From Absidia repens (lineage: Eukaryota > Mucoromycota > Mucoromycetes > Mucorales > Cunninghamellaceae), in assembly GCA_002105175.1 (NCBI GenBank), contig MCGE01000012.1:372001-436000 (forward strand): 64,000 bases of DNA. Reading direction: 5' to 3'. Each line of letters starts with the position of its first letter. Positions within the stretch are counted from its first letter, which is position 1. The position numbers were made by a program, and so were the translations under genes. The notes under the pieces are model-generated. The model was not told the DNA's origin, searched no databases, and worked only from the letters and a program-made list of their open reading frames with translations. Positions 1 to 64,000 of the stretch are shown in pieces.

Positions 1-3000
1 ATTTCCGTAATCCATACACCGACTTTCATAGAAACTTGTGCTGGGGAGCCAAAGAGACAACAAGAGACATAGACACCTTCTGGTACTTCCGCCCGCATTT
101 GTTCCTTCGCCGCTTGGTAAGCTTCCTGGACGAATAGACCTTGCCAACCGATCACTCGAGTTGTTTCTTGCCCATCATAAAGTGTAGTAGGGACAGACAG
201 AGTCATTTCTTGCCCCTCTCGGAATATGACCTATTATACCGTCAAAAGGAAATGAAATATATTAGTATAGCACCTTTTCTTTTTTTTCTTCAATCCATTT
301 TTCCCATCAACTTACCATTGATAAAATCTCCTCTTGATCATACTGATTCAAATCAGTGACAGTAGTCATAATATTTCCATTGATACTGAGCACAAGATCG
401 CCCGCTTTCAAAACATGTGCACACGGACTGGAAGGATTCGTAAAGCCCAAAAGATAGAGTACGTGAGGATGTCCCGAGGCACCAAAAACATCCAACCATT
501 TTTCCGGCAAATTCAATAATCTTGCATGAACCAATTGCATTGTCCAAAATTCCGCATCCAGACCACGTACTGTAGGTCGTGTGACCAAACCTAGAGCGTC
601 AATGTTGTTCTTGTGCATATCCTTGTCGATACAGTATTGAATCATTTTCATCACAGTCGGCCTCCATAGTTTTGTGGGAAGACCACCCATAATAGTCATG
701 ACCTCCTTCTCTTCATCTTCAGTAGAGAAGCTCATCCAGTAAGCTTGCACGCGCCCATCGTCATCAGCAAGTACACCCCCTTGACCACCAAGATGTTCAT
801 TCGTCTTCAGAGCTTGCACATTAACGGCCCGCCACCTTGCAGGCGTCCCTTCTTTTGTCCGGACCGCCCGAATAGCAGCAATGTAGGTTTTCTTGGTGAT
901 GGTTGACGAGTCACCTATAATAGAGGTTTATCAAATTGGTTTTTTTTAGTTTTTTTTTTTTTTTTTATTATTAATAGTATATTTTGACCTACCACCTAAT
1001 CCAACATAATTCACCTTGTCGTTTCGTTCAAGGTTGGAATCACTAAGTTTCGCCGCATGTACTTCAAGACCGCTAGAGACAATGGGCAACGGATCAAAGG
1101 ACAGAATAGCAAAATTGTAAAAGGGATGCAAAAATTCCACACGTGCAGAGGTGGTAACCGAGTTACCAAATGTCAAGGAAATGTCGCATAAAGCTGTGGG
1201 GATGGTGTCACGATCGCTTATCACCAAAGGCGGATCCAGAGAAATCACCAACCCTGAGCCAAAAGAATGAGAGTCTCGAATGCCATCAATAACAAAGGGA
1301 GGGTAACAATCGACGGACACGAGGGCTTTCGACAATCTTTGTAAAGGACACGTAAGAGCTTTGAATGGTGGCTGTTCTTGGGCTATTCCTTGAAGTTCCT
1401 GGGTCACATCAGGTGTTGTCGATGATACATTCAGCGTCGCCAGTGACTGTGTTGGTGGAAGTGAAGCTGTATTTTCTTGGCGTTTTGACGGAGCTGGACC
1501 AAAATACTGATAATCCCATAAACCAGTACCATCTACATCAAGCATACACCAAAAAAGGACAAATATTAATACTAGCAAGTACTAAACCGATTTTTTATGT
1601 TACTTACCGTTTCTGACAGCCAAACAAAAGCGATGCCATCGACGATCCACGTGAAGTAGCATTACACGATCTTTCATTGCTCTTGACAATGAGTAAAAGC
1701 GAATTGGCACCCGAGTACCATGAGGGATTTGCTGTAGGATTTCCATCAAGTCATCCAAATGACGCACCCGTTGATTGTTGACGCTCTGTATCACCGAGCG
1801 ACGCAAGGCATGTGCGGTTCCCATGATATACCCAGCAGCGGCCACATAGACACCAGGATCGTTCAGAGATAAGCCATAAGAATGGGCCATTTGGTATGAC
1901 AAATCATGCATGACCCCTCCACCAAATTCGACATACCGATGAGGAGTAATCCCGTGCAAATCCTGGACCATCATCGTACATTCCTTGATTTCGCCAGCAC
2001 GAGAAACCACCAATGAAATAGATTGTTCGACATGTGTGTCCAGCAAGTCTTCCAATTCAATAAATGTTGAAATAATTGATCCATTTCCAGTAAGCAAAAT
2101 ATCACCAGGCTCCAAATAAGCAGATGCCGGTCCACCGGGTAGAAGCGATTTCACCACCAAAAGCCCTTGAGACACCTGGTTCAGGTTATGACCACCGTTA
2201 CTATCCACCGAAGAATACGCATCTCCATCGTCATTGTGTAGGGAGCGAAGTCGCCGTTCAATGTATTTTGCTAATCCCAATTGAAGTAATTCATCATAGG
2301 AGCGATAGACAAATTCAGTTTGTAAAGTTCCACGTGAGATGACTTGATTTTGTTGTTGTTGAATACATTTCAGTGCACGTTGGACACGATTCAGGGGAAG
2401 ATAGTAGCTTGATGAAGCACGAGATGCACCACCAGCATTCAAAGCAATGGCTCGACCATGTAAATCCAACACCGGGCTACCACTTGATCCAGCGCTGGTA
2501 CTCGAAGCAGCTTGAAGATAAAATGTATTGAAATCGTTGTATTCACCAATACCATAATCGGGAGCTTCACGGTCCAATCTTGCCAACGTTCCAGATAGAA
2601 TACTGAGTTTCTCACCAGCATCATTGCTAAAACACATACACAAAAAAAAAAAAAAAAAAAAAAAGAAACAAAAAGGAAGTTAGTAACAATACATACCGTA
2701 CAATGCAACAATTTTTTTTTAATTTCTTTACCCAACCACCCTTATTTCTTGACCAACACGAGCACCATCAGGATATAATTCAATGGGATTGATATCAAGG
2801 AATCGCACTTTTGCAGGATCATATTGGAGAAAGCCAAAGTCATGGATGGGATCCCGGTAGATTGGCTTGAGTTCGATTTCTTCATAATTGCATAAGACAG
2901 CTTGGGCCACAATTGGAGAGATAGAGACCACATGTCGATTGGATAAAATAATACCTCTTTTTGAATCCACCACAAAGCCGGTAGCAGAAAAAACTCCAGG

Positions 3001-3480
3001 GATTTCAGTATCCAAACACCGGACTCTAGTTGCCTTGATAGATACAATACTTTTGATGCACTTTTCCAAAGTATTTTCCCAAGTATCTGTTGCGATCGGT
3101 GGATGTGCTTTTATGTGTGCTGAATGATTGGTTTGTTGCTTTGGTGCTAGCAAAGAAGATGGGAGAGGAAGATGTTGTTGCTGTTTCAATACCATTGCTT
3201 GCTTCATATTCATCCAAGAAGGCGGGTTTTCATTAGGATGGTCCAATTTTAATGATGAGGGTGATGAGGACGATGAATGATACAGTGCATCACGATTGGT
3301 AACATTGGCTGTTTCTAAAGGTCTAGGCATAATAATGAGGAAGAGTTGCGTGAATTTGCATAAAAAAGAAGAGAAAAGAAAAGAAAAGAAAAAATAAGTA
3401 AAAATGATAAAAAAAAGGCCCCGAATGGTTCCTTTTTGAACATTCATCAATTAAAAAAAAAAATGAAACCTACCAGACAT
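1..3480 (-). CDS. nma111: NMA111/HtrA-like nuclear serine protease, 3' end cut by window edge
   Basis: Trypsin-like protease with PDZ domains of the fungal Nma111 (pro-apoptotic HtrA) family, known from yeast as a nuclear protease. Exons by splice phase: complement(<1..230, 316..914, 993..1532, 1608..2626, 2732..3314, 3474..3480). The start is a 7-nt first exon (ATGTCTG) joined to give MSETANVTNRD. A complete catalytic triad is visible in the first protease half: His in SNRHVV, Asp in HDFGFLQYD, Ser in AGSSGSPV. PDZ-like stretches follow (for example GGPASAYLEPGD). A second protease-like half looks degenerate (GGQGGVLADDDG replaces the GDSGGP-type motif), as is typical of this duplicated family. 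The last exon seen (REGQEMTLSVPTTLYDGQE) runs off the left edge, so the C-terminus is missing. Confidence in family is high; the tiny first exon is inferred. Confidence 0.93.
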
Positions 3481-3941
3481 CAAAACATCAGAGAGTGAGA
3501 GTGAGAGCAAAATTGCATGTCAGCCAGTGATTGCTTTTTCATGCGTTCTATAATTTTGTGTACACCATGTAAAAATAAAAAATAAAAAGTCCGTCAAGTC
3601 AAAATTAATCTAAACGATGGTTTTACCCATACACTTCCAGTTTTTTCGAAACCTACCTAGAGTATTCGGCGTTTGTCCTCATCACAGGTTGTGGTCAGGT
3701 TGTTTCTTTTAAGAAACAATGTATGTTTATTTATTTCCTATATAAGAAAAAAAAGTGTCAGTTCATCATGTCATACTGTATATTTTGTGTCTTTTAGTTT
3801 TATTTTTACCAGTATCTTCATATCAATGGATTCATTCAAACTCCATAAAAAAAATTGGGGGAAGTTTTTATTTGATGGGACGAGTGGGACTATTCTAAAA
3901 GTATAAAGTGGGGAGAAAGAGAGAGGGAGAGGGAGAGAGCA
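3481..3941. other. Intergenic spacer between two minus-strand genes
   Basis: Holds the presumed promoter of the NMA111-like gene and the 3' flank of the next gene. Low-complexity GAGA/GAGTGA runs lie near 3490-3510 and 3910-3940. I see no convincing gene or RNA. Confidence 0.5.
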
Positions 3942-4655
3942 CTATGGAAGAAATATTCTAGGGTCTATACTAAAGCGGCCACAGATGCCTTCCACCACTT
4001 TCCAAAGGTCCCAATAGCCGTACAAGCTAGCGATATCAAACACTGTGTTGGTGAGTTTTCGTAATTGTTCTTGAGAAACAGGGTCAGTGGAATATGTTTG
4101 ACAAAGTCGCAGAATTTCGAGTGGATAAGTTGACCAAGTTTCTGTGTCTAAAGGATACTGATTGATGATGGTATTGCTGCTATTGCTATTGTTGTCGTGA
4201 GTGCTGTCAAAATTGAGTGGTGATTGGATAATTTGTAAACTCAATTCGTTTTGTTGTTGAGAGCAAGAGATTATACCAAGATATTTTTGAGCCTTTAATG
4301 ACGTAGAAGTGGTATTTGTGTATAAAGAGGAAGTGGAGTCGAAAATGATAATACCGTGTCGAGATCCATTGTTTTTTGGCTGTGGTGGCTGCGGTGTCTG
4401 TGGCGAGTAGCATTGGAGCGAAGAGAATAAAAGCTGAAAAAGTTCATTTTCTTCTGCTGTTGCTGTTGGTTTCAATCGAAGATCGTGTTTGCTGTGAGTA
4501 GTCCATTGTGAGGGTGGATTCAGGACAAAAAAGGCGACAGTCAAGTTTCCATAACTCCAAATAGGCTGATCAAATTTTGATGAGTTTGCATGAACACTAT
4601 TTTCAACAATAACTGGTATTGACAAGTAGCCCAAAATAATATCAATAGGAAGCAT
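3942..4655 (-). CDS. Uncharacterised protein, 237 aa
   Basis: Single open frame starting MLPIDIILGYLSIP and ending SIDPRIFLP. I do not recognise the family. The N-terminal ~60 residues and C-terminal ~40 residues (LYGYWDLWKVVEGICGRF) look folded. The middle is low complexity: PQTPQPPQP, Ser/Thr-rich, then Asn/Ser-rich (DNNSNSSNT). No signal peptide or clear membrane segment is evident, although the first 18 residues are hydrophobic. It is divergent from the PP1 inhibitor-2 gene, with about 155 bp between the two start codons, so the two probably share a promoter. Missing upstream exons cannot be excluded. Confidence 0.55.
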   Translation of the reverse strand: MLPIDIILGYLSIPVIVENSVHANSSKFDQPIWSYGNLTVAFFVLNPPSQWTTHSKHDLRLKPTATAEENELFQLLFSSLQCYSPQTPQPPQPKNNGSRHGIIIFDSTSSLYTNTTSTSLKAQKYLGIISCSQQQNELSLQIIQSPLNFDSTHDNNSNSSNTIINQYPLDTETWSTYPLEILRLCQTYSTDPVSQEQLRKLTNTVFDIASLYGYWDLWKVVEGICGRFSIDPRIFLP

Positions 4656-4811
4656 CGAGAGTAACGAAGTAAGTATTAGTGCGCAAAAGAAAAAGAAAAA
4701 TAAAAGCAGTGCGGAACTTCAAATTCTACACAGACACACACACAAAAAAAAAAAAAAAAAGATCATTCTTTTTTTCCACTTTCTTCTTTTTTCTTTTCTT
4801 TACAAATAAAT

Positions 4812-5581
4812 ATGACCTCACCTGCTAAACCTATCAAGGGTATTCTGAAAAACCGTCAACAAGGAAGCAGCTCAGGAAATGAACCTCAGTAAATACGCTT
4901 ATCTCTTTTGTTATATATACTTTTTTGATCTCAAAAATACTAATCTACTTATTATTTATTTATGGGTATGTCTTGTTTAGTTTGAAGTGGGATGAAGACA
5001 ATCTTATGCTCACAGAACAACAAAAGGATTCAACAATGAAGATAGATGAACCCAAGACTCCATATATTCGATATGATGCACAAAACGATAAAGTATTGAA
5101 TTTACCAGGTAAGAAGGATATGGGTCAGGATATACGAATAATTTCATTAATGTATTTACAAAACTAGATAATCTTGGATATCGTGCCAAGTTGGACCCTG
5201 AAGACATTGATGAGTTTGCCTTGGATGGAGGTCATGAATCGGATCGATCAAGTGTTTCTAGCGGAAAAAAGACTCGTCAAGTATCTATCAGTGATGATGA
5301 ATGGGCTGACTCTGGTGACGAAGAAGACGAACAAGGTAAAAAAAAGAGAGGTAGGTTGCTTGAGAATGTTACCATTAACGATTTACTCTTCTTTCTTAGC
5401 TCAAAAACGCCATCAAGACTTTGCAAAGAAACGGGCTATGCACTACAACATGGGCAATGTGTTACACCATCCAAAAGATGAAGCTGATTCTGCTGATGAA
5501 GAGAACGACAGCGACGACGACAATAGCAACCTCAACAACCACGCGAGCAGTATACCACCTGTGCCCCCATTACCCAAATAG
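4812..5581 (+). CDS. Protein phosphatase 1 inhibitor-2 (IPP-2/Glc8 family)
   Basis: Small disordered regulator of protein phosphatase 1. Exons join(4812..4888, 4981..5108, 5168..5350, 5400..5581), about 189 aa. Family motifs occur in the right order: KGILKN near residue 9, HLKWDEDNL after the first intron, the GSK3/MAPK phosphosite context IDEPKTPY (human inhibitor-2 has the same PxTPY), and [10 protein letters not shown], the helix whose HYN element occupies the PP1 active site. The tail is acidic ([12 protein letters not shown]) and ends in proline-rich PPVPPLPK. A second donor at 5336 (CAAG/GTAAAA) is also in phase and would drop GKKKR. An AATAAA poly(A) signal lies about 45 bp downstream, near 5627. 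Confidence 0.93.
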
Positions 5582-5871
5582 TATAGCCTTAGTTTATATA
5601 TGTCGTTTGTGTATATATTTTCATTCAATAAAATGTGGTGTTTTTTTTTTATATCTTTGTTGAAAATGGAATGTTGACTTTTTTGTGAACCAATAAAGTC
5701 ATTTGGTGTAAACGGAACTATCATCTGTTACAACCATATCCAGTGCAACAATTTTTGAATCCCAGTTTATCGCTAACTTTCTGCTCTTTTATTTTATTTT
5801 TTTCCTCTCTTTCTTTTTCTTCTCTCCCCCGTCCTTTTTTTATTATTATTATTTTTATTGATTCCAATACC

Positions 5872-6675
5872 ATGAAGAAAGATATCCGCAATCACCCTTA
5901 TCACTTTGAACAAGCATTACAACGACAAAATAGTATACAGCATACCTCGACGGCTTTTACCTCTTCCCCAACCAGTGATACCGGTGACACTAATAAGATA
6001 TCGAAAACACAAGATCAGCAACAACAACTACTACAACAGCAGCAACTAAAACAACAACAACAACAACAGCAACAAATGCAGCAACAGCAGCAGCAACAGC
6101 AGCAGCAACAGCAGCAGCAACAGCAGCAGCAGCAGTTGAAAAGCAAAAACACCACTTACTTCACTTGGCTTGTATTTATGTATGCAAAGTGGGTGCCGTT
6201 TGATGCAAACAACCAATTCAAGCTGGAACAAACGTTGAATTTAGGTGGAACCTTCGTGGACATTGAAGACAGCAACTTTCCCAAGGTAAAGCGGGTACGA
6301 GTATTTCCAAAATCAAATTATCTCTCTTATCTTGGTGTCAAGTATCGACTTTCAAGAGTTATGCAGCCCGATGCTTGGTCGGATTCTCACGACATGACTT
6401 CTACCCCAACCTCAACTACAACTCAAATTCAACAACAGCAACAACAGCAATGCCCATCTCCATTACTGCAACATCAGCCTATTATATTCAACAATGAGAC
6501 CCAACAAACTCTCTCTCGACTATTACCTCCGCCACCTCCATTCTCACCACCTACCGCTACCACTACTACTACTACTACTACTTCAACATCCTCCACTCAA
6601 ACCACTCGTATGGATTATTGGCGATCAAGTCCTCATAGATCCTCTCAAACTTTGATATCCCATGTTTTATCTTGA
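5872..6675 (+). CDS. PolyQ protein with a WWE-like segment, 267 aa
   Basis: Intronless frame; I chose the ATG at 5872 (MKKDIRNHPYHFEQAL) because the upstream extension is only translated pyrimidine-rich leader. Residues about 50-88 are almost pure glutamine. They are followed by a folded-looking block, TYFTWLVFMYAKWVPFDANNQ to GVKYRLSRVM, with two tryptophans spaced around WxPF. This resembles the WWE-type module that precedes DDHD phospholipase domains in fungi, but no DDHD domain is present. The rest is Gln/Thr/Pro-rich and ends HVLS. The resemblance to WWE is by eye only and no function can be assigned. An AATAAA lies near 6877. Confidence 0.6.
   Translation: MKKDIRNHPYHFEQALQRQNSIQHTSTAFTSSPTSDTGDTNKISKTQDQQQQLLQQQQLKQQQQQQQQMQQQQQQQQQQQQQQQQQQQLKSKNTTYFTWLVFMYAKWVPFDANNQFKLEQTLNLGGTFVDIEDSNFPKVKRVRVFPKSNYLSYLGVKYRLSRVMQPDAWSDSHDMTSTPTSTTTQIQQQQQQQCPSPLLQHQPIIFNNETQQTLSRLLPPPPPFSPPTATTTTTTTTSTSSTQTTRMDYWRSSPHRSSQTLISHVLS
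6014..6136 (+). repeat. CAG/CAA polyglutamine-coding tract
   Basis: About 40 glutamine codons mixing CAA and CAG, with a few Leu, Lys and Met codons. The long open frame on the opposite strand here is a poly-Leu shadow of this tract. Confidence 0.9.
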
Positions 6676-9109
6676 TATTATTTGATCCTCTTTAGTTTAT
6701 ATCCCTATGATGATATCCTATCCCTATAGTTATTAGTTCTTCTTTTACCTATTGTATTTATTTAGTTACTCTGTATTTTCTTCCTCTTCCTCTTCTCTTC
6801 CCTTTCCTCCTTCATTTATCCATTAGTGGTATACTTGTTAGTCTTATTCTTTTATATATATAATGAAATTGTTTAATAAAGAAAAATGATGTTTGTTTGA
6901 TATATTGATTGCTTTTAAGGACTCCTGCGTGTTAACTTTTTTTTTTTTGCCGCCTAAAAAAAGTAGGTGCCACGTTTATCGATGGAAGGAAAACTTTATT
7001 CCTCCCTGCATAAAGAAGAATTATTACTTAGTAAATGGAAAATAAGCTTGTAACCCATGATCTTGATAAAGTTATGATGGCCTGGTGGACCCTCTCTTTT
7101 ATTGGGCGACACAGCTTTTTTTTTTCTTTTCTTCTTTTTTACGTTTCGTTAAAAAATGCGTAGCTGCTTGAAAAGATGTTCATGATGTGGACATGGGATT
7201 TCTTCTAGTTGTCAGGTGATTCAAGTGTAGTTCTTTGTCGTCATGCCACACTGTAAATATCAATACCATCATTTATAAACTAGTATCACTAGAATAAATC
7301 ATCACCATCATCACACATATTTCATTGTGAAAAGCATTCGCTCGGCGAAATTGAAAGAATCACACGAGACACTTGATTTTTTTTTTTTTTTGATGAGATA
7401 TCATAATAATATGCATATAGTGCGCTCCCGATATACTAGTTTATCATATGCTTCTATTTTGTGGTGCGAGTTTGGAAAAAAAAAAAGAGAGATTAACGAC
7501 GATGATGATGATAATAATAATGATCACAGGACATGAACACTAAAAAAAAAAAGGGAATCCCGTGAAAATTAAGACGCTTCCTTGATTTGGTACCTGTTTT
7601 TCTATGGCAATCTTAAGCCAATCAAATATATAATTCCTCTAAGAATTGAACTACCGACACCTGAAAATTGCATACAGCTATTTGCTTTGAGTTACATATA
7701 AAAAAGGGAGACCGATAAAAAAACCTACTGTTTTTTGGAATGGAAATGCATGGACTGGAGAAATTTGTGAATTTAGAAAACAGTAAGCATATGGTATCAT
7801 CTATAAAGGCAGGGAATATCAAGAAAAAGGGAGTCATAGAAACTCTTTAGGGGGGGAGGGTGGATGAAGAATAAACGTCAATTCTTTATTACCATTTTAC
7901 GTTGGAGGGCCAGAGAAAAAATAGCGGTGATTCAAATGTAGAGAAAAAACTGAATGCGGTCGCACCCAATAATTATTATCTTCAACAAGAAAAAACATTG
8001 ATATAAACATTGTATATTATAAAACCAAAGAAGAAGAAAGAGTATATATTATATTGATAACTAGCATACATAAATCATTTACTGGTTCGCCTTAATGTTG
8101 AAAATAGTTACTTGCAGTGTCTATGCTAAGGGAGCTCGTCGGCGTTTAAATGCATGCATGAATTTTTTAAAGCAATTGTGAAGGAGGGTTGACATTATCG
8201 TCAAGAACAAAACAATCGTTGTTCCAAAACTACATTAATAAACATAAACGTGTTATGAAACCCTGATGTCGATCAAAGTCACCTGTAAAATAGAAAACAA
8301 AATAGAAGCACGAAAGTAACAGCGGGCGTTAAACCTGATGAGATTCTTTTCTTAAAAAAGGAGACAATTGAGACTGACAGATAGGAAAAAAATGGGTGAC
8401 TTTAGAAATAACATTGACTTAATGATTTCAAGGAGGAACAAACAAAACCTATTATCAAAAGAACGTGCAATCTGAAAGAGATAAATTGGGAGCTGTTATG
8501 ATGTGATTTGCTAACTATAGGTATTACTTTACTGAAATCGATTTGATCACTCCTCTTTAACTCGTGCAATGTCCCTTTTTTTTATTTTTATTCATGTACG
8601 AAAATGGCGAAGATGACAGTAAAAGAAATAAGATGATGATAATGATAATAATGACGACAATTAAGAAGTATATATTAATTATGATTAGTGATGATGATAG
8701 TAATAGAAAACCAAAACACTTATTGCCACAAAAGAAACAGTTTGATTTATATGATAATATTGATTAAATTAATATTTTGTCTCGCTTTTTAACTCTCATT
8801 TTGGTTCGCATAAACTTGATCATTTTCATTCTAAATCAAACCTGTCTCCTTAACCTCGGTAAAAATGGTTTTTGATTTTACTGCATTTCGCCCAATAAGA
8901 AAAAATTGGGATCATCCTAAATAAATCTCGAATAATATAATGTACACTATATAAAGGCTCAAATCCATTTGACATTTTTTACTTTTTTCTGTTTTCTTTC
9001 TTTTTCCTTCCATCTAATTTTTATACTTTAGGACGTTAATTCTCTCAAACCGTCAATTTTTCATTCCCCGACGCACTTAAAAAAAAAGGCACAGACCAAA
9101 AATTTTCTC
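6676..9109. other. 2.4 kb intergenic region without a recognisable gene
   Basis: Very AT-rich, with simple runs (GATGATGAT near 7500, ATAATGATAATAATGA near 8640-8655). The short open frames lack coding character. It contains the poly(A) region of the polyQ gene (left) and the promoter of the C2H2 factor (right). Confidence 0.5.
8948..8956 (+). promoter_or_regulatory. TATA box of the C2H2 factor gene
   Basis: TATATAAAG about 155 bp upstream of the ATG at 9110, followed by a pyrimidine-rich leader. This is consistent with a focused TATA promoter for a regulated transcription factor; the link is inferred from position. Confidence 0.45.
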
Positions 9110-10737
9110 ATGTCACCACCTTCTTGCATTCAAACTTTTCAGGATTCTCTTGTCCATGATTCCCAAAACAGTGCTATCCGATTTGTTGGCACTAATTCTC
9201 TTGAACAACACTATACAACTAATAACGACTATTATCAGTCTTCCACTCCAGCAAAACAAAAAGATCTGGTTCATCAACACCAACACCAACAATCTCCTCG
9301 TCGATTTAGCTATGCTGACTTATTATCTGGTCAAACTACAACCTCTTACGACAACAGTTCCTACTATTTACCAATGACTACGTCCTCTCCTTCCAATGAT
9401 AGTGACGACTACCAGCATCCGAACAGCAGCGCAAGTGACTCGTCGAGTAGCTCCGCCAACGACAACATTACCTACATGGAATCCACCGGCTCCAGTGCAG
9501 ATTCTTCCTTCATTACAAGTCATCCTCATCATTCCACTGCCAAGATATCAAATGATAGTATGACCTCTCATGTTGGCTCATCATCCCCTGCTTCTATTCA
9601 ACCATACAACTTGACTTGCTCGCCTACTCCGTCAGTGGTCGAACCTCAATTTTTACAGCAACAGCACCGTCATTCTATTGCCACTGCTCAACACCTTGGC
9701 ATGCATTCAGTGACAGCAGCAACAGCACCATCTTCCTTGTATGATTCACATATTCAACGCCATCATAGTTTTAGTCATCAAGCTATGTATGAACAGCCCC
9801 GACACCATCCTCTTACCCCTCAGCAACACCAGCAACAACTGCCCTTTGGAACGAGCAATAATTCTGGAATGATTCAAGGGTATCACAACGCAGGATTACA
9901 AATAGCAAGACCCATGACACCCGCTTCTCCTCACACCAAAGATATCCAGCAACAGTATCAACATCATCACAACAGTAACCGCGACGATCACATGCAACAA
10001 CAACAACAACAACAACAACAGCAACAACAAGGAGTATTGAATGATGCAAACTTATCGTTTCCATCGCAATCCATGTTTAGTGTATCTCCTCTTCCAAATT
10101 CAACTTTACAACACCAATCGCCCACTCCTACAACGTCATTGCCATTTGGACCCACTGGTCACCTTCGAGAAAATTTCCTGAATCATGGCAAACAACCGCT
10201 CCGACAACTTCACGAAGAAAAGAACAGCACCAAAAAAACTCCAAGATCCCGCGGTCGTCGTGTTTCTAATATACCAAGCAGTGGTGCCCGTATGTTTGTT
10301 TGCAAAGTAGATGGGTGTGGAAAGGTATTCAAGCGATCTGAACATTTGAAACGGCATATACGATCCATCCATACATTGGAAAAACGTAAGTACCAGAGAG
10401 AGCAGAGGCGCAAGGTTAGATGAATAGACTAGCAAGGTGATCGTGCATGTACTGACAATTTTTTTTTTTTTTTTTTGTTATAGCATTTGAATGCCCTTAC
10501 CAAAACTGTAACAAGAGGTTTTCCCGGTCGGACAATCTCAATCAACATATTCGAATTCATCGACATAGTACTACTGGACTAACAAAATTAGATAAGCAGC
10601 ATCAAAAGCAACCACAAGCATCCTCTCCATCACCTCTCAGCTCTAATGCCAACGTTGGGTATCATCAGCATCAGCATCAACGCCATTCATCATCAGAAAA
10701 TCAACCTTTTGCCAACTACGTCCAAAACTTCATTTAG
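9110..10737 (+). CDS. C2H2 zinc-finger transcription factor (Msn2/Seb1-like)
   Basis: Two exons, join(9110..10385, 10484..10737), 509 aa. The first ~390 residues are disordered and rich in Ser, Gln, His and Pro, with a polyQ run near residue 300. A basic stretch (TPRSRGRRVSNIPSSG) leads into two tandem C2H2 fingers. Finger 1 is FVCKVDGCGKVF..HLKRHIRSIH and finger 2, split from it by the intron, is FECPYQNCNKRF..NLNQHIRIH. Two-finger proteins with RSEHLKRH and RSDNLNQH recognition helices belong to the fungal Msn2/4-Seb1 group that binds AGGGG-type stress elements. That DNA-target inference comes from the helices only. The tail is His/Gln/Ser-rich and ends YVQNFI. Confidence 0.88.
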
Positions 10738-11133
10738 TTCTCCCCATCATCTCCCTTCCCCCTTTATTATTTTGCCCACCTTCCTTTTTATTTATTTATG
10801 TATGAACTTCCATCCTCATTTCCCCTTATTTAATACTATACATTATTACAGTTTTTAACCATATACACTCCATTACCGTTTATGCTATTTTTTTTTTTTT
10901 TTTTTTTTTTTTTACATTAGTCTTTCTTATTATTATTTGATTTGATATCATATATTGACTTTATCATATTTTACTTTTTTCGGCTGGAAACTGAATATTG
11001 TCTAATAAACTATCTCTCTCTCTTTTTTCTTATATTATGATTTGTCTTCGGGAATTGAAATGTCCTTGTGTTGTAACAGAAAAAAAAACTTTTTTTATCG
11101 GTTGCCCTTACATTCTGTACTTTATAAGACGAC
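10738..11133. other. Intergenic region with a long T tract
   Basis: 3' flank of the zinc-finger gene and promoter of the RlmN-like gene. A run of more than 20 T lies near 10890-10912 and an AATAAA near 11003. No gene is seen. Confidence 0.4.
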
Positions 11134-12991
11134 ATGCTATCACAGTTATCCAGACGATCTCAAACGATAATACCACCACCATTCTATGTCATTCATAGAA
11201 CATATTCTTCAACTGTTAGTACGTTTACTGCTCCGTCAAGATCTGACCATCGCAAGAATTTGATTGGTCTGACTTTTGAAGATCTGTCAACTGAGGTGGC
11301 CACGCTCCCTAGCTCCAAACGCTTCACACCTGCGCAATTATGGAACCATTTATACCGTCAAGGTAAAAATAACAAGCTAAGAGCATGAAATGATTTAGGC
11401 TCTTTAACAAGGCATTTTGTTATTATTTAGGATCTACCCAGTTTGAAGATATGACCAATTTATCGAAATCTTTACGTGAAGAATTGGACGGCAAATATAG
11501 AATTCACTACGGTGATGTACAGGTAATTGAAATACATGCTTCCTTTCCTGCTAGACTCAAATATAATACCAACAATGGAAACACTTCTTCTGACAACTTT
11601 TTATTGTGCTTCTTAGCTGGATAGGAAAGCAAAGGATCACACAAGGAAGTTCTTAATCGGCTTCAATACCAAACAAGACCCTGGTGCCATTGTGGAAACT
11701 GTTTTAATCCCGGAGAAACATCGCTCCACTCTCTGTGTCTCGTCCCAAATTGGCTGCTCTTTGAAGTGCAGTTTCTGCCATACTGGAACTCAGAAATTAT
11801 TACGGAATTTGACGTCTAGTGAAGGTAACCAACTCCTCCTCTCCTTCTGCCAGTCTTCCACCAACATGATTGTGGATACCGGTACACTAATCCTAATTTG
11901 TATTGTTTTTATTTAAAACTATAGTTGTTGGTCAATACATGATTGCTGCTCAACGGTCAGGCGATTTTCCATTGCAGGATAATACAAAGAAGGTGGTCAG
12001 CAATATGGTTTTTATGGGACAAGGCGAACCTTTATATAACTGGAGGTAAGAATATCCTTCCTCTCTCCTTCTCAAAAAAAAAATGACAAAAAATAAAAAT
12101 AGAAATGTTGACTGACTTGTATGATTATTTTTATCCCTTATATAGGAATACAAGTGCAGCTATTAAAGTATTGACGCATCCTGATGGGTTGGCTTGGTCA
12201 AAATCAAAAATCACTGTCAGTACTTCAGGCGTAAGTGGAATTTTATAATGATGCGTGCATGAATTGGCACTGAGCGTTTTTTTTTTTTTTTTTAAACAGG
12301 TTGTCCCCTTGATTCCAAAACTGGCAAGTGAACTCGGTGTCTCATTGGCTATTTCTCTTCATGCCACCAATAATGATTTACGTGATGAACTGGTGCCTCT
12401 TAACAAAACCTATCCTTTGGAAATGGTGTTGGATGCTTGTCGACAATATAGTAATATCATGGGAAACAAAGGTCGAAGGATTACTTTTGAGTAAGTCTCT
12501 CGCCCCTTAAAAAAAATCATTATCCAGGTCTGGGCGAATCATTGATCGGCACTAATTAATAATGCATCATTTATAGATATGTGATGTTGGATCATGTTAA
12601 CGACTCCTTGGCTGAAGCTCGTGCTCTGGTAAAACTTTTGAAACAACTTCCTGCGCATGTCAACCTTATGTAAGTTGGAAAATTAGTCCCTTGGACAAAA
12701 GTCACTAATAAGATTATTCTTTTTATATATATAGACCTTTTAACCCTTGGCCTGGTAGCTCTTATGGGACTACGAAATGGGAACAAATTGAACTATTTTC
12801 GCAGGTGGTCATGGGAGGTGGAATTCCTTGTACAACACGAAGGCCGAGAGGAAAAGGTAATTCTCTGCCACTTCGCTCAAGATACAATAAGTACTGTGAT
12901 GTTGATTTTATCTTTTTGCTTTATAGATATCCTTGCTGCTTGCGGGCAACTGAAAACGTCTGTGGAACAACAACGCAAATCTCATGCATAA
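11134..12991 (+). CDS. RlmN-type radical-SAM rRNA/tRNA adenine-C2 methyltransferase, probably mitochondrial
   Basis: Nine exons, join(11134..11362, 11431..11522, 11617..11824, 11925..12045, 12146..12230, 12300..12490, 12577..12669, 12735..12856, 12927..12991), 401 aa; all phases agree. The N-terminus ([16 protein letters not shown]..) is Arg/Ser-rich with no acid, as in mitochondrial presequences. The radical-SAM cluster motif is CSLKCSFC (Cys154, 158, 161). The two cysteines used for methyl transfer in E. coli RlmN (C118, C355) are conserved here as Cys147 in TLCVSSQ and Cys386 in [17 protein letters not shown] and [15 protein letters not shown] are further RlmN signatures. The family makes 2-methyladenosine in 23S rRNA and some tRNAs. 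CHTGTQ..RNL is the form I associate with alphaproteobacterial RlmN rather than the E. coli CSTAQQG form. Confidence 0.92.
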
Positions 12992-13141
12992 GTGGAGTTT
13001 GTGTGGAACTAGGATTAGTCGGGATACATTTTGGCAAAAATAAAAATAAAAAGTGACTTTGAAGATTCCATTGGTTTACCTTCTTTTTTGTTGTCTTCTC
13101 TATTTCGCTGTTTTATGCTACCTTCTTATTCATCTGCAAAC

Positions 13142-14857
13142 ATGTTTGATTCACTAACTACAACACAAAAAATAATCGGGACGTCCGCAGTACCAACAAC
13201 AGCAGCAACTCATAGTGCATTCCGTCAGCAACAGCGAAAAACGACAACTCCCAACAACCGTGCCGTTACTGAGGACATGACAATTTATCAGCACACAAGC
13301 ACGGAACACCCCATCACCTCTTCATTTTTGGAACTAGTAACAGCAACGAACATGACCCCTTCAACTTTGGCAACACCGACACAAACGTGGATACGCAACA
13401 AAAGCAAACACATTATTATACAACACGCGTGAACGTCGAACTATCTTAAGCGAACACTGTGAACCAATAGGAACAATTACAACAACGATTGCCACATAGC
13501 CACTTTCACTCAGTATTGCCAGAAATCATTGTTCCATACTTTATCATTCGAATTGATGATATTCAACACACCTGTTTGCCACCAAACTTTCTTTACAAAC
13601 GACCATGTTACCACAACAAAAAAAGCTCAGAAAATGAACGAAGATGATACTGCTTTCTTCCTGAAAGGAAAAGGTAATTTTCATGCATCCGCGAACCTCG
13701 AAAAGCAACAACTGTGGAACAACTTCAAGGCTCGACGAACATCGTATCATTGTCATCCTTGGACCTCTCGCGTACCACGCATGCTTTTGGTGATAAACGA
13801 AGTGTTCGTGCCCGGCATTTTGACTGCTACAACGGCTCAGGTAAGACATTATTACCCTGTTTCTCCAATGCAAAATATGACGACTAACCAATACTTTTAT
13901 TTTTATGATGAATAGACTATGGAAAATGCAACAGAGGGCGAAAACGGCCAACAGATGATCATGAATCTTCAGGGTATGTTACCAAAAGACATAGCGCTGC
14001 ACTATGATTCTTAGTTTTTTTTTTTTTTTATCATAGGCGACGTATTTTATTCAAATCAACAGCGGCTGGGAAATTCGGTGCTGAATAGAATGGTGATTAT
14101 AGTAACAACGACACTGGGTTCAAAATGCATCGGCCTTATGATACTTTGAATACGGGTCCTACTCTAAACCAACCACAACACCAGGTAAAAAAAAAAAAAA
14201 AAAAAAAAAGAGGATCATATCAAAATATTCGTTACATTTGTTAATTCATCTTCGATGGGGATGTGTATTTATATCTGCGTAGTGTCTCCGAATTCAGAAA
14301 AGCAGAATGCAATTATATCTATGGAAATTGAAAAGAGTATAAGGTAACGGGAACGAATGGGATGGAGAGGCGACGAATGGCGAGAAAACTAACTAGAGGA
14401 GATACTTATTAACCTATTGGTTTATATCATTTTAGTTGCATGAACGAACAACATGGTCCTGCATCATCAGCTTCCATCAACACATACTTGGCTTTCCATC
14501 GAACATGAGGCCTCTTGTGCTCCAGCACATTGCAAAATACGGGCAAATCATCGACAACAATTCTAGTCAATGGAATGAAAATAGGATGATTCTTCGCTAT
14601 TCAACCGTTGACGAGGCTCGGAAAGCTATCGCAGGAAATGTATAGTCGGCGTGGATATACTGGAATCATCATCATCGTCATAATCATCACCAACTGTTAA
14701 TGGAAAGGTATTGGATTTAATTCAGCATTGTGCAGAAGCCAACAAAAACATCAATCATGGATTGTCGTCATCAATACCATCTACTCAAGATATGTCTTCG
14801 TTTGCGCAAAAGGCAGTGAACGGGATCTTAGGCAAACTCAGACGAATATTCTTGTAG
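13142..14857 (+). pseudogene. Decayed NUP53/NUP35-type nucleoporin gene
   Basis: Pieces of an RRM-type (MPPN) nucleoporin are in order but not in one frame. After a disordered Gln/Thr-rich start (13142) come HAFGDKRSVRARHFDCYNG (near 13780-13840), then across an intron (13841-13917) GRKRPTDDHESS, then across another intron RRILFKSTAAGKFGAE, which ends at TAG 14086-14088. The frame continues beyond that stop to a third intron and the RRM core ILGFPSNMRPLVLQHIAKYG..MILRYSTVDEARKAI, stopped by TAG 14643-14645. One frame over, VGVDILE continues, hits TAA 14681-14683, then reaches a C-terminal amphipathic segment AVNGILGKLRRIFL, ending 14857. Several independent stops and frame changes sit in otherwise family-like sequence, while neighbouring genes are intact. 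This argues for a pseudogene rather than poor sequence. Confidence 0.72.
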
Positions 14858-15160
14858 ATATCATTTTAGTTTATTATCCTTTATCATTTGTATCTCTTTC
14901 ATCCCTCTTACACTATGTAGATTTTTTTTATATCCCCCTTTTCCTCCCCTCCCCTCAGTCTTTTGGATTTGAAATAAAATTAGTATTGTACCATGCCACT
15001 TTTTTTCACACTCAAAATGTATTTGTATTCACACTCCGTCCTTTTTTTTTTTGTCGTCTTAATTTTGGTATCCATTGTTTCGCTATTTCTTTTTTTTTTC
15101 TTTTTTCTTTTTTCTTTTTTTTTTTTTTTTTTTTTTTTTTTGTCCTTAGCTTAGTATCTT
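14858..15160. other. Pyrimidine-rich spacer
   Basis: T/C-rich with a run of about 25 T near 15117-15141; probable promoter and leader of the F-box gene. An AATAAA at about 14974 may be the old poly(A) signal of the pseudogene. Confidence 0.4.
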
Positions 15161-17835
15161 ATGTGTTCATGTATCCACAAGATCTCGAAAGTAACAGAAT
15201 ACTCGAGGCCAGGAAAAAAAACCATACAGGTAATGTTTTATTGTTTCACTATTATATTTCTTAACTAACCTAGCCTTTGTTGAATTCTGATACATGCTCA
15301 CCAACGAATACAACAAAAATAGCAACAGCGATGAATACACTTAAAAACTCCATTTCAGAATCGACACACAATGATGAAGGATATGTAGAACAGCGCTTCG
15401 AGGCACCTGATTTTATGGTGAAATGGACTGAAGAACAAAAAGCAGGTAACAACATTTATTTATTTTTTATTACCATTTTTAAAAAAGGATACATAATAGA
15501 GTTGTTTGTGGGGGCACGGGGGAAGGGGGGGGGGTATGAATTAAGGAGCTATGTGGTTTACTCAACGCAAAACTAAAAATAAAGCGTGCAATCGACTCAT
15601 TTCTGATCATCATCTTCTTTGTTTCCTTTTTTATTAGAATTCGCATACCAGCTACTGTTATCCATTCCGACGTCTCGGTCCCTCAAGGTGGTGGATAGAC
15701 TTGGACCTATACTACATCGTGATTTTTTTTCGGTAAGCTGTTTATAGATAATTTATATAATATTGTAGACGACATGATATGCTAACGAATATCTTTCATT
15801 TCGTCTTCGAATTGTATTGTATTGAAATAGATGTTGCCTTATGAATTGGCGGTATACATTCTTAGTCATGTGGATGTCCTTACTCTAGTACATGTGGGTC
15901 AAATATCAAGGCGTTGGAAACTTATCTGTGAAGATCAATCACTTTGGAGGCAACTCTACATCAACAAAGGTTGGCAGTATGACAAACAAGCTATCAGCAA
16001 TTACCTCAATCAGCCAACACCACCAGCTTCATCATCATCATCAGCGTCGTCGTCCAGCAAAAGAAAAGCAAAACCAAAGAGCAAAGAAATAAAGAAAGGC
16101 AGCAGCATAGAACCAAAAGCAGCAGCGACACCAACTTCTTCCAATCATCTTGCACCGGTACCTTTAGCAATCACGAGCGACACAGTTTATGATCCAGCAG
16201 CTTTACCAACAATGCCTGGTGCTCCTATCACATCTGGTTGTCTCCGCCCACTACGACGACCTGGAGATATATTTCTGCGATTTCGACAAAAACGTCATCT
16301 ACAACATCCTTCACCGACCCTAGCCTCTTCTTCATTATCAACTCCCTCTATGTCACCAGTATCATCGTCCACATCCTTCATGGCTTCATCCTCGAAACCT
16401 TCACTCGAACACGCACTACCACAATCATTATCTTCGCCCATTTCTCAACACCAACCATATCCATCATCATCATCATCATCGTCGTCGTCATCATCACCAA
16501 CCGGCTTGGATGCAACAGCTTTGTCTTTCCCAACTCCTCATTCTGCATCTCCCGGGCGACCAATTCTTTCGCCATCATCAACTGACTCTGCACCAATATT
16601 GCCAAATGACCTAGGACCCACTTCGCCAACACGAGGTACTACATCCGCCACTGATAAACAGGTAGTACTTGCACCAGACACGGCATCTATCAAACGTGGA
16701 TCAAAATTACTCCTATATGACACCATGGTGAATCATCGCAATACTCGACATGCATCTGCTGCTCTGGTCACAACTTCAATATCTCAGGGCGAAACATCAT
16801 CACCATCGTCATCGCCTTCACGCATACCAACAGATACTCGTCTTCCCGTGACAACAACGCCTTCTTTATCAACGGTTCCAAGTCCCATTCGACGCTCTCA
16901 TCCATCACCATCGTATACCCGTATTAGTGTCTCGAGTAACATCCGTCCAACGTCAACACCGCAAGTAGGCGCTGTCTCTTTATCATCTTTATATCAACGG
17001 CGACATCAGCAATCATCTTCATCACAACATGACCGGCATGGATCATCAAACAAAGATAACCAACACCGATTCTCACCAAATTCATCCTCTTCAACGGTGG
17101 ATCCGACGCAGCACCGTGTTGTTGAACGCCGCCCATTTAAGAATCGACCCCTTTCTCGACAACATGTACCTTATGATGAAACAACACTCTATCATTATCA
17201 AGAGGATGGCGATCGACGATATATCAATTGGAAACGACTCTACCGGAATCGTAGTTTGATCGACAAACGATGGCGGGATGGGAAATATCGGATGCGTATG
17301 TTTCCTCCTGCCACTGCCATGTCGTCTACCACAACATCTATCACCGATAATACCGACACTAGCAATGCACGATTGATGGATACGCATATGGATTGGATCT
17401 ACTGTCTTCAGTTCAACAACAACGTTTTGGTCAGTGGCAGTCGTGACCGCACATTGAAGATTTGGGATATGGCGACAGCTGCATGCCTGCATACACTCCA
17501 TGGCCACAGTGCAAGTGTGCTGTGTTTACAATTTGACGACAGGTGGATCATATCGGGTAGTAGTGATACGACAATCATTGTATGGAATGTCTCGACAGGG
17601 GAAAGGATACGTACGTTGGCAGGCCACAGCGAAAGTGTACTCAACCTCCGCTTTGCCGGTCAGCGATTGGTGAGCTCATCAAAAGATCGGACCATCAGGG
17701 TGTGGGATTTGGCTTCGGGGACAACCGTTCAAGTGCTTCGTGGTCACCGTGCTGCAGTGAATGCTGTACAATTCAAGGACGATATGGTGGTATCTGCTTC
17801 TGGTGATCGTACCATTCGATTATGGAATGTGGTAA

Positions 17836-17872
<37 letters not shown>

Positions 17873-18522
17873 CATTGATATTCACTGACGACCCCTCTCT
17901 TTTATTTTTCATTGTTGTAGACAACTGGCACTTCAATACGTACGTTTGACTCGCATAGTCGTGGAATTGCTTGTGTGGAGTTCGATGGAGATCGAATCGT
18001 GAGTGGATCCAGTGATCAGACTATCAAGGTATGGGATATGGCTACTGGGGATTGTTTACACACATTGGCTGGGCATACGGACCTTGTACGCACATTGCAA
18101 ATGGATAGACTCTCAAATCGTATTGTCAGTGGCAGGTAAATAAATAGCACAATTGTGTCTGCATAAATAGAATCAATTGATGTATCAGATCATACTGATT
18201 TTCTTGCTTTTTTATTATTATTGTTATTATAGTTACGATGGAAGTGTTCGAATTTGGGATATGGAAAAAGGTACTTTTTCGCGAAGTTTGAACGATAAAG
18301 TGGACGGTCGGTAAGTAGTCAGAAAAAAAAAGAAAATTAACATGAGAAATGTCCATTGTATTTTTAAGCGATTCTTTACTTACGGTGCTACATATATATA
18401 TCATTCACAATAGGATCCTCAATCTGCAATTCGACTACACCAAAATCATTTGCTGTACCAATATGTCCAAGATATTCATATATGACTTCACCTATGGCTT
18501 GGACACTCAATTCCTGGCATAA
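15161..18522 (+). CDS. F-box / WD40-repeat protein (SCF substrate receptor)
   Basis: Seven exons, join(15161..15229, 15274..15445, 15638..15732, 15831..17831, 17921..18135, 18233..18310, 18414..18522), 912 aa. Phases close, but the first exon is uncertain: the start could instead be the ATG at 15331. An F-box lies at about residues 113-160 (LPYELAVYILSHVDVLTLVHVGQISRRW..LWRQLY). About 450 residues of Ser/Thr/Pro-rich disordered sequence follow. WD40 blades begin near residue 630 with clear SGSRDRTLKIWDM, SGSSDTTIIVWNV, SSSKDRTIRVWDL, SASGDRTIRLWNV, SGSSDQTIKVWDM and SGSYDGSVRIWDM cores. The architecture matches Cdc4/Pop1/Met30/Fbxw receptors that bind phosphorylated substrates for SCF ubiquitin ligases. 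The exact ortholog cannot be named. The fourth intron starts with a CA/TA microsatellite. Confidence 0.86.
17836..17872. repeat. (CA)n(TA)n microsatellite in an intron
   Basis: Runs of CA then TA begin four bases after the 5' splice site of the F-box gene's fourth intron. Confidence 0.9.
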
Positions 18523-19857
18523 ATGCGCACCTCCACATCAATTATTTTTATTTTTATTATCACTATTATCATTATTATTATTGTTGTTATCATTATTATT
18601 CTTATTTTTATTCTCATTTACTTCCCATTCTAGTCTACTTCCTTTTTATCACTTGTAATAGCTATTTTTGTTTTTTAGTATTATATATCATTCTTCGTTT
18701 CATTTATCTTTTTATGATACTCCCTTTTTTATCTATATTCAAATAAAATATATTTTTTTTTTGAAACAAAAGCGTTGTGATTATCACAAGTCATTTTGCT
18801 GGCTTAAATATCAGAATGTGCGATTGAAATTATGAATATATCTGGGAAGAGAATGGGAACTGGCGGGAAAAAATCTAGGACAAGATTATTAGGCTACAGT
18901 TTATTCATTATATGCGGGTGAAATTTGGAGTCAAATCAAACAATGAATCGTATAATATATATATATATATATATTATGGATTCCATGATGAGGATGGACA
19001 GTAACTAATATAGAAATGGGTGCCATTGAAAACTTACCATGAGTATGAAAAAATGTTCCCTCACTACTATTCGATTTTTTGAGGGCTTGCCAATTCAACA
19101 AGACATTCTCAGAAAATGACATGTGAAGATTAAAAATAAGCACTGGTATTGTATAATTTTTTTTTTTTTTTTTTTTTTTGAAGAGCCAGTCAACTCCTCG
19201 GGTGTACCAGACGGCATTTGAAAACAGAATTTTCTTTTTTGCTTATTTTGTGCTTGGGAAAGAACCCGGAAACCAGGAAGATAATCTTTTTGTTCGACCA
19301 ATCCACTCATGCTGACAGAGGGTACACATTGTCAAAAAAAGTTTAAATCATAAAGTCCTCATTTTATTGGAGAAGGAGAAAAGATATCCATCTGAATGTA
19401 GCTTTATATTTTGAAAGACAGTGCACATTCCAAGAAATGTTGTCACTGTGACAGATTGAAATTCACTCTTGTGTTACACTTCAAGTTAGCTATCCACCCA
19501 ACCTGCTTAGATGGTCATTCGAATTTTCACCACGGACTAATAATTTGAAGCAGTGACAAGATCATTCCATTTCTTGCGGTGATCATCTGATGGTTTATTT
19601 CAAACGAACAATACGAACCCAAAAAAAAAAAGGGCCAGGAAAGTCGAATCAAAAAGAATATGCACGCCTCGTATTTTTGGCGCTAAAAATTTAGATGAGT
19701 TTGGGTGAGTCAGAGCGCTTGATAAAATTGGCAGGGAGACTGCTTTTATTCAAACTCGCGTCAAAGCAAAAAAAGGGCGCTCTTGAATTTTTTTTTTTTC
19801 ACTTTTCTCTTTAACTTTTTACACTCTTTGATATTCGCATTTTATCAGCTACTAATA
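18523..19857. other. 1.3 kb intergenic region
   Basis: Contains the 3' flank of the F-box gene (ATTATT runs, AATAAAATA near 18744), a TA microsatellite at about 18954-18973, a long T run near 19159-19178, and the DAHP synthase promoter. Short open frames here have no coding character. Confidence 0.45.
19706..19712 (+). promoter_or_regulatory. Gcn4/CpcA-type TGAGTCA site upstream of DAHP synthase
   Basis: Perfect TGAGTCA palindromic AP-1/Gcn4 element about 146 bp upstream of the ATG at 19858. General amino-acid control through TGASTCA elements is well known for fungal aromatic amino-acid genes. Binding here is inferred from sequence and position. Confidence 0.55.
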
Positions 19858-21155
<1,298 letters not shown>

Positions 21156-21989
21156 TTTCTTTTAGTTATCATCCCCCCTCCCGTCACTTTTATCATACGC
21201 ATTTACTTTTGATTTTTTATCTACCTTCTATTTATATTATACATATATACATATATATATATATATGTCATCATCATCATCATTATCATCATCATCATCA
21301 TGTTTATTACACTCTTATCCTTGACTTATTCGAAAAAATAAAAAAAGTTTTTTATTGTTATTATTCCATTGTCTTCTTCCTTGATTCGATTTGATTTGTT
21401 TGAATATATATAAAAGAGTTTTCAGAAAAATAGCAGTAGCCTTTTGGTATTCAATACAGACTAAATTCATGTTTCTTGTATCTTCAATTATCGACTTCTC
21501 GTTTTTTAACAATATTATATAATACATCCACATCTACATAATCCTTTCATATTTTCATGATGACATCATCCCCCTCTCCTTTTCTTTCCGTTAAATATTG
21601 CTGTATTGCTCATAAATCTATACTGAATTATTTTCTTACCTACATAATTTTTATGCACTAGCACCTTTTTTTAAGACTAGAATAATTTGGCTTTTTGTGA
21701 TTGTTTGACTCAAACCCTTACTTGTATTGTTTCATTATATAATGATGGATGCCTCTACCTATATACACCATTGATGCAAGCAACCCATATTTACACAAAT
21801 CAGTCATGAAACTATGTCAACCCCTCCCCTTGATAATTGTGTGCCATTTTTGGCGGTCTTTCAATCTTTTCAACAATTCTGTGGATTGACATTTTTTTTT
21901 TTTTTTTTACGTATCGTGGCATTTTTTATTATTATCTTTCTAATTAATTCTCGGTATACTTTCTTACAAATATTTTCCCTATTCTTCAA

Positions 21990-22760
21990 AGCAATTGCTT
22001 TTCTCTGTTATACAGTATCAAAACACGCCCTCAAAATCATTTTACAAAGTACAAGCCGGAGTGCGAACCGACTTTTTTCAACACAAACTGTCTGGCTGCA
22101 AATCGCTTCCTTCGGGAATGGTAATACACCATCGCAAACATTTATCATTAGTCTATACTTACTCAAATTTCTCATTTCTTCTCTTTACATAGAGTATCGC
22201 ACTATGATGACAATTCATATACGACATTTTATTTATCGTATCTCTCATTCCAGTCGCCCTATTACTTGTTGGTACAAAGATATTTAGCAGTAGTTGGGTA
22301 TCGGGAGGCGCTGGTCATGCTGTCGATATTTCAACGCAGCCATACGTCAAACTGGATATCACTGGACTCTGTACTATGGGGTGTTGGTGTTGGTGTTGGT
22401 GGTTTTTTTTTTTTTTTTTTTTTTTTTTGCTGGTTATTGTGCGATGGTGACGCACAATACAAGGTAAACATGAATAAAAGAAGTCTCTATTTCCAAACTG
22501 TTGCTCCTCACACATGCTCTCTTTTTTTTTTATGTAAAAACTGTCCTCTGCTGTCTATGGCGTGATTGTGGCGCAGGGTGCGCGCGACGAACAAGAACAA
22601 CTCTTTCGCCCCTTAGCCTGAACTGTCGAACTGGGTGCAAGCAGAGTCGGATCCCTTCCTTACCAGGCGCTGTGCTATATTTGAACACCGCACGCATACT
22701 GATATCTACCTCCATTGACAGTTTCGTTGAAGCGATGGTAATCTTGGATCGGTATTAGAA
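21990..22760 (+). other. Possible coding relic or unrecognised gene
   Basis: Base composition is less AT-rich than the surroundings, and protein-like stretches occur in different frames: KVQAGVRTDFFQHKLSGCK after an AG at 22014-22015, then across an intron-like gap FYLSYLSFQSPYYLLVQRYLAVVGYREAL, then GVIVAQGARDEQEQLF. Splice phases do not close in my reading, and a T23-type tract interrupts it. I do not recognise the family. It could be a pseudogene or a gene with errors in my exon model. Confidence 0.25.
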
Positions 22761-23160
22761 CTTGAATCAGGGGCATTTCGAAAAATGCAATGCGAACATC
22801 ATGGGGAAGCCCTTCATTTTAAATTTGGGATTTGCTGTCAACATTAGTTGGTTCTGTGCAGTTTTTATTAGCTTGGTTAGTGTTAGTTATAGTTTTATCT
22901 ACGGCTGAATAAAATATGTCCTTTTTTACTTCCTTCGACAAAAAACGTCCCATAAATCTCTCTCATGCGTTGCAAAATATATCGCTTCATCACCAATGCT
23001 TTTTTTAGATTAGAGTTGACATTTGTTATGCTTCAATAAACAACCTTTTAGTCTTTCTCATGTCTCAAAATATACTGCACGATATATGAAGTCCCTATAG
23101 ATTACTGCTACCCATTATTCACTCACATTACCTTCATTAGATGCCTGGCTACTATAAACC
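22745..23160 (+). repeat. Dispersed repeat family, copy A
   Basis: Shares with the other copies the stretch around CATGGGGAAGCCCTTCATTT (others: GCATGGGGAAACCC.TTCATTTTGGAT), ATTAGTTGG.TT, a TGAATAAAATAT box, and a tail with TCTCTCATG.GTTG and GATTAGAGTTGAC. It ends in TGCTTCAATAAA-type motifs. Confidence 0.7.
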
Positions 23161-23704
23161 CATCGCTTTTTAGCTTGGCGTTGATTATTTACGATGTTCA
23201 ATATAATATGTCATATATATATATATATAATATATAAACAGATAAGGATCCGGGATTGGTTATTATACGAGGAGATTGTTGGTTATATAGTTCCACTTCT
23301 ACATGTGTCTCTCTCAGTACCATGTCATCAAGAAAAATATGATATTCCACCCTTCACATGATCATTTCATCCCCCGTCCCTGCTCTCCTGGACAATCCAT
23401 CAATGCACAAACACTAAAAATAGTCTCACATTTCCCAGCTTTCGTTTCCATTTATGAGACCCTACACAACAATAATACATTTCTTTTTGAAAAAGTAGTC
23501 GACGTCAACAAGTATGAAGTATGATAATAATCTTTCTTTTATTTTGAGAAATAAACAATTCGTAAATGTAATATAAGATGTCATAAAAGTAAATGACGAG
23601 AGAAAGTATAAACTATAGTCTATATGTACGTAAAAAAAAAAAAAGGGATGGGATGAAGTGAATGGTAAAGAAGGGAGAAGGAAATAGATTGAATATTAAG
23701 GCTA

Positions 23705-26700
23705 TCAAACACGAGTTGCCAGGAGTTCGTTTTTCGTGTCCTTCACATCGTCAGAATCAATTTGTTTGAATCCCCCAGTAGTACTTGTGTTTTGAATATT
23801 CATGGTACGGTCACTTCGGTCTAAAAGTTTTTCAAGATCTTCATCAGATATCACCTTGTCACCTTGAGCGACGATTTGCACTTGTTCACCGTCTTCTGAT
23901 GCCAGGATTTCCGCCAATTCACGCATGCTATTTTCTTGTTCCTTCTTTGCACTCCCAGACATTGACGAAATAGGTGTCTTGAATTTCCCTATTGATAATG
24001 GTATGAATATTCCGTTCTAAGTATCCCACATCAGACTTGCAAATACCCCTCTACTTTTTTTTTTTTTTTGTTACCTTTGCTAATGACTAACTTTTCTAAA
24101 CGTCGTTTGCCATTTGCACGTTCAAGAATCTTGGCTTCAACAGTACTAGCTGCAACAAGTCGGTAAACTAGCACAGGCTTCGTTTGACCAATACGATGCA
24201 CCCGATCTTGAGCTTGTAAGTCCATTTGCGGGTTCTAAGATGAATAAAAAGGAATCAATTTATACACATATCAGTGGTTTTTGTATTTATCACAAATGTG
24301 TCCTCCTTACCCAATCGCTGTCAAAAATAATCACAGTATCGGCACCAGTCAAATTGATCCCCAATCCACCAGCACGGGTTGATAATAAAAAGAGTTTGAT
24401 AGGAGAATTGGGGTCGTTGAATTCATCAATTTGTTGTCGGCGAGATTCTTGAGACACGCTACCGTCCAGTCGGCAGATGGGCCAATTTTTCAATTCCGTT
24501 GCCCAGTCTTCCAAAATATCCAGCATCTTGGTCATTTGTGAGAAAACCAGCACCTTGTGTCCCCGATCAAACAGTGAAGTCAACAATCTATCCAGTAGTA
24601 AGACCTTGCCAGATTGTGCAGCCAGATCATTGTCCATCACATGAGAGCCAGTCTTGGGATCAACAGGCCAGTCGAATAAGAAGGGATGGTTGCACACCTT
24701 TCGTAATTGCATGACCAGGTTTTGAAGATGAAGAGCATTGACATGTTTGACTAAAATTGAGAAACAACAAAAGACATGATAAAAAGGTTCCTTTAATACT
24801 TGTATATACATGATTTTCTTTTTCTTTTTGATTTTGATATTTCTAATGCTTACTTGCAGTTTGGACTTCATGCTTTCTGCCAGCTTCGAAATTCCCAGTA
24901 TCAGTAATAGCACCGATTTCTTGAGGTTTTTCCTTGAAGAATTCCCTATCTGATGTTTGCTTGTAGCTGACTGATTTCAAGACACGGGAGGATTTGCGAC
25001 CATTGGTTGATTTTTCACCGGGAATATTTGTGTTCTCTTGGTCCACATCACTGATGCCGTTTTTGTTGTTGTCCGCATCACCTTTGAAGGTCTTGCGCTT
25101 GATAAGGTAATCTCGTAAATCTCGGTTCAAAATTGCGTCGTACAAGTTTTTTTGCGCCATAGTCAAGGGAGCATACAGGAGGTATTCTTTTTTCTTTGGT
25201 AAAGAGTGTTCCACTATCAATGCAGTTAGTAAAATGTCAATTATTTCAAGTTCTTTTTTTTTGGGGGGAAGACTTACCATCGGTCTTCAATCGTCGCAAT
25301 AAAAATGGTTTCAAGATGGTATGTAAACTGGTGATGATTTGATCCTCTTGTTCTTCCTTTATAATACGCTCTTGGCCACTTTTCTTTTCGATATCGGAGA
25401 AGTCAAACCTATAAGAACAAAAATTGTAAATAGTGAGTATTAGCTATTCAATAGTGCAATTTGTTTTACTATTACCATGATTGAAACATGTCCAAGTTGT
25501 CAAAAATATCAGGTAGTAAAAAGTTGAGTAAACTCCATAGTTCAGCTAAATTGTTCTATAAATTTTAAACAAAAAAAAAAAAGGCAAAATAATCATAAGT
25601 AGGCGAGCGTATAATTTTTCGCACATTTGTCTAACTAATATCACTTACTTGTAACGGAGTACCAGTCAGTAATAAACGATTTGCACTTGAGTAAGTCTTA
25701 AGTTCTCGGATCAATCGACAGTTCATGTTTTTGAGACGATGGCCTTCATCCACGACAATATATTTCCAGTTGTATTTTTGTAGGTATTTCCGATCATTCA
25801 TGACAATTTCGTAGCTGGTGATCACAATAGGGAAGTCATTATCGGTTTCCTTCTTCTTGGGCATTTTGCGATTGATTGCGTGATGTCGTTCTTCTTTGCT
25901 ACCATGATAGAGGAGAACAGAGATATCCGGGGTGAATCTAATTATAGAAAGCAAAAGAACAGCAAATCAATGATACAGTAATTATATATTGTTTTTTTTG
26001 GGGGGTGTTTGTTACCTTTTAAATTCATTGACCCAATTCGCCAAAGTTGATAAAGGAGTAACAATCAAGTAAGGGCCAGAGACTTCCATCGCCTTCAAAT
26101 GAGCAATAAAACTGATCGTTTGTAGAGTTTTTCCAAGACCCATTTCATCAGCCAATATGCCATTCAAGCCATTTTCCCATAAACTGATTAGCCATTCCAC
26201 ACCAGCCAATTGGTAATCACGTAAAACGCCACCTGTAACCAAAGATGGTTGCCGTGCTGAGACAGTAGGTTTCACCAAAAGGGGACTATCACCGGCTTCT
26301 TTTTCTTGTTTGATGGCAGTGGCGATACTATCGTTGTTTTTATGTCGTTTGACGTTTTGCTCATCCAAATAATCCTCCAATTGATACTGCGCGTCGTTTG
26401 TTTTCTGTCGCTTTGTTTTTCTATTTGCTGATTGTCCACGGGTAGATTTACGCGTTTGCTTCCTGTGGTTGGTTTGATCGCCTTCGTCCTTGGTAGGTAT
26501 AGTATTAGGAGTGGCTGCTGCTGCTGCTGCGTCCACTTTGGCCGCCTTTTCCCTGGCTTCGTCTTGTTGCTTGGCAAGTCGTTGACCTAGAATAGAGGCA
26601 TATGCACCTGACTTTTCCAACAAAAAGTTCAACCGTTTCATACGTTGCTCTTTCACCGTATCATCAAATTGGACTTGGGCCTGTAGATTAATAAAACCGA

Positions 26701-27062
26701 AGGGTATGCAAAGAAGTCAGTATGATAATACTATAAATTTATTACTGGGTTCACGTATTACCTCTTTTTCCATGCGCTGATCGTGTTCGCGCTGCGTTTC
26801 CTTTGCCATTTTTTCTTCTTCTTCCAACATGGATGAGGTCAATTGGACAGTGTTTTCGCCCAATACACCAGCTGGAGACGATTCGTCGTTCATCGAAGGC
26901 TGGGTATCTTGATCTATTAGCCCATTGACTGCGAAATCGGCTTTCAAAGTTGTAGTTTCATCCTATATCATTAAATAAATTTTTCATAAGATCGAGCAAT
27001 TCACTTTTCCGTTATCTGTCACGTACCTGTGGCATTTGAGTGAGAGAAGTTTCAGTCAACAT
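23705..27062 (-). CDS. HELLS/DDM1/Irc5-type SNF2 chromatin remodeller
   Basis: Ten exons, complement(23705..23988, 24075..24234, 24311..24750, 24854..25213, 25278..25408, 25476..25555, 25649..25937, 26016..26680, 26762..26962, 27027..27062), 802 aa; phases close. An N-terminal coiled-coil ([32 protein letters not shown]) leads to the SNF2 ATPase: [19 protein letters not shown] (Walker A, about residue 255), [10 protein letters not shown] (DEGH box), LLLTGTPLQ, then the helicase C lobe with [29 protein letters not shown] and [34 protein letters not shown] and the [10 protein letters not shown] stretch match the LSH/HELLS-DDM1 subfamily rather than ISWI or CHD. These enzymes remodel nucleosomes to support DNA methylation and genome stability. 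Its start is divergent from RIO2 across about 955 bp. Confidence 0.92.
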
Positions 27063-28017
27063 GAGATAAACAATGTTGGAAAAGGGGGCAAAAAAAAAAA
27101 AGTTTTTTTCTACAACGTTAAATCGGCGGTCTAAAATTCGAGAAATTTTTTAATTTTTCCAAAATAAGGTTGGTCATGATTGATAGTATTAATGCAAAAT
27201 TTTATGGCTATTTTTTTTTTTAATTATTTGACTATAATATAAAAAGTGAATAAGGGACAAAGAGGAGAGAAACTACTATGATACTACATTGAATTTTGGG
27301 AGGAAATCAGAAAGTCAGAAGCAGGAGAAAATTGTCTATTGGTAATACATACCAATGAATATTTGTCTGTTCGGTACCTTGATGGCTCATGCGTCAATCT
27401 TCCAGAAGCTCCACTATCCGTAACACAAGGATTAAAAGAGGCTTCATGTTCTTGTCATTAAACAAAGCACCACTGTGAGCTGTGAATGGGCCAGTGACAT
27501 GCCCTTGAACTGTACCCCAAAGAAGGTAAAGTATAAGCAGTTTTTCCCTTGCGAAAATCCTAAGAATGTCATACAATTCCAGTGACGTTGCAGAAAACAT
27601 AGAGGACTTCCCAAAGGAAAGAAAAAATTACGGTTGTCTGCTGCATTTCCGACAAAGCACGTTCGATGAAGTACCAATACCTTCTGCCTGACGTCGTGAA
27701 GAATTCTTGACGTTTCTTGCAATGGATCCAAAAATATTATTTTCGTTGTGTTCTCTGTTGAAGTTCCCTTTCGTTGTGGGTAGTATGCTGACAATTAATT
27801 CGAAGAAGATATTCGAGGGCTGTAAAATTATGGGACTTCAACCTATATAATGACTATGGAAGAATATCAACCAGCGTAATATTGATGTTAGGCGCTTTGA
27901 TTTTACTTTACAGGCAGTTAGCGGTGTTTGAATATGTCAAAAACAAAAAGGCAAGTGGCTGGGAGAAAAAAAAACTTATCTTCCTTTTTTACTCATTACT
28001 TTAAAAGTTCATTGATC
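27063..28017. other. Divergent promoter region between HELLS-like and RIO2 genes
   Basis: About 955 bp. Minus-strand open frames at 27394-27794 lack homology that I can see and have no coding feel. Probably holds both promoters. Confidence 0.4.
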
Positions 28018-30117
<2,100 letters not shown>

Positions 30118-30317
30118 AATATAGAGGTAGTGTAGTGTTAGCATCGATCACCACTCTCTCCCAATTTTTTACCATTTGTATTCATATATGAAATAAAGCA
30201 TGACATTAGACCTTTTTTTATTTTTATTTGTTTATTTACTTCAGTTACTGTAGCCTTACATGTTTGATAAAAGTTGTTTTGGATTTGATATATTCATTGA
30301 TCGGGCTTGATGGAGGG

Positions 30318-30358
<41 letters not shown>

Positions 30359-30595
30359 GTGTGTGGGGATGGAATACGGTTACTTCTCATTAAGAAGAAG
30401 AAGAAGAAAAACTTCAGTGCAATACTACATTAAAGTAGCTACAATACAGGCATAAAAATATATTTGTAAAATTGGTTTTTATTCGATTGTGTCAAGAAGG
30501 CATGATAAAAGGGGATACAACAATAGACTAAATAAAGCATAAATGATCAAAGTGAATTGCAAACTAAATATTGAGGCGTACGGGATGGGAATAAA
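30118..30595. other. Convergent 3' spacer with a ~39-nt T run
   Basis: Between the 3' ends of RIO2 and the next minus-strand gene. Contains an almost uninterrupted T run at about 30319-30357 and a GAAGAAGAAGAA run at 30395-30410. Confidence 0.5.
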
Positions 30596-31263
30596 CTATC
30601 GGGTAGGTATGTAACTAGCGTTGATCTGAATAGAAGATGGGGGGTCCGCGCTGAGCACATGGGTAGGAGGAGGGGCATCACTAAAAACATCTACGGTTTG
30701 TTGATAGTACGATTTAGCAGGACTGTTCCACTGCGTTTCCAGATCATCTACAATAGCGCCTAGACGAGATCCGCTGGCCACGATGGTTCGACAAAGTGTT
30801 TCGATCATCCTGTCCTTGCTTTCAATTCTTGGTCGGATTTCCACCTTAACTCGTTCCACACTATAATCACTGATAAGAAATGACTTGCAATAGTTATAAT
30901 AACTTTGATCCGGATCGTGGCAATACTGCATGTCGATTACAAGTTCTGTATGGGCATCTGGATGGTCATTGTTGCCATCTCCATTGGACGTTGGTAGTGT
31001 TGAGAAAATACCATTTTCCAGTTCAAGATCTTTGTGATTACGCATCCAGTCTAAAATATCTTTCCGGGTACCATAAAACATCCAGCGACTTGTGTTACTT
31101 CCTGCTGTAAATGTGATTTTGTTTGAGAGCATAGGCGGCACTACCAAGTGGCTAACAGATCCATTGGCAGATTCTAAACATTAAAAAGTCAAAATTGAGA
31201 GGCAGCATGACAACCATGTTAACACTTTTAATTACCCATTTCGTAGCCATAAGTGAGATTCAT
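30596..31263 (-). CDS. Uncharacterised protein, 201 aa
   Basis: Two exons, complement(30596..31173, 31236..31263), giving MNLTYGYEME joined to SANGSVSHLVVPPMLSNK; phase closes. The central part looks folded (RWMFYGTRKDILDWMRNH, then YNYCKSFLISDYSVERVKVEIRPR and a helical MIETLCRTIVASGSRLGAIVDDLETQW). The tail is Pro/Ser-rich and ends ASYIPTR. I do not recognise the family; no signal peptide or membrane segment is visible. The short first exon is inferred from splice sites, and more upstream exons are possible. Confidence 0.6.
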
Positions 31264-31723
31264 ATTGACGGGAAAGAAAAGAAAAAGAGGAAACCAAAAG
31301 ACCGTTCTGATATGCGTAAATGGAATCAGTTCGACTGACTTTGTATTTTGACAGCCAATCAGACATACCTTAAATATTCTGCCCATTCTGTTAAAAAAAA
31401 TTGCGCTATTTTGTTCAAGTGCCGACCTGACCAGTTCGTCAAATTACCAGACCATTAACTGTCTTTCGACAATACACATGAAAAAAAAAATACCCTGCAC
31501 ATCCCAAGACATGGATTATTGCAACCCAAATGAGTAGTACATTCCTATTAGCAACACAATAATAACGTAATGAAAGAAAATTAAGACAGATTATGATGCT
31601 TGGGACGAAGACAAGTGAAAATGATATAAAGAAAGGGATTAAAAAATGAGTGGATTTTTATTTGGATGATGGATTGCATGGAAAATGATAATAATAGATT
31701 GGAGGAGATGACAATAAACTACA
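31264..31723. other. Spacer between two minus-strand genes
   Basis: Promoter of the 201-aa protein gene and 3' flank of the DysF gene. No gene is seen. Confidence 0.4.
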
Positions 31724-32924
31724 CTACAAACGAAGAATGGTATAAATATCTGAATAAAATGACAAGAATTGAATAGCATGTTTTTCTACACTAGATAATG
31801 ACGATAGGGGGATAGGCTTCAATTCACCATTGTTGTGCTTCAAATCGAGAAGTTTCTATATATATATATATATATGATGGTCAGTAATGTAAGAGTATCC
31901 ATTTACATTTATTCACACACCGTATCGCATTACCTGTAAAAGTAATCGTTTCGACTCTTCGTAATCAAATGTGCCCATGTATGATTTCAACTAATACAAT
32001 AAAGGAAGTTTTTTAAGATTAATGACACTACCAACAGTTAATTTTATTCATTACCTTTTCTTCATCCGCCAAAAGAGAGTCTATTTGCGTGGTGCTCGAT
32101 GATGACAACAGTGAGTCAAAGACAGACCTTCGTTCTCGATCCAGACGACAATTTTTCAAGCTATTCAAAAGATCTGTTTCATTCATAGACTTTGAAGATT
32201 CGGCCAATTGTTGTTGCTGTTGTTTTGTATTGTCATCATCATCATCATCACCATCAATTTTAACCAGTTGCCTTGTTTTCACTATATCGCCTTGATTCTT
32301 TGACTCTCCAGATTGATCCTTTTGTTGCTGTTGTCCACGATGTCGTAATCGGATCCATCTACGTCGCCGTACAAATGACCGAAAATGTTTGTAATTGCCA
32401 TGCCAGACAGCACCATGGAATTTGACAGAATATTGCCACCCAGCTTCATCGACATCCTCTGTCATATCCACCATCCACTCTTTACTAACCTAGAGAAGAG
32501 GAAAAAAGAGAAAATGAAGATTAGGTCAAATAACCCATATATTGAATATACACCCTATCAATTACCCATTCCCAAGTTGGATCTGGTAGTTGATACGTAG
32601 TAGGATTCATGGGAGTATATCTATAAAACAATACAAAGCAAGATGATGAGTTCGCATAAACTGCGCTGACGGTTTTTTTATAACGGGTACCAGGTGAACT
32701 ATTTTGGACTTACTTCATATAAGCATCGCACCATGGATTTGGATCAAATTGCAATAGTCTTTGTGAACATAAATCGTAAATAAGTGTGTATTAGTAGCCA
32801 AATATATGTATGCATGGTATTTTGTAGAATAATACTTTACGTTTTGGAGCTATAACCTACCAGCCAGGATCTAATAACAATCAAACAAACCGTTGCAATT
32901 AATATACTCCACATTTTCTGTTGT

Positions 32925-32958
<34 letters not shown>

Positions 32959-33165
32959 CCTTTACCCTCGCTGACATTCATAAAGAATATCATATACATA
33001 ATTGTCTTTGGCGTTAAGATGAGACGGTAATGATGGTAAGGGTAAGCATAAGTTGGGCAGATGTTGTTTGCGTTTATTAAGTCGTGGTCTGTGAGCAAGA
33101 TCTTTCAAAGACTTCCGAATATGAAAAGATTTTTGAGTCAAAGGAACAGCATTATCACTTGTCAT
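31724..33165 (-). CDS. DysF-domain protein of the Mug65/Spo73/Pex23-like group
   Basis: Six exons, complement(31724..31855, 31934..31990, 32055..32489, 32566..32620, 32714..32758, 32966..33165), 307 aa; phases close. After a basic start (RPRLNKRKQHLPNLCLPLP) comes DNYVYDILYECQRG, then the dysferlin-type core LLQFDPNPWCDAYMKYTPMNP, LPDPTWEWVSKEWMVDM, DEAGWQYSVKFH and WHGNYKHFRSFVRRRRWIRLR. These are the DysFN and DysFC halves seen in fungal Mug65/Spo73 and peroxisomal Pex23/30 proteins, where the domain acts at membranes. No transmembrane segment is visible here, which fits the Mug65/Spo73 type better than Pex30. A poly-Asp and polyQ insert follows the domain. The first intron (32759-32965) contains a 27-nt T run. 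Confidence 0.85.
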
Positions 33166-33678
33166 TGAATCGATGCTGAAGGGTAGTAGAAAATTGTAGA
33201 AGAGAAAAAAAAAGAAACGAGTCGAGAAGTGAAAAATGGAAAAGAATCTTGCCATGAGCAGAATGCATTTTTCAGACACCGACGCTTTATTTGGCTAATG
33301 GTATGACTACAATATAGATAAAAATAAATGTCCAAAAGGGATGGGTAACGACAGCTCGGATTGACAATAGCAGTTTTGTCCAGTTGCCATCATGTCACTG
33401 TTTCAAGAACTGTTTTAAAGGTGTAATTGATTTCATCATAATTTTTTGAAGGAATTATGGAACTCGATTGTTTTTAAACGTCACACAACTTTGTATGTCC
33501 TATGTACAGCAGATATGACGGATACTGTAACTATAGGTAGCATTACTTTCGGTCTGTTGTAGTCTCAATGAGTGAATGATGTCATGCAGTACAGTACAAT
33601 ACACTTACATTCTTGTTGTCTTAATTTCTCTACTCAACCATATCAAGAAACATCGGACAAATATTACATCGAGTAAAC

Positions 33679-33715
<37 letters not shown>

Positions 33716-36399
33716 GCATATATTTCTGGCTAGATAGTCAGGATTTCTGGACAGTACACCACAAAGTGTGAATACTCCTTTATAGTTGAAAATTATTCTA
33801 CGTGAAGGGCATAACCATATATTGTTAACGTAAAAGATGCATCGTTTTCCATATTATGTGATATCACCAATGAACACATAGTTAAAAGCAAGTTGGGGGG
33901 ATGGGAATGTGAAATTGATCCTAAAAGTAGCCACAAGGTACACATCAGCTGACATTGGAAGTGTTTGAGCATGAAAATAGAATCGAATTTTCTGACGTGA
34001 ACATATGGGTTAATCCCTTTATGCGGGTAAAATAAATACCCTCCAGTTCGCTTTGATTACCATATTTTTATGTGCCCATCACTGTTTATTTTGTATGCAT
34101 CTTTCACTGTCTTTTATTATGTTCAACATTGTCTTTCCTTGCGTCCACCACGGCCATTTTTTCTTTAAAAAACCATTCCATAAACCCCTCTCATCCTTAT
34201 TTTTTAAAACCTAGCACAATAGTGCAGTACGCAGTCGCCTCATGTAAAACCTTTTTTTTTTGCACACATCAGCTTTCTTTTTCTTTTTCGACTGCACGCA
34301 CCTGGATTTTACAATGCGAGTATACCCATTCGACAAGTCAAACTAAGCGTATGAGAGGCGATACAAAGTAAAAATACAAGACACATTTTATTCAGATGTA
34401 TATATGATATAACTATGGCAACTGAATTATGTTGATTTGATGATAATATCGTGACACTATCTAAATGTGAGGTAGTTTGGTATCTGTAAATAAGTGTAGG
34501 TGTGTGGTTTGTGTAGGTGTGGCGTATTTTGTTGTAAAATAAACATAATGTAATATAATCTAGTCAAACCAAAGTGAATTAGCTATTCTCCGGTGAGTGA
34601 CAAACTGTTCTACAGTGAAGGGATTACCTAAGCTATGCCGAATTGCTCCATCTTGTCTGTGAAGTCATCAACAAAAGAGAACAGCCGTGTTGTTGCTGGC
34701 GTTTACTGCTGTCATGAGAAAAAAGCCATCATTTTTATGATGTTTTATGCATGATTGTTGGAAAACTAAAAAAAAAATAAAAAAAGGCATTCTTTTGTGT
34801 ATTCACCAAGAAAAAAAAAGAAACGCTCATGAGGGCCAAAAAAAAAAAGTATTTCAAATCCCGTTCACGTGAATTTTTATTACGCGCAGTTTTTTTTTTT
34901 TCGCTCTCTTTCCTTTCTTTTCTTTTTCCCTTCATCATTCAACTTCTTTGATGTTATGATGGTCTTAGATTAGTGTCAGACTAGTCTAGAAGGATTTTCA
35001 AGACAGGGATTAGAAAATGCATGAGGAAACCCTTTCATTTTGAATCTAGGATCTGAAGGCAGCCGTTAGTTGGCTTTCGGAGCCATCATTAGCTTAGTTT
35101 AGTGTTAGTTTGTTTATAGTATGTATCTATATCTGAAAAAAATATATTTATTTTACTTTGCTTCAATGAATAATATGTCCCATTTGTCTCTTTTATGCTT
35201 TGTGCAATACATCCATATTTTACTACCGTCATCCTTTGTGATTAGCGTTGACCGGTTTTGTGTTTCAAATAACAGACGCCCTTTTAGCCTTTCTCATACC
35301 TTGCACAGTATATAAGCTCTAATTTTACACCCTTTCCTTTATATTAGTTTTGACCGTTCTTCAATTCTACATTATTCTCCTTCTTGCTTCTTCCAACAGA
35401 TATTCGTCTTTAGTTTTAGTACCTAGCAATATGCTTCAATAAATATACATTTTTATTGCTCATCATATATCATAGCCAGCTCTTTTTTTTTTTTTTTTTG
35501 CATGTGGTATAATAATAAAAATGAACTCCCATCTGAAGTCTTTGAACACCGAGAAGATCACGTTTGAAGAAGTGTAATAATGCTTTGATATTGAATATTC
35601 ATTTTACGTTAGTGCGACACTCTACCAAACCAACATATAAAGAGAATACCTTTAAATCAGAGGTAAATAAAGACTTTATTGCATAAACTGAAAAATGAAT
35701 CTACATGATAATAAGAAGGAAATAATAGGGGGTAAAAGGGTCGGTAAAATAAATAAAAACTATCACTATTGCTCTTAAGCTACCACATAGAAATATCATT
35801 TCACTTGCATGGGCCTCTGAGTCAATTGAGAAACACCAGTAATTGCTTGAAAGCAAAGTATTGATGTCGTACAGCTTCTTGAATTTCGAGTATGGTTTTA
35901 CTAAATTAAGCTGACCAACAACGTTCACCAGATGTAAGTCTGTGCAGTAAGAAAAAAAAAAAAAAAAAACTCGGTTATGATCAATGTCCACTAAATTTTG
36001 CGTTACACCATGTACAGTATAACAAATAATAACAATTGACTGAGACAATGAGAGATTTATTCAACAACATGGTTTACATAGGATGACATATGGAAACAAC
36101 AAGTAACAAGTTAAGAGGATAAACAAAGGTAAACTTTTTTTTATTGATATTGAAGAGTATAAAATTCTATAGAGTCATCGATTGCCATATTTAACATAAT
36201 TGATCGTTTTTTAACCCAAAATTTGAAGAATGAAGCGATGATGTAAGTGCATAGGTATAAAGATCAAGAGTTGGAAGAAGTATATAAAACATATAAGGAA
36301 TATATATAGTAAGCTAATAATGGTGAGTGAAGTGTAAAAAAAAAAAAAAGGGAGGAAACACGAAAAGAGGAGAAAAATGGGAAGAGAAGGTCGTTGCAA
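33166..36399. other. 3.2 kb gene-poor region
   Basis: Holds a 34-nt A run (33680-33712), repeat copy B (34855-35470) and the 3' flank of the PFK2-like gene. Open frames here are short and AT-driven. Confidence 0.5.
34855..35470 (+). repeat. Dispersed repeat family, copy B
   Basis: Begins with CGTTCACGTGAATTTTTATT, a C/T-rich tract and TTCAACTT, then TTAGTGTCAGACTAGTCTAGAAGG, GCATGAGGAAACCC, TTCATTTTGAATC, GTTAGTTGGCTTT, and a tail with GTCTCT..ATGCTTTGTGCAATA, TAGCCTTTCTCAT.CCTTGCACAGTATA and TGCTTCAATAAA. Same order as copies C and D. Confidence 0.8.
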
Positions 36400-37957
36400 T
36401 CACATATCAATGTTTAAACGTCGTTCTTTGCTTTTGTATGCTGTTGGGGTCGCCTCCCATATCTGATTCCGAGGGATATCGATAAATGGTGTTTCCTAAA
36501 AAGGGATAGAAAATAGCATCAATATCGATTTTCAATAAAATTAAAAATTTGATTCTACTTACATTTTCGTCAAGGTCAAATAAGTAGCCAACCAAGCACC
36601 GCAATACAGTTTCATGCGCAATAATCAGCACATCACTTTTTTCCCTTTCCAGTGCCATAATAACGGATTCCAAGCGGATGGCCAGATCATGGTAAGACTA
36701 AACAGAGGAGATAGTATTAGTATCGGGTATTTATTTCACGTAGTTCACTATAACAGACTTTCAAATATAGTACTTACTTCACCTCGAGGATACCTATGAT
36801 GATAAGGGTTTTTTTTCGCCACATCAATGTCATCAGGAAATTTAGCATCGATTTGCTCTTGGGATAAACCATCGGATTCACCAGGGTTCAATTGCGTTAA
36901 TGCCGTCAAGGTATGTATCCTAGCACCATATTGATTGAAGGGTAATGCTGTTTGTATACCTTTTCTTCGCGTAGAAGTCCATACTGCCAATGGCCGTGCT
37001 TTGCTTTCTGGTGTTCCATTGGATGTCAATTTTTGATCTCGGTAGTTGTTGATGAAGCTGGCCAATTTTTGTGCGTACTCTTCCCCTTTTTTTGATAACG
37101 GGGCATCTATTTTGTATGAGCGATCCGCCTTCGAATAACCAGCCCTGGCCAAGTAAATGGTGCGTTCTTGAATATGTATGTTGAGCAAAAAATAGACAAT
37201 TTTGGATTGAAGATAGCCCTCGACCTTGTTCACACGCAATTGCTTCCCAGCATCGATCATCTTGATAAAGGAGGTAGAGAGGTCACGGATGGTTTGATAC
37301 CTAGCCCGATTGCGTTCGATTCTTTCCTTATAATCTGCCATTGCTTTGTCCATTTCCCAACCAGCGTAGTCTGGCGAAGAGAGCTTCACCCCAACAATAT
37401 TGGACAAAATCATATCAGGATCCGTACAGATGAATTCAATAAAAAGCGCCTGTATGTTGTTTGCCTCCAGCTTGTCCCGAATAGTAGTGCGTCGCTCTTC
37501 TGTAACGTTGTTGCCGTCAAATATTGCTAATTGCCCGCCATCATGTAGAAGCCAGCTGATAGTATCGTCTAAGCACCGAGTTGCCAAGTCTGCCCGTATC
37601 TTTGCGCCGGCTTCGTTTTCTAAAGTATGAGAAATGTGAGAAGTCATTCTTTCACCATGAATCTTAGCCATTATTCTTACCATGATCAAACCAGTTTGCT
37701 GGTAATGATCCAAGTTCTTTTCGTCTATAATCACCAACACTGAACACCTTGGTTGAAACACCTAGCCATCGCATATATCTTGATAACAGTCGTGAAGAGT
37801 GAGTTTTGCCACATGCGGGTAATCTAAAAAGAGTGCAATACAATAAACATTCAACGCTCTTTTTTTTGCGTGTTACTTCTTACCCAACACTAATAACGCA
37901 AATAGCACCAGCGTGGAAAAGACGGCCAGTTTCCGTTTTATATAATTGGGCTGCCAT
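36400..37957 (-). CDS. 6-phosphofructo-2-kinase with inactive-looking fructose-2,6-bisphosphatase domain
   Basis: Five exons, complement(36400..36495, 36563..36697, 36778..37619, 37681..37823, 37884..37957), 429 aa; phases close. The kinase half makes fructose 2,6-bisphosphate, the activator of phosphofructokinase: P-loop SVGLPACGKT (residues 23-32), VFSVGDYRRK, FDGNNVT and SPDYAGWEMDKAMADYKERI. The phosphoglycerate-mutase-like half has PLSKKGEEYA, WTSTRRKGIQTA, NPGESDGLSQEQI and IIAHETVLRCLVGYL. The catalytic phosphohistidine motif RHGES reads RAGYS (Ala at residue 232), so hydrolysis of fructose 2,6-bisphosphate should be lost. Yeast Pfk26 similarly lacks this histidine (Ser instead). It is therefore probably kinase-only. 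The end (ETPFIDIPRNQIW) is family-like. Confidence 0.93.
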
Positions 37958-38574
37958 GAAAAAAAGTGAATAAAGAGAGAGGAGACGGAAAAAATTTTCC
38001 AGTCCAAAACAAGAAATAAGACCGATTTCCTTTTTTTTTTTTTTTTTTTTTTTTTTGGTATGCATAAATTTATCTCGATCCAACACTGCACATTTTAGCT
38101 GAAGTGGCAGCGAAGATCATATAAATCATATGGTAAATTTTGACTTGCAAGACAAATCAAAGAAATATAATTTCATTAACTAAGAATTTGGAGCGGATTA
38201 TATTTCTTCAGTACTGACTATTCGAAAATCCGATGCCATGTCGTATCATGTCATATTTTTACTTGTAGAAACTTGCTTGATAGATTTGTCGCTGCTCGTT
38301 TATTTACAGTTTCCCGATTGAGGCGAATATAAAATAAATTGAGACACAATATAAATAATGGAGTCAAATTTGCCTACGTCTTAATTTTATTTCACATTGT
38401 CTGAAAAATTCTAGCAGGTGTCTCATAAAAAAATAAACGCTTTTTTTCATCTCACTTTTCTGGTAAAAAAAATTACTCTTCGTTTCAAATACTTTATCAC
38501 TTCCGGCGTTTCAAATTTGGTGACTGAAATTTTTTGTTCTTTCCTATCCTTTCCTTAATCTTCCAGATTCAAAT
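37958..38574. other. Divergent promoter region
   Basis: Between the starts of the PFK2-like gene (-) and the 782-aa protein gene (+). A T run lies at about 38031-38056. No gene is seen. Confidence 0.4.
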
Positions 38575-41500
38575 ATGGACACACGTAAAGTGAATAGTTA
38601 AACGAGCCATAGGAAAAAAGCGAAAAAACATTAACCATCTTCATTTATTATCTTCTACAGAATTTGCTGCGAGCACCAAGGTGTTTCCTCTGGTATATCT
38701 CTGTGAAGATAATTTACAAGATTATGAAGAGTCTTTCGAGTAAGTCGCGGCGGTCCATCCATTCATAACGACCCTCAGACTAACTGTATTTGCCATCTTT
38801 CCGATTAGGGTTCTTATGTCGAAGACCAACACCAAAGTAGAATTCAATTATGAAAAACAGGTAACAAAAAAGAAGGCAAGGCATGTGGAATGTTGAAAAA
38901 GATGATTGTAGTTCTAACTACCGTTTGTTAATTATATTTTTTTTTTGTCTAGTTCTTCTTAATTCAAGGACGATCTCAATCTACTTGCGACGACGTGTAA
39001 GTTTAAAATACATTTCATTATGAGAAATTGGTTCTTACCTCGTCTTCGTACGGTTCTAGGGCGGAAAAAATTATCGGATTCCTTGCCTCGGTGTTTGTAA
39101 GTATAGACTGAAAGGAACTGGCAACCGTCATATGTTGTCATGCGATTTTCTAAGTTTTCTTCTTTAATAGAGCGAACAACTCAAAAGCGATCCATTCAAA
39201 AGTACCTATTACAGCATGGAACGACCTCCACCTCTGCATACTTTGCACTCTGCTTCCAGTCATTCCTCCTCGCCAGCATCAACAACTTCCAGCAATTTAA
39301 ACTCCCCTCATATTGTTCGTGTGTCTGGCCGATCCATTTCAGTGTTAGATGAAGACTATGACAATGATACTGCAAGCAACAACAGTCAAAAACAATCGCC
39401 TGTCTCTCAAGCAAATGGCGGTATTGATTCTCCCAGATCTACACCACAAGGACCTCCACAATATTACCGTGGTGACACTGAAAGTGAAGGCGAATCTGAA
39501 CCAGAAAATGAATATACCGGCCAATTCGTGTTTGCCAAAAATATCGCCCAGCCCAATGATGTCCTAACAGGTCCACCACTTAGCAACAGACAGCAATCGA
39601 ACTACCTCAAGCTGATTGAAGAAGATACGGATACTGAATGTGCTTTAGTACCTAATTCAAAGGTAAGCAGAGGGAAAATTTAATGTGATTTGGGAAGTAC
39701 AACTGACAACATTAACTTCTGGAATACGCATTATTAGGTGGTAACCGTTACTGGATCTACTCAAGAAGCGGTGGATGATGCGCTTTCTCGGTTCAAACAG
39801 CTTCAAACCTTATACGTAAGTTTGATATGCACACCATCAAAGAAAACTGACATTATAGACGTACTTATTTCATATGTAAAAATATAATTCTAGAAACGAC
39901 GGGGGAAAGGTCCGATTTGTGTGCCTTGCATCCATCCAAACCCAAAGGATTCAAGACCATTTAGGCTCTATTTTGCCGATCTGGATCGCTACAGGTACAA
40001 AAACACCGTGTTTGTTGCTTCTGATTTCAGACGACCCCTTTACACTCTTTTGCCCGTCTACGATGATCCTCAGACCGGAAAGCCTGCAATGCCCGTTGAT
40101 CTTATCACTGTATCTCAAACAGCAACAGCACCAAGACCTTCACCAACTGGCATGTCATCACCTGTGCGCCAATCACCTACCAGCAGTCGACCATCATCTG
40201 CTCACCCGTCATCATCAAGAACAGTCACATCGCCTCCACAACAACGTATAGCAATGCAGGAAAATGGATTACCAACAGCATCGTGGGGTAATCGAACTGT
40301 TACGCAATCAGGGTCAAGCATCATCACACCTGAAGCAGAACAGTGGAAAAGCGAACAACAAATATTGCCTACATCAGCGCCATCAGCAGATCCAGTCGAC
40401 GACTTCCCAACTTTACCAACCAAAGCAGCCAAAAAACCATCAGTACAAGCAGCTGGTAAAGGAATGCAACGTCGTGTCATGCGTATTAACAGTCAAAAGG
40501 CACCATTCCCCGCTGCCAACCCTTCTTCAACAACCATCCATGAACAATGCAGAAATTACAACTTTTATAATGCAAAATTAGCTTTGACCGAAGGTTTGGA
40601 AAATTTGCGTGGCATTCGCGGTGAAATCAAGTTTGGTGCTAAAATGGGCAAGATTCTCTGGGGTAATCTCTCTCCGGTCGTGCAATCGAAAATATGGCAG
40701 TTTCAAGACATCAAGGATCTAGCAATGAAGGAAAACAAGGCAGTTCCTGTCTTCAACAATGTGTAAGTTTCAAAAAAAAAAAATTATTATGAGGGCGATG
40801 AATAGCAAACAAGAATTATTTGACGTTTTAAATTTCACTATTATTATTATTATTATAGGACGACCACCGATGAACAAGTCATTAACACTATTTATGGACA
40901 ATTCCCTCCTTCGTACACCAAAACTGCAACATTTGAAATCCATGCTATGGCAAGAAATCAACCTAGTTTAGACTACCAACCAATTATCATGAACGTGAAC
41001 CCTGGGGCAGTTGGCCTACAAAAAGTCGTTGTTAGGAATCACAGGGCAAGTGAGATCCATTGGGTGTCGTTGGATAGGTAACAATTGTGACTCAAAAAAA
41101 AAAAAAAAGTGGAGGTTGGTCCGTTAAAGAAAGCGCTGACCATTGTTTTTGTTTATTTTAGAAAATTCGATTTCCAAATGTATCTGAATGCTGAAGAACT
41201 TGGACGCATTGATGTGAAACCTTACTCGACTTTCCTTAAGACTATGATGATCGATACAACGAATTGCAGTATGACGTACGACAATGTGGAAAACTTTTTG
41301 AAGGTGACTCATGTGTACTACAAAAGAACATCAAAGCATCGTCTTCATTTTCCCTTCGTGGTCGAAATTACTCGAGTGGAACGATTACCTTTAGTGCCTC
41401 AAACATTTGGTAGGATTTTGGCGGATACTGGCGCGGGGGACGTGTGGTATGATTGCGAGGTTTTTTATACTTCTCACAATGAATTCTTTAAACGTAATTT

Positions 41501-41630
41501 GGACCTCGGCATTGGTAAGATTGCTTCTTGGACCCTCAAGGACATTCTTGGAGAAGATGAAGAAGCGTTGGTGGACTACATCAAGTGTATGGTGCTCATT
41601 ACCGAAAATTTCGAATTGCAAATGCCTTGA
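38575..41630 (+). CDS. Large uncharacterised fungal protein, 782 aa
   Basis: Ten exons, join(38575..38584, 38661..38739, 38809..38860, 38953..38996, 39060..39096, 39171..39662, 39738..39815, 39894..40762, 40859..41077, 41162..41630); every phase closes. A 10-nt first exon gives MDTQ joined to FAASTKVFPLVYLCEDN. Two possible small nucleic-acid-binding-like folds occur near residues 1-80 and 240-290 (VVTVTGSTQEAVDDALSRFKQL, then RRGKGPICVPCIHP). A Ser/Pro/Gln-rich linker (about 330-460) precedes a folded C-terminal half: NLRGIRGEIKFGAKMGKILW, HAMARNQPSLDYQPI, KKALTIVF-like strand pairs, ending ITENFELQMP. I recognise no named family; it may be one of the fungal DUF proteins. The KH-like impression is by eye only. 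Confidence 0.7.
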
Positions 41631-42544
41631 TTGGACTTGTGTGTTTGTACGTCTACTAGAATAGTATAGTATATATCTTCCCGACTGTAGTATAGCGATA
41701 CCTATATTATTTTTATCTCATTTGTCCCCTTTTATAAAATCGCTATATATTTCGTGTACAAAGCAAATATTCATGATTAAATAAATAAAATATTGGAATA
41801 TTATTTGATAGCCTCGTCACAAAGGTTTTACTTTTTGGTGCAATGCAGAACAAGGTGATTGTGTGTGTTGGTACGTGTTTGTTTGTGTGTTTGTATTTGC
41901 ATGAGGTTTTGTGTGGTATTTTTGTTTATTTTAGTTTTTTTCGCACGGAATTGACCCGCCATAATTTTTATGTATGCTTAATTTTCAGGGACCAAAATCT
42001 ACAGTAAATATAAAAAACAATAATCAGATTATACCTTGGTTAGCTTATTATTATAACAAAGGGGTATATATGGTTAACTTATTATTCTGGCAAAGGGGTA
42101 TATATTTGATTTTTACAGTGAACGGTGATTTTCTATTTCCCAAAATCTCCAATGATAGATAAATGGAAACTTGCAATCAAAGAGCTCCCCAATGCTGTTT
42201 GATACCTGATGAATTAGAAATGGCCTCGGCTCGGTAATACAAGCGCCCGCAGTAGCGCTATTTTAAAAATAACTTTTGACTCTCCTTTTATCATTCAAGA
42301 ACATTTGTTCAACGGTGATTGGCTGGTTTTAAATTCCATCAATTTTTAAATGAGGACAACCGACTTTTTTTCTTCTTTTCTTTTTTCTTTAGACTTCCTA
42401 TCTTTTAAAAAACTTTATAACATATATTTGATCTATTTTCTTCCATTGGGTGGTGGTAATAGATCTGTTATTTTAGTTTTTATTATACTCTTTTGATTTT
42501 TGTTATAAACACACTATCTCTCTTGATTTACTTTCACCGCACTA
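41631..42544. other. Spacer with the HAC1-type promoter and leader
   Basis: Left: poly(A) region of the 782-aa gene (AATAAATAAAATA near 41780). Right: promoter of the bZIP gene, with a CCAAT box (ATTGG in GTGATTGGCTGG near 42317), TTTTAAAA and TATAA near 42403-42420, and a leader with no upstream ATG between 42442 and the start codon. Confidence 0.5.
42442..42457 (+). promoter_or_regulatory. 5'-leader element complementary to the HAC1-type intron
   Basis: TCCATTGGGTGGTGGT lies 88-103 nt upstream of the start codon. It is the exact reverse complement of 43384-43399 inside the unconventional intron: 16 of 16 Watson-Crick pairs, GC-rich in an AT-rich context. In S. cerevisiae HAC1 a comparable leader-intron duplex blocks translation of unspliced mRNA. 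It works here only if transcription starts upstream of 42442, which the sequence cannot prove. Confidence 0.75.
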
Positions 42545-43700
42545 ATGACTCAGCAAGCTCCTATGTCTGATGCTTTGGCCGCATTGTTGTCACTGCCTAT
42601 GGACTTCACCATTGATCCTTTGGTGACACTTCATTCATCTTCCAACGAAAACTTGTTTCCTCCTGAATCTGAATTGACTTCCTTCTCTCCTGATCAACAA
42701 CATGAAGACTTCAGTAGTCTTACAAGTTCTTCTCCTTCTTTGGCTTCTTTATCTGACTCCTCTTTTGGCAACATTAGTCCTTCTTCTGAAAAGAAAACTG
42801 CTAGAAACAAACCTGTCATTAAGAAATCAAGGCTCTCGTTGGAAGATAAAGATCAAAAGACGAAAGAAAGGTAAAGAAGATACATTCATTTTAGTATATT
42901 GCGCTTTCATACTCACTCTTTTTGTTTTTCATTTATCAGAATATTACGAAATAGAGCAGCTGCTCAAGAATCCCGCGACAAGAAACGACGTTATGTGGCA
43001 GATTTGGAAAGCAACAATGAACAATTACTTACCGAAAACAAAACCATGAACAAACGTGTCAAATTATTGGAAGGTCAGAATCAACGCATGTCAAAACAAT
43101 TATCCGATTTTGCTCATCAAATCGCCGAACTACAACAACAACTGAAAACCTACAGTTCAACGTCATCATCGTCATCATCGTCATCATCCTGTTTACTTGC
43201 TCATGGCTTTTGCGATTCAGCACGGATCGCGAAGAGGATATTTCACATCACTGCACACCATCTATAGTCATTCTTTTAAAACCGCTCAGCACAACAGCAA
43301 CAACACTTCGTTTTTTATATATGTTATACGAATTAATTGATTTGGATACTCTCAAATTGACCCTCTGTTCTCTTCAATGAAAAACCACCACCCAATGGAT
43401 TGAAAACAAACGATGGTCCTTTGCTCTCTGTGTCTTGATATGGAATGATTTGTGTGTCTGTTTATAGCCTTTCTCCCTGCAGCGGAGGTCGTGAAGCAAG
43501 AAACTGATTATGGCATGATACAAAATGGCTGCTCAAATGAAAACAACGACAATGACTTACTACCCTCTCCTATGTTATCACCGCACGCATCGTTATCTTC
43601 TGACGACGAAACTGATGTTAGTGGACCTGTATCTCCTCCAAACCATGGTATTTTCCAATTGGATGATTTATTGGATTGGGAGGGCCAGCAAACTGTATGA
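42545..43700 (+). CDS. hac1: HAC1/XBP1-type bZIP transcription factor of the unfolded protein response
   Basis: Master regulator of the unfolded protein response. Conventional intron 42871-42939. Spliced form join(42545..42870, 42940..43220, 43480..43700), 275 aa; unspliced form ends at TAA/TAG-type stop 43265-43267, 217 aa. An acidic Ser-rich N-terminus is followed by the basic region KERILRNRAAAQESRDKKRRYVADLE, with the NRxAAQxSRxxKK pattern of Hac1/XBP1, then a leucine-zipper (about residues 125-170). Removing 43221-43479 joins ..GFCDS to AAEVVKQETDYG and replaces a basic tail (ARIAKRIFHITAHHL) with an acidic one (SDDETDVSGP..FQLDDLLDWEGQQTV). This is the usual Hac1 logic. No spliceosomal GT donor fits this second junction. 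Confidence 0.93.
43208..43234 (+). promoter_or_regulatory. Candidate Ire1 5' cleavage hairpin
   Basis: Stem of ten pairs (TTTGCGAT with GATCGCGAAG-type partner, three of them U-G) closing a 7-nt loop CAGCACG at 43218-43224. The predicted cut is after loop position 3, between 43220 and 43221. The loop fits the CNG/CNGN consensus except position 6 (C instead of G). Confidence 0.7.
43221..43479 (+). other. Candidate 259-nt unconventional (Ire1) intron
   Basis: Bounded by the two Ire1-type hairpins; length is not a multiple of three, so removal shifts frame into the long downstream open frame exactly in phase. It carries in-frame stops for the unspliced product and a 16-nt element complementary to the leader. 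Length is close to the 252-nt S. cerevisiae HAC1 intron and far from the ~20-nt introns of filamentous Ascomycota. Confidence 0.8.
43384..43399 (+). promoter_or_regulatory. Intron element complementary to the 5' leader
   Basis: ACCACCACCCAATGGA, the exact antisense of leader positions 42442-42457, about 160 nt into the candidate Ire1 intron. Splicing would remove it and free the leader. Confidence 0.75.
43472..43488 (+). promoter_or_regulatory. Candidate Ire1 3' cleavage hairpin
   Basis: CTCC and GGAG pair (plus a U-G pair) around the 7-nt loop CTGCAGC at 43477-43483. This loop matches CNG/CNGN perfectly and equals the metazoan XBP1 3' loop as I know it. The cut is predicted between 43479 and 43480. 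Confidence 0.82.
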
Positions 43701-44509
43701 TTGTGCTCTTTGGTTTTTAGTTAGTTAAGCCCTTTTAGTGATATATTGTTTTTACCTTTTTTTTTTTCTATCCCCATTTTGTCCATATGTTTTACTTGTT
43801 TATTTAGTCCCCTTTTGCCATCCTCATTTCCACATTAATGTCCATTTACTACTCATATCTTATTCTTTTTACAATAAAATACTTCTATCAGATCTTTTCT
43901 TCAAAAAACATGCCCACCAATGCATTTCAAATCCCGCGTACGGTTTTCTCTCATCCTCGTATTTTCTACTCTTTCTTTGAATTTTTTCCCTTATAATGTC
44001 AAATTTTAGGCATGATCTTAGAAAGCTGATGGTTTTTTTTAAAAAATGGCCACCTCAAAAAAAAGCAATGTATAAACATGATATTTCAGACCTTTAAGAA
44101 CAAAACGTGTACATCAGCTTTTTTTTTATATAAAAAAAAAAAAAGTTATCAGCCTAGGATTTAAAACGTATCTGATGTACTAAAAAAGAGAATGATATAT
44201 GCATTTATTTTGTAAAACATTATACCGAAAGCAAGGTAAAGATTTTTACCCCTGGAAACCAGGTCCTGTTTTTTCCTCGTTCCGGTTCCGATATCAAGCG
44301 TAGTTGGTAGATGTAGATGTAGATGTAGATTGTAAGACTTGCAAACGAAGATTAGTTTATGTATTTTTATTTTTATTTATTATTTGTACAATAAAAAGTA
44401 CCGTCCTGTCTTTTTTTTTTTTTTTTTTTTTTTCTGCTTATAATAAGCTCATATTTATACATTCGGTAAGACAATCAAACAATGAGAAAGAATAATGATA
44501 GAAAAAGAC

Positions 44510-44695
44510 TAGACAAAGTTTTATTCAGTAGTAATTATAATAATGACAGCCAATACTAAACTAAGATGAAAGCTAACCTAATAGTGGTCCCGAATTCTGA
44601 ATCCAAAATGAAAGGGTTGCCCCATGCATCTCGTAAAGCCTGAACTGAAAACCCTTCTAAATTAGTCCTGACACTAATCCTAGTTGAACATCACC
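44510..44695 (-). repeat. Dispersed repeat family, copy F (short)
   Basis: On the minus strand: TTAGTGTCAGGACTAATTTAGAAGG, GATGCATGGGGCAACCC, TTCATTTTGGATTCAG. This is only the core of the family; the long tail seen in copies B-D is missing. Confidence 0.75.
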
Positions 44696-45446
44696 TCATT
44701 GAGATCAATGAAATGGCGGTGACATGGGGAAAAAAAAAAAGGCTTTAAAAGACATTTTCAAATTGCGATCGAAGTCATAAAATTGAAATGAAAATTGAAA
44801 ATTTGACATTATATGTAGGTGAGCCGCACCATAGATGGAGATGGGTAGATGGATGACAGGTGAATGTTTTGGTATACAACATAACCACATCCCTACTAAA
44901 AGGATGATTGATTCATATCATATAGAAGTAATCAACATTTTCATTTTATTTTCAACTTTCAATTTTTTTTATTTCACAACTATAAACCCAGTACATAACC
45001 AAGTTACTTCCTACCAAAAAAGCCAATAATATATATTATGTTTTACCTCTAGGGGATGTATACAGTACATTAAACCATCTTCTGAAATGGCGATCTTTAC
45101 CATTTTATAAAAAGAATAACTGATAAAAAAGTTACTAAAATTAGAAATACCATTCAGGCCTTTAATTTGCGTCCATTAAGACCTTCTTAATATTGTTAGT
45201 CCATGTGTACCAAACAAATATAAACATCTACTTCACTATATCGAAGATACCTCTAATAAGTTTGATGAATATTTAAACATTCCAAGAAATGCAAGATTTA
45301 CAATCATAAACTTAGTGAAATTTCAGTCAAGCCAAAAACGAAGGAAGGAACAGTCAAAACAAAAATGGTCATTACACAGGCTTCGGAGATTAAAGCGGTG
45401 AAAAAATTTTGGGCTCCGCTCGCACTGCCCTCTGGCTTCTTTGGGC

Positions 45447-45484
45447 AAAAGCGCGGCGTAGCCGCGCCTCTCCCGGCGCTTTTT
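45447..45484. repeat. GC-rich perfect-arm hairpin
   Basis: AAAAGCGC (45447-45454) pairs with GCGCTTTT (45477-45484), and an inner GCGCGGC-GTA-GCCGCGC can form an alternative 7-bp hairpin. It stands in a ~70-bp GC-rich island (about 45412-45490) in otherwise AT-rich DNA. Confidence 0.7.
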
Positions 45485-46109
45485 TAGCGGATTTCCATGT
45501 TTTTTTAGCGGTATGGAGGGGTATTTCTGTGTGTGTATGGGGATATTGGATGGGGAAAAAAAAAAAAAAAAATGGTATGAGTAGAAGGAGTATGTGACTA
45601 GAAAGCGGATGCAAGCAAACGTGGATGTCCAAGTATGTGTGTGGTTGAATGGTGGGCAATAATGTAGAGGCGGTTATTATGGCTGTAGGCTTTAGCTGTG
45701 AGCTTATAGGCGTAAACTTTAGAGCATTGTGCAATTAATTGTATGATAGATGGATGGATGGTTTGGTGGCAAAAAATGATTGTATAATATTTCTAAAGAT
45801 GCATGGAAAATTTGAAGTTGATTCGATACATGTGGTCTTCAACATCTAATAGGTTTACCTTCTTACTATCTGTAACGAGCTTGCCCCAAAAACCTCATTC
45901 CATGGTTTTGTTTTCCTTTATTTTATTTTATTTTTTTCTCATTTGCTTTGAACAAGAGAACGACATCAATTTTTTTAAATATATACTCTATGGCGTATGT
46001 AGAAAAGCTGCTCTAGGTCGATTGTGGTTAACCCTCGGCTTTCTCTTCAAAAGGTATCAAAGCGCATTATTACAGGTTAAAAATTCTCAACGAGATTTCA
46101 CAAAAAAAG

Positions 46110-46745
46110 TTCAAATTCCGCTTGCGTGAATTGGCCTTCTCCTTTTTTCATTTTTTTATTGACAAAACGTGTTTTATTTGAGGTTTGGGTGGACTTACAT
46201 TTGTGTCAGGATTAGTTTAATGAACATCTTCAGATCGTGGATTGCAACATGTATATGGAATCCCTTTGATTTTGGATCTAGAATCTGACGGCACCATTGA
46301 CTGTCTTCTGGCGCTTTCATTACCTTAGTTTACTGTTAGTGTATTATAGTTAGTATGAACATCTCAATAAAATAAGTCTTTTTATTCTCACATGCTTGAA
46401 TGAAAAAAAAAATAGCCCATACGTCTCTCTGAACCCGTGTACAGTACAATAGATTCCTTTTATACTAGAAGGTAGTAACCTTCTCCCTTTTTGAATAGCA
46501 TAGACTGTTGTTGTGTTTCTCTAACAAATATCCTTCCAGTCTTTATTATATCCTGAGCAGAATATTAGATACCGTTTTAGAACCGTGTCTTTATATTAAA
46601 GCTGACCATTTCTTTGAACTCCCATTAGTCTCCCTGTTAGTCTCTCACATACCACCTCCACTAGATCCTTCCATTAGGTCTCTAGTGAAAATGAACCTTC
46701 CCGTCTTCAGTTTAGCACCTATCAATATACTTTAATAAAATATGC
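46110..46745 (+). repeat. Dispersed repeat family, copy C
   Basis: AAATTCCGCTTGCGTGAATT, C/T tract, TTGTGTCAGGATTAGTTTAATG, TGTATATGGAATCCC, GATTTTGGATCTAG, GACTGTCTTCTGGC, TCTCAATAAAATAAG, then a tail with GTCTCTCTGAAC and CACCTATCAATATAC..AATAAAATA. Confidence 0.75.
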
Positions 46746-47318
46746 CTATTTATTATTTACTATCCTAGTCAGAAATTTGTTATTGATGGTATTTTGTGAG
46801 TATCTTATCGAGCAGATGCTTTCTAGTTCTCTGATACGGATTTCACTGTGTACTAGTCTGTCACACGATATCATAAGAATAAAAGATATTTGATACCCCA
46901 ATCAGGAATAATTTTTCGACGTTGCGAAATTATCCTTAAGGTGAAGACTTGCTGTAATTAAAGGGAATGGTAGAACTGGTGCCTCATTTCAGTACAGTGT
47001 AGATAATTCTTATGTCAATCATTGGATAAAAAGTCATGGACATGTAAAGTATTTGGAGGATAAACTAGATTCTGCGTTAAAAACAGTTAACCAACTTGAA
47101 AGGATACATAAAAATAAAAATTGGACATGATGATCATTGTGTTTTGATAGAAGATATATGGTGATTTTTTGTAAATGTTTTATTTGGAGTGTTTATTGTT
47201 GTATACATCATAAAGTAGTAAGATAAAAAGGGGATAAATAAGCTGGTCAAATAAAAAGTGAGATGATTCTGTATAAAAATGTAAAGATATGTAAGAAGGG
47301 AGTGATGAAAGATGACGT

Positions 47319-50300
47319 CTAACCAGTAAATGAGAAATTTGTTCTAGGTCTGCCAGTTCTTGATTTCTTGTCTGTTGCTGATACCGAAGATGACGATGAT
47401 GATGATGATAGCTTTGATTTTGATGATGATCCAGGTTCTGATTCGTCTTCCGGTAGTGTATCGCCGCCAGCGCTAAACAATTGATCAACGGTAAACGGAC
47501 TTTGTGCCGGTGTTGATTCCTTTGACCCTTGCTTTCGACTACGTTTGGTTGGTCGCGATTGATCTTTGGAGTCGGCTTTGCTTTTTTTGTTTTCTTCTTC
47601 GATCGCTTTTCGTTTGAGTTGCTGCGCCAATTTGTTATCCAATTCTATAGGCAAATTAATAAATTTGTTGAAGTGAGTACACAATCAATATCAATTAGTT
47701 CACGGATGGGGGGGTTCCTACCTTCATCATCCAACAATAATGATACAATTTCTCGAGGTTTGAAGTCCACTTGCTTGAATTCACCGCCAGATATGACCAC
47801 TTTTTGGATTTCGTCTTTTTGTTTCGCCCGCATCAAGATACGTTCTTCGATGGTGCCCTTGGTTAGTAGTCGATATACAGTGACTTGTTTTGTTTGGCCT
47901 AGTCGATGCGCACGATCCATTGCTTGTTGATCCACTGTTGGATTCCAATCACTGTCATAAAAGATAACTGTGTCAGCCGCTGTCAAATTAATACCCAATC
48001 CACCGGCACGTGTACTAAGCAAGAAGATGAAGATTTCAGGTCGAGTTTGCCAGTCTTGAACCATATCCCGTCGATCAGATATTTTCGATGAGCCATCTAG
48101 TCGTAGGTATTTGTATTGCTTATAGGCGATATATTCTTCCATGAGATCAATCATTCGTGTCATCTGGAAATAGATCAAACATCGATGTCCTTCGTTCTTC
48201 AGTTTTTCAAGTAGCTTGTCAAGTTTTGCCAATTTGCCGGAATCCAAAATAAGATCACGCATTGCTAGATAAAGTACAGAAATATATAGGAAAAGGGGAG
48301 GGTTGACGTTAGTTTATCGCTATACATTGCTCAATACACGAAATCATAAGTTCACATAATCTTACCTGGGACTTTCATCTGAGAATAACCGTAGCCAGAA
48401 GATGGTACCGTCATGATTCCTTGACCACCAGATTTTCGCACTACTTGTTTCAATGCCGATATTCCTACAGGTTCGAGTTTGTTCATATATTGCGGTGTAC
48501 CAAGTAGAGCTGAGATCACATTGGGGTTGAATAAGCAAGCCTGTTGTTCCATTTCAAATGATATATCCGAGCATAGAACGTCCACTGGCACTGACCGCGC
48601 ACCTGGGAAATAGTTGTTATCAAATCGTTTCACCAATGGAAGGAACTTGTCGCCAACGTGAGTCAATTCATCCATAGGACTGCCAGATGTAACCATTAAT
48701 GGGTCGGTTTCCGTTTCAGTGTCAACAATCAAAAATTTTGCGTAAGTGTTTAATGGCGTATCATCGTAACTATACATAAAATCAATAAAAATAAAATAAG
48801 GATTAGTAAAAAGTGCGATTTGATGTTGTTGTACAAGGGGTTTACCTATGATCATCACTGTTTCTATAAAACCGCCTTCGTGCACGTTGATCCCGCCTTG
48901 ATAAATGGAATAGCCACCGCGATATTAACGATTGTTTAAATAGATAGCTTGCTTCTTGAGCACTTGTGTCAATAAACCTTAAGAAGGAAAAGGCAGCATC
49001 TAAAGATGGATTATAGTAGTAAAATAAATAAAAGAATATGGTTAGTATTCGTTTTAAAAAATCCCTGTCACACACATTAAACACTTACCATTTTCACTCG
49101 ATTCCATGGATTTTTGTATATAGTCGCCTCCCCAGATATTCATTAGATTGTCGAGGTATCGAGTGGAGAAGCCAGCATTAGAATGAGACCCAGTCACCTT
49201 GCGTAGACCTCCATTTCGGTACACTTGTTTCGGTAAATGATATTTGATTTTGTTTTTGGTAGAGTAAGAGTATTCCAATACTTGTTCCTTATTGAGAGGT
49301 CCACTTTCCCCGAAATCGCAAAAGGCATACGGTGATTCAACATCAGCGCGTTCAAAAAGCTCAGGATGATTACATACCTAATTTGAGAAAAAGAAAAAGA
49401 TATGGAAATCAGCTTCCGTTGCAGTGTTGTTATTTTTCTTTTTCTTTTTTTTTTTTTTTTTTTTTTGGCGGACGGGGAGGGAATAATCATTTTTACCTTT
49501 CTAAATTGCATAACCAAGTTCATCAAGCTGTCCATACTTTCAAGGTCACTGAGAGAAGTTGCTTTTTCCAAAAGTTCAGAGATCGATATCTTTTCCTTGA
49601 GGCCACGGTAAAGCTGTTTTTGTCGAGCTGTCAGATCACAGTAAACTTCCACTTCAATCTTTTCGCCCAACTCGTGCTGCACATTTTTCTTTATACGTCG
49701 CAACATGAATGGCTTCAAAATCATATGTAATCGGCGGAGTTGGTGTTCATTTAGTGTCCCTTTGTTTTCCGCATGACTTTCGATATCCTTGGAGAACCAT
49801 TCGCTGAATTCTTCGTGAGAGTCAAACAACGTTGGCATGATGAAATGCAATAAAGCCCATAGCTCTATAACAAAAATATATGTTTCCATTATATGTAAAT
49901 GAAGAAAAACCTTTGCTCCGCCGTTTTTTCTTCTTCCTTACCTTGCATGCTGTTTTGAATAGGTGTACCAGTTAGCAATAAGCGGTTTCGACAATAGAAT
50001 CCAAGTAGTAGCTTCCATCTTGCACTGGAAGAACTTTTGATCGCTTGAGCTTCATCCAATACCATATATTGCCATTTCACACGCTGGAAGTAATTCACAT
50101 CTGTAAGTACCTATAATGACAAATGGGTTAGTTCATTGGTGCATGATTTCAAGTCGTCCATCATCCATTATTGAATTTCTTCTATTACATACCAGTTGAT
50201 AGCTTGTAATAACAATATGAAAGGGTGCGTCACGGCCATATAGTTGTTTACGAGTCCAAGATTGCCTCAAGATTTTTCTTTCTTTTGGGTTTCCCCAATA

Positions 50301-52631
50301 TGGCAGTGCCTAAAAAGAAAAGAAAAAACATCAGTAACAATTTCCATAATTTGAAGGCTATGATTATTGTTATTTTACCCTGAAGGAAGGAACAAACTTT
50401 GAAATTTCCTGTTGCCAGTTGTGCAATGTAGATGCAGGAGCAATAACCAAAAATGGACCCCAAATATTGTGAACTTCTGCCAAGTAGGCCATGAGCGATA
50501 TCGACTGGACGGTCTATGGAAAACAAAAACTGTGAGCATATCATTTATTTGCGCATCCTCGGCTACCTTTTTCGTTCATTTTTTTACCTTTCCAAGACCC
50601 ATTTCATCGGCCAAAATCCCATTGATGCCTTGCTCATACAAATTGGCGAGCCAATTTAAGCCTTTGAGCTGATAGCTTTTCAACTGACACATAAGAATAC
50701 TTGGTTGCTTGACTTCTGGACCGGACCCCATGCTGGATGGTTCTTGGAAGTTCATGGTATCCACTATAGCCCATGCAAAAAAGAAAACAAAGGTAAATAA
50801 AAAAAAAAAAAACTTGAAAACGTATTTGATTTATATTACATTGATCTTGCATATTGACATCGCTTGGACCATTGGCATCCATACGCCGTTGTTTAGCACC
50901 TTCATCGAAAGCCTTGGTTTGTTCCCGTTGTTTGGCCAATGCATTCTGGGCACTAATGCGAGCATGTTCCTTGAGTTTGTCTTCATCGTCTAATAAAACA
51001 GCAGTTTTGTTTATTCGACGTCTACTTTCAGCAGCTTTTTTGAATGTATTTCTTTTTTCCTACCTTCATCGAAATCGACTTCGCCCATTTGATCGTCAGT
51101 ATTCGCCGTGATATCAATATCCATAGATTCATCATTGTTGCCATCATGAGAAGGTGTTGGTTCATCTTCAGTTTGTGGTACTGTGTCGTCGTCTTCCGTC
51201 ACATCCTTATTGATTTTTCGTCCAATGAAGTGACTATAAAGTTCAGTTTGTGTGATCAAAAAGTTGAGTTTCCTTGCTTGTCGTTGAGCTTCACGTCGTT
51301 CTTCTTCTTGTCGCAATCGTTCCAATGCTTCCCGTTCCGCCTTTTTACGCAATTCCCTTTCTTCTTTTTCGTTCTTCTTCCAGAATATCAGCATCTAATG
51401 ATAAACAGTAAAATATATCAGATTTCATCTTTCGTTCTCTCCTTTTTTTTAAAAAAAAAAAAACTTATTCCTATGCTTACTTCTTTTTGTGCCCGTTTTG
51501 CCTTTAATTGGATATCCTTGGTAGCTCTACCACCTTTCGTAGCGGCCCGTTTGGCTTCTTTCTGACAATACTGAGCTAGTTTCTTACAGTTGCCAGCCCG
51601 GGTTGCTTGCACTCGAGTTATAATACGAGCCATCTAAAAAGTAGAGTATAAGGGGAGATTGAGTATGAGGGACATATTTTTCTTTCAGATGAAGATCTTA
51701 CCCTTGGAATATCAGTACGAGCAATATCCAACCAAATTCGTTTTCGTTCAGCTTCCATTTTATTTGGAGAGATCGATTTGACCTTAGCAGGATCCAAAAA
51801 GTCCAGTTCACCAAGAGTATCATCAACATCCGACGAATCTGGGGAGCCATATTCTTCCATGTCCGAGTGATGGTGGTGGTGGTGACCGTGGGTATGATAA
51901 TGCAAAAGTTTTCTTTGTCCTTTTTTCAATATACGATGGAGACCATGGTGGCGCCTTTCTTTAAAGCGATCCTTTTCTTGTTTCACCTTGTGTAATAGTG
52001 CTGATGGTATTTCCAATCCGCCGCGAAGTTTCCACATATCATTGCCGTATCGCTTTTCGTAAAGTTGTTCCAAATGCTCTTTCATTTTCTTTTGCCGTCG
52101 CTATATAAAAAATGAAGTACAAAAGTTTTAGATTCTATACCAGCAAATCAACCCCATCATCCGCGTCCAGACACATACACCATTTTTTCTTTTCAATGTA
52201 TTACCGTTCTTTTAAATTCATAAGCATCAATAGCAGCTTTCTTCCGTCTATGGACATTGAGCATGTATTCCACCATGGCGTGCTTGTGCTCTTCCAAAAG
52301 TTCCTTGTCGTCGTCAGTATCCTCGTCATCATTGCCCTTGTAGCCATTGCCTTCATCATCATCATCATCATCATCATCGTTGTCATCGTCGTCGTCGTCT
52401 GAGAGATGAAGATCACGTCCATTGTTGTATTTGGAAGTCTTCCATTTCAGTAAAGCAGTTTGCATACCACCATTTTCTTCATTATCGCTGACATCGTCCA
52501 TCAAGGATATTTCACTGACATCATCCTCCAAGGGTGCACTTTGACAATGACCTGCATTTGATTTGTTGTTGTTGTATGAGATCCCGGTAGGAGTCGACGT
52601 ATTTCCATTTCCAACATATACTATCGTTCAA

Positions 52632-52664
<33 letters not shown>

Positions 52665-53705
52665 TGAGAAGCGGAGAATACTAATGTTAAATTTTGGGTG
52701 ATCATGTCCTACCATTTTTTGGTTGAAGGAGGTGATCCTGGCCGCTGATCAGAGCAATATCTTCAGAGTCAGTATCAGAATCGGTTGTGTTGTTGGTAGG
52801 TTTGTCTTCGGTACCAGAGTTGAGTAAGTTTCCAATACCATTTTGAGATACTGTATTCGTTGTGTAATCATGACGCTGTTGGTATGTTTGGTGTGTATTG
52901 ATGGACTCAAAGTAGGGTTGTCCTTCCGAGACAGGTTGTGAGTTATTGGACGTAGTGGCTGTGAAAGGTACGGAGGAAGATGGAGGAACATATGAAGAAG
53001 AGCCAGAGTCGGATAAAAGTTGTGAGATGGACATGGCAGGCGAAGATGCTTTGCTGTGTTCAAGATAACTTCCGTTTCCAGTAGGTGATATCTAAGTTAA
53101 TATACATGCAGAAGGCTGATTAGTGAACTAATCTCTTTTTAACGATATAGTGAGCCCCTTACCTGATTCTCTTCATTGGAGATATTGTTGCGATTGGAAT
53201 CATAGGGAGGATAAGATGACGTGGAAGTACTGGGTGATGTTTGTCCAGGTTGTTGTAAAGAGTTTCGTTCTGGAGTGAAGGAAGTCTATTATAAAGTGAG
53301 TTAGTGATCCTATCGGTGGTTTTCTGAAAGTGCTCGAAGTCAGCATGATTTATTCCTTACTAGAACATGATTCCTATCAGGTGAGCCTTCAGTCCAAGAG
53401 TTGATTGACGAGTTATGCTGTTGCGAATAACTCGCTGGAGAAGACTGACGTGCATAAAGAGGATCACTTGAATAAAAAGATGGCGCGTTCTGTGAGTTAG
53501 AAGATGGGCGTCTGTTGTTTGAATCCCAGTGTTCAGGAGACGAAGCGAAGGTATGATAACCAGATGACTGTTGAAAATCTTGTGATTGTTGTTGTTGCTG
53601 TTGCTGTTGCTGTTGCTCTTGCTGTTGCTGCTGTGAACCAATTCTATGATCTTCAGGTGAAAGTGCTGGTCGATGAGGAGAGTGATTGGGCTGGTCAAAC
53701 GACAT
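47319..53705 (-). CDS. ino80: INO80 chromatin-remodelling ATPase
   Basis: Eighteen exons, complement(47319..47644, 47722..48264, 48366..48769, 48846..48999, 49089..49377, 49497..49864, 49942..50110, 50193..50309, 50379..50513, 50588..50763, 50840..50989, 51064..51394, 51481..51633, 51702..52100, 52205..52620, 52713..53091, 53163..53285, 53361..53705), 1658 aa; all phases close. N-terminus is disordered with polyQ and acidic tracts ([11 protein letters not shown]). The DBINO domain diagnostic of Ino80 (about 535-670) reads [17 protein letters not shown].. and [15 protein letters not shown]. The ATPase has [21 protein letters not shown] (split by an intron), [22 protein letters not shown], then [15 protein letters not shown] and [17 protein letters not shown]. 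The long insert between the lobes is typical of Ino80. The tail is Ser-rich and basic. Acts in the nucleus on H2A.Z nucleosomes, repair and transcription. Divergent from the GCLM-like gene. Confidence 0.96.
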
Positions 53706-54732
53706 TATAGGTTTGACGTATAAAAAATTCGATAAAAACAAAGGAAAAAGAAAAAAGAAAAATGGAATAAAGAAACCGGAGAGATGAGGGCTTCAGCCGT
53801 AGTTTTAATATTTTTTTTTATTATTCAGTCCACGTTATCAATAAACGAAGAGAAAAAAAAAGCTCCTCCCTCTTTGAACCAAAGTCACTTTTGACGCCGC
53901 GATCAAGCTCATACATATGCTCGATTCTTAATGACTGTATTGAAGCGGCACATGACCAGAATACAAATAAGTTTTTCTCCAAAAAAAATCAGTTTTCTTT
54001 ATTTTATTTTATTTTTTTTTTCTTTATCACAGTATATATTCTATTAGAGATCAGATCTATGAGTGATGTAACATGATTTGCTTTATTTCATTTCTTTACA
54101 GCCAGATTTGGTGGAGAAGTCAATGACACCTTTATTTACTAATAAATTTGGGAGTCCGGCTGTCCAGCGTATGAATTTCATCCATAAAAATCTACGTTGT
54201 TAGGTACTATTTAAATCACCGCTTCAACTTGTTTTATTTGGAATGAATATTTCACCAAGAGCATGATGTAGAATTCTGTAATAATACTTAAGATTGCAAC
54301 TCTAACAAGTGGAATAGAACGGCGGGTTGTGGTGTTCATTCAGGGGTGGTTGACCTTACCCCCGTGATCCACGCTTTTTCCTCTTTTGTCTGTCTTAAAT
54401 TGTGTAACATCATATTTTTGTCCAGGAAACCTGCCTTGGTTCAATCATTAGTCTCATCCAATGCAATACAATATCAACAATATTATAGGTGTCCTCGCAA
54501 TGTATCATCACCAAGAGCAAGAAACAGAATTATATTGTGTGTCATGAAGCGGGGAAATTGAAACACCGCTCATTGTCCCCTTGGAAGTGGGGTGACTGCC
54601 GCCCGATCTGACAAATCCATTTTCGGTGTAGAAAAAAAAAAGCTTTTTTTTTTTTCCTTTTTATCTTTTCATAGGAATCCTTTTTTTTATTATTATTATT
54701 ATTGTTACTATCATTCTTTTTATAGAGACACA
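53706..54732. other. Divergent promoter region between INO80 and the GCLM-like gene
   Basis: About 1 kb, AT-rich with ATTATTATT near 54688-54705. No gene or RNA recognised. Confidence 0.4.
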
Positions 54733-55795
54733 ATGCCTGCACAACAGTTATCATATACTCTCGGGTTACCTGAATTCAAACAACTGGTCCTTTTTACTGG
54801 CAATGTCATGCGCACAAACATTGTGAGACGGTCCAAGTTACGGCAAAAGATGTCTAATATGGAGGTAAGAAAAAGAGAATAGGTATGTGCTAAGAACTAC
54901 AAGCAACTCACCTTTTTTTGGCACTGTTTGGTGTTTATAGCTTCTTCACGCTATTGAAGATACTATCAAGTCTTCTTTACACCGTCAAGATATTCCGTCC
55001 TTCCAATATTTCCCAGACGAATCCTTATTGGAAATACCTGATCTCCGACACAATAGTATCATTTCTATTGATGATCGTGATGATGTGGAAATCACAGGTA
55101 AAACGAATGAAATACTGTTGTTATTTTTTTTTTCAAGGAAATTGACTGATTTGATTTCTTGATATGCATGAAATAGCCAAACTATTTTATACGACCGACT
55201 TTTTATACCCCTCCGATGTGGATGAATCCATCAAGCTCTTACAAAATTTGTTAGGAGTCTCAACTATCGATACATTTGTCCTGTCATCGTCATTATCATC
55301 ATCACCTTCTTTGAAAAAGACATGGAACTCATTGGAACATTATCATCAACAAGGTGTCGTCAAGAAATTAGGCGTGTCAGATTACTCAGAACAACAATTG
55401 GTGGACTTGTTAGAAAACCCAGACTTTACTGTGAAACCATCTGTCAATCAAGTCAATTACAGTTGTTGTGATATCCCTGCTTCTATGATCACTATGGCTA
55501 AACAAAACTGTGTCGATCTTTTGTATACCTTCGATAGCAAAAGTAAGAATAATTGTTGGAAAAAAAAGCAAAAAAAAAAAAAAAAAAAATTGTCTTACTA
55601 AATGTTTTATATATTCTAGATATATTGTCAAGGCAGGAATTATCAAATTTGGTACAAAATACTGGGATGATCAGTGAAAAGAAATCAATGGCTCCCCGAT
55701 GGGTTTTGAAATATGATGTTTTTGTCAAGACACGTAGTGTGGTAGTAGACAAAGGTTATATTGTGGTGGGTGATGTGAAATCGAATTCTATTTAG
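54733..55795 (+). CDS. Glutamate-cysteine ligase regulatory (modifier) subunit
   Basis: Aldo/keto-reductase-fold partner that stimulates glutamate-cysteine ligase, the first step of glutathione synthesis. Four exons, join(54733..54864, 54941..55097, 55177..55542, 55620..55795), 276 aa, the size of animal GCLM. Family-like segments: LVLFTGNVMRTN..RRSKLRQKMSNMELLHAIEDTIKS, AKLFYTTDFLYPSDVDESIKLL, a diverged TIDTFVLS strand, NSLEHYHQQGVVKKLGVSDYSEQQLVDLLE (the classic GCLM helix-strand), and KPSVNQVNYSCCDIPASM. The aldo/keto reductase catalytic tetrad is not expected in this subunit. S. cerevisiae has no such subunit. Promoter is shared with or adjacent to that of INO80. Confidence 0.88.
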
Positions 55796-57754
55796 ATAAC
55801 AACAACTGTTCTGTCTCTTTCATTTCATTGTAGTTTTATTAGCATTGCTGTTATTATTATTTTGTTATTTCATCTTTAGATTTAGTTTATTATACATACG
55901 TATTTATTCAATTCATGCTTTTTTATATTACTACTTACTAATAAAGAATTTTGATGATCTTTCTGGCTCTCTCTATTGGCATATATTTACCATTATTCTG
56001 ACTTGAACGGAGAAAGTTGTTGATTCGTCATTAGTGTCATATGTCAATATCAGATATGACAAAGAAACTGTATTATATATATAAGCTAACTACTGCTCTT
56101 TTATGCATTCCGTATTACATATAGAAATCAAACTATTGACAAGTATCATGATGCCATTGTGTTACAGTAAAGCTGTATTCATGTGAATGAAACCTTTATG
56201 TATATATTTGTATACTGTCCGTGACTAATCAACTTTTTTTTTTTTTTACCCAACCGATTACCTATTCTCTACAAAGAAATTCCTTTTGGACCCTGCTTTT
56301 CAATCCACTCCTGTCAAATTCCACCCTTCGATGTATTATTCTTTATATACAGGTAGTTAGTCAAAACGTATGAGGTATGGTAAGTCAAAAAAAAAAAAAA
56401 AAAAAGTGGAACTATAACATTATTGGACATTTTCACCAAGGTGATTACAGCGTAGGGTCAATAGGTCTTGTTGATTCACACCAGGGGTGGAACAAACGTG
56501 CAGGAATGATGATCAGATTACAAATTTGCCAAGAGAAAAAAAAATCGTGTATATGTACGAAAGGAGACTGATTATCTTATTTTATTGGTAAAATAGATGT
56601 TTGCCAAGCTTTGAAGGGTGATATTGAATGTTCTATCAAGTAAGCAAAATGCTCTTTATTTCATATTTTTGGAAGGAAATCAAAACAGGTAAATGACATG
56701 ATAAGTTGATTTGTATGCCAAGAAAACAAGGGATGGACCGAAAAGAAAACAAATAAGAAAAGGAATAGGGGGCAAAGGCGCGAATTGGAAAGGGGACAAT
56801 GATTGACCTTCTCATTAGAAACCGGCAAATTTTGGATTGACATATATGCATGTATCATATTTATAGGCTTTAACTTTGTGGAGGCATTAAGGACAGTGAT
56901 TTACCCCATTTGTAAGTCAGCTCGGGTCATAGCAGCTTATAATCTAGTCAAGGTATTAATATATTTAATAAATTATCATGCGTATTCAACATAGTGTTTT
57001 GTTTATATTTACATAAATTTTGGATGTTTATGGCAACAAAATGTATCGCCAAAGGTTATGGGGATATTTAAATGTTTTATGTGATTGAAAGCTGACTTTT
57101 TTAAGCACAGGGCACCTTCTCGTAACGGCAATTAGGCAGGTTGATCTACCAAGGTGGCATAGACTAGACTCAATAATATTTCTATTTATTTATTATTTAG
57201 TTTTAGAATTTATATATGATTGATAGTTCATATCAAATAAAGACGCTTTCTTTTTATTTACTCTAATGTTTTGTTGTTTGTCCATTTTTACTAGCCTTGA
57301 CTATAATAGACTGCACCTTTGTGTGTGATTTATTCCTCGGGATAAAAGCTCCTTTAAGGTTTGACCTCCTGTCGTCTGCATCCAGAAGCAAGCCACACTA
57401 ATTCCGGTCAGATTCATTTTTCTGTTTTACTACAGAACGAGACACAGAGCGTGGATGATCTTTCTGTTCTTTTGTTTCTTTTAGGGAGAATAGGATTCAA
57501 TAAAGGATAATATGTTCTGTGGTTATTGTTGGGTTCAAAGGGGGGAGGGAAATGAAAAAAAAAAAAAAATAGGGGCCACACACTTAGAAAGTGAATGCAT
57601 GAAGCGGTGATTCGAATTTCTGTTAGAGCGCTCATAGAAAAAAAGGGGGCGTCAAAATAACGATATAAACATTTGTTTAACTCTTTTTGTTTTGTTTTCC
57701 TTTTCTTTTATCTTTATTTTTTTATTCGAATAAAATAAAAATTACATTTACAAC
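55796..57754. other. 2 kb intergenic region
   Basis: 3' flank of the GCLM-like gene (AATAAAG near 55941) and the isocitrate lyase promoter (ATATAAAC near 57662). Short A-rich open frames near 56377 and 57414 look random. Confidence 0.45.
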
Positions 57755-57998
57755 ATGAGTGATCAAGAAGAACGTCAATTCCTTCAAGAAGTAGAACAAG
57801 TCAAGAAGTGGTGGGCATCTCCTCGTTTTGATATTGTCCATCGTCCATATACAGCGGAACAAATTGTTAGCAAGCGTGGTGAATTCCCTACCGACTATCG
57901 CTCTAATGAACAAGCTAAAAAGCTTTGGCAGATTCTTCAACGTAACAAGTCTACTGGTGGAACTAGCCACACCTTTGGTGCATTAGATCCTGTCCAGG

Positions 57999-58032
<34 letters not shown>

Positions 58033-59817
58033 CGAAAAAAAAAAGTAGAATGTCATGGGTTATATGGCGCTTTATTCACTCTTTACTTTATAGGTAACTC
58101 AAATGGCAAACGCTGGCATTGATACTGTTTATGTTTCTGGTTGGCAATGCTCTTCCACTGCCTCCTCAAGCAACGAACCTGGCCCTGATCTTGCTGATTA
58201 CCCCATGGACACGGTGCCCAATAAGGTTGAACACCTCTTTATGGCCCAGCTCTTCCATGATCGTAAACAACGTGAAGAACGTCTGCGTATGACTGCTGCC
58301 GAACGTGCTAAAACTCCCAAGATTGACTACTTCAATCCTCTTATTGCTGATGGTGATACTGGGGTAAGCTACTTGACTGAAATGGATTAGTGATAAAGTT
58401 GCTATCTGTTTATCGTTTGTGTTTATTTACTTTTTATTATTATTATTTTGTTTATCTTTTACGAACATATAGCATGGTGGTGTCACAGCTGTGATGAAGT
58501 TAACCAAGATGATGGTTGAACGTGGTGCTGCAGGGATGCATGGTAAGTTTTGAAAATAGGATTTTTATTTATTCAGCCGGATGCAACTAGTACATTTATA
58601 CTTTTTATCGTGATTTTCAACAATTTAGTGGAAGATCAATCTCCCAGCACCAAAAAGTGTGGTCATATGGCTGGCAAGGTCCTGGTCCCTATCGCCGAGC
58701 ATATCAATCGTTTGGTTGCTATGCGTGTCCAATATGATATCATGGGTGTTGAAAATATTGTGGTGGCACGTACTGATGCAGAAGCGGCAACGTTGCTCAG
58801 CAGCAACATTGATGAACGTGATCATGAATTCTTGGTCGGTGCTACCAACCCTTCCCTGCGTCCTCTTGCTGCTGTGATGGCGGAAGCTGAACGGCAAGGT
58901 AAATCTGGTAGTTCTCTTGCTGCTGTGGAAGCTGAGTGGGTGGCTCAAGCTGGATTGAAGCGGTATGGCAATGCTGTCGCCGATGAGCTCCGACGACAAG
59001 GCAAATCTTCTCAAGCAGAAACCTTCTTAAGCCAGATTCACTTCAAGTCAAACCATGATGCACGTGCTATTGCAAAACAATCTTTTGGTGTGGAGGTCTT
59101 TTGGGATTGGGATACCCCTCGTGTGCGTGAAGGCTTCTATCGTTATGAAGGTGGTACTGAAGCTGCTACGTCCCGCTCAATTGCTTTTGCTCCTTATGCC
59201 GACATGTTATGGATGGAAACAAAGAAGCCTATCTTATCTCAAGCTCAACAATTTGCTAAGGGTGTCTTGGCTGCTTCTCCAAAGTCCCTTTTGTGCTACA
59301 ATCTGTCCCCTTCTTTCAATTGGTAAGTGAAAGCTTAGAAAAAAAATGACTCTCTAATAATGAATGAAGACGATAATTTAATTCACTTTTTTTTTTTTTT
59401 TAATATTTATTTAGGGATGCTGCCGGGCTGACCGACAACGATATGGGTTCATTTGTACGTCAATTAGGTGAAGCAGGATTTGTCTGGCAATTTATCACAT
59501 TAGGTGGTCTTCACGCAAATGCTTTGGCTTCAGGTAACCCATTACATAGAGAAAATTTAAAAATACAGAGCTAACAACTTTCACCGTATTATGTTATTAT
59601 TATTATAGCCACTTTTTCAAGAAGTTTCAAGGCAACTGGCATGCTTGGATACGTATCGACTGTGCAGCGAAAGGAACGTGAAAACGGCGTTGATGTGCTC
59701 CAACATCAAAAATGGTCTGGGGCTAGCTATGTGGATGAATTGATGAAGGTTGTCTCTGGAGGTGTTGCTGCTACTGCTGCCATGGGTGAAGGTGTTACTG
59801 AAGACCAATTCAAATAG
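57755..59817 (+). CDS. Isocitrate lyase
   Basis: Glyoxylate-cycle enzyme: isocitrate to glyoxylate plus succinate, needed for growth on fatty acids, acetate or ethanol. Six exons, join(57755..57997, 58094..58363, 58473..58542, 58629..59322, 59415..59533, 59609..59817), 534 aa, normal for fungal isocitrate lyase. Seen: [56 protein letters not shown] with the catalytic KKCGHM (about 203-208), VARTDAEAA, the fungal/plant insert with [22 protein letters not shown], and [15 protein letters not shown]. The protein ends TEDQFK, with no SKL-type peroxisomal signal, so a cytosolic site or an internal signal is possible. A TA repeat lies in the first intron. AATAAA near 60019. Confidence 0.97.
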
Positions 59818-60449
59818 TTTTAGTATTATAGTGTTTAATTTTATTATTACGATTGGTATTATTCTAGTCTTTATCATTTGTTCTTCCTCCATAAAATCTC
59901 ATCAACCCCCGTCATTATTTACAATATCATTTTCTTTCCCTCTCCTCATTTTTTGAACGCATTATGGGTATATTGTGAAAACGTAGCTTCCCTTTTTGTC
60001 CATGGCTTGTGTTGTACAAATAAACGAATATGACATTTGTTTCATTATGCCTTGTGTTGTTTTACTTATCAATGTTTGGGTGATATTGGTGGGTTCATGG
60101 AAAAACTTTTTTTTTTTTTTTTTTTTTTTTTTCCAGTTACGAAAAGCTCAATTTAAAAAAAATTGAGGCGGGTCGAACTATTTTATGTAGATGTTAGAAT
60201 ACCTTCGACTCGAAGAAAAATTATTTCCCATAATCTTGATTGGAATAAGGGCCAAATTGTGTGAATAAGGATTTGACTGTGAATGTCTGGTTGTTCGGGT
60301 GAGGGATCGAAGAAATTCAATAACAAGGCATTTAACAGAAGAAAAAAACAAACGTTATTCCGGTTAACGCTTTTATTGCTGCTTTTTTTATGCGCCTTTT
60401 ACAACAGCCAATCGCAAACCATTCCTCACGAGAAAACATAGAAGGACAT

Positions 60450-61075
60450 TTAAATTCCGCTGCGTGGTTTTATTTTCATCTTTTTTTTGGGGATCCCATT
60501 TTTTCCCCTCTCCCTTTCTTTTCTTTTTCTTTTACTCTTCTTTTTGTTTTTCTTCACCATTTAACTTTTTTGAGGTTAAAGTGGATTTGTAATAGTGTCA
60601 GGACTAGTTTAGAAGGGGTTTCAGTTCAGGGTTCGCAAGATGCATGGGGAAACCCGTTCATTTTGGATCCAGGATTTTGAACCACCATTAGTTTGGCTTT
60701 TTGAAGCCTTCGTTTTCATCTACAATCTGAATAAAATATATCTCTTTTTGAATACTTCAATTAAAAGTGACCCATTAGTCCCTCCCATGTTTTGTGCAAT
60801 AGATCCTTTTCGCCTCCCCCTTTGAATAGCTTTGACTGTTGTTGATCCGTCAATAAAAAAAATATATATATATATGGCTCTAGTCTTCCTCATGCCTTGC
60901 CCAGTGTATTATACCCCATTTTACAATTACCCCTTTTAGATTAGTGTTCACCATTCTTCAGAACTCTCATTAGCCTTCCTCAGTTTACTTCCATTAGGTC
61001 CCGTGTTACAATGAAATCCGCACCTTTAGTATAGTATTTACCCACTATGGCTTCATAAAAGATGCCTTTTTATGA
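60450..61075 (+). repeat. Dispersed repeat family, copy D
   Basis: AAATTCCGCTGCGTGGTTTTATT, C/T tract, CACCATTTAACTTTTTTGAGG, TAGTGTCAGGACTAGTTTAG, GATGCATGGGGAAACCC, TTCATTTTGGATCCAG, TGAATAAAATATATC, then tail units with CATTAGTCCCTCCCATG, TTTTGTGCAATAGATCC and TTAGATTAGTGTTCACC. Confidence 0.82.
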
Positions 61076-61459
61076 ATTAACAATAATCTGACCCAGTGAA
61101 TAGTGAGAAATGTTTTTGTTGTAATTGTTTTGTGGGTGATTTTATCAAACACCTAGTTTCTAGCTTAGCATTATCAGTTATCCGTAAATCAATGCTGTGT
61201 GGGAGAATGTAAGTCGTCGTTTCATGGATCCACTTTTTCACCCAAAAATACCTAGAGACTGGTTCGTTTGCATTTTTAGGTCACTTTATATAAAATGCAA
61301 CGCCGTTCCTTTTCAACGCTTCATATCAGTAAGCGTGGACCATGATGTGAGTCTATCCTTTTCTATAAAGTATATATCCTCCAGTAGACTGGATATACCC
61401 CAGCGTATTATTTTCATTCTGTATGATTTAATGAAAGAGAATGTAAAATCATAAACAAG

Positions 61460-62000
61460 CGCCATAGGCAACAAAAATATAAAGGGACAATTGTAAATAG
61501 GAAACTAATACACTGTACAAGGAAAGTAATACATGAGAAAGACACCGAATGAATATCTTTTATTAAAACAAAACAACGGCCAACACTTATTAATAGCAGT
61601 GATGGTAGAGAAAGGAGATCTATTACACAAGACATGAATGAGACTAATGGCATATTTTTTCATTGAATCAAATAAAAAAACGGCATATTTTATTTAGATA
61701 TAGGTACAAGCTAAAGACAAACTAATATTAAACCAAGCTAATGAAGGCTCCAAAAAGTCAACTAATGATGTTTCTAAATCCTAGGTCCAAAATGAAAGGG
61801 TTTCCCCATGCATCTTGTAATCCCTGTTCTGAGGCTCCTTCTAAACTAGTCCTAACACTAATCTAAGATCGTCCTAATTTCAGTGAAGTTGAATGGTGAA
61901 GAAAAAAAGAAAATGAAAAGAGAGAGACAGAGCGGGAAAAAAAAAAAAAAAAAAACAGGGAAAAATACTGGGAATAAATAAAAATGCACGTGGGCGGCAT
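61460..62000 (-). repeat. Dispersed repeat family, copy E
   Basis: Minus strand reads GCCGCCCACGTGCATTTTTATT, C/T tract, CACCATTCAACTTCACTG, TTAGTGTTAGGACTAGTTTAG, GATGCATGGGGAAACCC, TTCATTTTGGACCTAG, ATTAGTTGACTTTTTGG, with tail units including CATTAGTCTCATTCATG. It faces copy D tail to tail. Confidence 0.82.
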
Positions 62001-62274
62001 TTCAAAACGTTGGCCTGTGTGAAGATTAGGTGTAAAAGTAATTAGAATCAACAAAATAGATGATATAGCAGATATGGTTTTTATTAACTAAAATAATGGA
62101 AGGATCCATATATAAATTGGGAGTGTGGAAAAAGGAGGTTAGAATATTTGAAGATACCGGGATGGGATTATGGGATGGAGAAAAATGTCATACTTGCTCT
62201 TGTCAATTCAGTGCTTACCAATACTATACCAATATCTTTTCGGAAAAGTACCACTTCCAGGTATTGGTACTAGT

Positions 62275-62312
<38 letters not shown>

Positions 62313-62649
62313 CCATTGATTTCATTTACATTAAAATAATTTAGATATAGAGTAGTTGTAGTAAAACAAATAAAATAATTAATACTAGAGGGTTTAAAAA
62401 AACCAGGAATCGAAACCAAATAGAAATCTGGTTTTGATATTGGCTCAAATCAAACTGACTGGATTTGGCTTGAGTTCAAAACAAAAAACCAAACCATTTT
62501 TTTTTTTTTAAGGAGTATATTGTAAAGAGTAAAAAAAAAAAAATAAGAATCATAGTGGACAAAAGAAAATAGATAAGCAAAGTAAATGATGACCAATCTA
62601 AGTTTTACTTTATCGTTCTCTTTCTATTTTTCTGCAAGCGCAATCCTAA

Positions 62650-62710
62650 AAAGTTCTGGTGCTCACTCTATAAAAAATAAAAACCTACAAAAACAAATTC
62701 CAGTTACGTT
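62650..62710 (+). repeat. Direct repeat, left copy
   Basis: AAAGTTCTGGTGCTCACT followed after about 15 nt by AAAACCTACAAAAACA and ATTCCAGTT. The same two blocks occur again at 63425-63445 and 63585-63612, there separated by about 140 nt. Confidence 0.65.
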
Positions 62711-62879
62711 TTAGTGGATTTACCACACTTGTTAGAGTCTCTCTAAGAGCCGGTCCAGCCAGTCTGGGTGCGATTTCCACCGCATGGTCTTTTTCCAGCC
62801 AAAAAAAAAAAAAAAAAAAATCCAGTTACGACCTGTAACCAACATTAACTGTGTCGAGGATCGGCCTGAGTCCGCTCCC

Positions 62880-62932
62880 AACAACAACATCAACAACATC
62901 AACATCAACATCAACAACATCAACATCAATAA
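62880..62932 (+). repeat. CAACATC/CAACAACATC simple repeat
   Basis: Irregular array of CAACAACATC and AACATC units. Confidence 0.85.
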
Positions 62933-62967
62933 GCTCCTTAAGTTTTTTGTTTATTGTTACACATTAC

Positions 62968-63050
62968 CCCAGCGTCTTTTTTCAACCGTCGTATTTTTTA
63001 CCCCGATGTCTTTTTTCAACCGTCGTATTTTTTACACCGGCGTCTTTTTT
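62968..63050 (+). repeat. Minisatellite of ~33-nt units
   Basis: Two nearly identical units built on GTCTTTTTTCAACCGTCGTA and a third partial unit (CACCGGCGTCTTTTTT). Confidence 0.85.
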
Positions 63051-63334
63051 AGCCCATTTTAAAATTTTATTTCTATATATATATATCCCACTTTTTTTCA
63101 ATTCTCTTTTTTCCTTAGTTCTTATCTTCGTTATATTTACTCAACCTTTTTTATAAAATTCAGTACAAAGGTTTTTTAACCACCAAATCACTGTCTTATT
63201 TTTATTTTGTTTCTATCGTCTATATAGAAACTTTCTTTTATTTTTTGTGACTACAAGTCCTCTTTTTATTTTATTTTTACTGTGTGTTATACACTATATT
63301 TTTATTGAACCAACAAAGGTCAATACTTTTCTTT

Positions 63335-63382
63335 TTTATTTTATTTTACTTTTCCAAGTTTATTTTATTTTACTTTTCCAAG
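63335..63382 (+). repeat. Perfect 24-nt tandem duplication
   Basis: TTTATTTTATTTTAC plus TTTTCCAAG repeated twice without change. Confidence 0.9.
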
Positions 63383-63424
63383 TTTATTTTTTATAAACTT
63401 TCTCTACAGTTGGACTTTATCTAC

Positions 63425-63615
63425 AAAAGTTCTGGTGCTCACTACTATCAATTCTATTTTTGTCCGATTCAGGAACAAGATATTTCAAATTCCGCCCAAG
63501 GAACAAATTTATTTTCAAGCTCTAAACTAGCAAAAGCTATACTAAAGGATAACTCAAGACATCCTATTCAACCCAGAAAAACATAAAAAACCTACAAAAA
63601 CACAATCCAGTTGGA
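63425..63615 (+). repeat. Direct repeat, right copy with ~140-nt internal segment
   Basis: Has AAAGTTCTGGTGCTCACT at the left and AAAACCTACAAAAACACAATCCAGTT at the right; compared with the left copy near 62650-62710 it has about 140 extra bases in between. Confidence 0.6.
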
Positions 63616-63712
63616 CTAAAATCACAAATTTAGCCGCAACAACTGTAACAGCATAAAAGGCAAAGTATTTAACAAAAAAAAAGTCAGAACGAGTGGCAAA
63701 AAAGGTATCCAG

Positions 63713-63783
63713 GGCTTCTCCGGGAATCGAACCCGGGACCTCTCGCACCCTAAGCGAGAATTATACCACTAAACCAAGAAGCC
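63713..63783 (-). tRNA. tRNA-Pro (anticodon AGG), intronless
   Basis: 71 nt, folds as a full cloverleaf on the minus strand. The acceptor stem GGCTTCT pairs with AGAAGCC. The D arm is TGGTTTAGTGGTA. The anticodon stem CTCGC/GCGAG closes the loop TTAGGGT with anticodon AGG. The T arm is CCGGGTTCGATTCCCGG, which also serves as the Pol III B box. D-arm and anticodon-arm sequence agree closely with yeast tRNA-Pro(AGG). No intron and no encoded CCA. Confidence 0.97.
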
Positions 63784-64000
63784 ATGATTTGAGTATGAAA
63801 TTGGTCGGTTATATATGAACCAAATACGTCGGGATTCCAAATACAAATTCCCATGGCAACGGCTGGGCAAAGCGCTTTCCTGCAATCAGACGTGATTTTG
63901 ACTAGAGCTCTTAACAATACCTAAATGAGGAGTATTGGTATTGAAAAATACCATGTTAGCGTGATTAGCAATTCCAATTCCTTACCGGGATGGTACCATC

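Follow-up and report, generated by a model that had tools for sequence, protein, structure and literature searches.

In Saccharomyces cerevisiae, a duplex between the 5' leader of HAC1 mRNA and its intron represses initiation until Ire1 takes out the intron (PMC8881652; this and the other papers cited below are drawn on in excerpt). A bZIP gene of Absidia repens raises the question of whether a lock of this kind exists outside the yeasts. The gene lies in a window of 64,000 nucleotides (the whole stretch of DNA that was analysed) from a 47.4-Mb genome in 79 contigs. The first-pass annotation of the window had described a HAC1-type gene with a candidate Ire1 intron, part of which is exactly complementary to the leader. 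The results given here suggest that baker's yeast's mode of silencing HAC1 until stress may be present in a very different fungal branch.

We consider it probable that a conserved duplex between a leader arm (L) and an intron arm (I) silences the unspliced HAC1 mRNA until Ire1 removes the intron. L and I would pair as a 16-bp duplex in the unspliced mRNA, which would prevent its translation by blocking initiation. Excision of the 259-nt intron by Ire1 would carry the I arm away with the intron, and the leader freed by splicing would then allow active Hac1 to be made. A translational lock is the best reading because of the analogy with yeast HAC1 (PMC8881652).

A HAC1-type gene with an Ire1-type intron

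A gene of the HAC1/hacA type is expected to encode a bZIP protein whose C-terminus is swapped upon removal of an Ire1 intron with two splice-site loops. Both features can be read from the sequence of the gene at 42545-43700 (Table 1). The bZIP Pfam matches and the homologues bear out the identity given in the first-pass annotation, and the 259-nt candidate intron was recovered with the same boundaries, its removal restoring one open reading frame. With both introns removed, the predicted protein has 275 residues and ends LLPSPMLSP...DLLDWEGQQTV; with the Ire1 intron retained, the end is DSARIAKRIFHITAHHL. The best database match of the protein is from Absidia cylindrospora, also of the order Mucorales (96% identity over 74% of the query), and models of Mucor lusitanicus (P0009) and Hesseltinella vesiculosa (P0011) are annotated with the same CDSA|AEV junction. 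A bZIP search of the genome returned one 100% match and two weak ones (39% and 43% identity), so that HAC1 has no close paralogue for comparison.

Table 1 Features of the HAC1-type locus, in window positions.
Feature	Position	Strand	Basis or remark
L arm, G-rich 5'-leader element, -103 to -88 from start codon	42442..42457	+	exact complement of I arm
Start-codon region able to pair with L arm (competing hairpin)	42534..42547	+	MFE partner of L
HAC1 coding exon 1a	42545..42870	+	start codon 42545; ORF and homologues
Spliceosomal intron (predicted), 69 nt, GTAAAG...TATCAG	42871..42939	+	removal joins KTKER|ILRNR, as in homologues
HAC1 coding exon 1b (bZIP)	42940..43220	+	ends GATTCAG at Ire1 5' site
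Ire1 5' splice-site stem-loop CAG|CACG	43208..43234	+	fold of 43200-43240, -12.6 kcal/mol
Ire1-type intron, 259 nt (predicted)	43221..43479	+	removal gives one ORF ending at 43700
I arm, C-rich, positions 164-179 of the predicted 259-nt Ire1 intron	43384..43399	+	exact complement of L arm
Ire1 3' splice-site stem-loop CTCC-CTG|CAGC-GGAG	43473..43487	+	7-nt loop; fold of 43468-43492, -4.5 kcal/mol
HAC1 exon 2	43480..43700	+	C-terminus like M. lusitanicus and Hesseltinella models

Ire1 splice sites are quoted as CxG|CxGx (PMC8881652). The 3' site CTG|CAGC fits this motif and the 5' site CAG|CACG deviates from it at position 6; a longer stretch around the 3' site (43462-43500) folds with other pairing than the stem-loop. 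The peptide FCDSARI, encoded at the 5' loop, is invariant in 21 of 21 aligned unspliced homologues, a hand-chosen set, and the variants CGSARIV (Rhizopus) and FRDSARV (Umbelopsis) occur outside that alignment. Since the encoded SAR recurs in the inspected unspliced models of Mucorales and Umbelopsis, the variant 5' loop may be widespread in both. The genome also encodes the Ire1 RNase domain (PF06479), in two adjoining pieces on contig C10 with a best score of 88.2 bits. A search for the tRNA-ligase kinase found nothing, its controls being blank likewise, and an Rfam search of 42000-44400 gave 5 matches up to E 10, with 0 at the gathering score.

Upstream of the start codon, the nearest ATG is at 42350, and none lies between L and the start, as had been noted before. 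The ATG-free stretch measures 192 nt (42353-42544), over which about 2.2 ATGs would be expected. Further upstream, GATTGGCTGG at 42317-42326, about 220 nt from the HAC1 start codon, is by eye what we take to be a reverse CCAAT box.

An exact complement between leader and intron

In yeast, 11 bp of leader-intron pairing are enough for repression (PMC8881652). Here, the L arm TCCATTGGGTGGTGGT matches the reverse complement of the I arm at 16 of 16 positions when recomputed, with the flanking base mismatched on either side. This gives 16 contiguous leader-intron pairs, against at least 11 for an attenuator, provided that L belongs to the leader. L ends 87 nt from the start codon, and the six-frame open reading frames that span either arm have lengths of 20-52 aa, too little for a protein search. 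The GC-rich character of the arms in an AT-rich region is likewise confirmed (56% GC, against 28% in the leader at 42420-42544 and 39% in the Ire1 intron).

The rarity of this match was assessed at several scales. Two exact copies of the 16-mer were found in the 47.4-Mb genome, L and I themselves, and the reading of the 16-mer as a dispersed element was rejected on this count; with up to 2 mismatches, there are 61 genome hits vs 44 for the reversed control. None of 300 dinucleotide shuffles produced a perfect complement longer than 13 nt. Perfect inverted repeats of at least 16 nt with a spacing of 300-1500 number 219 across the window and a further 200 kb (264 kb together), and only 2 of the 219 are complex with at least 50% GC: L:I, and one that lies within a longer imperfect inverted repeat. 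A scan of 314 positions at the same offset gave 15, 16 and 34 nt as its three longest complements.

When the best gapless helix between leader and downstream sequence is compared at the same geometry, HAC1 ranks first among 204 ORFs (-35.9; next -28.2). No random segment of 2993 matched this helix against the HAC1 leader. Of 2993 random places with the same geometry, 3 gave a stronger helix, each through the same 22-nt match. By longest perfect complement, HAC1 is second among the 204 ORFs, behind a 17-nt T/A run. With bulges allowed (RNAduplex), L:I does not stand out: energies at least as good come from 310 of 1498 random segments, and each of the 8 best ORFs listed of the 204 surpasses HAC1. 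Because L:I is the strongest gapless leader-downstream helix among the 204 ORFs, a chance origin of the complementarity is unlikely, which agrees with the first-pass judgement.

A second perfect complement, 12 nt long and AT-rich, joins 42416-42427 (leader or promoter) with 43317-43328 in the Ire1 intron. It is not nested with L:I and looks like chance. Elsewhere in the window, 60508-61930 holds a long nested imperfect inverted repeat, with 164-nt arms that are 77% complementary and further arms inward; three ORFs of 76-96 aa overlap it, and its structure suggests a fold-back or MITE-like element.

Folding of the unspliced mRNA

If L and I pair in the transcript, the duplex is expected to be favoured over the other partners of each arm. 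The L:I duplex is computed at -30.8 kcal/mol. In a sliding scan of the transcript, L scores -31.7 with I and -17.6 at the best other site, and the next best partner of I reaches -12.4. The MFE penalty for opening the two arms is 15.3 or 11.7 kcal/mol, which leaves a net value of about -15 to -19 for L:I.

Folding leader and intron together had been proposed as a check on the lock, and its outcome is divided. In five full-length RNAfold models, with different starts and a 3' end at 43880, the pair probability of L:I rounds to 0.0, and forcing the duplex in two full-length models carries a penalty of 15.5 or 20.6 kcal/mol. When the RNA ends at 43500, however, the penalty is 0.0 or 1.1 kcal/mol. 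How a 1.4-kb mRNA folds over long range depends on where its ends are set, so we take RNAfold's rejection of the duplex as a caution rather than a refutation.

RNAfold can instead place L in a local hairpin with the start codon (42444-42456 with 42534-42547). It did so for the full-length RNA that starts at 42420 and for 3 of 3 leader-only folds. This preference would suit a scheme in which L hides the start codon and I acts as a decoy that opens the hairpin, so that the intron promotes translation of the unspliced mRNA; the rank of the L:start-region duplex, fifth among the 204 ORFs, points the same way. We nevertheless regard such a decoy as highly improbable, since the spliced, active mRNA would be shut and the start-region duplex (-17.2 kcal/mol) is only marginally unusual and 13.6 kcal/mol weaker than L:I.

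Arm sequences in the gene models of relatives

A functional duplex is expected to be retained in related species. No orthologue DNA turned up in scans of viral_contigs and genome_contigs, and conservation was approached by proxy, through relatives' mis-annotated protein models in which non-coding stretches have been translated. In Apophysomyces ossiformis, model P0017 continues through its Ire1 intron (about 155 nt by residue count) in a shifted frame, as RFSTDRDEE...PLKNPPPNGSHV...PFPAAEAV. The intron there reads KNPPPNG, and the codons for PPPNG (CCN CCN CCN AAY GGN) are compatible with the I-arm CCACCACCCAATGG at every position. Two metagenomic models extended at the 5' end show the other arm, their lineages being assigned by similarity. 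P0090, 89% identical to P0085 of Umbelopsis isabellina, opens LGGGIKFI before its MSSSTK start, and LGGG (TTG GGN GGN GGN) corresponds to the L arm. P0053, which is Lichtheimiaceae-like with Dichotomocladium elegans P0096 as its nearest named relative (81%), runs ...FIFQLFLLHWVGT before MSSTD; LHWVG (CTN CAY TGG GTN GGN) corresponds to the L core, preceded as in the window by a pyrimidine-rich run. P0053 fits a 10-nt core of L, and over a 14-nt stretch of L it carries 2 mismatches. Neither arm appears in the remaining upstream extensions, P0083 and P0034, which are short (9 and 13 residues).

These read-outs were spotted by eye first and the statistics run afterwards. An initial pattern-based search of 73 homologues picked up P0017 alone, the pattern having missed P0053. 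In a back-translation scan of 131 proteins, coding parts included, the arms did not beat reversed controls: there was 1 perfect 10-nt hit each for L and I (2 and 1 for the reversed arms), and a 14-nt match with at most 2 mismatches occurred 16 times for L and 65 times for I (8 and 47). A non-coding set was also scored; its 68 segments, with 1124 codons in total, comprised 63 tails beyond the splice loop, the 4 upstream extensions and the P0017 intron. The tails, of 3-60 residues, came from applying one pattern to 164 proteins, and the other proteins lacking segments misfit this pattern; the extensions and the intron were hand-picked. Nine models (P0009, P0011, P0012, P0013, P0014, P0032, P0043, P0044 and P0085) were excluded by name before the count, on the ground that exon 2 was included or the boundary unclear. 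Within this set, the read-outs of P0017, P0090 and P0053 are the top three (23.1, 17.5 and 17.0 bits). Of 10,000 shuffled arms, 2 score as high as the best read-out and 2 as high as the three together, and in an earlier run 0 of 400 equalled the three read-outs; as part of the segment set was picked after the leads had been seen, the probability is a guide only.

If the arms are exchanged, so that leader segments are scored against I and intron segments against L, the best score drops from 23.1 to 10.4 bits. This bears on the possibility that each arm is conserved on its own account, L serving as a signal in the promoter or leader and I as a structural element of the intron or a docking site for Ire1, with incidental complementarity. 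The CCATTGG core of L, presumably a CCAAT-like motif, would suit such a reading, as would the single arm seen in each relative, but the result of the exchange argues against it, and two independent elements are unlikely to match as an exact 16-nt complement. We judge separate constraints on the two arms decidedly unlikely.

Divergence of the arms in related species had been named in the first-pass annotation as grounds for rejecting the lock. In the mis-annotated models, three relatives each carry one arm in the expected place; none shows both, and no covariation was seen in these three. Apophysomyces, Dichotomocladium and Absidia belong to the Mucorales; Umbelopsis falls in the Umbelopsidales, a different class of Mucoromycotina. 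Provided that the three read-outs are homologous, the arms are older than the split between the two groups, and from these models they look ancestral to Mucorales and Umbelopsidales.

The distance from the L letters to the AUG is about 4 and 12 nt in the P0090/P0053 pair and 87 nt in Absidia, a difference that weighs against the lock. A duplex that forms but chiefly loops the mRNA for Ire1 recognition and splicing, or for ER targeting, would not have to block translation. The position of the letters immediately before the AUG in two relatives suits an initiation block, and the tested effect of pairing in yeast is translational (PMC8881652); we therefore think a mainly looping role unlikely.

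For the preferred translational lock, L would have to be transcribed. With a TATA-like stretch at about 42414-42429, transcription could begin at or after L, and CTAATGACTCAG at the start codon looks by eye like a branch point and acceptor; L would then lie outside the mRNA, or be affected by a 5'-leader intron, and the complementarity would have no RNA role. Three observations count against this, which appears very unlikely: the 192 nt upstream of the start codon lack an ATG, P0090 and P0053 have the L letters directly before the start, and Halteromyces P0004 begins MSQQ and has no further Met ahead of the conserved ALAALLSLP, an arrangement that speaks against a leader intron.

The start codon itself stands within ACTAATGACTCAG (42541-42553), which resembles a branch point with a 3' splice acceptor. 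A leader intron there would set the L arm about 10 nt from the second Met codon (42563), a spacing that resembles the L-to-start spacing in P0090 and P0053. Removal of the first start codon by such an intron was judged unlikely, given Halteromyces P0004.

Comparison with known HAC1 systems

The closest parallel is S. cerevisiae HAC1, in which -38 to -20 of the 5' UTR pairs with 764-782 of the intron; 16 bases pair, with 15 predicted pairs at -25.15 kcal/mol (PMC8881652). S. cerevisiae and Absidia have in common the gene, a 5'-leader element, about 16 pairs and arms outside the translated frame, and both have a long Ire1 intron (252 nt and 259 nt). They differ in the position of the leader arm, which in Absidia lies further from the start codon (Table 1), and repression has been tested experimentally in S. 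cerevisiae, whereas the lock in Absidia is a prediction from sequence. The arms differ as well. The yeast leader arm is C-rich, with C at -23, -27, -29, -30, -32 and -33 (PMC8881652), whereas that of Absidia is G-rich with a C-rich intron arm, and the two do not look homologous in a comparison covering part of the yeast sequence. The first-pass annotation had allowed for either a yeast-like or an independently evolved lock. The C-rich and G-rich leader arms favour the second, and the lock is probably of separate origin from the Saccharomyces lock.

Kluyveromyces lactis and Hansenula polymorpha are ascomycete yeasts. Leader-intron pairing of HAC1 is predicted in both, with introns of 297 nt and 177 nt, respectively (PMC6116095, PMC10608004). 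They resemble Absidia in the pairing of the leader with a long Ire1 intron, and differ from it in that Absidia belongs to the Mucoromycota. In the excerpts of the two reviews, the species named with such pairing are S. cerevisiae, K. lactis and H. polymorpha (PMC10608004, PMC6116095), and the long HAC1 introns of the Saccharomyces clade have been called uniquely associated with the 5' UTR (PMC8881652). Pairing in a Mucoromycota HAC1 was not found in the literature, as judged on titles and the starts of abstracts with partial coverage, and an earlier mention is possible.

Candida albicans, Yarrowia lipolytica, Cryptococcus neoformans and the CTG-clade yeasts share with Absidia the Ire1 splicing of a bZIP mRNA. 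Their HAC1/HXL1 introns measure 19, 29 and 56 nt in the three named species (PMC10608004, PMC6116095) and 152 to almost 850 nt in the CTG clade (PMC6222058). According to the excerpted review, the C. neoformans intron is seemingly not complementary to the leader, and attenuation has been discounted for C. albicans owing to intron size (PMC6116095); in the paper on CTG-clade introns, the words 'utr' and 'base pair' are absent (PMC6222058).

A wider scenario appears to us evenly poised. It holds that the lock was invented at least twice, in yeasts with a C-rich leader and before the Mucorales/Umbelopsidales split with a G-rich leader, with arms kept almost letter for letter in the latter; some of these duplexes would abut the start codon, and the Absidia L could switch to a start-codon hairpin. 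If the arms are deeply conserved in Mucoromycota, the leader-intron lock would be a recurrent solution, and convergence of an RNA-level stress switch would be directly testable through alignment of public genomes. The Absidia lock is probably a further, convergent case of the known HAC1 attenuator type.
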